Shown here in pieces: positions 1 through 64,000 of a DNA stretch of 64,000 nt. This DNA is from Streptantibioticus parmotrematis (lineage in GTDB: Bacteria > Actinomycetota > Actinomycetes > Streptomycetales > Streptomycetaceae), in NCBI RefSeq assembly GCF_019890615.1, contig NZ_JAINVZ010000007.1, forward strand, positions 124,001 to 188,000, in the 5' to 3' direction. Made by a program: the position numbers and the translations under genes. Below the pieces are notes generated by a model. That model was not told the DNA's origin, did no database searches, and saw only the letters and a list, made by a program, of their open reading frames with translations. Within the stretch, counting starts at the first letter, position 1; every line of letters begins with the position of its first letter.

Positions 1-853
1 GGCGCATGCCCTGGGACGCCGCGATCTGACGGCTGTACGGGGTGAAGGCGCCGCCCGGCGCGCGGTAGTACATCGGCTTCACCCCGCCCGACGCCTTCTC
101 GATCATCTGCTCGGCGTCCAGGATCTCCTTGGACTGGTAGGAGTCCGGCATGTGGTCCATGGACGTGTTGTGCGACACGGTGTGGTCGCACAGCCGGTTG
201 CCGTCCGCCACGACCTGCCGGACCACCTCGGGGTGCGCGGCGGCCTGCGGGCCGATCATGCAGAACGTGGCCTTGACGCCGTTCTCCTTCAGCACCTGGA
301 GCACCTTCGGCGTCCACACCGGGTCCGGGCCGTCGTCGATGGTGATGTTGACCGCCTTGCCGCCGGTGGCCGCCGCGTGCGCGATGTCCATGTTGACCAG
401 CGGCGCCGGGAGCTTCGGGTCCGGCACCGAGGTCTGCCCGGGGACCGGGGCCGCCGCGCCGTGCGACGAGGACGGACCGGAGGCGGCGGACGAGGCGGGG
501 GCCGCGCCGGTCCGGTGCGAGGGCTCGCCCGCCTGGGCGGTCCACACCCCGGCCAGCACGCCCGCCGCCGCCAGCCCCGCCACCGAGGCCGCCGCGATCC
601 TGGCCCGCCGACGCCGCACGTGCCGCCCGGGCCCGCCGCCGAGCAGACCGCCGCCCGCCCCCGGCCACTGACCCCCGCCGCCGTTGCCGTTCCCGTACGA
701 GCCGGGGCCCTCGCCGCCACCGTTTCCGTACCAGCCGGGGTCGTCGCCGCCCCCGTTGTCGTACGGGCCGGAGCCCTCACCGTTCGCGTTCCAGCCCTCG
801 CTGCTGCCGGGTGTCCGGTCCTCGCCGCTCAACCCGCCCCGCACCCGCGCCAT
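1..853 (-). CDS. Polysaccharide deacetylase, membrane-anchored (C-terminus cut by window edge)
   Basis: NodB-type carbohydrate esterase (CE4) that should remove N-acetyl groups from an extracytoplasmic glycan such as peptidoglycan or chitin. The first 283 residues are visible. Residues 20-75 are a low-complexity Gly/Asn/Tyr tail with loose repeats of GxYGNGGG type. An arginine cluster and one membrane segment follow at about 80-108, so the enzyme is probably a type II anchored exoenzyme. The catalytic domain starts near 165: motif 1 TIDDGPDP (171-178, catalytic base and metal Asp), motif 2 HTVSH (metal His), motif 3 YYRAPGG. These are the expected CE4 residues. The ATG at 853 has no strong ribosome site. 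It is divergent from the two-component operon across 175 bp. The exact substrate cannot be read from the sequence. Confidence 0.9.
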   Translation of the reverse strand, partial: MARVRGGLSGEDRTPGSSEGWNANGEGSGPYDNGGGDDPGWYGNGGGEGPGSYGNGNGGGGQWPGAGGGLLGGGPGRHVRRRRARIAAASVAGLAAAGVLAGVWTAQAGEPSHRTGAAPASSAASGPSSSHGAAAPVPGQTSVPDPKLPAPLVNMDIAHAAATGGKAVNITIDDGPDPVWTPKVLQVLKENGVKATFCMIGPQAAAHPEVVRQVVADGNRLCDHTVSHNTSMDHMPDSYQSKEILDAEQMIEKASGGVKPMYYRAPGGAFTPYSRQIAASQGMR

Positions 854-919
854 CTCAAGCCCTCCCGGTCCCGCTCGCTGGCGTCCCGTGTGCGGACGCC
901 GTGTCTTCCTGCCGTGGCG

Positions 920-949
920 GTGCCCGCGGTTCTCGAAGGACGCGGGCAC
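920..949. repeat. Inverted repeat between deacetylase and response regulator
   Basis: Perfect 9-bp arms GTGCCCGCG and CGCGGGCAC separated by 12 nt, about 70 nt from the deacetylase start and 80 nt from the response-regulator start. It could be a regulator site for the divergent pair. Nearly the same arms recur at 26665-26699 upstream of the ricin-fold gene. Confidence 0.45.
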
Positions 950-990
950 GGTCGGGGAGACGCCGGAAGCCCTGGCCTTGGATGCGCTTG

Positions 991-1020
991 TTGCTATTTC
1001 CTCATATTCGGCCTTAATAC
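991..1020 (+). promoter_or_regulatory. Candidate promoter giving a leaderless response-regulator mRNA
   Basis: TTGCTA (991-996) and TAATAC (1015-1020) are 18 bp apart. The expected start site about 7 nt downstream falls at or next to the ATG at 1029. No Shine-Dalgarno sequence precedes that ATG, which fits a leaderless transcript. This stretch is also clearly more AT-rich than its surroundings. Confidence 0.5.
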
Positions 1021-1028
1021 TGGGCCGC

Positions 1029-1733
1029 ATGTCGCGAGTGCTGCTGATCGAGGACGACCCCGCCGTACGCCACGGGGTGAGCCTCGCCCTGCGCCGCCGC
1101 GGCCACGAGGTCGAGGCGGCGGCGACCGGCGAGGACGGGCTGAGGGTGCTGGACACCTTCCGGCCCGAACTGGTGCTGCTCGACCTGATGCTCCCCGGCG
1201 CCTCGGGCTTCGAGATATGCCGCCGTATCCGCGACACCCGCCAGCTGCCGATCATCATGCTCACCGCGCGCGGCGACGACATCGACATCGTGCTGGGCCT
1301 GGAGGCGGGCGCCGACGACTACATCGTCAAGCCCGCGCGCGGCGAGGTGCTGGAGGCCCGCATCCGCGCCGTGCTGCGCCGCACCGCGCCCGCCGAGGCC
1401 GGGGACGCCGCCGGGGTGCTCACCCCCAGCACCGTGGAGACCTACGGCGAGCTGGCCATCGACCGCGCCGGGCTGATCGTCGCCAAGAACGGCCAGGACC
1501 TCGCGCTGCCGCCGTCCGAGATGAAGCTGCTGCTGTACCTGTCCGCCTCGCCCGGCCAGGTCTTCAGCCGCCAGCAGTTGCTGGAACGCGTCTGGGAGCA
1601 CAGCTACCACGGCGACTCCCGGCTGGTGGACGCCTGCGTGATGCGGCTGCGGGCCAAGGTCGAGGACAACCCGCGCGCCCCGAAGTACGTCCAGACGCTG
1701 CGGGGCTTCGGCTACCGCTTCGGCCCGCTGTGA
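1029..1733 (+). CDS. OmpR/PhoB-family response regulator
   Basis: DNA-binding output of a two-component system, 234 aa. The receiver domain (1-120) has the acidic pair E8/D9-D10, phospho-acceptor D52 in LLDLMLPG, the switch Thr in MLTA and K101 in VKP. The C-terminal winged helix (about 140-234) ends in the typical RGFGYRF. The run DDIDIVLGLEAGADDY is close to that of the Streptomyces AfsQ1 and CseB regulators, but I cannot assign orthology. The stop overlaps the GTG of the sensor kinase (GTGA), so the two are translationally coupled. The frame is open further upstream, but the ATG at 1029 begins exactly at the conserved MSRVLLIEDD and has a promoter-like pair at leaderless distance. Confidence 0.93.
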   Translation: MSRVLLIEDDPAVRHGVSLALRRRGHEVEAAATGEDGLRVLDTFRPELVLLDLMLPGASGFEICRRIRDTRQLPIIMLTARGDDIDIVLGLEAGADDYIVKPARGEVLEARIRAVLRRTAPAEAGDAAGVLTPSTVETYGELAIDRAGLIVAKNGQDLALPPSEMKLLLYLSASPGQVFSRQQLLERVWEHSYHGDSRLVDACVMRLRAKVEDNPRAPKYVQTLRGFGYRFGPL

Positions 1734-3310
1734 CCGAGCCCGCTGTGACCGAGCCCACCGCGCCCGCCGCCTCCCCGACCGCCGATGCCCCAGTCTCCGT
1801 CGCCGCCGCCCCGTCCAACCCGTCCGAGCCCACCCGCGCCCGCCGCGCGTGGCGGGCGCTGCGCGGCAGCGTGCGCGGGCTGCGGGCCCGGCTGGTCGTC
1901 GCCTTCCTGCTGGTCGCCGCGGTCAGCTCGCTCACCACCGCGGCGCTCACCTTCCGTGAGGCGAGACGCGCGATCCTCCAGCGCAGCCAGGACACCGCCG
2001 TCAACGCCCTGCGCGCCCAGGTCGACTCGCTCGCCCCCGACCTGACCTTCCCGCCCAGCCAGGCGGCGCTGGAGAACTTCGTCCACCAGATCAACGGCGG
2101 CGGGCAGGCGCAGGGCTGGACCGCGTACGCGACCTACGGCGACGAGACCACCGCCCCCGACGTGGCGGACACCGCGCCCGAGGCCATCACCTCGGGCCTG
2201 CGCGACGCGGTCAGCAAGCGGGGCGTGCCGGTCTTCCAGCGCGTCGACGTCGCGGGCCGCCCGTGGCTGGCGATCGGCATGCCCGTCACCTACGCGGGCG
2301 GCGAGCGCGAGCAGTCCGGCCTCGCGGTCTACGCCGAACTGCCGCTGACCGCCGAGAAGACCAACATCGACGCGCTGATCCAGGCCGCGGAACGCGGTGC
2401 GCTGCCCGCCCTCGCGCTGTCCCTGGTGCCCGCGCTGCTGGCCGCCCAGGGCGTGCTGCGTCCGGTACGGAAGCTGCGCAGGGCCGCGGGCGACCTGGCG
2501 GCGGGACGGCTCGACACCCGGCTCGGGGTGCGCGGCGGCGACGAACTCGCCGAGTTGTCGCGCTCGTTCAACCACATGGCCGCCACCCTGGAGGAGAACG
2601 TCATCGAGCTGCGCCGCCTGGAGGCCACCGCACGGCGCTTCGCCTCCGACGTCTCGCACGAGCTGCGCACCCCGCTGGCCGCGATGACCGCCGTCACCGA
2701 CGTGCTCGACGAGGACGCCGACACCCTCGACCCGGACACCGCCGCCGCCGTGCGGCTGGTCAGCGAGGAGACCGGCAAGCTGGTGCGGATGGTGGAGGAC
2801 CTGATGGAGGTCTCCCGGTTCGACGCGGGCGCCGCCGCGCTGCACCTGGACGAGGTCGACGCGGCGGAGACCGTGCGCAAGTCCCTCCATGCACGCGGCT
2901 GGCTGGACCAGGTCAGGGCCGAACTCCCCGAGCACACCCGGGTGTCGCTCGACCCGCGCAGGATCGACGTGGTCGTCGCCAACCTGGTCGGCAACGCGTT
3001 GCGGCACGGCGGCGGGCCGGTCCGCGTCACCCTGCGCACCACGCCCCGCGCGGCGGACGGCACCGGCCGCCTGGTCATCGAGGTCGCCGACCGCGGTCCG
3101 GGGATCGCCCCCGAGGTGCTGCCGCACATCTTCGAGCGTTTCTACAAGGCCGATGCCGCACGCGCCCGTTCCGAGGGCAGCGGCCTCGGCCTCGCCATCG
3201 CCGCCGAGAACGTCCGGCTGCACGGCGGCGAACTACGGGCCGCCAACGCGCCCGGCGGCGGCGCCGTCTTCACCGCCGACATGCCGTTGCGACCCCTGGA
3301 GCAGTCATGA
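1730..3310 (+). CDS. Sensor histidine kinase (HAMP, HisKA, HATPase)
   Basis: Membrane sensor kinase partner of the preceding regulator, 526 aa. A Pro/Ala-rich cytoplasmic N-terminus precedes TM1 (about 55-75). An extracytoplasmic sensor region of roughly 145 aa follows, with TM2 near 224-243, then HAMP. The dimerisation helix carries the phospho-acceptor H310 in SHELRTPLAA. ATPase motifs are NLVGNALRHG (N box), DRGPGI (G1) and GSGLGLAI (G2). All key residues are present, so the kinase should be active. GTG at 1730 overlaps the upstream stop. A second GTG at 1745, in a duplicated VTEP, is an alternative start. It is coupled by ATGA to the downstream lipoprotein gene. The signal is unknown. Confidence 0.93.
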   Translation: MTEPAVTEPTAPAASPTADAPVSVAAAPSNPSEPTRARRAWRALRGSVRGLRARLVVAFLLVAAVSSLTTAALTFREARRAILQRSQDTAVNALRAQVDSLAPDLTFPPSQAALENFVHQINGGGQAQGWTAYATYGDETTAPDVADTAPEAITSGLRDAVSKRGVPVFQRVDVAGRPWLAIGMPVTYAGGEREQSGLAVYAELPLTAEKTNIDALIQAAERGALPALALSLVPALLAAQGVLRPVRKLRRAAGDLAAGRLDTRLGVRGGDELAELSRSFNHMAATLEENVIELRRLEATARRFASDVSHELRTPLAAMTAVTDVLDEDADTLDPDTAAAVRLVSEETGKLVRMVEDLMEVSRFDAGAAALHLDEVDAAETVRKSLHARGWLDQVRAELPEHTRVSLDPRRIDVVVANLVGNALRHGGGPVRVTLRTTPRAADGTGRLVIEVADRGPGIAPEVLPHIFERFYKADAARARSEGSGLGLAIAAENVRLHGGELRAANAPGGGAVFTADMPLRPLEQS

Positions 3311-3981
3311 ACGCGGCGAGGCGGCCGACCGCCGCGGTCTCCCGGCTCGCGGCGAAGCGGCTGATCACCGCGTCCTGTCGGCGTACCGCGAGGCGGCTGA
3401 TCGCCGTCGTGCTCGGGCCGGTCGCCCTGCTCGGCGCGCTCACCGGCTGCGGGATCGCGCCGACCGGCGTCATCGAGGCGGGCGAGCCCGCGAGCGGGGT
3501 CCAGCCGCCGGGCAAGCCGAAGGAGGCCGTGGTCCGGCTGTTCTTCCTCTCCGCGGTCGGGCTGCGCCCCGCCTCCCGGCCCGCCGCCGGGATCGTCGAC
3601 CCGCAGCAGGCGATCGACCTGCTGCTCGCCGGGCCCAACAGCGCCGAGCTGGCCCGTGGCCTGACCACCGAGATCGGTCCCGCGGTCGGCGGCGCCAAGG
3701 TGGTCTCCGCGCCCGGCTGGGTCCGCGTCGTGCTGACCTCCAACGCGGGCCAGCTCACCTCCGGCGCGGTCAGTCAGCTGGTCTGCACGGCGGCGAGCGC
3801 GGCCGAGGCGGCGGGCGACGGTTCCGCGTCGAACGTGGACGTCACCGTGGCAGGCGGCGACACGGCCCTCAAGCCGGTCCGGTGCACCACCCCGGCCACC
3901 GCCGTCCCGCAGCCGCCCGCCCCCACCGAGGCGGTGCCCACGGGCCCGTCGCAGAGCACGTCGGCGCCGCCCGCGCACTGA
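3307..3981 (+). CDS. Lipoprotein of the two-component operon, GerMN-like
   Basis: Probable exported lipoprotein of 224 aa. An unusually long, Arg-rich N-region (about 30 aa) precedes the hydrophobic core and a lipobox LTGC with acylation Cys48. The mature part (KEAVVRLFFL ... QQAIDLLLAGPN) resembles the GerMN/sporulation-germination fold found in many actinobacterial lipoproteins. A Pro-rich tail ends the protein. It starts within the kinase stop (ATGA). Lipoproteins in this position (afsQ3, cseA) are known or suspected to modulate their kinase, and I infer the same here. A shorter start nearer the hydrophobic core is possible, since the N-region is long. Confidence 0.8.
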   Translation: MNAARRPTAAVSRLAAKRLITASCRRTARRLIAVVLGPVALLGALTGCGIAPTGVIEAGEPASGVQPPGKPKEAVVRLFFLSAVGLRPASRPAAGIVDPQQAIDLLLAGPNSAELARGLTTEIGPAVGGAKVVSAPGWVRVVLTSNAGQLTSGAVSQLVCTAASAAEAAGDGSASNVDVTVAGGDTALKPVRCTTPATAVPQPPAPTEAVPTGPSQSTSAPPAH

Positions 3982-4014
3982 CCCGCCCGCGCGTCCCCCG
4001 CCCGCCCACCGTCC

Positions 4015-4497
4015 TCAGGTCGCCAGGACCGCGCCCAGCCAGGCGCCCGCGACGAGCAGGCAGCTGAACAACTCGGCCAGCACCGAGAGCCCCACCGCGC
4101 GCATCGCCCGCCGCGTCGAGACCCGTGCGGCGCCGTGACTGCCGAGTCGGACGCGTTCCTGCGCGTAGATCGCGCCGACGAACGCCGGGATCGCGCCGAG
4201 CACCGGGACGGCGAAGAACGCGGCGATCGCGCAGACCCCGGCCAGTGCCAGGGTCTGCCGGGTGATCCCGGCCTCCCGGGCCCGCCGTCCCGGCGCCAGC
4301 CACTTCCCCGCCTGCCCGGCCGCCAGCACCACGGCCGAGCCGAACAGCACGTACCAGGCGAGCGCGGTGTGCACGGCACCGGCCCACCACAGCGTCGCCG
4401 CCCAGCACACCAGCGGGCCCGGCAGCCCCGGAGCCAGGACCGCGAGCAGCCCGGCGAGCATCGCCAACCCGACAAGGCACAGCTGTGCGGTCCCCAT
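4015..4497 (-). CDS. DUF456 family membrane protein
   Basis: Small integral membrane protein, 160 aa, with about five hydrophobic segments. It has the DUF456 pattern: small-residue-rich helices, then PVLGAIPAFVGAIYAQE, a Gly-rich hairpin followed by an acidic/basic loop near residue 110. No function is established for the family. The ATG at 4497 is preferred. An in-frame GTG two codons upstream is also possible. It converges on the two-component operon with only about 33 nt between stops and diverges from the PP2C-like gene. Confidence 0.75.
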   Translation of the reverse strand: MGTAQLCLVGLAMLAGLLAVLAPGLPGPLVCWAATLWWAGAVHTALAWYVLFGSAVVLAAGQAGKWLAPGRRAREAGITRQTLALAGVCAIAAFFAVPVLGAIPAFVGAIYAQERVRLGSHGAARVSTRRAMRAVGLSVLAELFSCLLVAGAWLGAVLAT

Positions 4498-4596
4498 GCG
4501 CACAGCCTGCCCCAAGCGGTGGGCGAATCGCGGTGATCCCGCGCGGGATCCGTCAACTACCGCCTCTCCGGGTGCGTCCCGGTGGACAATAGGGAC

Positions 4597-6054
4597 ATGA
4601 GTCCCCTGGGGGAGTCCCGTCGCCAGGCGGAGGACGCGTGGTGGCGTGAGCTCTACGACAACGGCGACAGTGACGAGCTGCTGGAACGCATGCCGGACGA
4701 GGCGGAGGCAGGTGAGGCGCTCGATGACGCTTCGGGCGCGCCGCCCAGCGGCCCGGCGGACGGCGACACGGGTGACGTCGAGGACGCCGTGGGCGACGCG
4801 CTCGGCGATCCGCTGCGCGACTCGCTGGACGCCCACTTCGCCTCCGCGCTCACCGCCTCCGGTGGCCCGCCGCAGTCGTTCCCGCGGCTTCGGCCGCCGC
4901 GCGAGGCTCCCGACGACGAGTCGTCGCCCGACACGCTCCGGCTGCGCAGACCCGTGCTGCCCGAGCCGCGCGAGCCCGAAGCGCCGGCGGCCGAAGCACC
5001 GGCGGCCGAAGCACCGGCACCCGAGGCGACGCCCGTGGCCGGCCCCGAGACGGACGCCCCGGACGACGGCGCCCCGGACGACCACGGCCCGCATGACGAC
5101 GGTCCGCAGCACGGCGCGCCGCACGACGGCGGCCACGACCCCGCCCCCGCACTCGGGCCCGCCGCCGCACCGCCCCGGCTCGTGCACGTGGGCGACCGTC
5201 CGCCGACCTACGATCCTGAGCCCACCGCCTGGCCGCAGGCCGATCCGGAGCGGCTGGGCGCGCTCGAACCCGACACCGTGCTGGACGGCGCCCGCTACGG
5301 CGCGTTGACGTTGCGCGCGGTCTCGGTGCGCGGTGACTCGGCGCGCTACCGGGGCCGGGCGCGCTCCGACACGCTGCTGACCGCGCGGTTCGGCGGCGGG
5401 GCCGACGCGTTGCTGTTCGTCGCGGTCGCCTGCGGCACCAGGGCGGCGGGGGACGACGGGCACCGTGCGGCGCGCGAGGCGTGCCAGGCCATCGGCGCCG
5501 CGGTCGGCCGCAGCCACGCCCGGCTCGCCGAGGACGTGCGCGCCGCCCGCCGCACCGCGCTCAGGTCAGGACTGCAGCGCCTCGCCGACCGCGCCTACGG
5601 CAAGCTGCGCGCGGTGCCGGGCAGTGACCTGGGTGAGCCCGAGGGCGAACGGGACCACGACGGCGGGGAGTTCGCCGCCTCGCTGCGCTGTCTGCTGCTG
5701 CCCGCCGATCCCGAGTGCGACACGCGGGTGTTCTTCGGCGTGGGCGCGGGCGGGCTGTTCCGGCTGCGCGACGGGGTGTGGCAGGACCTCGACCCCGACT
5801 CCGGCGACCCCGGCGCGGATCCGGCGGCGTTCCGCTTCCGGGCCTCGGCCGCCCGGCCCGACGACGTGCTGCTGCTGTGCGGGGCCGGGTTCGCCGAGCC
5901 GGTGCGCGAGGTCCCGGCCCTGGCGGCGCGGCTCGCCGAGCGCTGGGGCCCGCCCCAACCCCCGCCGGGACTGGCCGAGTTCCTCGCCGACGCGCAGACC
6001 CGGGTCAAGGGCTACGCGGACGACCGCACGGTGGTCGGCGTCTGGGAGGAGTGA
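4597..6054 (+). CDS. PP2C-like protein, probably catalytically degenerate
   Basis: Protein of 485 aa. Residues 1-200 are acidic, low-complexity, presumably disordered sequence containing a 15-bp DNA repeat around 4981-5027 (AEAPA units). Residues 220-485 match the outline of a PP2C/SpoIIE-type phosphatase domain: GARYGALTLRAVSVRGDSARYRG, a central DGG, LLLCGAGFAEPV, and DDRTVVGVW at the end. The usual metal-binding DG of motif 2 (GVFDGHGG type) is replaced by FVAVACGT, so phosphatase activity is doubtful. A GTG at 4582 is an alternative start. The last 43 nt overlap the end of the convergent alpha-mannosidase gene. Confidence 0.78.
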   Translation: MSPLGESRRQAEDAWWRELYDNGDSDELLERMPDEAEAGEALDDASGAPPSGPADGDTGDVEDAVGDALGDPLRDSLDAHFASALTASGGPPQSFPRLRPPREAPDDESSPDTLRLRRPVLPEPREPEAPAAEAPAAEAPAPEATPVAGPETDAPDDGAPDDHGPHDDGPQHGAPHDGGHDPAPALGPAAAPPRLVHVGDRPPTYDPEPTAWPQADPERLGALEPDTVLDGARYGALTLRAVSVRGDSARYRGRARSDTLLTARFGGGADALLFVAVACGTRAAGDDGHRAAREACQAIGAAVGRSHARLAEDVRAARRTALRSGLQRLADRAYGKLRAVPGSDLGEPEGERDHDGGEFAASLRCLLLPADPECDTRVFFGVGAGGLFRLRDGVWQDLDPDSGDPGADPAAFRFRASAARPDDVLLLCGAGFAEPVREVPALAARLAERWGPPQPPPGLAEFLADAQTRVKGYADDRTVVGVWEE

Positions 6055-9000
6055 CCCACCGCCAGCCGCAGCGTGAGGATCTGGAACGGCCGCAGCCGCA
6101 GCGTGAACGCCGCGCCCTCGCCGTCCGCGAGCGCCCCCGCGCGTTCCGCCGCCCGCAGCGGCCGTTCCAGCAGATCCGTCACGTCGGCGCGGGCCACGGG
6201 GAACCGGGTGGTCACGGTGGTGGTGACGCGGGTGCCGCGCGACTCGTAGAGCCGTACGACGACGTCGCCGGAGCGGTCGTCGGCCAGCTTGACCGCCTCG
6301 ACGGTGACGGCCGGGTCGTCCACGCCGATCAGCCCCGCGACGCTGCCGCCGCTCCCGGGCGCGGACGGTCCCGTGCCGTTCTCGGTCACCCGCAGCGGCA
6401 GGTTGACCGCGAGCCCTTCGGCCACCGCGTCGCCGGTGTCCGCGCCGGGCAGCAGCGCGTAGGAGAAGCGGTGCGTGCCCTGGTCGGTCTCCGGGTCGGG
6501 GCTGTGCGGCGCGCGCAGCAGCGTCAGCCGTACCGTCGTCCCCACCCCTTCCGGGTGCGGCGTGCGGGTCACGTCGTGGCCGTAGGTGGAGTCGTTGAGC
6601 AGCGCGATCCCGTAGTCCGGCTCGGCCACCCGCACCCAGCGGTGCGCGCAGGTCTCGAACCGGGCCGCGTCCCAGCTGGTGTTGGTGTGCGTGGGGCGCT
6701 GGACGTGCCCGAACTGGATCTCGGACGCGGCCCGTTCGGCCTGCACGTCCAGCGGGAAGGCGGCCTTGAGGACCTTCTCCGACTCGTGCCAGTCGACCAC
6801 GGTGTCGATGTCCACGCGCCGCGCGCCCGCACGCAGAACGATGTCCTGGGTGACGCGCGAGGAGTCGCCGACCCGGCGCACCACCCGGACCACCGCGCGC
6901 AGCGGCCCGTCCTCGGCCGACTGCACCGACTCGGCCTCCGTCAGGTCGGTCCCGCGCCGCCGGTAGTGGCGGTCGATGTCCCAGGCGTCCCACTTGTTGG
7001 GGTGGTCGGGGTGGAGCCGCAGCAGGTTGCCGCGCGCCCCCGGGGCCAGCGCCTCGCGGCCCGCGGCCTTGTCGCGTACCGAGGACAGCAGCCCGTCGCG
7101 GTCCACCACGATCCGCAGTGCGGCGTTCTCCAGCACGTACGAGCCGTCCCCGGCCGCCGTCACGGAGACCCGCGCGTCGCCCGGCGCCTCCCCGGCGACC
7201 GCCGCGCCCAGGGCGGGGACCGCGGCCCAGGCGGTGCGGCCGTCCGGCAGCGCCACCGGCTCGGAGCGCGGGTAGGGCGAGGCGTTGAACACCACCGGCG
7301 CACCGGCCGGGGCGATCACCCGGACCGCGTCGGCGACGAGCGACTCCAGCTCCCGGCGCACCTCTTCGTACGTCTCCCGCGCTTCCCGGTGCACCCACGC
7401 GATGGACGAGCCCGGCAGGATGTCGTGGAACTGGTGCAGCAGCACCGTCTTCCACAACCGGTCCAGGGCGTCGTACGGATAGGAGTACGCGGGATCGGCC
7501 AGCGCGGCCGTCGTCGCCCACAACTCGGCCTCGCGCAACAGGTGTTCGCTGCGGCGGTTGCCGCGCTTGGTGGCCGCCTGCGTGGTGTAGGTGGCGCGGT
7601 GCAACTCCAGGTACATCTCGCCGGACCACACCGGCGCCCGCTGCCCGTACTCCTGCTCGGCGGCGGCGAAGAAGGCGGACGGCGGCTCGACCTCCACCCG
7701 GGGCGAGCCTTCCAGCGACCGGGTGCGCCGGGCCTTCTCCAGCATCTCGCGCGTCGGCCCGCCGCCCCCGTCGCCGTAGCCGAACGGCACCAGTGAACGG
7801 GTGGCGAGTCCCTTCTCCGCGAACTGCCGCACCGCGCGGGCCAGTTCGTTGCCACGGATGCCGCTGTTGTAGGTGTTGACCGGTGGGAAGTGGGTGAAGA
7901 CGCGGGAGCCGTCGATGCCCTCCCACCAGAAGGTGTGGTGCGGCATGCGGTTGGACTGGTTCCACGACAGCTTCTGGGTGAGGAACCAGCGGATGCCGGC
8001 GAGCTTCGCCAGCTGCGGGAACGCGGCGGTGTAACCGAAGGAGTCCGGCAGCCAGATCTCCTCGGTCTCCACGCCGAACTCCTCCAGGAAGAAGCGCTTG
8101 CCGTGCGTGATCTGCCGCACCAGCGCCTCGCCGCCGGGCATGTTGGCGTCCGACTCCACCCACATCGACCCCACCGGAGTCCAATTGCCGTGCTGCACGG
8201 CCTCCTTGATGCGGCGCCAGATGAGCGGCTGATGCTCCTTGACCCACGCGTACTGCTGCGCCTGGGAGCACGCGAAGACCAACTCCGGGTATTCGGTGGC
8301 CAGTTGCGTGACGTTGGCGAAGGTGCGGGACGCCTTGCGGACCGTCTCGCGCAGCGGCCACAGCCAGGCCGAGTCGATGTGCGCGTGGCCCACCGCGCTC
8401 AGCCGGTGCGCGCTGGCGTGCGCGGGACGCGACAACACGCCCGCCAGCTCCGCCCGCGCGCCGGCCGCCGTGCCCGGCACGTCGTGCAGGTCGAGCGCGT
8501 CGAGGGCGAACTCCAGCGCCCGCAGGATCTCGTGGCGCCGCGGGTCCTCCGGCGACAGCTCGCGCATCAGTTCCGAGAGCACCTCGACGTCGAGCACCAG
8601 GTGCCACACCTCGTCCGAGCGCACCGCCAGCCGCGCGTACCCGAAGCGGTACAACGGCTCGTCGCCCGAGGTCAGCACGTCGCCCAGCGGGGTCGGGCGG
8701 AAGCCGTCGCGCAGCACGGCCGGGTTGGCCGCCGCCTCCAGCAGCAGCCGCACCGGTTCGCCGCCGCGCGCCGGGGCGGCCACGGGGACGTGCCGGTTGA
8801 GCGGGTGCACGCCCTTGACCGGCACGCCGTCGGCGTCGTACACCAGCCCCTCCGCCTGGAAGCCCGGCCCGCCACCGGCGAACCCCGGGTCGAGCAGCAC
8901 CTCCACCCGGCGCCCCGCCCACTCCCGCGGCACCTCGCCCTCGATGCGGAACCAGCTGGTCGACCAAGGCGAGCCCCACGCCGTGCCCGGCGCGAACGGC

Positions 9001-9161
9001 TCGTAGCGCGCCCGTAGCGCTTCGGCCACCGGGACCGGCTCGCCCGGGGCGTGCCAGGCGCTCACCGCGAGGTCCGTCCACTCCGGGTGGACGGCGGGCC
9101 TGACGAACTGGTCAAGCGCCCGTTCCAGACGCCCTTCGACCAGCGCGCGGTCGTCGTGCAT
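6012..9161 (-). CDS. Alpha-mannosidase, glycoside hydrolase family 38
   Basis: Hydrolyses alpha-linked mannose, 1049 aa, the normal size for bacterial GH38. There is no signal peptide, so it should act in the cytosol. After an N-terminal beta domain (1-250) the catalytic domain begins at GHAHIDSAWLWP. By family analogy H261 and D263 are zinc ligands, D338 in ESDANMPGGE is the nucleophile and zinc ligand, and the late zinc His lies in LHQFHDILPGSSI. WLPDSFGYTAAFPQ is also typical. C-terminal beta domains (about 640-1049) complete it. The ATG at 9161 has a GGAGG-like site (revcomp of cctcc at 9169-9173). The 3' end overlaps the convergent PP2C-like gene by 43 nt. No sugar transporter adjoins it. 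Confidence 0.93.
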   Translation of the reverse strand: MHDDRALVEGRLERALDQFVRPAVHPEWTDLAVSAWHAPGEPVPVAEALRARYEPFAPGTAWGSPWSTSWFRIEGEVPREWAGRRVEVLLDPGFAGGGPGFQAEGLVYDADGVPVKGVHPLNRHVPVAAPARGGEPVRLLLEAAANPAVLRDGFRPTPLGDVLTSGDEPLYRFGYARLAVRSDEVWHLVLDVEVLSELMRELSPEDPRRHEILRALEFALDALDLHDVPGTAAGARAELAGVLSRPAHASAHRLSAVGHAHIDSAWLWPLRETVRKASRTFANVTQLATEYPELVFACSQAQQYAWVKEHQPLIWRRIKEAVQHGNWTPVGSMWVESDANMPGGEALVRQITHGKRFFLEEFGVETEEIWLPDSFGYTAAFPQLAKLAGIRWFLTQKLSWNQSNRMPHHTFWWEGIDGSRVFTHFPPVNTYNSGIRGNELARAVRQFAEKGLATRSLVPFGYGDGGGGPTREMLEKARRTRSLEGSPRVEVEPPSAFFAAAEQEYGQRAPVWSGEMYLELHRATYTTQAATKRGNRRSEHLLREAELWATTAALADPAYSYPYDALDRLWKTVLLHQFHDILPGSSIAWVHREARETYEEVRRELESLVADAVRVIAPAGAPVVFNASPYPRSEPVALPDGRTAWAAVPALGAAVAGEAPGDARVSVTAAGDGSYVLENAALRIVVDRDGLLSSVRDKAAGREALAPGARGNLLRLHPDHPNKWDAWDIDRHYRRRGTDLTEAESVQSAEDGPLRAVVRVVRRVGDSSRVTQDIVLRAGARRVDIDTVVDWHESEKVLKAAFPLDVQAERAASEIQFGHVQRPTHTNTSWDAARFETCAHRWVRVAEPDYGIALLNDSTYGHDVTRTPHPEGVGTTVRLTLLRAPHSPDPETDQGTHRFSYALLPGADTGDAVAEGLAVNLPLRVTENGTGPSAPGSGGSVAGLIGVDDPAVTVEAVKLADDRSGDVVVRLYESRGTRVTTTVTTRFPVARADVTDLLERPLRAAERAGALADGEGAAFTLRLRPFQILTLRLAVGHSSQTPTTVRSSA

Positions 9162-9357
9162 CGGGGGACCTCCTCGGGGCCGGGGGATGGAGCACTCCTC
9201 TCACACCCTTCCCCGGACCGCCCTGCGGCGCACCCCCTCGTCCCGCCTTGTCCGTTGTCCGCTCTTCGTCCGCTGCTGTCCGGAATCCAGCGATCGGGGG
9301 GAGTGGACCGTGGGGGGATGGGCATGAATCCCGCGACACTGTTCGAAGGGGGACCGA

Positions 9358-9819
9358 GTGGCGGGGGCGGATACGGAGCCGATGGATCGGGGCCCGGGCG
9401 ACGTGCTCGCGCGGGACGTCGCAGCGCCGGAGCGCGAGTTGCGGCACGAGTTGCGGCACGCGGACCTGCCGGCGGTGGCGGAGGTACGACGGCTGTTACG
9501 CGACCGGCTCAGTCAGTGGAAGGTGCCGGACCTGATCGACACCGCCGAACTGCTGGCCAGCGAGGTCGTGACCAACGCGCTGGTGCACACCGACCGCGGC
9601 GCGGAGCTGACCGCCCGGCTGACGGAGGGCGGCTGTCAGCGGCTACGAGTGGAGGTGCGGGACTACGTGGCCCGGCGGCCCAAGGTGCGCCGGGCGACCG
9701 ACCACGCGGCGCACGGCCGGGGCCTGCTGCTGGTGCAGGCGCTCGCGGACCGGTGGGGGGTGCGGGCGCAGGAGGTCGGCAAGGTGGTGTGGTTCGAGCT
9801 GACGCAGAAGGCGAGCTGA
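9358..9819 (+). CDS. RsbW/SpoIIAB-like ATP-binding protein (possible anti-sigma factor)
   Basis: Stand-alone GHKL ATPase domain of 153 aa, a very common Streptomyces family related to anti-sigma kinases. Visible motifs are the N box ELLASEVVTNALVHT, a weak G1 region (VRDYVARRP, where the usual DxG is lost) and the G2 loop HGRGLLLVQALADRWG. Loss of the G1 Asp suggests reduced or altered nucleotide binding. GTG at 9358 is preceded by GAAGGGGGA at good spacing. No sigma factor or antagonist is adjacent, so the partner is unknown. A strong bidirectional terminator follows. Confidence 0.8.
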   Translation: MAGADTEPMDRGPGDVLARDVAAPERELRHELRHADLPAVAEVRRLLRDRLSQWKVPDLIDTAELLASEVVTNALVHTDRGAELTARLTEGGCQRLRVEVRDYVARRPKVRRATDHAAHGRGLLLVQALADRWGVRAQEVGKVVWFELTQKAS

Positions 9820-9880
9820 CCCAGAGGGCGAGCTGCCGCCCGTCGCGCAAGGCGGGCCGCGCGGGCTGACGCACACGCTT

Positions 9881-9923
9881 GAGCCCCGCCGTCCGTCCGG
9901 CGTGCCGGAAGGGGGCGGGGCTC
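9881..9923. terminator. Bidirectional hairpin terminator
   Basis: 10-bp perfect arms GAGCCCCGCC and GGCGGGGCTC enclose a 23-nt loop that itself contains CCGG-N4-CCGG. It sits between the converging RsbW-like and DUF2637 genes. Confidence 0.7.
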
Positions 9924-9943
9924 ACGCGGCGAGCGCGGGGGCG

Positions 9944-11017
9944 TCAGCCGAACTGCCGCTCCAGGTCCTTCAGTTTGGCCTCCAGCGAGTCCAGCCGCGG
10001 CAGCGCCTGGGTGTCGTCCTCGGCCGTCAGATCGACCACTCCTTTGTCGGACGCGGTGGTCGTGCTCCCCCCGGACGTGCCCTCACCGGAGACCGGCTGG
10101 AGCGCGGGGCGGCGGCGCACCGGCAGCTCGGCGTCTATGGCAGGCTCCGCGACGTCGGCCGGGGAGGCCGGGGTGCTCGCCGCGGGCAGCTCCACCTGGC
10201 GCCCTCCGCGCGGCCGGATCCACCCGCCGTGGTGCTGCCGGGTTATGGCCTTGAGCCGGGCGCGCTCCAGGCGGTCGTGGTCGCGGCGGCGCAGGCGGTT
10301 CTCCTCGCGCTCCCGCTGCTCCTCGCGGACCTCCTCGACCGCCTCGTCGAGGGTGCGCACGTTCTCCAGCAGCATCAGCGACCACGCCTTGTACGTCTCG
10401 CGCGGCGCCCGCAGCCAGCGGACCATCCGGATCTGCGGCAACGGCCGCGGCACCAGGCCCTGTTCGCGCAGTGCCGCCCGGCGGGTCTGCTTCAGCGCGC
10501 GGTCGAAGAGCACCGCCGCCGACAGCGACATGCCCGCGAAGAACTCCGGCGCCCCCGCGTGGCCGAAACCACGCGGCGCGTGCACCCAGTTGAACCACGC
10601 CGACGCCGCCGCGAAGGTCCACACCAGCAGGCGCGAGCCGAGCGCCGCGTCACCGTGGCTGGCCTCCCGCACCGCGAGCACGGAGCAGAACATCGCCGCG
10701 CCGTCCAGCCCGAACGGCACCAGGTACTCCCAGCCGCCGGACAGATCGAGGTTCTGCTGACCGAAGCCGACCAGACCGTGGAAGGACAGCGCGGCGGCCA
10801 CCGCGGCGCAGCAGAACAGCAGCACGTAGGAGGCGCTGCCGTACATGGCCTCCTTCTTGCGCCGCCGTTCCTCGCCGCGCTCCCAGGAGTCCAGCGCGGC
10901 GTCCTGGGCGGCCTTGGCCTTGCGGCCGCGCACCACCACCAACACGGCCGCCGCCAGGACCGCGAGGCCCACGACGCACGACAGCGTCCAGTCCAGCGAT
11001 ATGTCCGTAAGTCTCAT
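9944..11017 (-). CDS. DUF2637 domain membrane protein
   Basis: Protein of 357 aa. TM1 (about 10-28) is followed by a basic cytoplasmic stretch, then roughly three further membrane segments (about 63-165) of DUF2637 type, e.g. YVLLFCCAAVAAALSFHG and YLVPFGLDGAAMFCSVLAVR. A charged, coiled-coil-like region (about 205-265, many EERE/RRR) and a variable tail follow. DUF2637 proteins are best known from actinobacterial conjugative elements, where some take part in plasmid spread, but no transfer genes are present here. The ATG at 11017 is supported only by the conserved length. Function unknown. Confidence 0.75.
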   Translation of the reverse strand: MRLTDISLDWTLSCVVGLAVLAAAVLVVVRGRKAKAAQDAALDSWERGEERRRKKEAMYGSASYVLLFCCAAVAAALSFHGLVGFGQQNLDLSGGWEYLVPFGLDGAAMFCSVLAVREASHGDAALGSRLLVWTFAAASAWFNWVHAPRGFGHAGAPEFFAGMSLSAAVLFDRALKQTRRAALREQGLVPRPLPQIRMVRWLRAPRETYKAWSLMLLENVRTLDEAVEEVREEQREREENRLRRRDHDRLERARLKAITRQHHGGWIRPRGGRQVELPAASTPASPADVAEPAIDAELPVRRRPALQPVSGEGTSGGSTTTASDKGVVDLTAEDDTQALPRLDSLEAKLKDLERQFG

Positions 11018-11297
11018 CTGGTCGGTCCCTTAAGTCATCTGTCTTCGCGCTGCGCGCCATCCTGACGAATGACCCGCGTTCTTGGGGTGGTTTCGGGACA
11101 AGTGAACGCCAATGAGCGGGTGTTGACCGGAAGGTGCGTGCCGAAGTATCGAACTCCCGCTCGCCACCAGGGGAGTTGATCCAATCCGCCGCACCTTATC
11201 AGGTGAGTTCCGGCCGTCCGGACCGTTGCCGCGGGGCGACCTCCGTTGCCCTGGGATGGCGCTCCAGCGTGCCCTCGCTGTTCGAAGTGGCACTTTT

Positions 11298-11319
11298 GTG
11301 ATCGTTGGTGTTCGATCAC
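11298..11319. promoter_or_regulatory. Candidate GntR operator
   Basis: Inverted repeat GTGATCG-N8-CGATCAC about 140 nt upstream of the GTG chosen for the GntR gene. Placement suggests autoregulation or control of the divergent DUF2637 gene. The assignment is an inference. Confidence 0.4.
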
Positions 11320-11386
11320 CGTCGCCGGATGGTGAAATAGGGTGCATTCGCCCGAACGAGGGACGAGCCGACACGGGCATGGACAA

Positions 11387-11448
11387 CGGACAGCGGAACG
11401 CCGACGAACACGGACAGCGGAACGCCGACAAACACGGACAGCGGAACG
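11387..11448 (+). repeat. 24-bp direct repeat upstream of the GntR start
   Basis: Two full copies (11387-11410, 11411-11434, one mismatch) and a 14-bp partial third copy of a unit beginning CGGACAGCGGAACG. The third copy runs into the GAGGAG ribosome site (11448-11453) of the GTG at 11460. If translation began instead at the ATG at 11379, the repeats would encode GQRNADEH units. Confidence 0.8.
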
Positions 11449-11459
11449 AGGAGCGACCG

Positions 11460-12158
11460 GTGGAGCACGACCCGCGCCGATCCGGGGCCGAAGCGCGCCC
11501 CAGGGTGCCGGGCCAGGCGGGCCCCGGGGCCGCACCCCGCCGCCACTCGCTGCGCGACCAGGTGCTCGGTGCCCTGCGCAGCGCCCTGGTCACCGGCGAG
11601 ATGCGGCCCGGCGCTGTCTACTCCGCCCCGGTGCTCGCCGAGCGCTTCGACGTCTCGGCGACCCCGGTCCGCGAGGCCATGCAGCAGCTGGTGCGGGAAG
11701 GCGCCGTGGAGGTCGTGCACAACCGCGGCTTCCGGGTGGCCGAGCGCACCGGCCACGACCTCGCCCAGCTGGCGGAGGTACGGGCGCTGATCGAGGTGCC
11801 GGTGGTGCTGGAGCTGGCCCGCACGGTGTGCGCCGGCCGCTGGGAGGCGCTGCGGCCGCTCGCCCAGGCGTCGGTACGGGCCGCGGCCGACGGCGACCGG
11901 GCCGCCTACGCCGAGGCCGACCGCGCCTTCCACCGCGCCCTGCTGGCGCTGTCCGGCAACGCCCAGCTGGTCACGATCGCGGAGGAGCTGCACCGGCGGG
12001 CGCAGTGGCCCGCGGCCGACGGCGGGGCCCCGCACCCGGCCGGGCTGCTGGCGGACGCCACCGAGCACGAGGTGCTGCTCGACGCGCTCATCCGTGGTGA
12101 TCTGCCCACCGTCGAGTCACTGATCCGGGAGCACTTCTCCGGTTCCGCCTGGGCCTGA
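11460..12158 (+). CDS. GntR-family (FadR type) transcriptional regulator
   Basis: DNA-binding regulator, 232 aa. The winged helix spans about 30-95 (HSLRDQVLGALRSALVTGEM ... VSATPVREAMQQLVREGAVE). An all-helical FCD effector domain follows (about 105-230), with metal-type residues in AYAEADRAFHRALLALSGN. I chose the GTG at 11460 because GAGGAG lies 6 nt upstream and the length fits the family. An in-frame ATG at 11379 would add 27 residues made largely of an octapeptide repeat. The upstream dyad at 11298-11319 may be its operator. The effector is unknown. It stands close to, but not inside, the purine block. Confidence 0.88.
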   Translation: MEHDPRRSGAEARPRVPGQAGPGAAPRRHSLRDQVLGALRSALVTGEMRPGAVYSAPVLAERFDVSATPVREAMQQLVREGAVEVVHNRGFRVAERTGHDLAQLAEVRALIEVPVVLELARTVCAGRWEALRPLAQASVRAAADGDRAAYAEADRAFHRALLALSGNAQLVTIAEELHRRAQWPAADGGAPHPAGLLADATEHEVLLDALIRGDLPTVESLIREHFSGSAWA

Positions 12159-12227
12159 TCGCGGCGAGCCGCCGCCCGGCCCGCCACGGCCCCGGCTCGC
12201 CACGCCCCTGGCTCGCCCACGATCCCG

Positions 12228-13007
12228 TCATGCCTCGCCCAGCAGGTCCGCCAGCCACACCGGCTGCCCGCCCAGCAGCCGGAACAGCCGGGTCGCCTCG
12301 CCCCGCAGCCGGGCCGCCTTCGGCTCCGGTTCGACCTCGGCGAGCGAGACCAGCGCGGGCGGCGTGCCGATCAGGTACCCCAGCTCCTCGCGGATGCGCA
12401 GCGACTCGGCGAACCCGTGCCGCGCCTCGGCCGCCTCGCCGTCACGCAGCGCGAGCCCGGCCAGATGGCGCCAGGTGAACGAGCACAGCAGCAGGTCGCC
12501 GTGGGCGGTCGCGCCCGCGTGGGCACGACGGTAGGCGGGTCTGGCCCGCGCCGGGTCGTCCGAGAGGTTCTCGGTGATCAGCCCGCGCCGGAAGTCCAGC
12601 AGCGCGCGGTCCGGCGCGCCCGGACGCAACAGCGCGGCGGCCCGCCCCAGCGCGGAGCGCGCCTCGTCGACCCGGTCGTGGACGTGCAGCACGGTCGAGG
12701 CGTACGCCAGGTGCCCGCGCTCGCACGCCGCCCGCCCGCGTTCCTCGTCGGTGTGGGCGCTCGCCTCCGCGATCCGCAACGCGTCCTCGGCCCGCTCCCA
12801 GCCGTCCGCGGTGAACAGGCAGCCCTCGATCAGCAGCGCCGCCCGGCGCAGCGCCGTGTGCGGGCCGGAGCCGGTCAGCGCGGCGGCGGCCTCCGTCCAG
12901 CAGCCACGCGAGCGCAGCCGCCACACGGCGGGCGGATCCGCCCCCGCCCCCGCCCCCGCCCCGGCGTCGTCGGCCGGTCCCTCCTCCGGCGCCCAGGCGT
13001 CCGCCAC
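12228..13007 (-). CDS. TPR-like helical repeat protein
   Basis: Soluble protein of 259 aa, almost entirely helical. The repeated Ala/Leu/Arg pattern (ALRIAEASAHTDEERGRAAC, ARPAYRRAHAGATAHGDLLL, EARHGFAESLRIREELG) fits tetratricopeptide-type helix pairs. Similar proteins in Streptomyces are annotated only as TPR or hypothetical. The GTG at 13007 has GGAGGGA 3-9 nt upstream on the minus strand. It lies downstream of pucR on the same strand after about 200 nt, so it could be read through from pucR. No catalytic motif seen. Confidence 0.7.
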   Translation of the reverse strand: MADAWAPEEGPADDAGAGAGAGADPPAVWRLRSRGCWTEAAAALTGSGPHTALRRAALLIEGCLFTADGWERAEDALRIAEASAHTDEERGRAACERGHLAYASTVLHVHDRVDEARSALGRAAALLRPGAPDRALLDFRRGLITENLSDDPARARPAYRRAHAGATAHGDLLLCSFTWRHLAGLALRDGEAAEARHGFAESLRIREELGYLIGTPPALVSLAEVEPEPKAARLRGEATRLFRLLGGQPVWLADLLGEA

Positions 13008-13208
13008 CGTTCCCTCCCCGTTGAGCCGTCGAGCCGTCGAGCCGTACGAACCGGAAAGCGATGGGCGCAGTCCAGCACGCCGGGGCGGGCGGGGCCAAGG
13101 GGTCTGCCGGAAAGTGGGTGAACGGATTCACAAACGGCCGGATCCCACCGGGACCCGCCCGATCGCGGGTGAGGGCCTGCGGCCCACGGGCGGAGGACCC
13201 GCGCGGGG

Positions 13209-14888
13209 TCAGCTCATGCGCAGCGCGAGGAAAAAGTCCACCTTGTCCTCCAGCCGGGACAGGTCCCGGCCGGTCAGCTGCTCGATGCGGCCGATGCGGT
13301 AGCGCAGCGTGTTGACGTGCAGGTGCAGCCGGGTCGCGCAGCGGGTCCACGACCCGTCGCAGTCGAGGAACGCCTCCAGCGTCGGGATCAGCTCGGCGCG
13401 GTGGCGCCGGTCGTAGGCGCGCAGCGGATCCAGCAGCCGCGCGGTGAACGCCCGCCGCACGTCGTCGGGGACGAACGGCAGCAGCAGCACGTGGGAGGCC
13501 AGCTCCTCGTGGCCCGCGACGCAGACCCGGCCCGGCCGGGCGGCGGCCACCCGGCGGGCGTGCCGGGCCTCCTCCAGCGCGCCGCGCAGCCCCTCGGCGG
13601 AGTGCACGGACGCGCTCACCCCGATCGTCAGCCGCCCGTCGCCGTCCAGCCCGCGCGCCAGCGGGCCGCCGACGGAACGCAGCAGCTCGTCGGCGCGCAG
13701 CCCGCGCGGCCCGGCCGCCTCCGCCGCCTCGTCGCCTTCCCGGTCGCCCGGCGCGACCGGCAGCGGCAGCAGGGCCATCGCCTCCTCGTCGTCGTGCGCC
13801 ACCGCGACGCGCTCCAGCGGATCGCCGCCCGGGCCCGACGGGTCCACCAGGATCTCCTCCAGCAGCGTCTGCGCCGCCGGGCCGCCAGAAGGCCGCTCGT
13901 CGTCCCAGTCGACCCGGGCCACCACGACCTGCCAGTGCGGCGCGGCGCCCGCCCCCGGCAGCAGCACCGGCGCCGCCACCCGCAGCCGGGCGGCCACCTC
14001 GGCGGGCGGCGCCCCGGTCTGCACCAGTTCCAGCACCTCGTGCGCGAGGCGGCGGCGTACCGCGCCCGCGGCGTCCTGGCGGTCGCGTTCGGTGGCGATC
14101 AGCTGGGTGACGCCGGTGAGCAGGTCGAGGCGTTCGGCCGGCCATTCGCCCGCGTCGGCCTCGACCGCCAGCAGCCAGTCCGACAGCGGCGAGGCGTCCG
14201 GCTTCTCGGCGCGCCCCGGGCCGCCGGGCCGGATCGCGAAGAGCGAGAAGGTCCGCCCGCCGACGGTCAGTCGGTGCGGGCCCGGGCGGCCGGTGCGGGT
14301 CGCGGCCAGGTGCTCACCGGCCAGCTCGGCCCGCACCTGCGCGGGCAGTTCGGCCGCCGAGCCCGCGATGCGCCGTCCGGTGGACGACAGCACCCAGGCA
14401 CGCAGGTCCAGATCGGTGACGAGCAGGTCGAGCACCGCGTCGGGACCGCCGCCGGAGGGCCCGGACGACATCAGCCTGCGGTGCCGGTCCACCACCGCCG
14501 CCAGGTCGCCCGCGCGCTCGGTGGACACCTGCCGCACCACGTATTCGGTGATGGTCGCGAACGCCACGTCCTCGTCCACCGCGAACAGCGGCAGCCGGTG
14601 CCGCTCGCACGCCTCCACCAGGTCCCGCGGCACGCCGCCGACCTCCGCCTCACCGGCCGCCAGCGCCGCCACCCCGGCCGCCGCCACACGCCGTACGAAC
14701 GGTTCGGAGTCCTCGGGGCCGCGTCGCCAGGCCAGCCCGGTCAGCACCAGCTCGCCCCCGGACAGGTAGCGGCTGGGATCGCGCAGGTCCGTGGTCATGA
14801 CGCCGCGGACCGTACGGTCCAGCTCGTCCTGCCCGCCGAGCAGCCGCAGGCCCAGTGCCTCGGTGTCCAGCAGTGTGCGCAGCCGCAT
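13209..14888 (-). CDS. pucR: PucR-family transcriptional regulator of purine catabolism
   Basis: Regulator of 559 aa with the PucR architecture: N-terminal purine-catabolism regulatory domain (1-125, MRLRTLLDTEALGLRLLGG, VMTTDLRDPSRYL), a central GGDEF-like region (about 290-440), and the C-terminal PucR helix-turn-helix (about 500-559, TLEAFLDCDGSWTRCATRLH, VNTLRYRIGRIEQLTG). It is divergent from the xanthine dehydrogenase operon, which it probably controls. A dyad in the shared region (15081-15098) is the obvious candidate site. In Bacillus subtilis PucR activates purine catabolism with allantoin-type effectors. Whether this protein activates or represses cannot be seen. Confidence 0.9.
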   Translation of the reverse strand: MRLRTLLDTEALGLRLLGGQDELDRTVRGVMTTDLRDPSRYLSGGELVLTGLAWRRGPEDSEPFVRRVAAAGVAALAAGEAEVGGVPRDLVEACERHRLPLFAVDEDVAFATITEYVVRQVSTERAGDLAAVVDRHRRLMSSGPSGGGPDAVLDLLVTDLDLRAWVLSSTGRRIAGSAAELPAQVRAELAGEHLAATRTGRPGPHRLTVGGRTFSLFAIRPGGPGRAEKPDASPLSDWLLAVEADAGEWPAERLDLLTGVTQLIATERDRQDAAGAVRRRLAHEVLELVQTGAPPAEVAARLRVAAPVLLPGAGAAPHWQVVVARVDWDDERPSGGPAAQTLLEEILVDPSGPGGDPLERVAVAHDDEEAMALLPLPVAPGDREGDEAAEAAGPRGLRADELLRSVGGPLARGLDGDGRLTIGVSASVHSAEGLRGALEEARHARRVAAARPGRVCVAGHEELASHVLLLPFVPDDVRRAFTARLLDPLRAYDRRHRAELIPTLEAFLDCDGSWTRCATRLHLHVNTLRYRIGRIEQLTGRDLSRLEDKVDFFLALRMS

Positions 14889-15017
14889 CGGTCCCGCCTT
14901 GTCGCCGTGTCTCGATCGTGTCGTCGTGAAGTCGTGTTGTCATGCCATCGGGCCCGCCGTGCCGCGTTCCCCGCGTGGCCGGAATCCGGCCCGCCCGGGT
15001 GAAGGTCGCGACCATCC

Positions 15018-15098
15018 GGAACCAGGTCTTTCAGAGGAATCTACAAGGTGCATCCACCGACCGGCCAAGCGCTTCATGGTTTCGGTGACTGCACCGAA
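15018..15098 (+). promoter_or_regulatory. Divergent pucR/xdh control region with a 7-4-7 dyad
   Basis: The perfect inverted repeat TTCGGTG-ACTG-CACCGAA occupies 15081-15098, about 125 nt upstream of the first xdh gene. Further up, GGAAC (15018-15022) and TCTACA (15040-15045) lie 17 nt apart, resembling an extracytoplasmic-function sigma promoter, and TACAAG (15042-15047) could be a weak -10. The dyad is a candidate PucR site. The promoter is uncertain. Confidence 0.5.
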
Positions 15099-15221
15099 CC
15101 GGCCACGCGGCCGTGTACTGGGGTCACACCACGTGAACAGGACATGAACTCCCCGTCCGCCAGCACCCCTCAGCACCCCTCAGCGCAACCGACGCACCAC
15201 GAGATCGAGAAGAGATCCCCC

Positions 15222-16109
15222 ATGGACTTCCTGCGCCCCGCCAGCTGGGAGGAGGCGCTCGCCGCCAAGGCCGAGCACCCCACCGCTGTGCCGATCGCGG
15301 GCGGCACCGACGTGATGGTCGAGATCAACTTCGACCACCGCCGGCCCGACGTGCTGCTGGACCTGAACCGCATCGGCGAGCTGCACGACTGGGAGGTGGG
15401 CGAGGACACCGTACGGCTCGGCGCGTCGGTCTCCTACACCCGCATCATCGAGAACCTGCGGTCCGTGCTGCCGGGCCTGGCCACCGCGAGCCACACCGTC
15501 GCCTCCCCGCAGATCCGCAACCGCGGCGGCGTCGGCGGCAACCTGGGCTGCGCCTCCCCGGCCGGTGACGCCCACCCCGCGCTGCTCGCCTCCGGCTGCG
15601 AGGTCGAGGTCGCCTCGGTACGCGGCACCCGCATGATCCCCATCGACGAGTTCTACGTCGGCGTCAAGCGCAACGCCCTCGCCCCCGACGAGCTGATCCG
15701 CGCGATCCACCTGCCCAGGGCCGACGGCCCCCAGCAGTTCTCCAAGGTCGGCACCCGCAACGCCATGGTCATCGCGGTGTGCGCCTTCGGCATCGCGCTG
15801 CACCCCTCGACCCGCACGGTCCGCACCGGCATCGGGTCCGCCGCGCCCACCCCGATCCGCGCCAAGGCGGCCGAGGAGTTCCTCGCCGCCGCGCTGGAGG
15901 AGGGCGGCTTCTGGGACAACGGCAAGATCATCCCGCCCGCCGTGGCACGGCAGTTCGCGGAGCTGGTCTCCGGCGCCGCCAACCCCATCGACGACGTGCG
16001 CGGCTCCGCCTCGTACCGCCGTCACGCGCTGGGCGTCATGGCCCGGCGCACGCTGGGCTGGACCTGGGACGAGTACCGCGGCAACGAGAGGAGCGCACGA
16101 TGCGCGTGA
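15222..16109 (+). CDS. xdhB: Xanthine dehydrogenase, FAD-binding subunit
   Basis: Flavin subunit of a three-subunit molybdenum hydroxylase, 295 aa, moving electrons from the iron-sulfur centres to NAD or another acceptor. The FAD-binding fold (1-175) shows PIAGGTDVMVEIN and RNRGGVGGNLGCASPAGDAHP, the usual pyrophosphate and isoalloxazine loops. The flavoprotein C-terminal domain follows (about 180-285). The ATG at 15222 begins exactly at the conserved MDFLRPASWEEAL. An in-frame ATG at 15144 would add 26 unrelated residues. It is the first gene of the operon and overlaps the next start by 10 nt. Confidence 0.92.
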   Translation: MDFLRPASWEEALAAKAEHPTAVPIAGGTDVMVEINFDHRRPDVLLDLNRIGELHDWEVGEDTVRLGASVSYTRIIENLRSVLPGLATASHTVASPQIRNRGGVGGNLGCASPAGDAHPALLASGCEVEVASVRGTRMIPIDEFYVGVKRNALAPDELIRAIHLPRADGPQQFSKVGTRNAMVIAVCAFGIALHPSTRTVRTGIGSAAPTPIRAKAAEEFLAAALEEGGFWDNGKIIPPAVARQFAELVSGAANPIDDVRGSASYRRHALGVMARRTLGWTWDEYRGNERSARCA

Positions 16110-16669
16110 CGTTCACGGTCAACGGCCGCGAGCAGGAAGCCGACGACGTCTGGGAGGGCGAGAGCCTGCTGTACGTCCTGCGCGAGCGGATGGGCCTGCC
16201 CGGCTCCAAGAACGCCTGCGAGCAGGGCGAGTGCGGATCCTGCACGGTGCGCCTCGACGACGTGCCGGTCTGCTCCTGCCTGGTCGCCGCCGGTCAGGTG
16301 CAGGGCCGCGAGGTCGTCACCGTCGAGGGCCTGGCCGACCAGGCCCGCGAGCGCGGCGGCCGCGCCACCGACGGCACCACGCTCGACCAGGCCAAGGGCT
16401 GGCAGGCCAAGCCGCACGGCGCCCAGGCCGCACAGCCCGGTCAACTCGCCCCGATCCAGCAGGCGTTCATCGACGCCGGAGCCGTGCAGTGCGGTTTCTG
16501 CACCCCCGGCCTGCTGGTCGCCGCCGACGAACTGCTGGAGCGCAACTCCTCCCCGACCGACGCGGACATCCGCGAGGCGCTGTCGGGCAACCTGTGCCGC
16601 TGCACGGGCTACGAGAAGATCCTCGACGCGGTCCGCCTGGCCGCCGCCCGCCAGGACGAGGTGGTCTGA
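16100..16669 (+). CDS. Xanthine dehydrogenase, 2Fe-2S subunit
   Basis: Electron-transfer subunit, 189 aa. The N-terminal plant-ferredoxin domain has CEQGECGSC plus a fourth Cys in PVCSC. The C-terminal helical domain binds a second 2Fe-2S cluster through CGFCTPG and CRCTGY. All eight cysteines are present. Between the domains there is an insert of about 35 residues (QARERGGRATDGTTLDQAKG), longer than in the minimal family. The ATG overlaps the FAD-subunit stop, and the stop is one base from the Mo-subunit ATG, so the three subunits are translated together. Confidence 0.95.
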   Translation: MRVTFTVNGREQEADDVWEGESLLYVLRERMGLPGSKNACEQGECGSCTVRLDDVPVCSCLVAAGQVQGREVVTVEGLADQARERGGRATDGTTLDQAKGWQAKPHGAQAAQPGQLAPIQQAFIDAGAVQCGFCTPGLLVAADELLERNSSPTDADIREALSGNLCRCTGYEKILDAVRLAAARQDEVV

Positions 16670-16670
16670 G

Positions 16671-19055
16671 ATGGCTGGAACGACCCGCACCCCGACCAAC
16701 CTGACCCAGGGCGCCAAGGCGGACGCCGGCATCGGCGCCTCCACGCTGCGCCCGGACGGCACGCTGAAGGTGACGGGGGAGTTCGCGTACTCCTCCGACA
16801 TGTGGCACGAGGACATGCTGTGGGGCTTCACCCTGCGCAGCCCGCACGCCCACGCCCGCATCCTGTCCGTCGACACCTCCGACGCGCTCGCGCAGGCCGG
16901 GGTGTACGCCGTGCTCACCCACGACGACCTGCCGACCGAGCACAAGAAGTACGGCCTGGAGTTCACCGACACCCCGGTGCTCGCCGACGGCGTCGTACGC
17001 CACCACGGCGAGCCGGTCGCCCTGGTCGCCGCCGACCACCCGGAGACCGCCCGCCGCGCCGCCGCCAAGATCAAGGTGGAGTACGAGGAGCTGCCCGTCG
17101 TCCACGACGAGGCCAGCGCCCTCGCCGAGGACGCGCCGCTCCTGCACCCGGGCCGCGACGACCACCACGCGCACGAGGTGCCGCACCCCAACATCGTCCA
17201 CCGCCAGCCGATCATCCGCGGCGACGCGAACGCCGCCGCGCGGCGCGCCGACGTGATCGTCACCGGCGAGTACGAGGTCGGCATGCAGGACCAGGCGTTC
17301 CTGGGCCCCGAGTCGGGCCTCGCGGTGCCCGGCGAGGACGGCGGCGTCGACCTGTACGTCGCCACCCAGTGGCTCCACTCCGACCTGCGGCAGATCGCCC
17401 CGGTCCTCGGGCTGCCCGAGGAGAAGGTGCGCATGACGCTCTCCGGCGTCGGCGGCGCGTTCGGCGGACGCGAGGACCTGTCGATGCAGATCCACGCCTG
17501 CCTGCTGGCGCTGCGCACCGGCAAGCCGGTCAAGATCGTCTACAACCGCTTCGAGTCCTTCTTCGGCCACGTCCACCGCCACCCGGCGAAGCTGTGGTAC
17601 GAGCACGGCGCCACCCGCGACGGCAAGCTCACCCACATGAAGTGCCGCATCGTGCTGGACGGCGGCGCCTACGCCTCCGCCTCCCCGGCCGTCGTCGGCA
17701 ACGCCTCCTCGCTCAGCGTCGGCCCCTACGTCATCGAGGACGTGGAGATCGAGGCCGTCGCCCTCTACACCAACAACCCGCCCTGCGGCGCCATGCGCGG
17801 CTTCGGCGCGGTCCAGGCGTGCTTCGCCTACGAGGCGCAGATGGACAAGGTCGCCGCCGAACTCGGCATGGACCCGGTCGAGTTCCGGCAGCTGAACGCG
17901 ATGACGCAGGGCACGATCATGCCCACCGGGCAGGTCGTGGACTCCCCGGCGCCCGTCGCCGAACTGCTGCGCCGCGTCAAGGCGTTGCCGCTGCCGCCCG
18001 AGAACCAGTGGGAGAGCGCGGGCCAGACCGCGGACGTGCGCGCCCTGCCCGGCGGGCTGTCCAACACCACGCACGGCGAAGGCGTGGTGCGCGGCGTGGG
18101 CTACGCGGTCGGCATCAAGAACGTCGGGTTCTCCGAGGGCTTCGACGACTACTCCACCGCCCGGGTGCGCCTTGAGGTCGTCGCGGGTGAACCGGTGGCC
18201 ACCGTGCACACCGCGATGGCCGAGGTCGGCCAGGGCGGCGTCACCGTCCACGCGCAGATCGCCCGCACCGAACTCGGCGTCCAGCAGGTCACCATCCACC
18301 CCGCCGACACCCAGGTCGGCTCCGCCGGATCGACCTCCGCGTCCCGCCAGACGTACATGACCGGCGGCGCGGTGAAGAACACCTGCGAGGCCGTGCGCGA
18401 CAAGGCGCTCCAGCTGGGCCGGCGCAGGTTCGGCACCTTCCACCCCGCGTGGGCCACCGCCGAACTGCTGCTGGAGGGCGGCAAGGTGGTCACCGACGGC
18501 GGCGAGGTGCTCGCCGACCTCGCCGACGTGCTCGGCGACGACGTGGTCGACCTGGAACTGGAGTTCCGGCACCGCCCCACCGAGGCGTTCGACATCGTCA
18601 CCGGCCAGGGCTTCGGCCACGTCCAGTACTCGTTCGCCGCGCACCGCGCGGTCGTGGAGGTGGACACCGAACTCGGTCTGGTGAAGGTGGTCGAACTCGC
18701 CTGCGCGCAGGACGTCGGCAAGGCGCTCAACCCGCTGTCGGTGGTCGGCCAGATCCAGGGCGGCACCACACAGGGACTGGGACTCGCGGTGATGGAGGAG
18801 ATCATCGTCGATCCCAAGTCGAAGGTGCGCAACCCCTCCTTCACCGACTACCTCATCCCGACCATCCTCGACACCCCGACCATCCCGGTCGACGTGCTCG
18901 AACTGGCCGACGACCACGCCCCGTACGGGCTGCGCGGCATCGGTGAGGCGCCGACGCTGTCGTCCACCCCGGCCGTGGTCTCCGCCATCCGCGCGGCGAC
19001 CGGCCTTGCCCTCAAGCGGGTGCCGGTGCGCCCCGAGCACATCACCGGCGTCTGA
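16671..19055 (+). CDS. xdhA: Xanthine dehydrogenase, molybdopterin subunit
   Basis: Catalytic subunit, 794 aa, oxidising hypoxanthine/xanthine to urate. The aldehyde oxidase/xanthine dehydrogenase a/b hammerhead (about 20-130) is followed by the Mo-binding domain. Visible Moco-contact loops are GGAFGGRED, PCGAMRGFGAVQACFAYE and QGGVTVHAQIARTELG. The catalytic Glu is in RGIGEAPTLSSTP near the C-terminus. Substrate (purine rather than CO or aldehyde) is inferred from the PucR, AzgA and XdhC neighbours. The ATG follows the Fe-S subunit stop after one base. Confidence 0.93.
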   Translation: MAGTTRTPTNLTQGAKADAGIGASTLRPDGTLKVTGEFAYSSDMWHEDMLWGFTLRSPHAHARILSVDTSDALAQAGVYAVLTHDDLPTEHKKYGLEFTDTPVLADGVVRHHGEPVALVAADHPETARRAAAKIKVEYEELPVVHDEASALAEDAPLLHPGRDDHHAHEVPHPNIVHRQPIIRGDANAAARRADVIVTGEYEVGMQDQAFLGPESGLAVPGEDGGVDLYVATQWLHSDLRQIAPVLGLPEEKVRMTLSGVGGAFGGREDLSMQIHACLLALRTGKPVKIVYNRFESFFGHVHRHPAKLWYEHGATRDGKLTHMKCRIVLDGGAYASASPAVVGNASSLSVGPYVIEDVEIEAVALYTNNPPCGAMRGFGAVQACFAYEAQMDKVAAELGMDPVEFRQLNAMTQGTIMPTGQVVDSPAPVAELLRRVKALPLPPENQWESAGQTADVRALPGGLSNTTHGEGVVRGVGYAVGIKNVGFSEGFDDYSTARVRLEVVAGEPVATVHTAMAEVGQGGVTVHAQIARTELGVQQVTIHPADTQVGSAGSTSASRQTYMTGGAVKNTCEAVRDKALQLGRRRFGTFHPAWATAELLLEGGKVVTDGGEVLADLADVLGDDVVDLELEFRHRPTEAFDIVTGQGFGHVQYSFAAHRAVVEVDTELGLVKVVELACAQDVGKALNPLSVVGQIQGGTTQGLGLAVMEEIIVDPKSKVRNPSFTDYLIPTILDTPTIPVDVLELADDHAPYGLRGIGEAPTLSSTPAVVSAIRAATGLALKRVPVRPEHITGV

Positions 19056-19091
19056 CCCCGGCGGCGCCGCCCACGGTGCCGCCCAGCAGCT

Positions 19092-19136
19092 CCGGGCGGC
19101 GGTCGCGGATCTCGTCCCTTTCCGCCCGCCGCCCGG
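19092..19136. terminator. Hairpin after the xdh subunit genes
   Basis: Perfect 11-bp arms CCGGGCGGCGG and CCGCCGCCCGG around a 23-nt loop, 37 nt after the xdhA stop and 126 nt before the permease start. It may be a terminator or attenuator separating the enzyme genes from the permease. Confidence 0.45.
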
Positions 19137-19262
19137 TACGGCCGTCCCCCACCCTCTGGCCGAGCAGTACCCGTTCGCCTCGGGCCGTCCCCCGGGTCGT
19201 GCGCATCCCAAATCCCGTGCCGCAGAGCGCGGGTGTCCCTGTGAACCTTGGGAGTTGCACCC

Positions 19263-20714
19263 ATGACCCAGTCGCAAATCGAGCCGCCGGTGGTCGCGGA
19301 GGACGCCGGAGACGGCACACGCCAGCCCGCGGGCCGCTCCTGGCTCGATCGTTACTTCCACATCTCCGACAGAAGTTCGACGGTCGCCCGCGAAGTCCGC
19401 GGTGGTCTGACGACCTTCATGGCGATGGCGTACATCCTGCTGCTCAACCCCGTACTGCTCTCCGTTCCCGATGTGAACGGTCACCGCCTGCCGCACGCCG
19501 CGCTCATCACGGCGACCGCGCTGGGCGGCGCCGTGACCACGTTGCTGATGGGATTCGTCGGAAAGGTCCCGCTCGCGCTCGCCGCGGGACTGAGCGTCGC
19601 CGGGGTGGTCTCCACCCAGGTGGCCCCGGAGATGACCTGGCCGCAGGCGATGGGGATGTGCGTCATCTACGGCGCCGTCATCGTGCTGCTGGTGGTCTCC
19701 GGGCTGCGCGAGGCGGTGATGAACGCGATACCGCTGCCGCTCAAGCACGGCATCACCGTCGGCATCGGCATGTTCATCTCGCTCATCGGCCTGGTCAACG
19801 CGGGCTTCATCGGCAAGGGCGACCCGGTGACGCTCGGCACGGGCGGGCACCTGACCGGCTGGCCGGTGCTGGTGTTCTGCGTGACGCTGCTGACCATCTT
19901 CATGCTCCAGGCCCGCAACGTGCCCGGTGCCATCCTCATCGGCATCGTCTCCGGCACCGTGCTGGCCGCGGTCCTCCAGGCCGTCGGCGCCACCCACGCC
20001 AAGGACTGGGGCCTCAACGTCCCGGCCCTGCCGCACAACCCGGTCTCCATGCCCGACTTCTCGCTCTTCGGCCACGTCGCGTTCGGCGGCTGGGGCAAGA
20101 TCGGCGGGATGACGATCGGGGTGATCGTCTTCACCCTCGTGCTGGCCGGGTTCTTCGACGCGATGGCCACCATCATCGGCGTCGGCACCGAGGCCGGACT
20201 CGCCGACTCCCAGGGCCGCATGCCGGGCCTGAGCAAGGCACTGTTCATCGACGGCGCCGGCGGCATGATCGGCGGTGCGGTCGGCGGCTCGGGACAGACG
20301 GTCTTCATCGAGTCCGCGACCGGGGTCGGCGAGGGCGCGCGCACCGGCCTGTCCAGCGTGATCACCGGCCTGCTGTTCGCCGCGGCGCTGTTCTTCACCC
20401 CCGTCGCCTCGATCGTGCCCGGCCAGGCGGCCGCCGCCGCGCTGGTCGTCATCGGCTCGATGATGATGACCAACGTCCGGCACATCGACTGGACCGACCG
20501 CTCGGTGTCGATCCCGGTCTTCCTCACCGTCGCCCTGATGCCCTTCACCTACGGCATCACCCCCGGCGTCGGCGCGGGCGTCATCTCCTACTGCGCCATC
20601 AAGGGCGCCCAGGGCAAGTGGCGCGAGCCCAGCGTCTTGATGTGGATCCTGTCCGTCGTCTTCGTCGTGTACTTCGCCCTCAACCCGATCCAGAGCTGGC
20701 TCGGGGTCCACTGA
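19263..20714 (+). CDS. NCS2-family purine permease (AzgA type)
   Basis: Proton-coupled purine importer of 483 aa with about 12-14 membrane segments. It belongs to the AzgA-like branch (hypoxanthine/guanine/adenine), not the xanthine/uracil branch. Signs are REVRGGLTTFMAMAYILLLNP at the N-terminus, FFDAMATIIGVGTEAGL, and the signature GQTVFIESATGVGEGARTGL. The ATG at 19263 has GGGAG 8 nt upstream. It lies between xdhA and xdhC on the same strand, so it probably feeds purine bases to the dehydrogenase. A second, different permease occurs at 47807-49192. Confidence 0.9.
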   Translation: MTQSQIEPPVVAEDAGDGTRQPAGRSWLDRYFHISDRSSTVAREVRGGLTTFMAMAYILLLNPVLLSVPDVNGHRLPHAALITATALGGAVTTLLMGFVGKVPLALAAGLSVAGVVSTQVAPEMTWPQAMGMCVIYGAVIVLLVVSGLREAVMNAIPLPLKHGITVGIGMFISLIGLVNAGFIGKGDPVTLGTGGHLTGWPVLVFCVTLLTIFMLQARNVPGAILIGIVSGTVLAAVLQAVGATHAKDWGLNVPALPHNPVSMPDFSLFGHVAFGGWGKIGGMTIGVIVFTLVLAGFFDAMATIIGVGTEAGLADSQGRMPGLSKALFIDGAGGMIGGAVGGSGQTVFIESATGVGEGARTGLSSVITGLLFAAALFFTPVASIVPGQAAAAALVVIGSMMMTNVRHIDWTDRSVSIPVFLTVALMPFTYGITPGVGAGVISYCAIKGAQGKWREPSVLMWILSVVFVVYFALNPIQSWLGVH

Positions 20715-20757
20715 CCCCGTCCGGTTCACGCAGCCCTGTCAAGGGAGTTGGCACATC

Positions 20758-21900
20758 ATGCTGGACATCGCTGACGAGTTGCGCCGCTGGTACGCGGCCG
20801 GACGGCCGTTCGCCGTCGCGACCGTGGTGGCGACCGGTGGCAGCGCGCCCCGCCAGCCCGGCGCGGCGCTCGCCGTCGACGCCGAGGGCCGTGCGATCGG
20901 CAGCGTGTCCGGCGGATGTGTGGAGGGCGCGGTCTACGAACTGTGCCGGGAGGCCCTGGAGAGCGGCACCCCGGTACTGGAGACCTTCGGGTACTCCGAC
21001 GAGGACGCCTTCGCGGTCGGCCTGACCTGCGGAGGCGTCATCGACATCTTCGTCCAGCGGGTGGACCCGGCCGCCATGCCGGAGTTCGGCGCCGCGCTGG
21101 ACGCGGCGGGGGAGGGGGAGCCGGTCGCGGTCGCCCGGGTCGTCAAGGGCCCGGGCGGTCTGCTGGGCTCGGCGCTCGTCGTCCCCTCCGGGGAGAAGGA
21201 CGGCCAAGGGGGCTTCGGTGACGCGGAGTTGGACGCCACCGTGCGCGCCGAGGCCGCCGCCATGCTGGACGGCGGACGCACCGGCACCATCGAGGTCGGC
21301 GCGGACGGCAGCCGCTGTGGCGAGCCGTTGACACTGCTGGTCGAGTGCCGCGTCCCCGCACCGCGCATGCTGGTGTTCGGCGCCATCGACTTCGCGGCGG
21401 CCGTGGTGCGCATCGGGACGTTCCTGGGCTACCGGGTCACCGTGTGCGACGCCCGTCCGGTGTTCGCCACCGCGGCCCGCTTCCCGCAGGCCGACGAGGT
21501 GGTGGTCGACTGGCCGCACCGCTACCTCGACTCCCAGACACTGGACGCCCGCAGCGTGCTGTGCGTGCTCACCCACGACGCCAAGTTCGACATCCCGCTG
21601 CTGGAGCGGGCGTTGCGGCTGCCGGTGGCTTACGTCGGGGCCATGGGATCGCGCCGCACCCATCTGGACCGGCTGGAGCGGCTGCGCGACGTCGGCCTGA
21701 CCGAGCTGGAGCTGAACCGCCTGCGCTCCCCGATCGGCCTGGACCTGGGCGCCCGCACCCCGGAGGAGACCGCGCTGTCCATCGCCGCCGAGATCGTCGC
21801 CCACCGGCGCGGCGGCTCCGGCGCCCCGCTCACCGGCGCGCACACCCCCATCCACCACGACACCGGACGCGGCCGCACCCGGGTGGGATCGGCGGCCTGA
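20758..21900 (+). CDS. xdhC: XdhC-family molybdenum cofactor maturation factor
   Basis: Chaperone of 380 aa that in studied bacteria binds molybdenum cofactor and promotes its sulfuration and insertion into xanthine dehydrogenase. It is not an enzyme subunit. The N-terminal XdhC/CoxI domain has ATVVATGGSAPRQPGA and GSVSGGCVEGAVYE (conserved Cys). The C-terminal Rossmann-like domain carries VFGAIDFAAAVVRIG and VGAMGSRRTHLDRLERL. AGGGAG precedes the ATG at 20758. It is the last gene of the xdh block and converges on the monooxygenase gene with 28 nt between them. Confidence 0.93.
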   Translation: MLDIADELRRWYAAGRPFAVATVVATGGSAPRQPGAALAVDAEGRAIGSVSGGCVEGAVYELCREALESGTPVLETFGYSDEDAFAVGLTCGGVIDIFVQRVDPAAMPEFGAALDAAGEGEPVAVARVVKGPGGLLGSALVVPSGEKDGQGGFGDAELDATVRAEAAAMLDGGRTGTIEVGADGSRCGEPLTLLVECRVPAPRMLVFGAIDFAAAVVRIGTFLGYRVTVCDARPVFATAARFPQADEVVVDWPHRYLDSQTLDARSVLCVLTHDAKFDIPLLERALRLPVAYVGAMGSRRTHLDRLERLRDVGLTELELNRLRSPIGLDLGARTPEETALSIAAEIVAHRRGGSGAPLTGAHTPIHHDTGRGRTRVGSAA

Positions 21901-21928
21901 GGCCCGCACGTCCGCAACCCCGGCCACG

Positions 21929-23083
21929 TCAGCGGTAGTTGAGCTCGGCCAGCTCGGTGGCGAACTTGGTGCGGAACGACGGGACGCGGCCCAGCAACGG
22001 CAGCAGCGTCCCGCGGGCCACCCGGCCGCCCACGCCGCGCAGCCCGGCGAAACGCGTCAGGCGGTCGGTGAACGCCACCACCCGCTCGGCGACCGGCCGC
22101 CGCAGCGCCTCGTAGGTGTCCACGCGGTCCTCGGCGATCGCCCGGCCCAGCGCGTGGCCGTCCTGGATACCGGTGTTCATGCCCTGGCCGCCCGCCGGGC
22201 TGTGCACGTGCGCCGCGTCGCCCGCCAACAGCAGCCGTCCGGCCTGGTAGCGGTCGGCGACGCGGTGGTGCACCCGGAAGCGCGAGGACCACCGCACCTC
22301 CTCGATCCGCAGCTGTCCCGGCACCCGCTCGTCCATCACCCGTTGCAGGAAGGCGAGATCGGGTCGCGCGGGCGCCTCGTCCACCGTCGCCACCACGCGG
22401 AACCGGTCACCGGGCAGCGGCGCGACCAGCGCGACGCCCTTCTCGTGCAGCAGCAGCGCCACCGTCTCGCGCCCCGGCGCCCACCGCGCGCGCACGTCCG
22501 CCAGCACGTAGGACTCCCCGTACGATCCGCCGGGGAAGCCGATGCCGGCCGCCTCGCGCACCACGCTGTGCATCCCGTCGGCGCCCACCGCGTACGCGGC
22601 GCGCAGGGTCTCGCCGGTGGCCATGGTGAGCGTGACGCCCGACTCGTCCTGGACCACGCCCGCCACCTCGTACGGCCGGTGCACGTCGCCGCCCGCCTGC
22701 CGCAGCGTCTCCAGCAGCACGGCCTCGGTCGTGTCCTGCGGCACCAGCAGCGCGTACGGGAACGGCGTCGCGAGTCCCGCGAACGGCACGTCCAGCAGCT
22801 GCCGGGTGCCCTCCCGGATGCTGAAGCGGTCCACCGTGAGTCCCCGGGACGTCAGCTCCTTCGCCGCGCCCAGGGTGTCCAGCACCTCCAGGGTGCGGGC
22901 GTGGACCACGGCGGCGCGCGAGGTGTTGGCGCCCTCCGCGAGCCGGTCGAGCAGGACGAAGTCGACCCCGGCCCGGGTCAGGGTGAGGGCCAGCGCGAGC
23001 CCGGTGGGCCCGGCGCCGACGATGGCGACCTCGGTGCGCTCCGGCAGCGCGGGGCGGGCGGCGGCGTGTGCGGCGGTGTCCAT
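21929..23083 (-). CDS. FAD-dependent monooxygenase (aromatic hydroxylase type)
   Basis: Class A flavoprotein monooxygenase, 384 aa. It has the FAD-binding GxGxxG (VAIVGAGPTGLALALTL), the DG motif (VGADGMHSVVREAAG) and the GD motif (RLLLAGDAAHVHSPAGGQGMN). It is shorter than PgaE/MhpA or rifampicin monooxygenases because the C-terminal thioredoxin-like domain is missing. The substrate is unknown; a phenolic or quinone compound is likely. The ATG at 23083 has AAAGGGGGC just upstream. The divergent TetR gene and five CAAC-N4-GTTG operators between them indicate substrate-induced control. Confidence 0.87.
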   Translation of the reverse strand: MDTAAHAAARPALPERTEVAIVGAGPTGLALALTLTRAGVDFVLLDRLAEGANTSRAAVVHARTLEVLDTLGAAKELTSRGLTVDRFSIREGTRQLLDVPFAGLATPFPYALLVPQDTTEAVLLETLRQAGGDVHRPYEVAGVVQDESGVTLTMATGETLRAAYAVGADGMHSVVREAAGIGFPGGSYGESYVLADVRARWAPGRETVALLLHEKGVALVAPLPGDRFRVVATVDEAPARPDLAFLQRVMDERVPGQLRIEEVRWSSRFRVHHRVADRYQAGRLLLAGDAAHVHSPAGGQGMNTGIQDGHALGRAIAEDRVDTYEALRRPVAERVVAFTDRLTRFAGLRGVGGRVARGTLLPLLGRVPSFRTKFATELAELNYR

Positions 23084-23106
23084 GGCGGTGCCCCCTTTCG
23101 TGATGC

Positions 23107-23201
23107 CAACGGTTGTTGGCCAACGTCTGTTGTCATGGTGCGCGGAGTGCGGCCCTGAAGTCAACAGGTGTTGGCCCACGGGTGTTGGCCTACAATCGTT
23201 G
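23107..23201. promoter_or_regulatory. Array of five CAAC-N4-GTTG operators (TetR / monooxygenase)
   Basis: Copies begin at 23107 (CCAACGGTTGTTGG, a perfect 5-4-5 dyad with flanks), 23121, 23162, 23176 and 23190. Spacing is exactly 14 bp within the pair and within the triplet. The copies at 23176 and 23190 each have one changed base in the left arm. The last copy overlaps TACAAT (23191-23196), a near-perfect -10 whose start site falls at the TetR GTG at 23204. Repressor bound here would block both promoters. Confidence 0.85.
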
Positions 23202-23203
23202 AC

Positions 23204-23803
23204 GTGAAGACGACCGACGAGAACCAGCCACTCGCGGGGGCCCAGGACGCGGACGGGGCCCGGCGCTCGGACCGCACGCGCGCCGCGATCCTGCGGGCCG
23301 CCCGTGAGCGCTTCGCCGAGCACGGTTTCGAACGCACCACCATCCGCGCGGTCGCCGCCGACGCGGACATCGACCCGTCGATGGTCATGCGCTACTTCGG
23401 CACCAAGGAACGGCTCTTCGACGCCGCGCTCGACATCGACCTGCGCCTGCCCGACCTGACCGCCGTGCCCCTGGCCGACCTGCCCGAGCTGTTGGTGCGG
23501 CACTTCCTCGACCGCTGGGAGAGCGACCCGCCGGACGACGGGCTGCTGGTGCTGCTGCGCTCGGCGGTCACGAACGAGCGCGCCGCCCAGCGCACCCGGG
23601 AGATGTTCGCCGCGCAGGTCGCCCCCGCGGTGACCGAGGTGCTGCCGCCGCGGGCCGCGGCCCGCATCGGGCTGGTCTCCGCCCAGCTGCTCGGGCTGGC
23701 CCTCACCCGCTACCTGCTGCGCATGCCCGCGGTGACGGAGCTGACGAAGGAGGAGATCGTGGCGACGCTCGCCCCCGCGATCGCCCGCACGCTGGGGGTG
23801 TGA
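23204..23803 (+). CDS. TetR-family repressor
   Basis: One-component regulator, 199 aa. The HTH spans about 25-70 (RAAILRAARERFAEHGFERTTIRAVAADADIDPSMVMRYFGTKERLF split across helices 1-4), with the typical YFGTKERLF cap. The C-terminal ligand domain is Leu-rich and lacks a recognised motif. The GTG at 23204 starts 7 nt after TACAAT and has no ribosome site, so the mRNA is probably leaderless. It almost certainly represses itself and the divergent flavin monooxygenase through the five-copy operator array. Confidence 0.9.
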   Translation: MKTTDENQPLAGAQDADGARRSDRTRAAILRAARERFAEHGFERTTIRAVAADADIDPSMVMRYFGTKERLFDAALDIDLRLPDLTAVPLADLPELLVRHFLDRWESDPPDDGLLVLLRSAVTNERAAQRTREMFAAQVAPAVTEVLPPRAAARIGLVSAQLLGLALTRYLLRMPAVTELTKEEIVATLAPAIARTLGV

Positions 23804-23812
23804 CGGCCGTAA

Positions 23813-23893
23813 GCGCCAACGCGCGCGGGAATCCGTAGGGCGCCGACGCGCCGGGGGAGCCGTAGCGCGCCGACGTGCCCGGGAATCCGGCGT
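23813..23893. repeat. Three tandem 27-bp imperfect repeats
   Basis: Units 23813-23839, 23840-23866 and 23867-23893 share GCGCCRACG, GGGA and TCCGTAG-like blocks with exact 27-bp period. They fill the space between the converging TetR and LuxR genes and end at the LuxR stop. No clean hairpin is visible, so they are not an ordinary terminator. Confidence 0.75.
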
Positions 23894-23894
23894 G

Positions 23895-24800
23895 TTACGG
23901 CAGCAGGCCCGCCCGGCGCGCCGCCACGACCGCCTCCAGCCGGGTGTGCGCCCCCAACTTCCGCATCGCCGACCGCAGATACGCCTTCACCGTCTCCGGA
24001 CGCAGCCCCAGCCGGTCCGCCACGGCGGCGTTGGTGGCACCCCGCGACACGCACGAGAGCACGTCCACCTCGCGCGGCGACAGGCCCACGGCGCCGTCTC
24101 CGCGCGCCGTCCCGCCGCAGGCGCTCTCCAACCGGGCGCAGGCGGCGAGCAGTTCGTCCCGCAGGCGCACGTCCGGCACGTCGTGCGCCAGCGTCCGCAG
24201 GTGCGCGTGGGCGGCGCGCACCTCCTCCCAGGCCGCCGGGGCCGCCGCCCGCAACCGGTCCGCGTCGTCGCGCGCCGCCAGCGACCGCTCCAGCTCCTGC
24301 GCGGCCCCCACGGCCGCCGTCAGCGCCCGGTCGCCCAGGGCCGCGGGCTCGCGCAGCGCCGCGTAGAGCACCGCGCGCACCCGACGCCGCACCACCACCG
24401 GCACGGCCAGCACCGACCGCAGGCCCTCGGCGGCCACCGCCGCGTCGTACTCGTGGCTGATCGTGCGGGACGCCCGGTAGTCGGTGACCGCGACCGGCCG
24501 GGCCAGCGCGATCGCCTTGCCGCCCAGCCCGCTGCCCGAGCTGATCGCCAGCCCGCGCAGCGCCCGGGTGGTGGTGCCGACGAGCTGCGAGATCCGGAAC
24601 CCGGCGTCACCGCCGCCGGGCGTGCGGGCCGCCGCCGGGGCGTCGTCGCCGGTCAGGCCGCCGAACGCGACGGGCAGGCCGCAGGAGTGCGTCAGGGCGG
24701 CCAGCGCCTCGCGGACGTCGGCGGCCTCGCCCCGGGCCCGCCCGGTCGTGCCGTCGGCGGCCTCGCCCTCGGCCCGTCCGGCCGTGCCTTCGATGCGCAT
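23895..24800 (-). CDS. LuxR-type regulator with GAF-like sensor domain
   Basis: Transcription factor of 301 aa. Residues about 35-180 look like a GAF domain ([10 protein letters not shown] ... [20 protein letters not shown] ... [20 protein letters not shown]). A helical linker and a C-terminal LuxR/NarL HTH follow (about 235-301: [39 protein letters not shown]). This layout is common beside Streptomyces acyl-CoA synthetase or dehydrogenase genes. The ATG at 24800 has GGAGG 5 nt upstream, better than the in-frame start at 24842. It is divergent from the acyl-CoA synthetase gene with a 20-bp palindrome between them. Confidence 0.87.
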
Positions 24801-24838
24801 GGCTGCCTCCCGGCCCCGGTCCGCGACGCTCGCGCGGG

Positions 24839-24858
24839 CCACCCCCGTTCGGGGGTGG
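24839..24858. promoter_or_regulatory. 20-bp palindromic operator (LuxR / acyl-CoA synthetase)
   Basis: Perfect 8-bp arms CCACCCCC and GGGGGTGG around GTTC, between the divergent LuxR-type regulator and acyl-CoA synthetase genes. The core ACCCCC-GTWC-GGGGGT recurs at 36680-36695, upstream of the second AMP-binding synthetase. Confidence 0.7.
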
Positions 24859-24919
24859 TGAGACGTGGATCACTGGTCGCACGATGTTACTGCGACGTTA
24901 CCGCTGCATGGAGGCCCCC

Positions 24920-26557
24920 GTGACCGCACCTTCCGCCGCCGAGCCCGAGCCGTCCTACGCCAGTGGAACGGGCACCACCCCGCTGCTCGGCGACACCATC
25001 GGCCGCAACCTCGCCCGGGCCGTGGCCGCCCACCCGGACCGCGAGGCCCTCGTCGACGTGCCCGGCGGCAGGCGGTGGACCTACGCGGAGTTCGGGCGCG
25101 ACGTGGACGAGCTGGCCCGGGCGCTGCTGGCGCGGGGGATCGGCACCGGCGACCGGGTCGGCATCTGGGCGGTCAACTGCCCCGAATGGGTGCTCACCCA
25201 GTACGCCACCGCCCGCATCGGTGCCGTCATGGTCAACATCAACCCGGCCTACCGCACCCACGAACTGGCCTTCGTGCTCCGGCAGTCCGGAGTGCGGCTG
25301 CTGATCGCCTCGACCGCCCACAAGACCAGCGACTACCGCGCCATGGCCGCCGAAGTACGCGCCGACTGCCCCGAGTTGCGCGACGTGGTGCACATCGGCG
25401 ACCCCTCGTGGGAGGAGCTGGTGGCGGACGCCCGGCGGACGGACGCGGAACGACTCGAAGCCGTCGCCGCCGGCCTCAGCTGCGACGACCCGGTGAACAT
25501 CCAGTACACCTCCGGCACCACCGGCTTCCCCAAGGGCGCCACGCTCTCCCACCACAACATCCTCAACAACGGTTACTTCGTGGGGGAGTTGGTCGCCTAC
25601 ACCGAGCAGGACCGGGTCTGCCTGCCGGTGCCCTTCTACCACTGCTTCGGCATGGTGATGGGAAACCTCGGCGTCACCACGCACGGCGCCTGCATCGTGA
25701 TCCCGGCGCCCTCGTTCGACCCGGCGGCGACCCTGCGCGCGGTCCAGGACGAACGGTGCACCTCGCTGTACGGGGTGCCGACGATGTTCATCGCCGAACT
25801 CGACCACCCCGACTTCGCCTCGTACGACCTGTCCACGCTGCGCACCGGCATCATGGCGGGCTCGCCGTGCCCGGTGGAGGTGATGAAACGGGTGGTGGAC
25901 CGGATGCACATGGTCGAGGTCGCCATCTGCTACGGCATGACCGAGACCTCACCGGTCTCCACCCAGACCCGCCGCGACGACGACCTGGAACGCCGCACCG
26001 AGACGGTCGGCCGGGTGCTGCCGCACCTGGAGGTGAAGGTCGTCGACCCGGCCACCGGCGTCACCGTCCCGCGCGGCGAACCCGGCGAACTGTGCACCCG
26101 CGGCTACTCGGTCATGCTCGGCTACTGGGACGAGTCCGAGCGCACCGCCGAGGTGATCGACGCGGGCCGCTGGATGCACACCGGCGACCTCGCGGTGATG
26201 CGCGAGGACGGCTACCTGGCGATCGTCGGCCGCATCAAGGACATGATCATCAGGGGCGGCGAGAACGTCTACCCGCGCGAGATCGAGGAGTTCCTCTACA
26301 CCCACCCGAAGATCGCCGACGTGCAGGTGGTCGGTGTCCCCGACGAGCGCTACGGCGAGGAGATCGTCGCCTGCGTCATCCCGCGCGACCCCGCCGACCC
26401 GCTGACGGCGGAGGAACTGGCCGCGTTCTGCGACGGCAGGCTGGCCCACTACAAGATCCCGCGCCGGCTGCGGCTGGTGGACGCCTTCCCGATGACGGTC
26501 AGCGGCAAGGTCCGCAAGGTGGAACTGCGCGAGGCGGCGGCGCGCGAGAAGGCCTGA
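24920..26557 (+). CDS. fadD: Acyl-CoA synthetase (AMP-binding, FadD-like)
   Basis: Activates a fatty or other carboxylic acid to the acyl-CoA through an acyl-adenylate, 545 aa. ANL-family motifs: P-loop [16 protein letters not shown], the gate/aromatic motif YGMTETSP, the ATP-ribose Asp in WMHTGDLAV, the hinge [18 protein letters not shown], and the catalytic Lys in [10 protein letters not shown]. All are intact. The GTG at 24920 has GGAGG 5 nt upstream. In-frame ATG at 24908 overlaps that site and is less likely. It is divergent from the LuxR/GAF regulator, its probable controller. Chain-length preference cannot be read from sequence. Confidence 0.92.
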
Positions 26558-26664
26558 GACGCGGGGTCCCCACTGGGCGGGCCGCCCGCTGAGCGGGGTG
26601 CCCACTTATGGGTGAATCAGGAGGAAGGCCCTGTTCCCACCCCGTATGGGATCGTTACGTTGGT

Positions 26665-26699
26665 CGTGCCCGCGGTACCCGACCCTTCCCGCGGGCACG
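26665..26699. repeat. 11-bp inverted repeat upstream of the ricin-fold gene
   Basis: CGTGCCCGCGG and CCGCGGGCACG, separated by 13 nt, end 24 nt before the ATG. It could be an operator or a 5'-UTR stem. The inner GTGCCCGCG arm also occurs as a dyad at 920-949. Confidence 0.55.
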
Positions 26700-26723
26700 G
26701 TCGCACGATCTCTGGGGGAATTC

Positions 26724-27290
26724 ATGCGCCTGTCATGGCGTCAGTCACGCCTTCCGCGCTCGTCTCGTCCGCTGCGCACTCCACGTCTCGCGGTGGCCGC
26801 CGTCGCCGCCTTCGGGCTCGCGGGCCTCGCCGTGCCGGGTGCCGCGTCCGGCGCCGCGCGCGGGCCCGCCGCCTTCGCGCCGGAGGGCGGCATCGTCCAG
26901 GACGGCACGTACGTCCTGGTCAACGCCTCCACCGGGCGCTGTCTCGACGACAGCGTCGCGTACGGGCTGCGGACCTTCGTCTGCAACAACCAGAGCTTCC
27001 AGCAATGGCGCCTGCACGGCCTCAACGAGGCGGGCACGCTGTGGACGCTCACCAACCTCAACACCCACCGCTGCGTGGACGACAGCGTCGCCTACCACCT
27101 GCGCTCGTTCGGCTGCAACAACCAGGCCTTCCAGCGCTTCTGGGTCGGCGCGGACTCGCGCACCGGGACACCGATCGCGTGGTTCCAGAACCAGACCACC
27201 ACCGGTTGTATGAACGACGATCCGCGCGTCGGCCTCCAGTCGGCCGGGTGCGACGGCCGCAACACCGAGAAGTGGGAGCTGGAGCACTGA
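26724..27290 (+). CDS. Secreted ricin-type beta-trefoil (RICIN) protein
   Basis: Exported single-domain lectin-like protein, 188 aa. The N-terminus is strongly basic (first 25 aa), then a hydrophobic core and AxA-type cleavage near 42-46, giving a mature protein of about 143 aa. Three trefoil repeats are visible: GRCLDDSVAYGLRTFVCN then FQQW; HRCVDDSVAYHLRSFGCN then FQRF; GCMNDDPRVGLQSAGC then EKW. Each has the paired Cys and a QxW-like end. The second QxW is degraded to QRF. No catalytic domain is attached. The ATG has a GGGGGAA site. Ligand unknown. A strong terminator follows. Confidence 0.82.
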   Translation: MRLSWRQSRLPRSSRPLRTPRLAVAAVAAFGLAGLAVPGAASGAARGPAAFAPEGGIVQDGTYVLVNASTGRCLDDSVAYGLRTFVCNNQSFQQWRLHGLNEAGTLWTLTNLNTHRCVDDSVAYHLRSFGCNNQAFQRFWVGADSRTGTPIAWFQNQTTTGCMNDDPRVGLQSAGCDGRNTEKWELEH

Positions 27291-27323
27291 GCGGATCCTG
27301 ATCCGATGAGCTGACGACGGTCC

Positions 27324-27384
27324 CGACGACGGCCGGTCGACGTGGGCGCCCCTCCGGGCGGCCCGCTTCGACCGGCCGTCGTCG
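27324..27384. terminator. Strong hairpin after the ricin-fold gene
   Basis: Perfect 17-bp arms CGACGACGGCCGGTCGA and TCGACCGGCCGTCGTCG with a 27-nt loop. It insulates the gcl promoter that begins at 27397. Confidence 0.75.
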
Positions 27385-27396
27385 TGTCGTCGCGTC

Positions 27397-27426
27397 TTGA
27401 CGTCCTTCCCGGCCCGCCCGTAGATT
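27397..27426 (+). promoter_or_regulatory. gcl promoter (TTGACG-N18-TAGATT)
   Basis: Textbook Streptomyces vegetative promoter: TTGACG (27397-27402), 18-bp spacer, TAGATT (27421-27426). The predicted start near 27433 falls inside the first of the two repressor boxes at 27429-27464. Confidence 0.8.
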
Positions 27427-27428
27427 CA

Positions 27429-27464
27429 TTCCATAAAGTAGAAACGCTATTCCGTATGGCGGAA
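27429..27464. promoter_or_regulatory. Paired 15-bp boxes, probable AllR operator of gcl
   Basis: TTCCATAAAGTAGAA (27429-27443) and TTCCGTATGGCGGAA (27450-27464), start to start 21 bp. They match the dyad TTCYRY-N3-RYGGAA found in the same 21-bp pairing at hyi, aceB and allR/allB. They cover the expected transcription start, which suits repression. Confidence 0.8.
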
Positions 27465-27510
27465 GTTGGGCGCTTCGTCACGGCAGGCGTGGTCGACACG
27501 GGAGGGCTCA

Positions 27511-29292
<1,782 letters not shown>

Positions 29293-29364
29293 GCGGGGGC
29301 CGCGACCCCATCGTGTGATCCCGCCGTGTGGACCTGGGGGTGGTTCCGGAACCGCACGGCGTCA

Positions 29365-29401
29365 GGAGGGCGTGCCGTCACCTGACGACGGCACGCCCTC
29401 C
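29365..29401. terminator. Bidirectional hairpin terminator after gcl
   Basis: Perfect 15-bp arms GGAGGGCGTGCCGTC and GACGGCACGCCCTCC with a 7-nt loop, between the converging gcl and TetR genes. Confidence 0.8.
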
Positions 29402-29439
29402 GGCATGCCCGGCCCGGCCGGGCGCGTCCTCCGGCGCCC

Positions 29440-30099
29440 TCAGCCGTCCGCCTCTCCGTGCCCCTTCGGCCGTCCGTCCTCCGCCAGCGCCCGTACCAGC
29501 CCCCGCAGGTCCTCCAGGTCCGCCTCGAACTCGGCGTCCCAGTCCACGGGTTCGTCCAGATGCCGCGCCAGCCGGGCGTGCGCGGGCAGCGTGCCCTCCG
29601 GCAGCTGTCCGCGTCGCGCGCGCGGATCGAGGTCACCGGGACCGAAGCGGCCCCCCGCCTCCGACGCCGCGTACCCGATCACGAAGGTGCTCAACAGCCG
29701 CTCGAGGCGCGGCACATGGCGCTCCGGGACGCCCGCGTCCAGCAGCGCGGTGTAGACGCCGTCGACGGTCCGCACGCCGTCCGGTGTGACGGACGGCCGC
29801 GCGAACAGCAGCGCCGCCGCCCACGGGTGGCGTCGGCCCAGGCCACGCGCCGCGTGCGCGAAGTGCCGCATCCGCTCGTCCCACGGCAGCCCCTCGCCGC
29901 CGACCGCCGGGGCGAGTTCGCCCAGCAGCCGTCCCACCATGCCGTCCAGCAGCGCGGCCTTGCTCCCCACGTGCGGGTAGAGCGCCATCGGCGTCACGCC
30001 GACCCGTTCCGCGACCGCGCGCATCGAGACCGCGTTCAGCCCCTTCTCGTCGGCGATCGCCAGCCCCGCGTCCAGGATCTCTTCTCGTCGTGCGCTCAT
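29440..30099 (-). CDS. TetR-family repressor (TetR_C class) of the ABC exporter
   Basis: Regulator of 219 aa. The HTH (about 5-50) has REEILDAGLAIADEKGLNAV, VTPMALYPHVGSKAALLDGM. The helical C-terminal ligand pocket resembles the TetR_C family (ERMRHFAHAARGLGRRHPWA). The ATG at 30099 lies right at an AT-rich operator-like region with repeated GTAGATC. It is divergent from an ABC-2 exporter pair, the usual arrangement for drug-efflux control. The inducer is unknown. Confidence 0.88.
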   Translation of the reverse strand: MSARREEILDAGLAIADEKGLNAVSMRAVAERVGVTPMALYPHVGSKAALLDGMVGRLLGELAPAVGGEGLPWDERMRHFAHAARGLGRRHPWAAALLFARPSVTPDGVRTVDGVYTALLDAGVPERHVPRLERLLSTFVIGYAASEAGGRFGPGDLDPRARRGQLPEGTLPAHARLARHLDEPVDWDAEFEADLEDLRGLVRALAEDGRPKGHGEADG

Positions 30100-30110
30100 G
30101 TCTGTACACT

Positions 30111-30132
30111 GTAGATCTATACGACGTAGATC
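30111..30132. promoter_or_regulatory. Repeated GTAGATC site between TetR and ABC genes
   Basis: GTAGATC occurs at 30111-30117 and 30126-30132, 15 bp apart, in a locally AT-rich stretch. The first copy is part of the palindrome TAGATCTA. It lies 12 nt from the TetR ATG and about 50 nt from the ABC ATG, fitting an operator for both. Confidence 0.55.
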
Positions 30133-30183
30133 ATTTAGGTCGCGGGTGCCGGGCCCGGCGGCACGAACGGCAGGGGGACAGCG

Positions 30184-31104
30184 ATGCTGGAGACGGAAGG
30201 GCTGGTCAAGCGGTACGGCACCGCGACCGCCCTGGACGGGTTCGGCCTGACCGTGGCGCCCGGCGAGGTGGCCGGGCTGATCGGGCACAACGGCGCGGGC
30301 AAGACCACCTTCGTGGAGGTCGTCGCCGGACTGGCGCGGCCGGACGCCGGCCGGGTCGTGATCGGCGGGACGGACGCCCGGCGCGCCCCGCGCGAGGCCC
30401 GGCGGCTGCTCGGCGTAGCCCCGCAGGAACTCGCGCTGTACGGCAACGCCACCGTGCGGGAGAACCTGCGGCTGTTCGGCGCTCTCGCCGGACTGCGGCG
30501 TACCGCGCTGGCCCGTGCCGTCGACCGCGTCGCGGAGGAACTGCGGCTGACCGACGTGCTCGACCGCCCGGCCGGGCTGCTCTCCGGCGGCCAGCGGCGG
30601 CGTACCCAGGCGGGCACCGCGCTGGTCGGCGAACCCGCGCTGCTCCTGCTGGACGAGCCGACCGCGGGCGCCGACCCGGACACCCGCGCCGCGCTGCTGG
30701 CCGCCGTGCGCGCCCGGGCCGCCGCGGGTGCCGCCGTCGTCTACACCACGCACTACCTGCCCGAACTCGACGAATTGGGCGCGACGTTGGCGGTGGCCAG
30801 GGGCGGCCGGATCATCGCCCGGGGCACCCGGCGCGAACTGCTCGACGGGCTGCCGGGCGAGGTGCGGATGAGCCCGGGGGAGAGCACCGACCTGCTGCGG
30901 CTGCCGCCCGCCGTGCGGGCCCGGGCCTGCCGCGAGGCCGGCGAACTGCGCGTCACCAGCGCCGATCCGCCCGCCGTGCTCGCCGCGGGCTACGCGCCCA
31001 CCTCGGTGGACGTCCGCAGGCCGGGCCTGGACGACCTCTACCGCTCGCTCGCCTCCCGAGAGGCGAACGCCGACACGGAAGGAGGCCGTCATGCCGCGGC
31101 CTGA
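30184..31104 (+). CDS. ABC-2 type transporter, ATP-binding protein
   Basis: ATPase of an exporter, 306 aa. Walker A GHNGAGKTT, Q-loop VAPQELALYGN, signature LSGGQRRR, Walker B LLLLDEPTAGADP and H-loop TTHYLPE are intact. The C-terminal 80 residues are an extension typical of DrrA/CcmA-like drug exporters. The last 14 nt overlap the permease ATG. With the divergent TetR regulator it forms an efflux locus for an unknown compound. Confidence 0.93.
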   Translation: MLETEGLVKRYGTATALDGFGLTVAPGEVAGLIGHNGAGKTTFVEVVAGLARPDAGRVVIGGTDARRAPREARRLLGVAPQELALYGNATVRENLRLFGALAGLRRTALARAVDRVAEELRLTDVLDRPAGLLSGGQRRRTQAGTALVGEPALLLLDEPTAGADPDTRAALLAAVRARAAAGAAVVYTTHYLPELDELGATLAVARGGRIIARGTRRELLDGLPGEVRMSPGESTDLLRLPPAVRARACREAGELRVTSADPPAVLAAGYAPTSVDVRRPGLDDLYRSLASREANADTEGGRHAAA

Positions 31105-31852
31105 GTCAGCCGGGCGGGTGCGCGCCCTCGTACGCCACAACACCACCCTGCTGCTGCGCGAACCCGGGCCGCTGGCCAGCCGGATGATCCTGCCGCTGGT
31201 CTTCGTCACGCTGCTGCGCCCGTTGTACGAGGCGGCGCAGGGCGCGCGCGAGGGGACCACGCAGGCGGTGACCGGCACGCTGGTGACGTTCTCGCTGCTG
31301 GCGCTGAGCATCGCGGGCGGCTCGGTGCTGTCGGAACGCGTCGGGCACACCTGGGAGCGGCTGCGCACGACCGCCGCGCATCCGCTGGAACTGCTGACGG
31401 GCAAGGCGGTCCCGGTGCTCGGCGCGATGCTCGCGCAGCAGGTCGTGGTCGTCGGCTTCGGCGTGCTGGTCCTGGGCATGCCGCTGGGGCATCCGGGACT
31501 GCTCGCCCTCGTGCTGCTCGCGTGGACCGGCACGCTGCTGGCGCTGGGCACGATGGCGGGCGTACTGGTGCGCAGCCAGGGGGAGTTGTCGGCCGCGTAC
31601 GACATCGGCGGCATGCTGCTCAGCAGCCTCGGCGGCGCGCTGGTGCCGCTCGCGTCGATGCCGGGCTGGGTGCGGCACCTGGCGCCCGCGTCGCCCGGCT
31701 ACTGGGCGGTGTCCGCGCTGCACGCGGCACTCGGCGGCGACGCGGGGCGGACGGCGGTGTGCTGTGCGGCACTCGGCGCCTTCGCCTGCGCGGCGGGCAC
31801 GGCGGCGGCGATCCGGGTGGGCCGGGGCTGGGGACGCTCGGCCACGCTGTGA
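31091..31852 (+). CDS. ABC-2 type transporter, permease
   Basis: Membrane partner of the preceding ATPase, 253 aa with about six hydrophobic segments. ABC2 motifs include SRMILPLVFVTLLRPLY at the first helix, SVLSERVGHTWERLRTT (coupling region), and GGALVPLASMPGWVRHLAPASPGYW before the last helix. The start overlaps the ATPase gene by 14 nt, with GGAGG (31081-31085) 5 nt upstream. Its last 154 nt overlap the 3' end of the convergent membrane-protein gene. Confidence 0.92.
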   Translation: MPRPESAGRVRALVRHNTTLLLREPGPLASRMILPLVFVTLLRPLYEAAQGAREGTTQAVTGTLVTFSLLALSIAGGSVLSERVGHTWERLRTTAAHPLELLTGKAVPVLGAMLAQQVVVVGFGVLVLGMPLGHPGLLALVLLAWTGTLLALGTMAGVLVRSQGELSAAYDIGGMLLSSLGGALVPLASMPGWVRHLAPASPGYWAVSALHAALGGDAGRTAVCCAALGAFACAAGTAAAIRVGRGWGRSATL

Positions 31853-32643
31853 CGCGACGAGGCGGCGCCGCGGGTCACCGCGACGCGGGCCGTCCCCGCC
31901 TGGGTCAGCGCCGCCGCCGTCACCGCCACGGCGAACGCGAGTGCCGCGTCCACCTCGCGCAGCAGCACCGCCAGCGTGCCGAAGCAGACCAGGAACGCGT
32001 ACTCGGCGCGCACCACACCACGCAGGAACGCGCGGACGGCCACCGCTCCCGCGACGCGGTGGGTGTGCACGGCCTGCGCGACCACCAGCACCGGGAACGG
32101 CGACAGCAATCCCGCCCCGCGTGCCCCGAGCGGGCCGCTGACCGCGCAGACCACGACCACCCACCCGGTGACCACCAGCATCCGCGTCCGCAGGCCGCCC
32201 CGCCCGGAGCCGGGCCCGGCGCCGCTGCCGTGGTCGCCCCCGGCGGCCTCGCGCGGCCACCCCCACGTCACCGCCGCCAGCGCCAGCGCTCCCGCCGCGC
32301 CCGCGCCCGTGATCCCGGGACGCCACACGTCCAAGGCCACCGCCCCCATCGCGAAAGCACCGCCCGCGCAGGCCAACGCACCGGCCTGGCCCAGGCGTCG
32401 GGCGACCCGGGCGTACGTCCAGCACAGCAGGCAGACGGCCCCCGCGCCGCCCAGCGTGGCGGTGGCGGCCCGCGCGGCGTAGGCGCTGCCGTGGGAGAGC
32501 GCGGTGAACAGGGTGATCGGCACCGAGGTGACCGGCAACCCGGCCAGCAGCCCGCCGACGGCGGGACCGAAGCGGCGCTGGACGAGGGAGATCACGGCGA
32601 GCAGGACGGGCGGAAGGGCGCACTGGGCGAGCAGAACGGGCAT
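31699..32643 (-). CDS. Polytopic membrane protein, function unknown
   Basis: Protein of 314 aa with about eight or nine hydrophobic segments from residue 3 onward (VLLAQCALPPVLLAVISLVQ; the charged loop QRRFGPAVGGLLAGLPVTSV). Long small-residue-rich helices are split by a Gly/Ser linker near residue 150. The last 55 residues are polar, repetitive and antisense to the ABC permease gene, so they may be a recent extension by stop-codon loss. The ATG at 32643 is chosen because it starts at the first membrane helix. The Lrp/AsnC regulator is divergent with 84 bp between, suggesting control of this protein. I do not recognise the family. Confidence 0.65.
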   Translation of the reverse strand: MPVLLAQCALPPVLLAVISLVQRRFGPAVGGLLAGLPVTSVPITLFTALSHGSAYAARAATATLGGAGAVCLLCWTYARVARRLGQAGALACAGGAFAMGAVALDVWRPGITGAGAAGALALAAVTWGWPREAAGGDHGSGAGPGSGRGGLRTRMLVVTGWVVVVCAVSGPLGARGAGLLSPFPVLVVAQAVHTHRVAGAVAVRAFLRGVVRAEYAFLVCFGTLAVLLREVDAALAFAVAVTAAALTQAGTARVAVTRGAASSRHSVAERPQPRPTRIAAAVPAAQAKAPSAAQHTAVRPASPPSAACSADTAQ

Positions 32644-32727
32644 GCCCCGACCCTGCCGCCGATTCCGCCGCGTCGGACGCGGACCTCGCGGCGGAAACGG
32701 CGTCCGTGCTGTGGGATTCTCGGTCAC

Positions 32728-33216
32728 ATGGCTGATTCACCGAGAAGGACGCGGTCGGCTCCGAACGCGGTCGTCGCGCTCGACCGGATCGACCGGCAGA
32801 TCCTCTCCGTGCTGGTGCGCGACGGACGGGCGACCTACCTCGACGTCGCCCGCCAGGTGCGGCTGTCCGCCAACGCGGTCGCCGACCGGGTGCGGCGGAT
32901 GCGCTCGCAGGGGGTGATCCGCGGCTACCGGGCGGACCTCGACCTCGCGGTGACCGGGCGCGCGCTGGTGGCGCTGACCGACGTGCGGCTGCGCGACGGC
33001 GTGGAGGGCCGGGGCTTCGAGGCGGGCCTCGCCGGACTGCCGCAGATCGTCTGGGCCGCCCACACCACCGGCGAGTACGACTACCAGCTCCGCGTCGCCT
33101 GCACCGGCACCGCGGAACTGGAACAGGTCGTCGAGACCCTCAAACGCGACCACGGCGTACGGGAGTTGCGCAGCCGCATCGTGCTGCGGGAGATCGACCT
33201 CGACCCGCTGCCGTGA
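32728..33216 (+). CDS. Lrp/AsnC-family transcriptional regulator
   Basis: Feast/famine regulator, 162 aa. The N-terminal HTH (about 17-65) has ALDRIDRQILSVLVRDGRAT and LSANAVADRVRRMRSQGVIRGY. The C-terminal RAM domain (about 80-150) has VWAAHTTGEYDYQLRVACTG, the usual ligand-binding strand-turn. Such regulators bind amino acids or related small molecules. It is divergent from the polytopic membrane protein, which is the likely target (possibly an amino-acid exporter, though it lacks LysE or EamA features). It converges on the next TetR gene with 10 nt between. Confidence 0.9.
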   Translation: MADSPRRTRSAPNAVVALDRIDRQILSVLVRDGRATYLDVARQVRLSANAVADRVRRMRSQGVIRGYRADLDLAVTGRALVALTDVRLRDGVEGRGFEAGLAGLPQIVWAAHTTGEYDYQLRVACTGTAELEQVVETLKRDHGVRELRSRIVLREIDLDPLP

Positions 33217-33226
33217 GGCGCGGCAG

Positions 33227-33892
33227 TCAGCCGGGTCCCGGGGCCAGGTAGCGGCGCAGCACCCGCTTGCACTCCGCGATCAGGGCCGGATCGCCGTCCG
33301 GGTCCACACGGAAGGCGAGTTGGAGCACCGCGTCCGCGCACTCCATCGCCACCCGCAACGCCAGCGACGGATCCGCGCCGCCCTCCGGGTCCGCGCCCTC
33401 GCGCGACTCCAGCATGCCGCCGATCAGGGTGCCGAGACGCTGGGCGACCGCCGCGTTGTTGTCCAGCACCGCGTCGAGGATGTGCTGCTCCGCGCGGTTG
33501 CCGGGCGGCCCGACCACCCCGAAGTCCAGCACCCCGAAGCCCGGCACCGCGCGCTTCATCGCGACGAACTCCTCCACCGCGAGGTCGGTCAGCGCGGCCA
33601 CGTGGGCCGGGGCCTCGCACTCGATGCGGCGGGCCAGCCGGGCGAGATAGCGCTCCAGGTTCCGTTCGGCCAGCGCGGCCACCAGGGCGTCCTTGCCGGT
33701 GAAGAACTGGTACAGCGTGCCGATCGGGACCTCGGCGCGCCGGGCCACCTCCCGCGTGGTCAGCGCGCCGTACCCGGACTCCTCCAGCAACCGCGCGCTC
33801 GCGTCGAGGATGCGTTCCAGCCGTTCGGCGCTGCGGCGCTGCACGGGTCTGCGGCGCAGCGGCCCGGACGGTCCCTCGGGTCGTGCGTTCAT
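33227..33892 (-). CDS. TetR-family repressor of the beta-glucosidase/MFS operon
   Basis: Regulator of 221 aa. The HTH spans about 22-68 (RLERILDASARLLEESGYGA, REVARRAEVPIGTLYQFFTG). The long helical C-terminus resembles the TetR_C_17-type pocket and carries no diagnostic residue. The ATG at 33892 lies 45 nt from the perfect dyad CATGAGC-GAT-GCTCATG, which also precedes the divergent GH1 gene. It probably senses a sugar or glycoside and controls the GH1-MFS pair, although LacI-type regulators are more usual for such genes. Confidence 0.88.
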   Translation of the reverse strand: MNARPEGPSGPLRRRPVQRRSAERLERILDASARLLEESGYGALTTREVARRAEVPIGTLYQFFTGKDALVAALAERNLERYLARLARRIECEAPAHVAALTDLAVEEFVAMKRAVPGFGVLDFGVVGPPGNRAEQHILDAVLDNNAAVAQRLGTLIGGMLESREGADPEGGADPSLALRVAMECADAVLQLAFRVDPDGDPALIAECKRVLRRYLAPGPG

Positions 33893-33936
33893 GCGCCCAC
33901 TCTGCCGGATCTGGCGCTCCGGCCGCGAATCATTAT

Positions 33937-33953
33937 CATGAGCGATGCTCATG
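33937..33953. promoter_or_regulatory. TetR operator (CATGAGC-N3-GCTCATG)
   Basis: Perfect 7-3-7 palindrome in an AT-rich patch, 45 nt from the TetR start and 56 nt from the GH1 start. Confidence 0.75.
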
Positions 33954-34008
33954 TTAGCCGGGTGGCCGATTCCGCGCGCCGCCCGCGCCGGTCCGTCGAA
34001 GGGTCGCC

Positions 34009-35412
34009 GTGATGCCGCACGAACCGTCCGCCCCCGCCCCGCAGCCGCACGAGCCCCCGCCCAACCGCCTTCCACCCGGCTTCCGTTGGGGCGTGTCGAC
34101 CTCCGCGTACCAGATCGAGGGCGCCACCACCGAGGACGGCCGGGGCCGCAGCATCTGGGACACCTTCACCGAGCGGCCCGGCGCCGTGCGCGACGGCCAC
34201 ACCGCGGAGAACGCCTGCGACCACTACCACCGCTGGCGCGAGGACGTGGCGCTGCTGGCCGGGCTGGGCGTGGACGCCTACCGCTTCTCCGTGGCCTGGC
34301 CCCGCGTGCAGCCCGGCGGGCGCGGCCCGGCCAACGCCGCCGGGCTGGACTTCTACGACCGGCTCACCGACGCGCTGCTGGCGGCGGGCGTGCGGCCGTT
34401 CCCCACGCTCTACCACTGGGACCTGCCGCAGGAACTGGAGGACGCGGGCGGCTGGCTCACCCGCGACACCGCGCGGCGGTTCGCCGACTACGCGGCGCTG
34501 GTGGCCGACCGGCTCGGCGACCGCGTGCGGGACTGGATCACCCTCAACGAGCCCTTCGTGCACATGGCGTTCGGCTACGCGCTCGGTGTCCACGCCCCCG
34601 GCCGCGCGCTGCTGCTGGACGCGCTGCCCGTCGCCCACCACCAACTCCTCGGCCACGGGCTGGCGTCGGCCTCCTTGCGCGAACGCGGCGGCCGGGTGCA
34701 CCTCGCCAACAACTGCACCCCGGTCACCCCGGCGAGCGACGCGCCGGCCGACCGGAAGGCGGCGGACGCGTACGACACGCTGCACAACCGGCTCTTCAAC
34801 GACCCCTTGATGAACGGCAGTTACCCTGACCTGTCGGCCTACGGCGCGGGCGACGACCTGCGCGGGGCACTGCGCGACGGCGACCTCGACCTCATCGGCG
34901 GCACCCCGCTGGACGGGCTGGGCGTCAACTACTACAACCCGACCCGGGTACGCGCCGCGCCCGCCGGAGCCGGACTGCCCTTCGAGGACGTGCCGATCGA
35001 CGGCGTGCCGCACACCGCGTTCGGCTGGCCGGTCGTGCCCGGAGGACTGCGCGACCTGCTGCTGGGCCTGCGCGAGCGCTACGGCGACCGCCTCCCGCCG
35101 CTGACCGTCACCGAGAACGGCTGCTCGTACGACGACGGGCCCGGCGCGGACGACACCGACCGCATCGGCTACCTCGACGGGCACATCGGCGCGGTGGCGG
35201 ACGCGGTGGCCCGGGGCGTGGACGTGCGGGGCTACTTCACCTGGACGCTGCTGGACAACTTCGAGTGGGCGGAGGGCTACCACCAGCGCTTCGGCCTGGT
35301 CCACGTGGACCACGAAACCCGGACGCGGACCCCCAGGGCGTCCTACGCGTGGTACCGCGACCTGATCGCCGCGCACCGCGCCGGCGCGCGGCCCGACCCC
35401 GCGCGGGCGTGA
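34009..35412 (+). CDS. Beta-glucosidase, glycoside hydrolase family 1
   Basis: Retaining beta-glycosidase, 467 aa, no signal peptide, so it hydrolyses imported beta-glucosides. Conserved GH1 features: FRWGVSTSAYQIEGA at the N-terminus, YRFSVAWPRVQP, the acid/base E181 in TLNEP, NYYNP, the nucleophile E369 in TENG, and WTLLDNFEWAEGY. Starts at GTG 34009 or ATG 34012, with GAAGGG just upstream. Its stop overlaps the MFS start (GTGA). It is co-transcribed with the sugar transporter and controlled by the divergent TetR. Glucosidase versus fucosidase/galactosidase preference is not certain. Confidence 0.94.
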   Translation: MMPHEPSAPAPQPHEPPPNRLPPGFRWGVSTSAYQIEGATTEDGRGRSIWDTFTERPGAVRDGHTAENACDHYHRWREDVALLAGLGVDAYRFSVAWPRVQPGGRGPANAAGLDFYDRLTDALLAAGVRPFPTLYHWDLPQELEDAGGWLTRDTARRFADYAALVADRLGDRVRDWITLNEPFVHMAFGYALGVHAPGRALLLDALPVAHHQLLGHGLASASLRERGGRVHLANNCTPVTPASDAPADRKAADAYDTLHNRLFNDPLMNGSYPDLSAYGAGDDLRGALRDGDLDLIGGTPLDGLGVNYYNPTRVRAAPAGAGLPFEDVPIDGVPHTAFGWPVVPGGLRDLLLGLRERYGDRLPPLTVTENGCSYDDGPGADDTDRIGYLDGHIGAVADAVARGVDVRGYFTWTLLDNFEWAEGYHQRFGLVHVDHETRTRTPRASYAWYRDLIAAHRAGARPDPARA

Positions 35413-36680
35413 GCGACGCGGACATGAGTGTCCCTCACGTCCCTCCGGAGCCCGCGCCCGCCGCCGCCCTCGCCGAACCGGCGCTCCGGGTGCGGCCGTT
35501 GTGGACCGCCGCCCTCAGCCTGGGCACCCTCGCCGTCTTCATGGCGTTCTTCACCCCCATCCAGATCCTGCTGCCCGACCAGCTCCAGCAGGCCGACCCG
35601 GCGCACAAGGCCGCCGCCCTGTCGTGGGTCACCGGGGCGGGTGCGCTGGTGTCGATGGTCGCGAACCCGGTGGCCGGAGCCCTGTCCGACCGCACCACGA
35701 GCCGCTTCGGCCGCCGCCGCCCCTGGATCCTGGGCGGCGCGCTGCTGGGCGCGGCGGGCCTGCTGCTGACCGCGGGGGAGCACACCGTCGCGGGGATCCT
35801 GCTCGGCTGGTGCGTGGCGCAGGCCGGGCTCAACGGGATGTTCGCCGGGCTCACCGCGCCGGTCGCCGACCAGGTCCCGGTCACCCAGCGCGCCGTGGTC
35901 TCCGGCTGGACCGGGATCTGCCAGTCGCTCGGCCTGGTGCTGGGCGCGTTGCTGGTCACCGAGGCCGTCACCGGCACCACGACCGGCTACGCGCTCACCG
36001 CCGTGCTGACCGTCGCCCTCGCCCTGCCGTTCGTGCTCGCCTTCCCCGATCCGGTGCTGCCGCGCGAACACCGGCCCGCCCGGCCCCGGATCGGCGCCTT
36101 CTGGGTCAGCCCGCGCCGCCACCCCGACTTCGGCTGGGCCTGGCTGACCCGCTTCCTGATCAACCTCGGCAACTCCATCGGCACCCTCTACCTGCTGTAC
36201 TACCTCACCGACGCCGTGCACCGCCCCGACCCGGCGGCGGGCGTGCTCGTCCTCACCGCCGTCTACACCGTCGCCGCGCTGCTCACCGCGATCCCCTCCG
36301 GTGTGATCTCCGACCGCACCGGCCGCAGGCGCACCCTGGTGCTGGTCTCCTGCGTGGTCATGGCCGCCGCCGCGCTGCTGCTGGCCACCGTCCACACCTG
36401 GCCCGCGACCGTGCTGGCCGCCGCCGTGCTGGGCGCCGGGTTCGGCGTCTACCTCGCCGTCGACCAGGCCCTCGTCACCCAGGTGCTGCCGGCCGCCGCC
36501 GACCGCGCCAAGGACCTGGGCGTCATCAACATCGCCAACTCCGCACCCCAGGTGCTCGCCCCCGCGCTCGCCGCGCCCGTACTCGCCCACGGCGGCGGCT
36601 ACTTCGGGCTCTACACCCTTGCCGCCCTCGTCACGCTCGCCGCCGGAGTGCTGGTGCGCCGGGTGCGCTCCGTCGCATGA
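35409..36680 (+). CDS. MFS transporter, probable glycoside importer
   Basis: Twelve-helix major facilitator, 423 aa. The loop 2-3 motif GALSDRTTSRFGRRRPWI and its repeat in the second half, GVISDRTGRRRTLVL, are intact. The RFGRRRPWI form is typical of the GPH/sucrose-type sugar carriers (also MelB-like). Coupling by GTGA to the GH1 gene suggests it imports the substrate of that enzyme. An ATG at 35424 is an alternative start. The stop codon abuts the palindrome at 36680-36695 that precedes the acyl-CoA synthetase gene. Confidence 0.9.
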   Translation: MSDADMSVPHVPPEPAPAAALAEPALRVRPLWTAALSLGTLAVFMAFFTPIQILLPDQLQQADPAHKAAALSWVTGAGALVSMVANPVAGALSDRTTSRFGRRRPWILGGALLGAAGLLLTAGEHTVAGILLGWCVAQAGLNGMFAGLTAPVADQVPVTQRAVVSGWTGICQSLGLVLGALLVTEAVTGTTTGYALTAVLTVALALPFVLAFPDPVLPREHRPARPRIGAFWVSPRRHPDFGWAWLTRFLINLGNSIGTLYLLYYLTDAVHRPDPAAGVLVLTAVYTVAALLTAIPSGVISDRTGRRRTLVLVSCVVMAAAALLLATVHTWPATVLAAAVLGAGFGVYLAVDQALVTQVLPAAADRAKDLGVINIANSAPQVLAPALAAPVLAHGGGYFGLYTLAALVTLAAGVLVRRVRSVA

Positions 36681-36695
36681 CCCCCGTACGGGGGT
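36680..36695. promoter_or_regulatory. 16-bp palindrome upstream of the second acyl-CoA synthetase
   Basis: ACCCCCGTACGGGGGT, perfectly self-complementary, starting at the last base of the MFS stop and 60 nt before the synthetase ATG. Core and downstream RGTG match the palindrome at 24839-24858. Confidence 0.65.
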
Positions 36696-36754
36696 AGTGG
36701 CGGTCCGCCCCGCGGCGCGAGGATGGCCGGGCACGATCGTTTCGAGGAGGGCAC

Positions 36755-38440
36755 ATGGCGGACAGCGCGGCGACCGAGGAGTTCCGGGCGGCCCGGGACT
36801 TCCTGCTGCGGCACCGGGAGGACCACGACGCGGCCCGCGCGGGCTTCCGCTGGCCGCGCCCGGAGCACTTCAACTGGGCGCTGGACTGGTTCGACCGGAT
36901 CGCCGACGATCCTGGACGGGCCGACCGCACCGCGCTGTGGATCGTCGAGGAGGACGGCACCGAGGTCCGGCTGAGCTTCGCCGCGCTGCGCGAGCGCTCC
37001 GACCGGGTCGCCAACTGGCTGCGCGGCCGGGGCGTGCGCGCCGGTGACCGGATCGTGGTGATGCTCGGCAACCAGGCCGAACTGTGGGAGACCGCGCTGG
37101 CCGCGATGAAGCTGCGCGCGGTGGTCATCCCCGCCACCCCGCTGCTCGGCCCGGCCGACCTCACCGACCGCGTGGAGCGCGGCGGCGCCGCCCACGTCCT
37201 CGTACGGTCCGCGGACACGGCGAAGTTCGACGACGTGCCCGGCGCGTACACCAGGATCGCGGTGGGCGGCGCGCCCGAGGGCTGGCTTCCTTACGAGGAC
37301 GCTTACGCCGCCGACCCGGCGTTCACCCCGGACGGGCCCACGCGCGGCGACGACACGCTGATGCTGTACTTCACCTCCGGCACGACCGCGCTGCCGAAGC
37401 TGGTGGAGCACAGCCATCTGTCGTATCCGGTAGGCCACTTGACCACCATGTACTGGATCGGGCTGCGGCCCGGCGACACCCATCTCAACATCTCGTCGCC
37501 CGGCTGGGCCAAGCACGCCTGGTCCAGCCTCTTCGCGCCGTGGAACGCCGAGGCCACGGTCTTCGTGCACAACTACACGCGCTTCGACGCCGGGCGGCTG
37601 ATAGCCGAGATGGACCGGGCCGGGGTGACGAGCTTCTGCGCGCCGCCGACCGTGTGGCGCATGCTGATCCAGGCCGACCTGACGCGGCTGGCGACACCGC
37701 CGCGCGAGGCGGTGGCCGCGGGCGAGCCGCTCAACCCCGAGGTCATCGAGCACGTCAAGCGCGTGTGGGGCCTGACCGTCCGGGACGGCTTCGGGCAGAC
37801 CGAGACCACCGTGCAGATCGCCAACACCCCCGGCCAGCCGCTCAAGCCCGGCTCGATGGGCCGCCCGGTCCCCGGCTACACGGTGGCGCTGGTCGACCCG
37901 GTCACCGGCGCGGAGGGCGACGAGGGCGAGATCTGCCTCGACCTGCGCGGCGAGCGTCCCGTGGGCCTGATGACCGGCTACGCGGGCGACCCGGAGCGCA
38001 CCGCCGCGGTCACCGCGGACGGCTTCTACCGCACCGGCGACATCGGCGCCCGGGACGCGGAGGGCTACGTCACCTACGTGGGCCGTGCCGACGACGTCTT
38101 CAAGGCCTCCGACTACAAGATCTCCCCGTTCGAGCTGGAGAGCGCGCTGCTGGAGCACGAAGCGGTGGCCGAGGCCGCGGTCGTGCCGTCACCCGATCCG
38201 GTACGGCTCGCCGTGCCCAAGGCGTACGTGGTGCTGGCGGGCGGCTGGGAGCCCGGCGAGGCGACCGCGAAGGCGATCTTCACGCACTCGCGTGCGGTCC
38301 TCGCGCCCTACAAGCGGGTACGGGTGCTGGAGTTCGCGGAGTTGCCCAAGACCGTCTCCGGCAAGATCCGCCGCGTCGACCTGCGGGAACGCGCCGCGCG
38401 CGGCGACGGCCAGGAGTACCGCGAGGCGGACTTCAGCTGA
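36755..38440 (+). CDS. AMP-binding acyl-CoA synthetase (ACSM-like)
   Basis: ANL-superfamily CoA ligase, 561 aa. P-loop YFTSGTTALPKLVEHSH, FGQTETT, YRTGDIGARD, the hinge GRADDVFKASDYKISPFE and the catalytic Lys in TVSGKIRRVDLRE are present. ALPKLVEHSH and the D-YKISPFE hinge place it nearer medium-chain/acetyl-CoA synthetase-like (ACSM) ligases than the FadD at 24920. GAGGAGGG gives a strong ribosome site for the ATG at 36755. The substrate is unknown. The shared palindrome suggests co-regulation with the FadD gene. Confidence 0.9.
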   Translation: MADSAATEEFRAARDFLLRHREDHDAARAGFRWPRPEHFNWALDWFDRIADDPGRADRTALWIVEEDGTEVRLSFAALRERSDRVANWLRGRGVRAGDRIVVMLGNQAELWETALAAMKLRAVVIPATPLLGPADLTDRVERGGAAHVLVRSADTAKFDDVPGAYTRIAVGGAPEGWLPYEDAYAADPAFTPDGPTRGDDTLMLYFTSGTTALPKLVEHSHLSYPVGHLTTMYWIGLRPGDTHLNISSPGWAKHAWSSLFAPWNAEATVFVHNYTRFDAGRLIAEMDRAGVTSFCAPPTVWRMLIQADLTRLATPPREAVAAGEPLNPEVIEHVKRVWGLTVRDGFGQTETTVQIANTPGQPLKPGSMGRPVPGYTVALVDPVTGAEGDEGEICLDLRGERPVGLMTGYAGDPERTAAVTADGFYRTGDIGARDAEGYVTYVGRADDVFKASDYKISPFELESALLEHEAVAEAAVVPSPDPVRLAVPKAYVVLAGGWEPGEATAKAIFTHSRAVLAPYKRVRVLEFAELPKTVSGKIRRVDLRERAARGDGQEYREADFS

Positions 38441-38458
38441 GGCCGTCCGGGGCGCGGC

Positions 38459-39175
38459 TCACCTGACGCGGCCCGGGGTGGACCTGATGAACTGGTCCGC
38501 CGCGTCGTTGACCGGCTGCGGGGTGCCGGTCAGGTCCATCACGAAGAGCGGGACGAGCAACTGGTCGGCGCGCAGCCGCGCGTCGTGCGCGTAACCGGCG
38601 AGCGAGAAGAAGGCGCCGGCCGCGTCCTCGTTGAGGCAGTTGAGCCAGAGGGTCTCGACCTCGCGCAGCGGCGTCGCCCGGGTGGACGGATCGACCTGGG
38701 CGACCAGGCCCTCGCCGCGCAGGTCCACCCCGGTCGCCGCGCGGTCGGCGGCCACCGTGACCTCGCGGAAGCCCAGCCACTTCAGGTACTGCGCCGCGGC
38801 GGCGACCGCGTCCCGCCCGGTGCGGATGGTCACCGGTCTGAACGGTGGGCGCCGCACCGCCCGCGGCGCGGTCGCGGTGACCCGGGCGCCCGGCGCGGGC
38901 AGCGACTCCGGGGCGGACACGTCGACCGGCGGACGGATCACCGTGCCGCAGGCACAGCCGAGTTCGGGCTGCGGCCAGTCGTCGCTGCGGCCGCAGGAGG
39001 GGCAGCGCAGGGTGATCCAGGAGTTGCGCCAGGTGCGTTGCAGGACACGGGTCGGCAGGCCACCGCGCAGCAACGGCAGGGTCAGCGGCGCACCGCACGG
39101 ACAAGGGAACGTCGGCGGGGTGAACGCGTGCTCGCGGCGGCACGCCGGGCAGCGGACGGGCACGCTTTCGGCCAT
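38459..39175 (-). CDS. Zinc-ribbon protein with degenerate Mrr-like nuclease fold
   Basis: Protein of 238 aa. Residues 1-85 contain four Cys pairs (VRCPACRR, FPCPCG, LRCPSCGR, LGCACG), enough for two zinc ribbons. Residues about 120-225 follow the Mrr_cat restriction-endonuclease outline: AAAQYLKWLGFREV, GVDLRGEGLVAQVD, a helix, RADQLLVPLFVMDLTG, NDAADQFI. The expected Q-x-K of the active site reads QVD, so nuclease activity is probably lost or changed. No methylase or defence genes adjoin. The ATG at 39175 has GGAG upstream. It could act as a nucleic-acid-binding protein; the function is unknown. Confidence 0.65.
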   Translation of the reverse strand: MAESVPVRCPACRREHAFTPPTFPCPCGAPLTLPLLRGGLPTRVLQRTWRNSWITLRCPSCGRSDDWPQPELGCACGTVIRPPVDVSAPESLPAPGARVTATAPRAVRRPPFRPVTIRTGRDAVAAAAQYLKWLGFREVTVAADRAATGVDLRGEGLVAQVDPSTRATPLREVETLWLNCLNEDAAGAFFSLAGYAHDARLRADQLLVPLFVMDLTGTPQPVNDAADQFIRSTPGRVR

Positions 39176-39597
39176 GACGGAACTCCAGGCGGATCCGGAC
39201 CTGCGGGGGCGGTCTGCTCCTCCATGCTGCCATGCCGGGTCGGCCCGCTATGGCCAAGTAGCGCCATATGCACGGAGATTGACGGAGTGTCGCACGCTCT
39301 GCTAATCGGGCCGCCCTGGTCCGCCCGGACTCGGGCCGCCGTGATCGGCCCGTTCCGCCGCGGCTCACCGGTCCCGTTACGGCGTGCGGCCCCGGCGCGG
39401 GCGCCCGCACAGGCGCCCGCGCCGGGGCCGGTTGGTGCCGTCCGATGGTGCGACGGGCGCGACGGACAGGGTGTCGCACCGCCGGACGGGGCTGGTCGCG
39501 CCCGCGCCGCCTGTCTCCACCCCTCAGAAGAGACGGGCGGCGCGGACGGGTTCGTGGGCGGGGAGCCGTGCGGCGGCTCCCCGCTGCTGACGTGGCG
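39176..39597. other. Gene-free region with a 19-bp-armed hairpin
   Basis: About 420 bp without a supportable gene, between two minus-strand genes. The notable feature is the very long hairpin at 39387-39430. The rest holds only short GC-rich repeats. The promoter of the zinc-ribbon gene should lie near 39176-39300, where the sequence is more AT-rich. Confidence 0.6.
39387..39430. terminator. Very strong hairpin downstream of the catalase gene
   Basis: Perfect 19-bp arms, the left being CGGCCCCGGCGCGGGCGCC, with a 6-nt loop (CGCACA). It lies about 170 nt beyond the catalase stop in the direction of transcription. There is no T-run, as usual in Streptomyces. Confidence 0.65.
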
Positions 39598-41052
39598 TCA
39601 GCTCTCGCGCAGCTCGCGGACCGCGGCCTCGACGCGCTTGCCGTAGTCGGGGTCGGCGGCGTGGAAGTGGGCGAGGTTCTTCTCGACCACGTCGTCCCTG
39701 CCGACCTGCGACAGCCCGCCCGCGATGGTGGCCACCAGGCGCTTCTTCTCCTCCTCCGACATCAGTCGGTACAGCTCACCGGCCTGGAAGAAGTCGTCGT
39801 CCTTGGTGTGCGCGGGGGCCTCGTGGGTGCCGGTGTGGCCGGAGACCGCCAGCGGCGCGGACAGCGGCTGGTCGGTCTGGACCGGGCCGTCGTAGGAGTT
39901 GGGCTCGTAGTTCTTGGCGTGCCGCGAGCCGTTGCGGGTGGCCATCAGGCCGTCCCGCCCGTAGTTGGCGGCCTCGAACTTCGGCGCGTTGACCGGCAGT
40001 TGGGTGTGGTTGACGCCGAGGCGGTAGCGGTGCGCGTCCGCGTAGGCGAACAACCGGCCCTGGAGCATCTTGTCCGGCGACGGGCCGATGCCCGGCACGA
40101 AGTTGTTCGGCGAGAACGCGGCCTGCTCGACCTCGGCGAACACGTTGTCGGGGTTGCGGTCCAGCACCAGGCGGCCGACCCGCTGCAACGGGTAGTCGGC
40201 GTGTGGCCACACCTTGGTCAGGTCGAACGGGTTGAAGCGGTACGAGGGCGCTTCGGCGGCCGGCATGATCTGCACGTACAGCGTCCAGGACGGGTTGACC
40301 CCGCGCTCGATGGCCTGCACCAGGTCGCGCTGGTGGGAGTTGGCGTCCTTGCCGACCTGCTCGGCCGCCTGCTCACCGCTCAGGCAGCGGACGCCCTGGT
40401 TGGTCTTGAAGTGGTACTTGACGAAGAACGCCTCACCGGCGGCGTTGGTCCACTGGTAGGTGTGGGAACCGTAGCCGTTCATGTGGCGGTACGAGGCGGG
40501 GATGCCGCGGTCGCCCATCAGCCACGTGACCTGGTGGGTGGCCTCGGGGGCGTGCGCCCAGAAGTCCCAGACGTTGTCCGGTTCCTGCACACCGGTGAAC
40601 GGGTCGCGCTTCTGGGAATGGATGAAGTCGGGGAACTTGATGGGGTCCTTGATGAAGAACACCGGGGTGTTGTTGCCGACCAGGTCGTAGTTGCCCTCGT
40701 CGGTGTAGAACTTCAGCGCGAAACCGCGCGGGTCGCGCACCGCGTCCGCGCCGCCCAGGCTGTCGGCGACCGTGGAGAAACGGGCGAAGACCGGGGTGCG
40801 CCTGCCCACCGAGCCCAGGAAGTCGGCGCGGGTGAAGCCGGTGACGTCGTCGGTGACCTCGAAGTAGCCGTGCGCACCCGAGCCACGGGCGTGCACCACG
40901 CGCTCCGGGATGCGCTCGCGGTTGAACCGGGCCAGCTTCTCCAGCAGGTGCTGGTCCTGCAGGAGCAGCGGGCCGCCGACACCGGCGGTGGCCGCGTTCT
41001 GGTTGTCGGCGACCGGAGCGCCGGACTCAGTGGTAAGGGTGGGCTTGGGCAT
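39598..41052 (-). CDS. Catalase (small-subunit, monofunctional)
   Basis: Haem catalase of 484 aa, typical clade-3 length. Catalytic His lies in [16 protein letters not shown], Asn in [14 protein letters not shown], and the haem-ligating Tyr in [14 protein letters not shown]. It should dispose of H2O2 made by urate oxidase and by xanthine oxidation. It lies downstream of hyi-glxR on the same strand but has its own promoter (TTGACA-N18-TATCGT) with a TTCAAC-type dyad over the -35 and a single AllR-like box in the leader. GGAAGG precedes the ATG at 41052. There is no Fur/CatR-type regulator gene beside it, unlike stress catalases. Confidence 0.95.
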
Positions 41053-41099
41053 GGCGACCTTCCGTTACTACCCGTAACTGCCGCGAAGCGGGAGTGCGT

Positions 41100-41114
41100 T
41101 TCCGTATGCCGGAC
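41100..41114. promoter_or_regulatory. Single AllR-like box in the catalase leader
   Basis: TTCCGTATGCCGGAC matches the gcl box TTCCGTATGGCGGAA at 13 of 15 positions. No partner is visible 21 bp away on either side. It lies downstream of the predicted catalase start. Confidence 0.45.
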
Positions 41115-41126
41115 TTCGTGGGTCGG

Positions 41127-41157
41127 ACGATATGAACGGCTTCAACAAACTGTCAAC
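41127..41157 (-). promoter_or_regulatory. Catalase promoter with overlapping dyad
   Basis: On the minus strand TTGACA (41156-41151), 18-bp spacer, TATCGT (41132-41127). The plus-strand segment TTCAACAAACTGTCAAC (41141-41157) covers the -35 and part of the spacer. It matches the urate-operon operator TTCAACAAAGTGTTGAC at 14 of 17 positions. Confidence 0.7.
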
Positions 41158-41294
41158 AGTGCTGAAGTCGTCGAGTGGTGTTCCGCCCGGCGGCGCGCTT
41201 GGGCGCGACAGGACAGGTCGGCGCGCCGCCGGACGGAAGTTGTGGGGGCCGGCCGGGCCGCGGTGCGAGCCCGTCCCGCCGTGCCGGCGGTCGG

Positions 41295-42194
41295 TCAGGC
41301 CGCCGGGGTCTCGCCGGACAGCCGCTCCACGCCGCGCAGCAGCGCCGAGTGGTCCAGGCCGCCGTCGCCCTGGGTGCGCAGCGAGGCGACCAGCTGGGCG
41401 ACGACCGCGCCGACCGGCAGCGCGGCGCCGACGTTGCGCGCGGCGTCGGTGACGATGCCCATGTCCTTGTGGTGCAGGTCGATCCGGAAGCCCGGGGCGA
41501 ACTCGCGCTTGAGGAAGTTGTCCTTCTTGCGGGTCAGCACGGTCGACCCGGCGAGCCCGCCGTTGAGGACGTCGAGCGCGGCGGTCAGGTCGACGCCGGA
41601 CTTCTCCAGGAAGACCACGGCCTCGGCGCACGCCTGGATGTTGACGGCGACGATGAGCTGGTTGGCGGCCTTGACCGTCTGACCGGAGCCGTGCGGACCG
41701 CACAGCACGATGGTCTTGCCCAGCGCGTCGAAGATCGGCTTCGCCTCGTCGAAGTCCGCGCGCTCGCCGCCCACCATGATGGACAGCACCGCCTCGACGG
41801 CGCCCGCCTCTCCGCCGGAGACCGGGGCGTCCAGCACGCGGATGCCCTTGTCCGCCGCGTTCTCGGCGAGGTCCACGGAGGTCTGCGGGGTGATCGAGGA
41901 CATGTCGATCAGCAGGGTGCCCGGGCGGGCGTGGGCCAGGATGCCCTCGTCGCCGTAGGCGATCGCCTCGACCTGCGGGGAGGCCGGGACCATGGTGATC
42001 ACCACGTCGGCGTCCTTGACCGCCTCGGCGATCGAGCCGGCCGCCGCGCCGCCGGCCGCGGCGAGCCGGTCCAGCTTGGCCTGCTCCAGGGTGAAACCGG
42101 TGACCTGGTAACCCGCCTTGATCAGGTTCTCGGCCATGGGGGAGCCCATGATGCCGAGGCCGATCCAGGCGATCTTCGGAAGCGTGTTGCTCAT
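41295..42194 (-). CDS. glxR: 2-hydroxy-3-oxopropionate (tartronate semialdehyde) reductase
   Basis: Beta-hydroxyacid dehydrogenase, 299 aa, reducing tartronate semialdehyde from Gcl to D-glycerate. N-terminal NAD(P) fold WIGLGIMGSPMAENL, then the substrate motif VLDAPVSGGEAGA, and catalytic Lys in GSGQTVKAANQLIVAVN. The C-terminal helical domain has FRIDLHHKDMGI. Specificity comes from the hyi and gcl partners; on sequence alone 3-hydroxyisobutyrate dehydrogenase would be possible. It lies 78 nt after hyi on the same strand, so the two form an operon under the AllR-like boxes at 43213-43248. Confidence 0.93.
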   Translation of the reverse strand: MSNTLPKIAWIGLGIMGSPMAENLIKAGYQVTGFTLEQAKLDRLAAAGGAAAGSIAEAVKDADVVITMVPASPQVEAIAYGDEGILAHARPGTLLIDMSSITPQTSVDLAENAADKGIRVLDAPVSGGEAGAVEAVLSIMVGGERADFDEAKPIFDALGKTIVLCGPHGSGQTVKAANQLIVAVNIQACAEAVVFLEKSGVDLTAALDVLNGGLAGSTVLTRKKDNFLKREFAPGFRIDLHHKDMGIVTDAARNVGAALPVGAVVAQLVASLRTQGDGGLDHSALLRGVERLSGETPAA

Positions 42195-42272
42195 GGCGGT
42201 GACGTCCTTACGCGATGTCGTGCGGGGGAGGGTCGGGCGGAGGCGGGGCCGCCGGGCGCGGTCGGACGCGGG

Positions 42273-43115
42273 TCAGCCGCGGGCCGCGCGCCGTTCGCGG
42301 GGCAGCCAGTCGAAGGCGTCCGCGCTCGGGCCGTCGCCGGGCTTGTACTCCAGACCGATCCAGCCGTCGTAACCCGCCTTGTCCAGGCGGCCGAGCAGGT
42401 CGGCGAGATCCAGTGCGCCGCTGCCGGGGAAGGAGCGGCCGGGGTTGTCCGCGATCTGGACGTGACCGGTCCTGTCGGTGTAGCGGTCGATGACCTCGTG
42501 GAGGTCCTCGCCGTTCATCGACAGGTGGTAGAGGTCCATCAGGAAGCGGGCGTTGTCCAGGCCGGTGGCCTCGTTGACCCGCTCCACCACCTCGATGGCC
42601 TTCGGCGCGCTGACGATCGGGCACAGCGGCGACTCCGGCGCGTTGAGCGCCTCGATCAGCAGCACCGCGCCGACCCGGTGCGCGGCCCGGGCGGCCAGCG
42701 TCAGGTTCTCCAGGGCGAGTTCGTCCTGCGCCTCGGGGGCGACGCCCTCGACGCGGTTGCCGTACAGGGCGTTGAGCGCGGTGCAGCCCAGCGACTGCGC
42801 GAAGTCGGCGGCCACGTCGATGTTGGCGCGGAACTTCTCCGACTCCTCGCCGGGGACCGACAGCGCGCCGCGGTCGGGCCCGGGCAGCTGTCCCGCGTAG
42901 AAGTTCAGCCCCACCAGCTGCGTGCCCGCGTCGTTCAACGCGCCGCGCAGGGCGTCGAGTTCGGCCCGCTCAGGGGTGGGCGCGTCGACCCAGGGCCACC
43001 ACAGTTCCACGGCGGTGAACCCGGCTGCGGCGGCGGCCGCCGGACGCTCCAGCAGCGGGAGTTCGGTGAAGAGGATCGAGAGGTTCACGTCGAAGCGCGC
43101 GTCGAGCAAGCCCAC
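42273..43115 (-). CDS. hyi: Hydroxypyruvate isomerase
   Basis: TIM-barrel isomerase, 280 aa, interconverting hydroxypyruvate and tartronate semialdehyde. Features of the Hyi/xylose-isomerase-like fold: FDVNLSILFTELPLLERPAA, FTAVELWWPW, LLIEALN (metal Glu), FLMDLYHLSMNGEDL, HVQIADNPGRSFPGSG and the final metal Glu in IGLEYKP. The GTG at 43115 gives the conserved N-terminus with AAAGGGG upstream. It is the first gene of the hyi-glxR unit. Two AllR-like boxes 98-133 nt upstream overlap a TTGACA promoter. Confidence 0.93.
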   Translation of the reverse strand: MGLLDARFDVNLSILFTELPLLERPAAAAAAGFTAVELWWPWVDAPTPERAELDALRGALNDAGTQLVGLNFYAGQLPGPDRGALSVPGEESEKFRANIDVAADFAQSLGCTALNALYGNRVEGVAPEAQDELALENLTLAARAAHRVGAVLLIEALNAPESPLCPIVSAPKAIEVVERVNEATGLDNARFLMDLYHLSMNGEDLHEVIDRYTDRTGHVQIADNPGRSFPGSGALDLADLLGRLDKAGYDGWIGLEYKPGDGPSADAFDWLPRERRAARG

Positions 43116-43212
43116 AGCTGGCGCCCCTTTCCGGTTCCTAGGGCCTTCCGCCCGCCCCCGACGGGGTTCACGGATGCGCGGGGTCCCTGACCGGGAATCC
43201 CTCCGCGTCTGA

Positions 43213-43248
43213 TTCCGTATAGCGGAAGTTTCTTTCTGCTTAATGGAA
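43213..43248. promoter_or_regulatory. Paired 15-bp boxes, probable AllR operator of hyi-glxR
   Basis: TTCCGTATAGCGGAA (43213-43227) and TTCTGCTTAATGGAA (43234-43248), 21 bp apart. A minus-strand promoter TTGACA (43277-43272) with CAGGCT (43253-43248) at 18 bp places the transcription start inside the upstream box, the same geometry as at gcl. Confidence 0.8.
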
Positions 43249-43314
43249 GCCTGAACGAGGGAGGTACTCGATGTCAAGTGGTGACCTCGTGACGAGCCGG
43301 TGAGCGGTTAGGTT

Positions 43315-43581
43315 GTGGACGTGCGATTGAGGGTTGAGTTCACGACGGAACCGTTCGACCTCGACGAGGCGCCCCGCCATGCGGTGGTGGCCCGTGAGGT
43401 CATCCAGGAGGCCGGCCTCGACAGCGTCGACGTCGGCCCGTTCGGCAACACCGGCGAGGGGTCCGCCGACCGCGTGCTCGCCGCGGTCGACGAACTGCTG
43501 CGACGCGGCCTGGACGCCGGGGCCACCCGGGTCTCGCTCCAGGTCAACGTGGTCGCCGAGCCGGGGGAGGACGCGTCGTGA
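43315..43581 (+). CDS. MTH1187/YkoF-type thiamine-binding protein
   Basis: Small protein of 88 aa matching the thiamine-binding (MTH1187) fold: LRVEFTTEPF, then ARHVV-like AVVAREVIQEAGL, VGPFGNTGEG, and VNVVAEPGEDAS at the end. Such proteins form beta-alpha-beta dimers and bind thiamine or other small ligands. Start GTG at 43315 or 43321. TAGGTT (43309-43314) lies 7 nt from the second GTG, so a leaderless transcript is possible. It is coupled by GTGA to the HTH gene. The same pair sits with purine genes in S. coelicolor. Its role there is unknown, though Gcl needs thiamine diphosphate. Confidence 0.75.
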   Translation: MDVRLRVEFTTEPFDLDEAPRHAVVAREVIQEAGLDSVDVGPFGNTGEGSADRVLAAVDELLRRGLDAGATRVSLQVNVVAEPGEDAS

Positions 43582-43958
43582 CCGAGATGGCGGGCCACCC
43601 GTTCGTGGACGCGGTCAAGCCGCTGGTCGACGCGATGGGCGGGGTGCTCGTGCCGCCGGACCAGGCCCGGGGCGACGACGTCGTGCTCAGCTGGGAGGGC
43701 GCTCAGATCGTCGCCGTGCGGCTGCCGCACATAGCCGACTCGCTCGACCACATCCTCGCCGACCTGGAGCGCCGCCGCGGCCGCCCGCTCGCCGAGCTGG
43801 ACCGCAAGGACAAGCAGACCGTGGTGCGGATCCTGGAGGAACGCGGCGCGTTCTCCGTGCGCCACGGCGTGGAAACCGTCGCTTCGGCCCTCGGCGTCAG
43901 CCGTTTCACCGTCTACAACTACCTCAACCGGGAGAACGCGGCCAAGGGCGGCCAGTGA
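43578..43958 (+). CDS. HTH_22 (YheO-like) DNA-binding protein
   Basis: Protein of 126 aa. The C-terminal half is an HTH_22 domain: LAELDRKDKQTVVRILEERG, FSVRHGVETVASALGVSRFT, VYNYLNRE. The N-terminal 60 residues are too short for the PAS_6 domain normal in YheO-type regulators and show only HPFVDAVKPLVDAMGGVLVP and WEGAQIVAVRLPHIADSLD. Coupled by GTGA to the thiamine-binding gene and upstream of the urate operon. It is a candidate for the regulator that reads the TTCAAC dyads, but there is no direct evidence. Confidence 0.8.
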   Translation: MTEMAGHPFVDAVKPLVDAMGGVLVPPDQARGDDVVLSWEGAQIVAVRLPHIADSLDHILADLERRRGRPLAELDRKDKQTVVRILEERGAFSVRHGVETVASALGVSRFTVYNYLNRENAAKGGQ

Positions 43959-44050
43959 CCGCCCCGCCGGGGGCCTGACCGGGACGGCCCGGGCCCCCGG
44001 CCACCCTCCCGCCGGGCCACCGGTTGCGGCCGGTCACCGGTGAAATTAAC

Positions 44051-44092
44051 TTCAACAAAGTGTTGACGCGATGTGTCGGCTGGATCTAGCTT
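44051..44092 (+). promoter_or_regulatory. Urate operon promoter and operator
   Basis: TTGACG (44063-44068) and TAGCTT (44087-44092) with 18-bp spacing. The dyad TTCAACAAAGTGTTGAC (44051-44067) has its right arm within the -35. A palindrome TCACCGGTGA (44034-44043) lies just upstream. The uraD ATG is about 36 nt from the predicted start. Confidence 0.78.
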
Positions 44093-44134
44093 TCCGGCAA
44101 GCCCGGTCCAGCGCGAGACCCACGGAGGTCGTGG

Positions 44135-44653
44135 ATGTCAGCTCGTCTCCCGGCGGGTCTCGCCCGCTTCAACACCGCAGAGCCGGACACCGCGGCCCAT
44201 CTGCTGCACGAGGTGTGCACCTCGCGCGGCTGGGCGGACGCGGTGCTCGCCAAGCGCCCGTACGACGGTCTCGACGCACTGTACGAGGCGAGCGACGCGG
44301 CGATGAGCGGCCTGAGCGCCGACGACCTCGCCGAGGCCATGGCCGGCCACCCGCAGATCGGCCGGCCCAAGCCCGGTGACCCGGTCTCGGCCCGCGAACA
44401 GCGCGGCATGGCCGGCGCCTCGGACGGCCTCAAGGCGGAACTGCTCGACCTCAACCTGGCCTACCAGGAGAGGTTCGGGCACGTCTTCCTGATCTGCGCC
44501 ACCGGCCTGACCGGTGAACGCATGCGGGACGCCGCCCGGGCCCGTCTCGGCAACACCCCGGAGCGGGAACGCGAGATCGTCCGCGCCGAGCTGACGAAGA
44601 TCAACCGCATCAGACTGGCCCGCCTGGCCGAAGCCGAAGGAGACCCGTCATGA
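44135..44653 (+). CDS. uraD: OHCU decarboxylase
   Basis: 2-oxo-4-hydroxy-4-carboxy-5-ureidoimidazoline decarboxylase, 172 aa, last step of urate to S-allantoin. Catalytic H72 in the signature GHPQIG, plus E88 in SAREQ and YQERFGHVFLICATG at the helix that binds the allantoin product. N-terminal LHEVCTSRGWADAV is typical. GGAGG precedes the ATG. First gene of the urate operon; the stop overlaps the uraH ATG (ATGA). Confidence 0.95.
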   Translation: MSARLPAGLARFNTAEPDTAAHLLHEVCTSRGWADAVLAKRPYDGLDALYEASDAAMSGLSADDLAEAMAGHPQIGRPKPGDPVSAREQRGMAGASDGLKAELLDLNLAYQERFGHVFLICATGLTGERMRDAARARLGNTPEREREIVRAELTKINRIRLARLAEAEGDPS

Positions 44654-45030
44654 CGGACACGTCCGTCTCCACGCACATCCTGGACACCTCCGTCGGACGC
44701 CCGGCCGAAGGCGTGCCCGTCGAGCTGTCGGTCGGCGACGGCCACGGCGGCTGGGCGCCGCACGGCGCCTCCAAGACCGACGCGGACGGGCGCTGCAAGG
44801 ACCTGCCCGCCCTCCCCGAGGGCACCACCCACGTACGGCTCCGGTTCGACACCGGGTCGTACCTCACCGCACACAGGCAAGCCGAGGAACAGCAGGACGC
44901 CCCCCGCGCAAGGGACAGCGACGCCTTCTTCCCGGAGGTGGCGATCACGTTCGCCGTCAATCCGGGTGAGCACTACCACGTGCCGCTGCTGCTCAACCCG
45001 TTCGGCTACTCCGTATACCGAGGGAGCTAG
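44650..45030 (+). CDS. uraH: 5-hydroxyisourate hydrolase (transthyretin-related)
   Basis: Hydrolyses 5-hydroxyisourate made by urate oxidase, 126 aa. N-terminal STHILDTSVGRPA holds the catalytic H9. The C-terminal YRGS tetrapeptide is the family signature that separates it from transthyretin. PEVAITF and HYHVPLLLNPFGYS are conserved. Translation is coupled with uraD (ATGA), and uricase follows after 5 nt. Confidence 0.96.
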   Translation: MTDTSVSTHILDTSVGRPAEGVPVELSVGDGHGGWAPHGASKTDADGRCKDLPALPEGTTHVRLRFDTGSYLTAHRQAEEQQDAPRARDSDAFFPEVAITFAVNPGEHYHVPLLLNPFGYSVYRGS

Positions 45031-45035
45031 CAGAC

Positions 45036-45959
45036 ATGACCACCGTTCTCGGGCAGAACCAGTACGGCAAGGCGGAGAACCGCGTCGTCAAGATCACGCG
45101 GGACGGCGACACCCACCACATCAAGGACCTCAACGTCTCGGTCGCGCTGTCCGGCGACATGGACGACGTCCACTACTCCGGCAGCAACGCCAACGTGCTG
45201 CCCACCGACACCACCAAGAACACGGTCTTCGCCTTCGCGAAGGAGGTGGGCATCGAATCCGCCGAGCAGTTCGGCATCGCGCTCGCCCGCCACTTCGTCA
45301 CCAGCCAGGAACCCATCGAGCGGGCCCGCATCCGCATCGAGGAGTACTCCTGGGACCGCATCGCCACCTCCGACGCCAACTCCCGCTTCATCGGCGCCGA
45401 CGAGGTCCGGCACTCCTTCGTGCGCAACGGCACGCAGACGCGCGTCGCGCAGATCACCTTCGACGGCGAGCGGTGGGAGGTGCTGTCGGGCCTGAAGGAC
45501 CTGACCGTCCTGAACTCCACCAACTCCGAGTTCTGGGGCTACGTCAAGGACAAGTACACGACGCTCCAGGAGGCCTACGACCGCATCCTGGCCACCAGCG
45601 TCTCCACCTGGTGGCGCTACAACTGGACCAGCGACGAGGACCGCGCCCCCAACTGGAACAAGTCCTACGACCAGGCCCGCACCCACATCCTCCAGGCGTT
45701 CGCCGAGACCTACAGCCTCTCGCTCCAGCAGACGCTGTACCAGATGGGCTCGCGCGTCATCAACAGCCGCTCGGAGATCGACGAGATCCGCTTCTCGCTC
45801 CCCAACAGCCACCACTTCCTGGTCGACCTGGAGCCCTTCGGCCTCAAGAACGACAACGAGGTGTACTTCGCCGCCGACCGCCCCTACGGGCTGATCGAGG
45901 CCACCGTGCTGCGGGACGGCGCCGAGCAGCGCATCCCGTTCGACATGACCAACCTCTGA
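45036..45959 (+). CDS. Urate oxidase (uricase)
   Basis: Cofactor-free oxidase, 307 aa, turning urate plus O2 into 5-hydroxyisourate and H2O2. T-fold tandem domains. The active-site Lys and Thr appear as K12 in QNQYGKAENRVVKI and T57 in NVLPTDTTKNTVF. NSTNSEFWGY and LPNSHHFLVDL are the usual substrate and tunnel motifs. AGGGAG lies 9 nt before the ATG. It shows no C-terminal peroxisomal signal, as expected in bacteria. It works with uraH, uraD and the catalase across the divergent region. Confidence 0.97.
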   Translation: MTTVLGQNQYGKAENRVVKITRDGDTHHIKDLNVSVALSGDMDDVHYSGSNANVLPTDTTKNTVFAFAKEVGIESAEQFGIALARHFVTSQEPIERARIRIEEYSWDRIATSDANSRFIGADEVRHSFVRNGTQTRVAQITFDGERWEVLSGLKDLTVLNSTNSEFWGYVKDKYTTLQEAYDRILATSVSTWWRYNWTSDEDRAPNWNKSYDQARTHILQAFAETYSLSLQQTLYQMGSRVINSRSEIDEIRFSLPNSHHFLVDLEPFGLKNDNEVYFAADRPYGLIEATVLRDGAEQRIPFDMTNL

Positions 45960-46098
45960 CCGCTTCACCCTCGGCACCCGGAGCGACCTGACGGGCGGCG
46001 CGGCCGGCCGGATCACCGGCCGCCCGCCCGGCTCCGGCACTCAAAACCCCCAGGGCCCTGCCGTGCCCGACCGCCGATCAGAAGAACGAGGAAGCACC

Positions 46099-47502
46099 AT
46101 GGCAGCACCGGCAGCCCACGACGGCACGCAGCAACGTGTCGTCATCGAGAACTGTTCCGTCGCCACCGTGGACGCGAGCGACACCGAGTACCCCAGCGGT
46201 CACGTGGTCGTCGCCGGCAACCGCATCGAGTCGGTCGGCTCCGGCCCGGCCCCCTCCGGCCTGGAGAACGTCGTACGACGCATCGACGCCGAGGGCCACC
46301 TGCTCACCCCGGGCCTGGTCAACACCCACCACCACTTCTACCAGTGGATCACCCGGGGCCTCGCCACCGACCACAACCTCTTCGACTGGCTGGTCGCCCT
46401 CTACCCCACCTGGGCCCGCATCGACGAGCCCATGGCCTACGCGGCGGCGCAGGGCTCGCTCGCGGTCATGGCCCGCGGTGGCGTCACCACCGCCATGGAC
46501 CACCATTACGTCTACCCGCGCGACGCGGGCGACCTGTCCGGCGCCATCATCCGGGCCGCCCGGGAGACGGGGGTGCGCTTCACCCTCGCCCGCGGCTCGA
46601 TGGACCGCGGCAAGTCCGACGGCGGACTGCCGCCGGACTTCGCGGTGGAGACCCTGGACGGCGCGCTCAGCGCCACCGAGGAGACCGTCGACACCTACCA
46701 CGACGCCTCCTTCGACGCGATGACCCAGATCGCCGTCGCGCCCTGCTCCCCGTTCTCCGTCTCCACCGAACTGCTGCGTGACGCCGCCCAGTTGGCGCGC
46801 CGCAAGGGCGTGCGGCTGCACACCCACGGCAGCGAGACGGTCGAGGAGGAGAAGTTCTGCCACGAGCTGTTCGGCATGGGCCCGACCGACTACTTCGAGT
46901 CCACCGGCTGGCTGGGCGAGGACGTGTGGATGGCGCACTGCGTCCACATGAACGACTCCGACATCGCCGCGTTCGCCCGCACCAGGACCGGCGTGGCGCA
47001 CTGCCCGTCCTCCAACGCCCGCCTCGCGGCCGGTATCGCCCGGGTCCCCGACATGCTCGCCGCCGGTGTCCCGGTCGGGCTCGGCGTGGACGGCACCGCC
47101 TCCAACGAGTCCGGCGAACTCCACACCGAACTGCGCAACGCCCTGCTCGTCAACCGCCTCGGACCGCACCGCGAGCGCGCCCTCAATGCCCGTCAGGCGC
47201 TGCGCCTGGGCACGTACGGCGGCGCCGAAGTCCTCGGGCGGGCCGAGCAGATCGGTTCCATCGAGCCGGGCAAGCTCGCCGACCTCGTGCTGTGGAAGAT
47301 GGACACCGTCGCCCACGCCTCCATCGCCGACCCGGTCACCGCACTGGTCTTCGGCGCCGCCGCCCCCGTCGCGCTCGCCCTGGTCAACGGGGAGCCGGTG
47401 GTCGAGAACAGCCGCCTGACCCGCGTCGACGAGGACGCCATCGCCCGCTCCACCCGCACCGAGGCCCGCCGGCTCGCCGCCATCGCGGGCCTCACCGACT
47501 GA
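46099..47502 (+). CDS. 8-oxoguanine / guanine-type deaminase
   Basis: Amidohydrolase-superfamily deaminase, 467 aa. Metal site HxH in GLVNTHHHFYQ, then His in RLHTHGSETVEEE, HCVHM and the Asp in GLGVDGTASNE. The sequence between (ITRGLATDHNLFDWLVALYPTWARI) matches the group annotated as 8-oxoguanine deaminase/guanine deaminase related to AtzA. It would give urate from 8-oxoguanine or xanthine from guanine. CGAGGAAG precedes the ATG. It lies 139 nt after uricase on the same strand and ahead of a urate/xanthine permease. Confidence 0.9.
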   Translation: MAAPAAHDGTQQRVVIENCSVATVDASDTEYPSGHVVVAGNRIESVGSGPAPSGLENVVRRIDAEGHLLTPGLVNTHHHFYQWITRGLATDHNLFDWLVALYPTWARIDEPMAYAAAQGSLAVMARGGVTTAMDHHYVYPRDAGDLSGAIIRAARETGVRFTLARGSMDRGKSDGGLPPDFAVETLDGALSATEETVDTYHDASFDAMTQIAVAPCSPFSVSTELLRDAAQLARRKGVRLHTHGSETVEEEKFCHELFGMGPTDYFESTGWLGEDVWMAHCVHMNDSDIAAFARTRTGVAHCPSSNARLAAGIARVPDMLAAGVPVGLGVDGTASNESGELHTELRNALLVNRLGPHRERALNARQALRLGTYGGAEVLGRAEQIGSIEPGKLADLVLWKMDTVAHASIADPVTALVFGAAAPVALALVNGEPVVENSRLTRVDEDAIARSTRTEARRLAAIAGLTD

Positions 47503-47806
47503 CGCCGCGTCACCATCACGCCCGCGTCACACCGCGCACCCGGTCGGGGAGGACGGTCCCCGGCCGGGGCAGGCGGCGCCGCCCCCGCCCCGGATGGTCA
47601 CGGCACCGGGGGCGGCGCCCGGCACGCCCGCGATCACACCTCCCCCCACCCCCGGGCAGGACGTGACCCGCCGCCAACCTCCGCGTAACACAGCCGAATC
47701 GCAGCCCCGCTTCGGTGGTTCACGCTGTCGCAACCCCTCGCCAGCACGACCCGCATCACCTCCCTGACACCCGCGCCGCGAGCGTGTAACCGACAGGAGG
47801 AGCACC
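47503..47806. other. Intergenic region before the urate/xanthine permease
   Basis: About 300 bp with no gene. A hairpin of 13-bp arms (GGCGCCGCCCCCG and its complement) at 47575-47619 may terminate the deaminase transcript. Around 47711 the sequence TTCGGTGGTTCAC repeats the left half of the pucR/xdh dyad (TTCGGTG...CAC). A permease promoter probably lies between 47680 and 47780. Confidence 0.5.
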
Positions 47807-49192
47807 GTGGTCGAGACCTCGGCTCCGCGCAACGCACCGGCCCGCCACCCGGTGGACCAGACCCTTCCGCCGCTCAAACTCGTCACCAGCGGCCTCCAGC
47901 ACGTCGCCGCGATGTACGCGGGGGTGGTGGCGCCTCCCCTGGTGGTGGGCAAGGCGGTCGGCCTCACGGCGACCCAGATGACGTTCCTGGTGGGCGCCAG
48001 CCTGTTCACCGCGGGCATCGCCACACTTCTGCAGACCATCGGCTTCTGGAAGGTCGGCGCCCGGCTGCCCTTCGTCAACGGCGTCTCGTTCGCCGGTGTC
48101 GCGCCGCTGGTCGCCATCGCCGACACCACCGATCATCACGACAGCCTGCCCATCATGTTCGGCGCCGTCATGGTGGCAGGTGTGCTCGGCTTCTTCGTCG
48201 CCCCCTACTTCAGCAAACTGGTGCGCTTCTTCCCACCCGTGGTCACCGGCTCGGTCATCACGCTGATCGGGGTCTCGCTGCTGCCGGTCGCCATCGGCTG
48301 GATCGCCGACAACGGCCCGACCGCGTCGGTGTCCGACATCGTCCTCGCGCTGATCACCCTGGTCATCGTGCTGGTGCTGCGCCGACTGCTGACCGGGTTC
48401 CTCCAGCAGATCGCGGTCCTGATCGGCCTCGTCGTGGGAACCGTGATCGCCATCCCCTTCGGCGTCACCGACTTCCAGGCGATCCGGCACGCCTCCGTCG
48501 TGGGATTCCCCAGCCCCTTCCACTTCGGCGCGCCTCAGTTCCAGATCCCCGCGATCGTGTCGATGTGCATCGTGATGCTGGTGTGCCTGACCGAGTCGAC
48601 CGCGGACATCCTGGCGCTGGGCAAGGTCGTCGACAAACCCGCCGACGAGGCCACCCTCGCCGCGGGCCTGCGCGCCGACACCCTCGGCAGCGCCATCAGC
48701 CCGCTGTTCAACGGCTTCGCCAACAGCGCCTTCGCGCAGAACATCGGCCTGGTCGCCATCACCAAGGTCCGCAGCCGCTTCGTGGTGGCCGCGGGCGGTG
48801 TGCTGCTGGTGCTGATGGGACTGTGTCCGGTCCTCGCCTCGCTCATCGCCCTCGTCCCCGGCCCGGTGCTGGGCGGCGCGGGCATCGTGCTGTTCGGCAC
48901 GGTCGCGGCCAGCGGCGTCAAGACGCTCGCCGAGGCCGACCTGCACGACGGCGACAACCTGCTGATCATGGCCGTGGCGCTGGGCGTCGGTGTCATTCCC
49001 ATCGTCGCCCCGCACTTCTACGACCACCTCGACCCGCATCTTCAGATCGTCCTGCAATCCGGGGTGAGCGCGGGCTGCCTGGTGGCGGTCCTGCTCAACC
49101 TCGCCTTCCACCACGTGGGCCGCAAGCGCGCCCCGGCCACCGAGGAACAACCCGCCGCCGAGGCCCTGGCGGACGCCGTCCCCTCGGCCTGA
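47807..49192 (+). CDS. NCS2 (NAT) urate/xanthine permease
   Basis: Proton symporter of the nucleobase-ascorbate transporter family, 461 aa, about 14 membrane helices. The QH motif is in TSGLQHVAAMYAG, and the NAT signature QNIGLVAITKVRSR (Q-N-x-G-x4-T-x3-S/R) is intact. The Gln at its start and a later T favour xanthine/urate over uracil. GAGGAG precedes the GTG start. Its place after urate-oxidising genes suggests urate or xanthine uptake, complementing the AzgA-type permease at 19263. Confidence 0.93.
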   Translation: MVETSAPRNAPARHPVDQTLPPLKLVTSGLQHVAAMYAGVVAPPLVVGKAVGLTATQMTFLVGASLFTAGIATLLQTIGFWKVGARLPFVNGVSFAGVAPLVAIADTTDHHDSLPIMFGAVMVAGVLGFFVAPYFSKLVRFFPPVVTGSVITLIGVSLLPVAIGWIADNGPTASVSDIVLALITLVIVLVLRRLLTGFLQQIAVLIGLVVGTVIAIPFGVTDFQAIRHASVVGFPSPFHFGAPQFQIPAIVSMCIVMLVCLTESTADILALGKVVDKPADEATLAAGLRADTLGSAISPLFNGFANSAFAQNIGLVAITKVRSRFVVAAGGVLLVLMGLCPVLASLIALVPGPVLGGAGIVLFGTVAASGVKTLAEADLHDGDNLLIMAVALGVGVIPIVAPHFYDHLDPHLQIVLQSGVSAGCLVAVLLNLAFHHVGRKRAPATEEQPAAEALADAVPSA

Positions 49193-49248
49193 ACCCACCG
49201 CCGCCGCGCCCGCGCCCACCGCTCGCCCGCGTACCCGCCGTACGAGGA

Positions 49249-49280
49249 AAGCCCGCCCCGGAGTTCACCGGGGCGGGCTT
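49249..49280. terminator. Bidirectional terminator, permease / malate synthase
   Basis: Perfect 13-bp arms AAGCCCGCCCCGG and CCGGGGCGGGCTT with a 6-nt loop, between two converging genes. Confidence 0.88.
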
Positions 49281-49303
49281 CCTTCGTGCGTCAACCGCCG
49301 TCG

Positions 49304-50920
49304 TCAGTCCAGCAGTTCGTACGCCGGCAGGGTCAGGAAGTCCACGTACTTCTCGTCCAGCGACACCTGGAGCAGCAGGTCGTGGGCCTGCTGCCAGCGG
49401 CCCGAGGCGAACGCCTCCTCGCCGACCTCGGCGCGGATCGCGGCCAGTTCACCGGCCGCGACCTCGCGGGCCAGGTCCGCGGTCGCCTTGCGGCCGTCCT
49501 CGAAGACCACGCCCGCGTCGATCCACTGCCAGATCTGGGAGCGCGAGATCTCCGCCGTCGCCGCGTCCTCCATCAGGTTGAAGATGGCCACCGCGCCCAG
49601 GCCGCGCAGCCACGCCTCGATGTAACGGATGCCCACCTGGACCGCGTTGCGCAGTCCCTCGAACGTGGGCTTCGCCTGAAGCGAGTCGACGGCCAGCAGC
49701 TGGTCGCCGGTGACGGCGACGTCCTCGCGCAGCCGGTCCTTCTGGTTCGGCCGCTCGCCCAGCACCGCGTCGAACGACGCCATCGCGATCGGGACCAGGT
49801 CGGGGTGGGCCACCCAGGAGCCGTCGAAGCCGTCGCCCGCCTCGCGGTCCTTGTCCGCCTTGACCTTCTGATACGCCACCTTGTTCACCTCGGCGTCCCG
49901 GCGCGAGGGGATGAACGCGGCCATGCCGCCGATGGCGTGGGCCCCGCGCTTGTGGCAGGTGCGCACGAGCAGTTCGGTGTACGCGCGCATGAACGGCGCC
50001 GTCATCGTCACCGCGTTGCGGTCCGGCAGCACGTACTTCGGGCCGCCGTCGCGGAAGTTCTTCACGATCGAGAACAGGTAGTCCCAGCGCCCGGCGTTCA
50101 GCCCCGAGGCGTGGTCGCGCAGTTCGTAGAGGATCTCCTCCATCTCGAACGCGGCGGTGATGGTCTCGATCAGCACGGTGGCGCGGATCGTGCCCTGCGG
50201 GACGCCCACGTAGTCCTGCGCGAAGACGAACACCTCGTTCCACAGCCGGGCTTCGAGGTGCGACTCGGTCTTGGGCAGGTAGAAGTACGGGCCCTTGCCC
50301 TTGGCGATCAGCCGCTTCGCGTTGTGGAAGAAGTACAGGCCGAAGTCGACCAGGGCGCCCGGCACCGGCTCGCCGTCCACCCGCAGGTGGCGCTCGTCCA
50401 GGTGCCAGCCGCGCGGGCGCATCACCACGGTCGCCAGCTCCGCGTCCGGGCGCAGCGCGTACGTCTTGCCCTCGGGCGTGCCGAAGTCGATGCGCCGCTC
50501 GTAGGCGTCGATCAGGTTGATCTGGCCGCCGACGACGTTGGCCCAGGTGGGCGCCGAGGCGTCCTCGAAGTCGGCCAGCCACACGCGCGCACCGGAGTTG
50601 AGCGCGTTGATGGTCATCTTGCGGTCGGTGGGGCCGGTGATCTCCACCCGGCGGTCGTCCAGCGCGGCCGGGGCCGGGGCGACCCGCCAGTCGCCCTCCC
50701 GCACCGCGGCGGTCTCCGGCAGGAAGTCCAGCGTGCCGGTGCGGGCGATCTCGGCGCGGCGCTCGGCCCGGCGGGCCAGCAGTTCGGCGCGGCGCGGCGC
50801 GAACCGCCGGTGCAGCTCGCCGAGGAACGCCAGCGCCTCGGGCGTCAGCACCTCCTCGGCACGCGGGACGGTCTCGGCGCCGGTGACGACGGCCGAGGGG
50901 GACGGCGCTGCTGCGGACAT
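49304..50920 (-). CDS. aceB: Malate synthase A
   Basis: Condenses glyoxylate with acetyl-CoA to malate, 538 aa, the expected size for isoform A. Conserved stretches: [74 protein letters not shown] (metal Glu), [10 protein letters not shown], and the catalytic Asp region [19 protein letters not shown]. No isocitrate lyase is nearby, so this copy should serve glyoxylate made from allantoin. Two AllR-like boxes lie 119-154 nt upstream. Confidence 0.96.
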
Positions 50921-51038
50921 GGGCTGTCACTCCTTCCCGCGCGGCCGTGTGCGGCGGCGGCGCGGCGGCGGCACGGGGTGCCGTGGTTCGTCGATCGGGA
51001 CAGCGGAGCGACGGGCGGGTGTGCGGCGCGCCCGAGGC

Positions 51039-51074
51039 TTCTGCTGCGTGGAGCATAGTTTCTGCATAGTGGAA
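51039..51074. promoter_or_regulatory. Paired 15-bp boxes, probable AllR operator of aceB
   Basis: TTCTGCTGCGTGGAG (51039-51053, one mismatch at the last base) and TTCTGCATAGTGGAA (51060-51074), 21 bp apart, immediately after the stop of the upstream nucleotidyltransferase gene. No strong -35/-10 pair is obvious. Confidence 0.75.
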
Positions 51075-51076
51075 GA

Positions 51077-51832
51077 TCAACGGTCTGTGGCACTGCGTGC
51101 AGGGTGATCGGAACCACCTTTTCGCAAGGCGGAAAGATCGTCGGCGAGGAGCCGCAGGTCGGCGGGGGTGTCGATGTCGTCCGGCGCCGCGAGGTCCGCG
51201 CACTCCACGAGTGTGACGCTGCTCTCGTACGCCTTGAGGTAGGCCCGAGCGCCCTGGTCACCGGTGGCGGAGGCGACGATGCCCGGCCAGTGCTCGATCC
51301 CGAACAGCACCGGGTGACCCCGCTTTCCGTCGTACGCGGCCGCCGCGAGCGCGGAGTCCGGCGCGTCCCCGAGCCCTTCGCCGATCACCCTGCGCACCGC
51401 GTCGGGGCCGATCCCCGGCTGGTCCACCAGCGCCACGACCACCGCCCGAGCCCGGCTGCCGGCCAGCGAGGCCAGGCCCCGGCGCAGCGAGGAGCCCATG
51501 CCCTCCGCCCACTCCGGGTTGTCGACCAGCCGGTACGGGCCGAGCCCGGTCGCCCGCTCCCGTACGGCGTCCGCCGCGGCGCCCAGCACCACGTGCACCG
51601 GGTCGCAGCCGCCCTCGCGCAGCACCCGCGCCGCGTGCTCGACCAGCAGGCCGCCGCGGTACTCCAGCAGGGCCTTGGGGCGCCCGCCCAGCCGCCGCCC
51701 GGCCCCGGCCGCCAGCAGCAGCCCCGCCACGGGGGCCGCCCGGCCGGGCGGGCCGCCGTCGCCGGCGGGGCGGGGCCGGCGGACGTCGTGCGGGTGGTGG
51801 TGGGAACCGTGGGTTCGCCGCTGCTGCGTCAT
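51077..51832 (-). CDS. MobA/MocA-like nucleotidyltransferase
   Basis: NTP-transferase-fold protein, 251 aa. Nucleotide-binding loop LLLAAGAGRRLGGRPKALLEY, then EWAEGMGSSLRRGLASL and VVALVDQPGIGPDAVRRVI, the pattern of MocA, which adds CMP to molybdopterin (MobA would add GMP). It could supply the dinucleotide cofactor for the xanthine dehydrogenase encoded 30 kb away, but other NTP transferases share the fold. A His/Arg/Pro-rich tail of 35 residues precedes the domain. AGGAG lies 3 nt before the ATG. It ends 3 nt from an AllR-like box and precedes aceB on the same strand. Confidence 0.83.
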   Translation of the reverse strand: MTQQRRTHGSHHHPHDVRRPRPAGDGGPPGRAAPVAGLLLAAGAGRRLGGRPKALLEYRGGLLVEHAARVLREGGCDPVHVVLGAAADAVRERATGLGPYRLVDNPEWAEGMGSSLRRGLASLAGSRARAVVVALVDQPGIGPDAVRRVIGEGLGDAPDSALAAAAYDGKRGHPVLFGIEHWPGIVASATGDQGARAYLKAYESSVTLVECADLAAPDDIDTPADLRLLADDLSALRKGGSDHPARSATDR

Positions 51833-52038
51833 GACTCCTGGATACCTCGCCCCACCCCGCTCCGGCGACGACGAACGCCGATCGGTCCCCTGGGGCGACG
51901 ACGGGCGGGCGCGACGAAAGATGAGAAGTGGCCGGAGAACCATGAATTTTTCCCCAGATTTCGCTCTCCGTATGGCGCGATGCGCGGAGCGTGGCCTTTA
52001 CTGGTCCGACTCTCAGCCAGCCGAAGGGGAGTTGGTCA

Positions 52039-52422
52039 GTGTCGAACGACCGGATCGGGCAGTGCGCCCGACCCGCCGCCGACCGTGACGAGGTCTGCGG
52101 CGAAGATCCGCGAGTGGCCGGACTGCGCAGGGCGGTCGGCCGCCTGCGCCGTGAACTGGCCTGCTACCGGCCCCAGTTGTCGGATCGTCAGGTAGCGGAG
52201 GAGGAGCTGGCGGTGCTCGACGCCGCGGTGGCGGACGGGTCGATATCCGTACCGCGCCTGCGCACCTCCTTACTGGTCGTCACCAGCGCCCTCGGATCGG
52301 TCAGCGCGCTCGCCGAACCGGTCGCCGCCCTTCGGTGCGCCATAGATCTCTTCGGCCCGAGCCCGTCGTCGTCCCCGCGCCCCGCGCACCCGTCGGACCG
52401 GGCCCCGTCCACCCACGGCTGA
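52039..52422 (+). CDS. Small DUF5955-like protein
   Basis: Soluble protein of 127 aa with a central helical hairpin rich in Leu/Arg (GLRRAVGRLRRELACYRPQL, AEEELAVLDAAVADGSISVP, TSLLVVTSALGSVSALAEPV) and a Ser/Pro tail. It resembles the DUF5955 family of Streptomyces. No catalytic or metal motif. GTG at 52039 has GGGGAG 8 nt upstream. It converges on allR with about 75 nt between. No function can be proposed from sequence. Confidence 0.6.
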   Translation: MSNDRIGQCARPAADRDEVCGEDPRVAGLRRAVGRLRRELACYRPQLSDRQVAEEELAVLDAAVADGSISVPRLRTSLLVVTSALGSVSALAEPVAALRCAIDLFGPSPSSSPRPAHPSDRAPSTHG

Positions 52423-52496
52423 GGCCAACCGCACCGGGCGTCGGCCGCCGCCGGGGCCCGGTGCGGGGCAGCCCGCGGAAGGCCCCTCCGGGGCGA

Positions 52497-53312
52497 TCAG
52501 CCCGCGCCGCCCGAGTTGGCCAGTGCCTGCGACAGCTGCCGCGCCACGTCCTGGAGCGCCGGGATGATCTTGTCCTGGGCGGCCTCGGTCACCCGTCCGG
52601 CCGGGCCCGAGATGGAGATCGCCGCCGCCGTCGGGTAGTCCGGCACGCTCACCGCGAGGCACCGCACGCCGATCTCCTGCTCGTTGTCGTCGATCGCATA
52701 GCCCGCCTCGCGGATGCGGGCCAGCTCCGCGAGGAACGCGTCCGGGTCGGTGATCGTGCGGTCGGTCGCGGCCGGCATCCCGGTGCGGCCGAGCAACGCC
52801 CTGACCTCCTCGGGCGGCACGGCGGCCAGCAGCGCCTTGCCCACGCCGGTCGAGTGCGGCAGCACCCGGCGGCCGACCTCGGTGAACATCCGCACCGAGT
52901 GTCGCGAGGGCACCTGCGCCACGTAGACCACCTCGTCGCCGTCGAGCAGCGCCATGTTGGCGGTCTCGCCGGTCGCCTCGACGAGGTCGGTCAGGTACGG
53001 CCGCGCCCAGGTGCCCAGCAGGCGCGAGGCGCTCTCGCCGAGCCGGATCAGCCGCGGGCCCAGCGCGTAGCGGCGGTTGGGCTGCTGGCGCACGTAGCCG
53101 CAGGAGACCAGGGTGCGCATCAGGCGGTGGATGGTGGGCAGCGGCAGCCCGCTGCTGGTCGACAGCTCGCTCAGGCCCACCTCGCCGCCCGCGTCCGCCA
53201 TCCGCTCCAGCAGGTCGAAGGCACGTTCCAACGACTGCACGCCGCCGGTGCCGCCGGCCGAGCCGGTGGTCTTGGCGGTGCTGGCGGGCCTGCTGGAGCT
53301 CATCGACGGCAC
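52497..53312 (-). CDS. allR: IclR-family regulator AllR
   Basis: Repressor of 271 aa. The winged HTH (about 25-85) has [40 protein letters not shown]. The effector domain (about 100-262) has [53 protein letters not shown] and [11 protein letters not shown], the glyoxylate/allantoate-type pocket of the IclR family. It is divergent from allB, and Streptomyces AllR is known as a repressor of allantoin-pathway genes. I infer that the 15-bp box pairs are its sites. Start GTG at 53312 (AGAGG 7 nt upstream) or ATG at 53303. Confidence 0.92.
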
Positions 53313-53518
53313 GTCCGGTCCTCTCGGAGCCTTTCGGGGGCCACTGGGACCGCCGGGGGCGTCCGGCGGATGTACCGCAGCCTACCGGGCGGTGGACGCG
53401 TGTTCACCGGCTGCGGCCTGCGCATCCGCCCCGCGCGACGCGTCCGGCGGCGTGATCGCGGGTGGTGGGCCCGCGCGATGCCGGGCCGCCGCCCGGGCCG
53501 CAAGTGTCCGGAGCTACC

Positions 53519-53554
53519 TTCTGCTCTACGGAACTTTCTTTCCATTTTGTGGAA
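53519..53554. promoter_or_regulatory. Paired 15-bp boxes, probable AllR operator of allR/allB
   Basis: TTCTGCTCTACGGAA (53519-53533) and TTCCATTTTGTGGAA (53540-53554), 21 bp apart, between the divergent repressor and allantoinase genes. This would allow both autoregulation and control of allB-alc. Confidence 0.8.
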
Positions 53555-53632
53555 TCATCCAAACGTCGTCCCGTGTCGCGCGGTCGCTTCCGATGGGTCT
53601 TGACTGCCCGCGAGGGCCGGACCGAAGATTCG

Positions 53633-53649
53633 TTCAACAGAACGTTGAA
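53633..53649. promoter_or_regulatory. TTCAAC-N5-GTTGAA dyad upstream of allB
   Basis: TTCAACAGAACGTTGAA, a perfect 6-5-6 inverted repeat 73 nt before the allB start. It matches the dyads at the urate operon (44051) and catalase (41141). Confidence 0.65.
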
Positions 53650-53721
53650 GTTTCGTCGGAGTGCCGCCCCGGGAACGTCGCGGAGGCCTCCGGAACCGGA
53701 AAGTCGTCGGAAGGGGTGCGT

Positions 53722-55074
53722 GTGCCCGGCACTGAGCGCGTCGACCTGGTCCTGCGGTCCACGAGGGCCGTCACACCCGAGGGCGAGCGCCCCGCGGCCG
53801 TGGCGGTGAGCGGTGAGCGCATCGCCGCCGTCCTGCCCTACGACGCGCGGCTGCCGCGGGACGCCCGGGTGGTGGACCTCGGCGACGACGCCCTGCTGCC
53901 CGGCCTCGTCGACACCCACGTCCACGTGAACGACCCCGGCCGCACCGAGTGGGAGGGGTTCGACACCGCCACCAGGGCGGCCGCGGCGGGCGGCGTCACC
54001 ACGATCATCGACATGCCGCTCAACAGCATCCCGCCCACCACCACCGTCGACGCCCTCCAGGTCAAGCGGCGCACCGCCCAGGCCAAGGCGCACGTCGACG
54101 TCGGCTTCTGGGGCGGCGCGGTCCCCGGCAACGTCAAGGACCTGCGTCCGCTGCACGACGCGGGCGTCTTCGGCTTCAAGTGCTTCCTGCTGCACTCCGG
54201 CGTGGACGAGTTCCCCCAGCTCGACCCGGCCCAACTCGCCGACGCGCTGGGCGAGATCGCGGGCTTCGGCGGCCTGCTCATCGTGCACGCCGAGGACCCC
54301 CACCTCATCGACGACGCACCGCCCGCCGCGGGCCGCCGGTACGCCGACTTCCTCGCCTCGCGGCCGCGCGCCGCCGAGAACACCGCCATCGAAGGGCTGA
54401 TCACGCTCGCCCGGCGGATGAACGCACGGGTGCACATCCTGCACCTGTCGTCCTCCGACGCCCTGCCGCTGATCGCCGCCGCCCGGCGCGAGGGCGTACG
54501 GATCACGGTCGAGTCCTGCCCGCACTACCTCACGCTGAAGGCGGAGGAGATCCCCGAGGGCGCCACCGAGTTCAAGTGCTGCCCGCCGATCCGCGAGGCC
54601 GGCAACCAGGACGCCCTGTGGGGCGGACTCGCCGACGGCACGATCGACTGCGTCGTCTCCGACCACTCGCCCTCGACCGCCGACCTGAAGAACTTCGACA
54701 CCGGCGACTTCGGCACCGCCTGGGGCGGGATCTCCTCGCTCCAGCTCGGCCTGCCCGCCATGTGGACCGAGGCCCGCCGCCGCGGCCACACCCTCGCCGA
54801 CGTCGTGCGCTGGATGTCCACCGCGCCCGCCGCGCTCGCCGGACTGCCCGCCAAGGGCGCCATCGAGGCCGGCCGCGACGCCGACTTCGCCGTCCTCGCG
54901 CCGGACGAGACCTTCACCGTGGACCCGGTCGCGCTGCACCACCGCAACCGCGTCACCGCCTACGCGGGCCGCACCCTCACCGGCGTGGTGCGCGCCACCT
55001 GGCTGCGCGGACGGCTCATCGCGGACCACGGGGTCACCACCAGCCCGGCCGGCCGCCTCCTGCAACGCCCCTGA
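53722..55074 (+). CDS. allB: Allantoinase
   Basis: Opens the hydantoin ring of allantoin to allantoate, 450 aa, cyclic amidohydrolase family with two metals. Motifs: [20 protein letters not shown] (HxH), carboxylated Lys153 in [36 protein letters not shown], and the catalytic Asp in VVSDHSPST. The GTG at 53722 has GGAAGGGG 5 nt upstream. An in-frame GTG two codons earlier overlaps that site. alc follows after 27 nt in the same unit. Control by AllR boxes upstream is likely. Confidence 0.96.
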
Positions 55075-55101
55075 ACCCGCCCCGCACGCAAAGGAGATCG
55101 C

Positions 55102-56229
55102 ATGCCGCAGGTCACTCGCTTCACCGGCGACGCCCAGCCGTACCAGGAGGGCAGCGAACCGTACGCGGACTACCGCCGCGCGGACGCCCTGCCCTTCGAC
55201 GACCTCGTCGACCTCGCCGACCGCCGCCTCGGCGCGGGGGTCGTCGCGGCCAACGACGAGTTCTTCGCCGAGCGCGAGAACCTGCTGATCCCCGAACCCG
55301 CCGTCTTCGACCCCGAGCGCTTCGGCCACAAGGGCAAGATCATGGACGGCTGGGAGACCCGCCGCCGCCGCGGCACCGGCGCCGCCACCCCGCACCCCAC
55401 CGCCGACGACCACGACTGGGCGCTGGTACGGCTCGGCGCGCCCGGTGTCATACGCGGCCTGGTCGTGGACACCGCGCACTTCCGCGGCAACTACCCGCGT
55501 GCCGTCAGCGTCGAGGCCACCACCGCGCCGCTGTCCGCGTCCCCCGCCGACCTGCTCGGCGACGACGTGGAGTGGACCGAGATCGTCCCGCGCACCGAGA
55601 TCGGCGGCCACGCGGCCAACGCCTTCTCCGTCGAGGCCGAACGCCGCTTCACCCACCTGCGCCTCAACCAGCACCCCGACGGCGGCATCGCCCGGCTGCG
55701 GGTCTACGGCGAGGTCGCCCCGGACCCGGAGTGGCTGGCGACCCTCGGCACGTTCGACCTGGTGGCGCTGGAGAACGGCGGCGTGGTCGAGGACGCCTCC
55801 GACCGCTTCTACTCGCCGCCCACCAACACCATCCTGCCCGGCCGCTCCCGCAAGATGGACGACGGCTGGGAGACCCGGCGCCGCCGCGACGACGGCAACG
55901 ACTGGGTGCGCTACCGCCTCACCGAGCAGTCGGTGATCCGCGCGGTGGAGATCGACACGGCGTACCTGAAGGGCAACTCGGCCGGGTGGGCCGCGCTCTA
56001 CGCCCAGGACCAGGCGTCCGGCCCCGACGCGGAGTGGGTGCAGGTCCTGCCCCGCACCCGGCTCCAGCCCGACACCGTGCACCGTTTCCTGGTCGACGCG
56101 CCGCCCGCCACCCACGTGCGCATCGACATCTTCCCGGACGGCGGGATCTCCCGGCTGCGGCTGTACGGCTCGCTGACCGACACCGGCGCCAAGTCGCTGG
56201 CGGACCGCACGGCCGAACTGTCGGGCTGA
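55102..56229 (+). CDS. alc: Allantoicase
   Basis: Hydrolyses allantoate to ureidoglycolate and urea, 375 aa. Two tandem allantoicase jelly-roll repeats: the first with GKIMDGWETRRRRGTG and FRGNYPRAVSVEA, the second with RKMDDGWETRRRRDDGNDW and LKGNSAGWAALYAQ; each ends in GGIxRLRxYG. AAAGGAG precedes the ATG. Ureidoglycolate lyase, which would release glyoxylate, is not in the window. Confidence 0.96.
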   Translation: MPQVTRFTGDAQPYQEGSEPYADYRRADALPFDDLVDLADRRLGAGVVAANDEFFAERENLLIPEPAVFDPERFGHKGKIMDGWETRRRRGTGAATPHPTADDHDWALVRLGAPGVIRGLVVDTAHFRGNYPRAVSVEATTAPLSASPADLLGDDVEWTEIVPRTEIGGHAANAFSVEAERRFTHLRLNQHPDGGIARLRVYGEVAPDPEWLATLGTFDLVALENGGVVEDASDRFYSPPTNTILPGRSRKMDDGWETRRRRDDGNDWVRYRLTEQSVIRAVEIDTAYLKGNSAGWAALYAQDQASGPDAEWVQVLPRTRLQPDTVHRFLVDAPPATHVRIDIFPDGGISRLRLYGSLTDTGAKSLADRTAELSG

Positions 56230-56350
56230 GGCGCCCGATCGAACTCCGCGGGCGGCCGGGGCAATCCTCTCGCCCCGGCCCCCTGCGGGCCCATACCCTT
56301 CACGTTCCCGCCGCAGCCGCGTGCGGGAAGTTCCGAGGAGGGGGCCACGC

Positions 56351-56806
56351 ATGCCCGATCTGGCCGTCGTCGACCGCCAACTGGTGGACGCAGCAGTGGA
56401 GTTGGCCCGCTCCCGCTTCCCCGATGGCGAGCAGTGGTCGGGCGCGGCGGCGCTGCGGCTGGACGACGGCACCGTGCTGACGAGTGTCGCTCCGCAGCCA
56501 CCGAACGTCGCGGTGAGCCTGTGCCACGAGACCGGTGCCCTCTGCGAGGCGTTCAAGCGCGACCGCCGGGTCGTGGCATCGGTCTGCGTCGTCGACGCGG
56601 GAGCCGGACGCGGCCACTGGGTGCTGACCCCGTGCGGCGTGTGCCAGGAGCGGCTGTTCGTGTACGGCCCGGACGTCGCCGTCGGCGTCCCCGAGCCCCA
56701 GGACCCGCGCCGCTGGCGCTCGTTGAGGCTACGAGACGTACAACCGCACTGGTTCGCCCGGGTGTTCCCCGAGGACCCGTGGCCGTACGGGGAAGCGGGG
56801 GAGTAG
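56351..56806 (+). CDS. Cytidine/blasticidin-S-deaminase-like enzyme
   Basis: Zinc deaminase of 151 aa. The motif CHETGALCEAFK (C/H-x-E) with TPCGVCQERL (PCxxC) is complete. The sequence CHETGALCEA is closer to blasticidin-S deaminase-like cytidine deaminases than to CDA proper (HAE). Substrate could be cytidine or a nucleoside antibiotic. No secretion signal or toxin trailer, so it is not a polymorphic-toxin module. GAGGAGGGGG lies upstream of the ATG. It is the last small enzyme gene before the surface-protein region. Confidence 0.88.
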   Translation: MPDLAVVDRQLVDAAVELARSRFPDGEQWSGAAALRLDDGTVLTSVAPQPPNVAVSLCHETGALCEAFKRDRRVVASVCVVDAGAGRGHWVLTPCGVCQERLFVYGPDVAVGVPEPQDPRRWRSLRLRDVQPHWFARVFPEDPWPYGEAGE

Positions 56807-56995
56807 CGGCGGTTCCGCGCCTCAAGAACCGAGGACGGGCGGCCGACGCGATCAGCGCTCCGCTTGACCGGGAGGACGGCATGGCACCGGTGCGTAGCGC
56901 GCCGGGGGCACTTCACGTTCCGAGGTGATCTGCCTCTATGCTCTCGCGGTCCACGGTCGGCGTCGGGTCGTACCGTTCGGTGGAGGGAGACCGCC

Positions 56996-57493
56996 ATGCG
57001 GCACAGGAACTGGGTGGTGGGCGGTGCGGCTGCCGCGATCGTCGCCGCGGGCGGCATGGGCGTGTGGCTGGCGGCCGGAAGCGACAGCAGCGCGACCACG
57101 CCGCGAGCTCGCCAGTACACAGACTTCAACGCCTGCGTACTGACCGACGGTCAAGGGGTGGTGGGGAGGCAAGCGGCGTCTGTCTGGTCCGGGATGGAGG
57201 ACGCGTCGCTCACCACCCATGCCAAGGTCTCGTCGTTGCCCGTCTACGGTCCCGCCACGGTGGCGAACGCGGTCCCCTACGTGAACAGCTTGGTGCAGCG
57301 CCGCTGCGACATGGTTCTCGCGGTGGGCGGTGTGCAGGCCGCGGCGGTGGAACAGGTGGCTCCGCGTCATTCCGGAGTCCGGTTCGTGGTGATCGGGCAA
57401 GGTGTGCCACGCGCCAACGTGACCGTACTCAAAGCGGATTCGACGACCCGGTCCGCGGTCGCGGCGACGGTCCGGCAGGCGTCACGCGACTGA
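56996..57493 (+). CDS. Membrane-anchored BMP-like (periplasmic-binding fold) protein
   Basis: Exported protein of 165 aa. An N-terminal signal-anchor (about 7-28, WVVGGAAAAIVAAGGMGVWL) is followed by FNACVLTDGQGV, AKVSSLPVYGPATVANAVPY, RRCDMVLAVGGVQAAAVEQV and VRFVVIGQG. This is the N-terminal half of the BMP/Med periplasmic-binding fold used by nucleoside-binding lipoproteins. The C-terminal half is missing, so it may be a truncated or minimal form. GGAGGGAG precedes the ATG. It lies directly ahead of the giant RHS/LamG gene, an arrangement that may be functional. Confidence 0.75.
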   Translation: MRHRNWVVGGAAAAIVAAGGMGVWLAAGSDSSATTPRARQYTDFNACVLTDGQGVVGRQAASVWSGMEDASLTTHAKVSSLPVYGPATVANAVPYVNSLVQRRCDMVLAVGGVQAAAVEQVAPRHSGVRFVVIGQGVPRANVTVLKADSTTRSAVAATVRQASRD

Positions 57494-57648
57494 TGCGTTC
57501 GGACTCGCATGGCCGCGGAACGCCCAAATCGTGCGGACCGAACGCTTGACCGCAAAGCCTTGGCAAGAACATGGCGGATTTTGTGGTCATTCTGTGAATC
57601 CGTCGGGAAGACTTCGCGAGCTTGTCTATCGATCTTGCTGGAGTCCCC

Positions 57649-60600
57649 ATGCGTTCACGCGCCTTCCGTCGGTCCGCCCGGTTGCGGCGTGTCCACCGTC
57701 GCGTGGTCCGTTTCGTCGCGTTGCTGTCGCTGATCGGACTCGCCACGGTGATGGGCGGCGAGCAGGCCTACGCCCTCGGGCGAGGACTCCCGGCACTGTC
57801 CGTGCCCTCGCTCCAGCAGGTCGTCGCTTGGCTGAAGAGCCCAACGTCACCGCGCTGGGGTCACCTTCCGCAGCAGCAGTCCGGTACCGCATCGGGCCAC
57901 GGCCACCAGGCGACGGCCGCCTCGACCCGGGCGGGACGCGGCACGGGCCGGGCACACACTCCGGGCACGGGGGAGCTCAAGCCGTACACGCCCCTGGGCC
58001 GCAAGGTCGACCAGGGCCCGTCCGCGACCCTCGGTCACGCGGGTTTCAACGCCCGCACGAGCAAGCTTGTGGCCTCCAAGTCCACGGCGAACTCGGACTA
58101 CTACACCAACGCGGACGGCACGACCACCCGCCGGATCGCTCAAGGGCCGATCAACTACCGCGACACGTCCGGCACATGGCACCCCATCGACACTTCCGTC
58201 CATCGCGGCACCGACGGCCGGTGGCACGAGGGTGCCAACTCGCTCGGCGTGGACTTCGCGGACTCTTCGTCCAGCGCCGATCTCGCCCGCGTCGAGACCG
58301 ACGGATCGCGCTCCTTCGGCTACGGCCTCGAGGGAGCCTCGAAGGTCACCCCCACGGTGTCGGGCGCCAAGGTCACCTACGCGGGAGTCTCTCCCCACAC
58401 CGACCTGGTCCTCCAGCCGACCGCCACGGGGCTGAAGGAGTCCGTCGTCCTGGGCTCGGCGGACGCCGGAACGACCTGGACGTTCCCGCTGGACCTGAAG
58501 GGCCTGACCCCGTCTCTCGTCAAGGACGGTTCCGTCCAGCTGAGCGATGCGTCCGGAAAGCGCGTGGGAGAGATCCCGCCCGCGTACGCCTATGACTCCA
58601 AGATCGACCCGAGGTCCGGCGAGCGTGGCACCACGCACGCCGTCACCTACCAGCTGACTCGCACCAATACGGGCACCGCCCTCGTGGTCACCCTCGACAA
58701 GAACTGGCTGCGCGCTCCCGGCCGGGTCTTCCCCGTCACCGTGGACCCCTCCTACGACAACAGCCAGGCCGCCACCACCTACGCGGAGTCCGGCAACGCG
58801 GGCGACCACTCGATGGAGGAGACGATCAAGGTCGGCTCCTACGACAGCGGAACCCACGACGCGGTCTCCTACCTGTCCTTCCCGGACCTGGGCATCGACG
58901 GCTCCAAGGTGTCGGTGAGCGCGGCGTCGCTGACGCTGTTCGACGTGTGGGCGGCGACCTGCACGGCCGAGCGTCTCGACGTGGCCGCCGTGACCAAGGC
59001 ATGGGCGCCCTCGCAAGTCACCTCCTACCCGGGGCCCTCGTACGGCTCCTCCATCGGCAACGTCACGCCGAGCGTGCCCAACGGCTGCGCCAACTCCGGT
59101 GGCGACATGTCGAAGGGCGACAACGTGACCGTCCCGCTGTCCACCAGCACGATCAACGCCTGGGCGAGCGGTTCGTCGAAGGACTACGGCCTCGCCGTCT
59201 ACGCCTCGACCAGCGACAACCTGCACTGGAAGCAGTTCGGTTCGCTGTACGACCCGGGTGAGGCGCCCACCCTGTCGCTGACCTACACCGGCGCCATGCT
59301 GCCGCAGATCGTGAGCACCAGCCCGGACAACGGCTCGGTCGTGCCGACGCTCACCCCCCGGCTCGCCGCCACGGGGCAGATCGACCCCAACCTGACGGCC
59401 ACACAGAAGTACGACTTCCAGGTGTACACCGCCGCCGGAACGAAGGTGGTGGACTCCGGGCTCATCACCGCCAACTCCTACCAGGTGCCGGCCGGAAAGC
59501 TGTCCTGGGGCACCTCCTACTACTGGGAGGTTCAGGCCTACGACGGCACCAACTACTCACCCGGCCCCAACTGGCAGTCGTTGACCCCGCAGGTGCCGCA
59601 ACCCGTGGTCACCTCGCAGCTGTCGCAGAACACCGACAACCACGGCTACAGCCCGGCCATCGGCAACTACACCACCTCCGCGACCGACGCCAACGTCTCC
59701 GTGCCCGGGCCCTCCCTGTCGGTGGTGCGCGACTACAACTCCCGTGACCCCCGTACCACCGGTGCCTTCGGCGCCGGGTGGTCCAGCGTCTTCGACGCCC
59801 GAGCGACCGAACGGGACGACTCCAGCGGTGCGCTCGCCAGCGTCGAGGTGACCTACCCGGACGGCTCGGTGGTCGGCTACGGCAAGAACTCCGACGGGAC
59901 GTTCTCTCCGCCCGAGGGCCGCTTCGCCACCTTCAAGAGCGTCTCCGGCGGCGGCTATTCGCTGACGGACAAGAACGCCACCGTCTACGCCTTCACCCAG
60001 TCGCTGGGCTCGGGTGTCTACGGCATCAGCTCGATCACCGACGCCAACGGCCGGGCCGAGACCTTCACCTGGTCCTCCGGCCACATCGTGACGATGACCT
60101 CGGTGGCCGCAGGGCGCGCCCTGCACCTCGCCTGGTCCACACCCACCGGCGCCACCTTTGCCCACGTCATGTCGGTCGCCACCGACCCCGTCACGGGTAC
60201 CGACCAGAGCACAGCCCTGACCTGGAACTACGGCTACACCGCCGATGAACTGACCCAGGTCTGCTCGCCGTCGGACGCCACCCACTGCGCCACGTACGGC
60301 TACACGGCCGGCTCCGACTACTACAACCAGGTGCTCGACCGTGCGCCGAGCTCGTACTGGCCCCTCAACGAGACCTCAGGGACGACCGCCAGGAGCGCCG
60401 TCCTCGCCCAGGAGGGCGCGGACGACGGCACCTACTCCAACGTGACGCTCGGCCAGCCCGGCCCACTCGCCGGCGGGACCGCGACGGCCGCGGGCTTCAA
60501 CGGCTCCTCTTCCTCCGTCCAGCTGCCCGACCTCGAACTGGGCACCTCCTCCTCGCAGTCGATATCCCTGTGGTTCAAGACCTCCACGGCGTCGGCAGGA

Positions 60601-63600
60601 GTGCTCTTCGGCTCGTCGGACATGCCGATCCAGGCCAGCGCGACGAAGGGCGACTTCACGCCTTCGCTCTACGTCGGCAGTGACGGCAAGCTCAACGGCC
60701 TGTTCTGGTACGGCACCACCACCACGCCCATCACCACGTCGTCGTCCGTGGCCGACGGCAAGTGGCACCATGTCGTCCTCACCGGGTCGTGGACCTCGCA
60801 GGTGATGTTCCTCGACGGCAAGCAGGTGGGCACCTCCGGCGGATACGGCAGCTTCGGCTTCACGGGCAACATGCCGTGGCTGTTCACCCATGTGTACCTG
60901 GGCACCGGATACCTCGGCAGCACGTGGCCCGACGAACCGCACAAGGGCTCGTCGACGATCTACGCGACCTACTTCAACGGTTCGGTGGCTGACGCCTCCT
61001 TCTACGACCAGCCGCTGACCGCGTCCGACGTGAGCGCGCAGTACCAGGCAGGCACCCAGCAGGCTCACCTGCTGACCTCGGTCACCCGGCCGTCCGGCAA
61101 GGCCTACGCGACCATCGCCTACGACCCGATCACCGGTGCGGTCACGCATCTGACGGACGAGAACGGCGGCTCGTGGTCGATGGCCGCGCCCACCGTCTCC
61201 GGCTCGAGCCAGGTCTACCGGGGCGCTGTCCTCGGCTCGAACCCGGCCGCCTACTTCAGGCTGGGCGAATCCGCGGGGGCCTCGCAGGCGATCGACGAGG
61301 TCAACTCGGGGAACGCCACGTACTCCGGCGTCACCCTCGGCACCGGCGGTCCCTTCTCGGACGAGACGGCCGCCTCCTTCAACGGCACCTCGTCCTACGT
61401 GCTGATGCCGTCGAGCGACGCGGTCACCACCGGGCCCGCCTCGGCGGAGATGTGGTTCAAGATGCCGTCCGGCAACACGGCGGGCGGTGTGCTCCTCGAC
61501 GAGGAGAAATGCGCCATCACCGCCAATCCCGTCGGCTGCGGCGGCTACGACCCGGCCCTGTACGTCGGCACCGACGGCAAGCTCTACGGCAAGTTCTGGG
61601 ACAGCAACGGAACCGCCGACCAGATCGTCACCTCGGCCAAGGTCAACGACGGAAAATGGCATTCGGTCCTGCTGACCGCCTCCACCACCGCCCAGGCGCT
61701 CTACCTCGACGGCAACCAGGTCGGCACCACCTCCGCCGCTCTCGCCTCCACCGGCACGGGATACCTCTATGTCGGAGCGGGAGCAGCCGGCGGCAACTGG
61801 ACCAACCACCCCACCAATACCCTCGGTTACTTCCCCGGCTCGATCGCCGAGGTCGCCTTCTACCGCGGTCAGCTGACCGGCCAGGAGGCCGCGCAGCACT
61901 GGGCCGCGGGCGGTGCCTCCGCAGGCCTGGCGCCTATGGAGACGGTCAAGGTGACCGACCCCGGCGGCAAGACGGACACCTACCAGTACGACATCCTCAA
62001 CGGCTTCCGGATGCTGTCGCAGACCGACGGACTCGGCGACCGGACGTCCTACGGATACGACACCCGGGGATTCCTCTACACCGAGACGGACCCGGACGGA
62101 GACACCACCGTCACCGGGCACGACGTGCGGGGCAACGAGGTCTCCCGCACGACGTGCCAGGACCAGGCCGCCCAGGAGTGTTCGACGACCTACACCACCT
62201 ACCTGCCCGACGACACCACCGCGCAACTGACACCCAACGCGCAGAACGACCTGGTGGCCACGGTCCGCGACGGACGCTCGGCATCCGCCACCGACACCAC
62301 CTACCTGACCTCGTACTCCTACGACGCGGCCGGCAACAAGACCGGAGTGACGACGCCACCGGTCGCCGGATTCCCCAACGGCCGTATCACCAGGATCAGT
62401 TACACCGACGGCATGAGCGTCGCCGCGGCCGACGGCGGGTACGCCCCCAAGGGCCTGCCCTACAGGACGGTCTCCCCGAGCGGGGCGACCACCACCATCA
62501 CGTACTTCAAGGACGGCGACGTCGCCTCCGTCACCAACCCCGACGGGCTGGTGACCCGCTACACCTACGACAACCTCGGACGCGTCCTGACTAAGACGGA
62601 CACGTCCGACAGCTACCCCAGCGGACTGACGACCAGCTACACCTACGACGGCGACTCGCAGGTGCTCACCGAGACCGACCCGGCCATCACCAACCGCGTG
62701 ACCGGTGCGGTGCACCAGGCGCGGACGACCACCGCCTACGACCCTGACGGCATGGTCTTGTCCCAGACGGTCGACGACCTGTCCGGTGGTGACGCCTCCC
62801 GCAAGGTGGCCAACACCTATGACGTCTATGACCAGTTGGCCTCCACCGAGGATGCCGCCGGCGACACCACCACGTACACCTACGACGCCTACGGCAACAA
62901 GGCGACCGAGCAGGACCCCGACGGCAACACCCTGGCCTACACCTACGACCCGAACGGCGACCTGCTCACCCAGACCCTCAAGGCCTACACCGGGGACCCC
63001 GTCAACCCGTCGGCGGCCAAGGACCTCGTGGAGACCTCACGTGCCTACGACCCGGCCGGACGGCTCCAGTCCGAGACCGACGCGATGGGCGACACGACGT
63101 CGTACACCTACACCGACAACGGGCTGAAGGCGACCGTCACCCGGACCGACTCCACCGGCAAGAACAGCTACGTGCAGGAGTCGGACAGCTACGACGCGGC
63201 GGGCAACCTGGTCAAGCAGGTGACCAACAACGGCGCGACGGCCACCACGTCCACCTACGACGCGGCGGACCGGGACACCTCGACCACCGTCGACCCCACG
63301 GGCGTGGACCGCACCACCACCCTCGCCTACACCCCCGACGACCACATCGCCACCAGCACCATCACCGACGCCACCGGGGCGACGACCACCACGAGCACCA
63401 CCTACGACCCGATGGGCAACGAGACCAGCACCTCGGTGGACCAGGACGGATCGGGCCACCCGAACGTGTGGTGGCCACTGAACCAGACCTCGGGCAGCAC
63501 GGTCACCGACGAGTCCGGGTCCGGGAACACCGGCGTGGTGAGCAGCGGCGTCACGTGGCAGGACAACGCGGCCGTCCTGTCCGGCAGCCAGTCCCAGGAC

Positions 63601-64000
63601 ATCGCGACCAACGGCCACGCGCTCGACACCGCGTCCTCCTACACCACCACCGCCTGGGTCAACCTGGCAGCGGCCGGGGCCGCGAACGACCAGACCGTCG
63701 CGTCTGCCTTCGGCAACAACGCCACCTCCTTCTCCCTCGGCTACCGCGCTGCCAGCAAGGCATGGGTGGTGAACCTCGCCGCCTCCGACACCGTCGGCGC
63801 CAGCGGCACTCAGATCACCGCGGGCACCAACACCGCGACCACCGGTACCTGGACCCAGGTCGCCTACACCTTCGACGCCTCCACCGGTACGGGGACGCTC
63901 TACGTCAACGGCTCGGCGGCAGCCAGCGGCATTAACACCACCCCCTGGGACGCTCCGCACCAACTGGCCGTCGGCCTGGGCTGGTACAACGGGCAGGGAA
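57649..64000 (+). CDS. Giant secreted RHS-repeat / LamG protein (C-terminus cut by window edge)
   Basis: At least 2117 aa, reading frame open to the window end. Arg-rich signal peptide (1-42, VALLSLIGLATVMGG then AYA). A Pro/Gly linker, then a DNRLRE-like beta region (about 370-540) follow. A fibronectin-like segment and an RHS-type N-terminal domain (about 667-765, VVRDYNSRDPRTTGAFGAGW) come next. LamG-like lectin domains lie at about 898-1134, 1196-1423 and from 1938. RHS/YD repeats fill about 1438-1918 (SYGYDTRGFLYTETDPDGDT, TYTYDAYGNKATEQDPDGN). Such shells encapsulate C-terminal toxins or effectors, but that end is not visible here. Base composition is visibly less GC-extreme than its neighbours, with more A/T at third positions, hinting at transfer. 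No ribosome site is convincing at the ATG. Confidence 0.9.
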   Translation, partial: MRSRAFRRSARLRRVHRRVVRFVALLSLIGLATVMGGEQAYALGRGLPALSVPSLQQVVAWLKSPTSPRWGHLPQQQSGTASGHGHQATAASTRAGRGTGRAHTPGTGELKPYTPLGRKVDQGPSATLGHAGFNARTSKLVASKSTANSDYYTNADGTTTRRIAQGPINYRDTSGTWHPIDTSVHRGTDGRWHEGANSLGVDFADSSSSADLARVETDGSRSFGYGLEGASKVTPTVSGAKVTYAGVSPHTDLVLQPTATGLKESVVLGSADAGTTWTFPLDLKGLTPSLVKDGSVQLSDASGKRVGEIPPAYAYDSKIDPRSGERGTTHAVTYQLTRTNTGTALVVTLDKNWLRAPGRVFPVTVDPSYDNSQAATTYAESGNAGDHSMEETIKVGSYDSGTHDAVSYLSFPDLGIDGSKVSVSAASLTLFDVWAATCTAERLDVAAVTKAWAPSQVTSYPGPSYGSSIGNVTPSVPNGCANSGGDMSKGDNVTVPLSTSTINAWASGSSKDYGLAVYASTSDNLHWKQFGSLYDPGEAPTLSLTYTGAMLPQIVSTSPDNGSVVPTLTPRLAATGQIDPNLTATQKYDFQVYTAAGTKVVDSGLITANSYQVPAGKLSWGTSYYWEVQAYDGTNYSPGPNWQSLTPQVPQPVVTSQLSQNTDNHGYSPAIGNYTTSATDANVSVPGPSLSVVRDYNSRDPRTTGAFGAGWSSVFDARATERDDSSGALASVEVTYPDGSVVGYGKNSDGTFSPPEGRFATFKSVSGGGYSLTDKNATVYAFTQSLGSGVYGISSITDANGRAETFTWSSGHIVTMTSVAAGRALHLAWSTPTGATFAHVMSVATDPVTGTDQSTALTWNYGYTADELTQVCSPSDATHCATYGYTAGSDYYNQVLDRAPSSYWPLNETSGTTARSAVLAQEGADDGTYSNVTLGQPGPLAGGTATAAGFNGSSSSVQLPDLELGTSSSQSISLWFKTSTASAGVLFGSSDMPIQASATKGDFTPSLYVGSDGKLNGLFWYGTTTTPITTSSSVADGKWHHVVLTGSWTSQVMFLDGKQVGTSGGYGSFGFTGNMPWLFTHVYLGTGYLGSTWPDEPHKGSSTIYATYFNGSVADASFYDQPLTASDVSAQYQAGTQQAHLLTSVTRPSGKAYATIAYDPITGAVTHLTDENGGSWSMAAPTVSGSSQVYRGAVLGSNPAAYFRLGESAGASQAIDEVNSGNATYSGVTLGTGGPFSDETAASFNGTSSYVLMPSSDAVTTGPASAEMWFKMPSGNTAGGVLLDEEKCAITANPVGCGGYDPALYVGTDGKLYGKFWDSNGTADQIVTSAKVNDGKWHSVLLTASTTAQALYLDGNQVGTTSAALASTGTGYLYVGAGAAGGNWTNHPTNTLGYFPGSIAEVAFYRGQLTGQEAAQHWAAGGASAGLAPMETVKVTDPGGKTDTYQYDILNGFRMLSQTDGLGDRTSYGYDTRGFLYTETDPDGDTTVTGHDVRGNEVSRTTCQDQAAQECSTTYTTYLPDDTTAQLTPNAQNDLVATVRDGRSASATDTTYLTSYSYDAAGNKTGVTTPPVAGFPNGRITRISYTDGMSVAAADGGYAPKGLPYRTVSPSGATTTITYFKDGDVASVTNPDGLVTRYTYDNLGRVLTKTDTSDSYPSGLTTSYTYDGDSQVLTETDPAITNRVTGAVHQARTTTAYDPDGMVLSQTVDDLSGGDASRKVANTYDVYDQLASTEDAAGDTTTYTYDAYGNKATEQDPDGNTLAYTYDPNGDLLTQTLKAYTGDPVNPSAAKDLVETSRAYDPAGRLQSETDAMGDTTSYTYTDNGLKATVTRTDSTGKNSYVQESDSYDAAGNLVKQVTNNGATATTSTYDAADRDTSTTVDPTGVDRTTTLAYTPDDHIATSTITDATGATTTTSTTYDPMGNETSTSVDQDGSGHPNVWWPLNQTSGSTVTDESGSGNTGVVSSGVTWQDNAAVLSGSQSQDIATNGHALDTASSYTTTAWVNLAAAGAANDQTVASAFGNNATSFSLGYRAASKAWVVNLAASDTVGASGTQITAGTNTATTGTWTQVAYTFDASTGTGTLYVNGSAAASGINTTPWDAPHQLAVGLGWYNGQG

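Follow-up and report, generated by a model that had tools for sequence, protein, structure and literature searches.

A conserved array of 14-bp-spaced palindromes between the genes for a TetR-family regulator and a flavin monooxygenase in Streptantibioticus parmotrematis and its orthologous regions

Genes and palindromes at the locus

The window, that is, the whole stretch of 64,000 nucleotides of Streptantibioticus parmotrematis DNA that was analysed, contains divergent genes for a class A FAD monooxygenase and a TetR-family regulator, with an array of short palindromes between them. This setting, described as such in the initial annotation, is borne out by Pfam matches of the two proteins to FAD_binding_3 and to TetR_N and TetR_C_16, respectively. 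The TetR protein scores 49.7 bits for TetR_N and 96.1 bits for TetR_C_16, both above cut-off, and its AlphaFold model is all-helical (pLDDT 89.8), with 2guh and 2np3 as the nearest solved folds, both titled merely as TetR-family regulators. A helix-turn-helix stretch, DPSMVMRY (D57-Y64), is invariant across 32 aligned orthologues. The longest open frame of the monooxygenase runs from 23503, and the ATG at 23083 aligns with residue 1 of the protein in a sister genome. Just before the monooxygenase, positions 16671-21900 encode a molybdopterin-binding protein of the xanthine dehydrogenase/aldehyde oxidase type, a Xan_ur_permease transporter and XdhC (by Pfam), and downstream of tetR a LuxR-type regulator with a GAF domain lies on the minus strand at 23898-24842, RamA-like with a score under the NCBIfam cut-off.

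The features of the locus are given below in order of position, the 16-bp limits of the units in the window being taken from a dyad that was extended by the comparison of orthologues.

21929..23083, minus strand: class A FAD monooxygenase, 384 aa (FAD_binding_3, 240 bits)
23105..23120: putative operator unit 1, a 16-bp palindrome; core CAACGGTTGTTG at 23107-23118; monooxygenase-side block
23119..23134: putative operator unit 2; core CAACGTCTGTTG at 23121-23132; 2 bp in common with unit 1
23135..23140, minus strand: candidate monooxygenase -10, CACCAT; 18-bp spacer; weak match, 3 of 6
23159..23164, minus strand: predicted monooxygenase -35, TTGACT; overlaps unit 3
23160..23175: putative operator unit 3; core CAACAGGTGTTG at 23162-23173; outer unit of the tetR-side block
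23174..23189: putative operator unit 4; core CCACGGGTGTTG at 23176-23187; one mismatch
23188..23203: putative operator unit 5; core CTACAATCGTTG at 23190-23201; one mismatch; stops right before the tetR start codon
23191..23196, plus strand: predicted tetR -10, TACAAT; within unit 5, 7 bases before the start codon
23204..23803, plus strand: TetR-family regulator, 199 aa (TetR_N, TetR_C_16); GTG start; longest open frame from 23168

A pattern scan of the window reproduced the coordinates, and the 14-bp spacing inside a pair and a triplet, that had first been noted. CAAC-N4-GTTG is exact at 23107, 23121 and 23162, and the remaining two of the five copies originally listed, at 23176 and 23190, each carry a single mismatch that had gone unmentioned. 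The start-to-start spacings along the array are 14, 41, 14 and 14, so that the units fall into two 14-bp blocks, a pair and a triplet, and do not form a single lattice of five. The continuous five-unit lattice of the earlier description is ruled out by the 41 bp between the blocks of the window and by the corresponding 40-48 bp in 72 two-block orthologous regions. The TACAAT at 23191-23196, the GTG at 23204 and the overlap of the last unit with the TACAAT are all present in the sequence as described.

By itself, the number of matches with at most one mismatch is unremarkable (15 in the window versus 14.4 expected). The three exact matches compare with a shuffle mean of 0.50, and three were reached in 4 of 100 shuffles. 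Five units within 95 bp compare with a largest cluster of three, seen once, in 300 dinucleotide-preserving shuffles of the window, and the three 14-bp pairs of the array with at most one such pair, again seen once, in 300 shuffles of that kind.

Units, layouts and promoters in orthologous regions

Orthologous loci were gathered by searching with the TetR protein, a procedure blind to the intergenic DNA. A match at 1e-35 was found in 178 of 394 family genomes, from which 30 loci were taken, and a TetR search of genome contigs supplied 55 more. Eight of the 92 loci (L001-L092) were dropped for having no match or one below 140 bits, namely the own-genome paralogues L002-L008 together with L092, and removal of the duplicates L038, L043 and L045 reduced the remaining 84 to 81 distinct regions. 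Absence of the array from close relatives carrying this gene pair, the outcome that the initial annotation had named as damaging, is not what is seen: an exact unit lies upstream of tetR in 79 of the 81 regions, and 73 possess at least one pair at 14 bp, leaving eight without such a pair among units of one mismatch or fewer. The regions hold 295 units and 137 14-bp pairs, compared with a mean of 4.8 units and no pairs in plain letter shuffles of the same regions. The two regions lacking a unit before tetR, L070 and L073 of Actinoplanes, have the monooxygenase and tetR in that order on the same strand, with units before the monooxygenase instead. The TetR tree spans the Streptomycetaceae, Nocardiaceae, Mycobacteriaceae, Pseudonocardiaceae, Micromonosporaceae and Streptosporangiaceae, and all 22 close orthologues of a class-wide sample, which partly repeats earlier loci, had a 14-bp pair.

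Within blocks, the interval between units is 14 bp in 137 cases, 28 bp in three and 13 bp in one. The 28-bp intervals mark a decayed middle unit whose register has been retained, and the 13-bp interval, in L065, is probably a chance match in a promoter. Distances between blocks vary from 40 to 48 bp in the 72 two-block regions, 41 bp (26 regions) and 44 bp (16 regions) being the most frequent; neighbouring distances of 29, 54 and 338 bp occur once each, in two odd regions.

Comparison of orthologues also redefines the unit itself. In 191 exact units, the left flank has G at -2 in 190 and C or T at -1 in all 191, the spacer begins with a purine in 187 and ends with T or C in 191, and the right flank has C at +13 in 178. 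Because the flanks are fixed as well, the site is a 16-bp palindrome, GYCAACRNNYGTTGRC, tiled neighbours of which have 2 bp in common, and what had been regarded as a short 12-bp dyad lengthens to an ordinary size. The sequence GTTGGCCAAC, which lies between units, was weighed as an alternative site and dismissed, since 15 of 16 single-unit blocks retain a whole CAAC-N4-GTTG site in the form of a complete GYCAACRNNYGTTGGC, the sixteenth (L065) being an off-register match; the CAAC-N4-GTTG dyad, and not GTTGGCCAAC, is therefore the site.

Layouts were scored as units on the monooxygenase side plus units on the tetR side, counting in-register units with three mismatches or fewer. Two plus two is the commonest arrangement (40 of 81 regions), followed by 3+2 and 1+2 (11 each), 2+3 as in the window (5), one block of two (5), 2+1 (3) and no block (2), with 1+2+2, 2+1+2, 6+3 and 4+3 found once each. 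Five copies, although first presented as the pattern, is thus not typical: the window and its sister genome stand one unit above the commonest layout, unit 4 being the additional 14-bp unit, and in several branches of the TetR tree the number of units shifts by whole 14-bp steps. The longest arrays, in L088 and L090, run to about six plus three and four plus three in-register units, decayed members included. The outermost units of these two layouts, with three mismatches, may be due to chance, as 3.6% of all positions pass the three-mismatch limit.

The array is interwoven with predicted promoters on both strands. Read on the monooxygenase strand, all 74 regions with two or more blocks have TTGAC[TAC], a putative -35, at the outer edge of the block on the tetR side; [TC]AnnnT follows at a spacer of 17 or 18 in 67 of these, and no other spacer length between 9 and 26 has it in more than four, the stricter TAnnnT serving as candidate -10 in just 31. 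The position of the -10 candidate in the window would place the start of monooxygenase transcription inside unit 2, in the monooxygenase-side block. On the other strand, TAnnnT precedes an in-frame start by exactly 7 nt in 75 of 81 tetR regions and, judged by eye, by 6 nt in three more (L011, L037 and L089); of the remainder, L070 and L073 lack an array before tetR, and L051 shows neither ATG nor GTG as an in-frame start. With a -10 so placed that the start site would fall on the start codon, tetR looks leaderless in the window and in most orthologues, in agreement with the apparently leaderless GTG first noted after the last unit. This unit opens with CTAC in 69 of 79 regions, with CAAC in five and with ATAC in five. 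CTAC creates TAC-N2-T, a -10, and the mismatch of unit 5 is accordingly a base shared with the promoter. Predicted -35 and -10 elements are thus written inside the predicted repressor sites, and sites and promoters are fused.

Units and regulator are also linked in their distribution. The exact tandem pair pattern occurs at a single place in the 7.4-Mb genome of the window, and, among 396 genomes sampled from the phylum, at five places in four genomes, all five adjoining a TetR/monooxygenase pair of the window's kind; a reversed-pattern control gave 0 throughout the matches listed for the 396 genomes. The units are kept beside TetR when the divergent partner differs, as in L036, where it is an MFS transporter by Pfam, in L044 and L023, with partner proteins 94 and 86% identical to that transporter, and in L069, where it is a short-chain dehydrogenase. 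In L039 (2085-4438), a monooxygenase is accompanied by a neighbouring pair of TetR paralogues (73 and 61% identical), and each of the three genes has units. Inspection by eye of the stretches upstream of the own-genome paralogues L002-L008 revealed no 14-bp row; upstream of L005, two palindromes of a different kind lie at a distance of about 69 bp. Eight less related TetR loci, those fetched from among the lower-scoring matches, offer a weak control: seven have no exact unit in the 260 bp scanned, and several of these genes seem by eye to lie close behind another gene. The eighth, L161, has two single exact units 44 bp apart, one on each side, with no tiling, and may represent a state before tiling arose.

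A wider regulon was considered and rejected. The stricter pattern YCAACRNNYGTTGR occurs at five places in the genome, two within the array and three as single copies on other contigs, with one match for the reversed-pattern control.

Comparison with other TetR-type repressors

The initial annotation viewed TetR operators as usually consisting of one or two palindromes, a generalization that needs qualification, because passages in the papers cited below already describe multi-site cases, among them EthR, SCO7222 and QacR. The array is most likely a tighter version of arrangements known for a few other TetR-type repressors. By analogy, the nearest precedent is EthR, for which a passage in PMC9210681 reports cooperative binding to a 55-bp operator as a homo-octamer, and part of PMC4482099 describes the motif as larger, more complex and multi-copy. 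As in the ethR/ethA pair, the regulator of the window is a TetR-type repressor divergent from a flavin monooxygenase, and CAAC/GTTG-like half-sites recur on a rigid step. EthR-like loci were found by a search for the EthR_C family, because the published EthR repeat with 2 mismatches was useless as a query (about 90-115 matches a strand per genome). In all five high-scoring EthR_C loci, from mycobacteria (L127-L131; L135 repeats L131 and is not counted), three TCRAC-N5-GTYGA units stand at exactly 20 bp, the first two exact and the third with 1-2 mismatches; six lower-scoring EthR_C loci contain no TCRAC-N5-GTYGA row. The gene divergent from ethR is FMO-like by Pfam in L128, the one locus of the five scanned. 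The two systems differ in detail, EthR sites having an N5 spacer, a 20-bp step, no overlap and a single block, whereas the array, which does not follow the TCRAC-N5-GTYGA pattern at 20 bp, consists of CAAC-N4-GTTG units that overlap at 14 bp in two blocks. The ligand domains also differ, EthR_C in EthR and TetR_C_16 in the TetR of the window, which has no EthR_C match at E<=0.001.

Repeated operators between a TetR-type repressor and a divergent monooxygenase are likewise found for SCO7222 and SCO7223 of Streptomyces coelicolor, where three operators, three gel-shift complexes and repression of the monooxygenase SCO7223 in a reporter assay are described in a part of PMC3511530. The SCO7222 operator, TGGAACGNCGTTCCA, forms discrete sites, in contrast to the tiled array of the window, and is absent from the array; three exact copies lie elsewhere in the same genome, on contig 26. 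Matches to TGGAACGNCGTTCCA occur in 14 of 150 genomes, and in six of these neighbouring exact copies, matched by motif alone, are 24-29 bp apart. On contig 26 (37298-37368, L113) the three matches follow an exact 28-bp step, twice 14, and the pairs in the five other genomes are 24-29 bp apart. QacR, CgmR and RolR are described in a passage of PMC9210681 as binding one composite palindromic operator as two dimers, a single composite operator as opposed to the extendable array of the window. In Streptomyces avermitilis, the TetR protein SAV576 regulates its own gene, and its bidirectional promoter region contains three 15-bp palindromes, according to a part of PMC3742746; its sites (consensus CCRTACRVYGTATGS) are separately protected, whereas those of the window are tiled. 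The differences in unit, step, overlap and ligand domain make the array a variant of known repeated TetR operators. Among the matches listed, titles and abstract openings in the open-access literature held no description of a 14-bp array, and the array sequence as a text string retrieved no title on TetR.

The proposed operator and its alternatives

Conservation, spacing, overlap with promoters and linkage to this TetR are demonstrated by the comparison of sequences, and everything, including the overlap of the last unit with the tetR -10, speaks for an operator array of several copies that belongs to the adjacent TetR gene, as originally suggested. It is with considerable confidence that the array can be read as the operator of an autoregulated TetR that would repress itself and the monooxygenase, be released by a ligand, and probably bind cooperatively. 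We infer that this TetR binds the units, one dimer per 16-bp palindrome GYCAACRNNYGTTGRC, with repression and ligand release as the consequences. Adjacent palindromes tiled at 14 bp share a GC step, and because 14 bp corresponds to 1.33 turns, successive dimers would be placed about 120 degrees apart round the DNA, an offset that could let them pack without clash. The tetR-side block would cover the tetR -10 up to the start codon, its outer edge doubling as the monooxygenase -35, and the other block would cover the predicted monooxygenase start site; these promoter positions argue for one regulator repressing both promoters, so that TetR would shut off its own gene and the monooxygenase together. 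Cooperativity between neighbouring dimers would probably make the switch sharp, and TetR would be freed by a small-molecule ligand, perhaps a molecule that the monooxygenase acts on, or else a toxic compound of aromatic or antibiotic-like character.

That neighbouring dimers bind cooperatively is itself favoured with somewhat less assurance. A rigid 14-bp step maintained over deep divergence fits contact between adjacent dimers, and the strict step within blocks, together with the drifting gap between them, suggests joint reading of adjacent units, for which dimer contact would be the simplest means; the 14-bp spacing could also arise from sharing of the GC step instead of protein contact. The number of units, from a single one to about six plus three in register, means that no fixed assembly is needed. 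Against the proposal stand the 1+2 layouts of 11 of 81 regions and the lack of register between blocks, the latter counting against one continuous filament; the weak monooxygenase -10 of the window, the TAnnnT in just 31 of 74 regions and the eight regions that lack a 14-bp pair also tell against it. Filament-like cooperative binding, as first suggested, therefore survives in part: the rigid step agrees with dimer contact, but an obligatory filament is disfavoured by the 15 single-unit whole sites and by L161. In its strongest form, in which TetR dimers would build a short three-fold helical filament nucleated at the promoter and growing by 14-bp units (one dimer per 14 bp, 1.33 turns and 120 degrees per step, and 42 bp per four turns), the idea is speculative and on balance doubtful.

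The main rival to cooperative tiling is mutual exclusion, whereby the 2 shared bp would bar dimers from adjacent operators and the array would merely raise local occupancy, with no cooperativity. The sharing itself is evident in the GC step (G at -2 in 190 and C at +13 in 178 of 191 units), and single-unit blocks are presumably functional alone, but if adjacent units were never occupied at the same time, it would be difficult to account for so strict a 14-bp step, in which indels are almost absent. The two sites of QacR overlap. Passages in PMC5895659 and PMC9210681 report that QacR occupies its operator as a pair of dimers, which also weighs against mutual exclusion, an unlikely account of the array overall. 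Less likely again is an origin of the 14-bp step in tandem duplication, a 14-bp unit having been copied with no selection acting on the spacing. Movement of unit number in whole 14-bp steps on several branches of the TetR tree, and the one extra unit in the window and its sister genome, are what duplication would produce; yet the letters of the spacers have diverged while the step stayed constant, and the blocks of these same regions have come to lie anywhere from 40 to 48 bp apart, so that duplication accounts for the birth of units and not for their retained step. That the sites mainly serve some DNA-binding protein other than this TetR is very improbable: CAAC/GTTG-like half-sites do serve other TetR proteins, such as EthR, but the units track this orthologue group through changes of partner and rearrangement, and less related TetR matches are, as the weak control above, without an exact unit in seven of eight cases. 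Finally, although each unit is a dyad able to pair in RNA, hairpins or an attenuator in leader transcripts can be given almost no credence, since tetR looks leaderless and its block would therefore not be transcribed as a leader, and the same block lies upstream of the predicted monooxygenase start.

Promoters with -35 and -10 elements inside predicted repressor sites are displayed by these regions. Since the number of units in fixed register ranges naturally from one to about six, and the repressors alongside are orthologous, the regions also offer a set of operators for direct study of cooperativity and unit number. The occurrence of rigidly stepped arrays, at 14 bp here and at 20 bp for EthR, suggests that they may be a recurring TetR guard of actinobacterial flavin monooxygenase genes. 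If the filament reading were true, the number of units would tune the steepness of induction over evolution.
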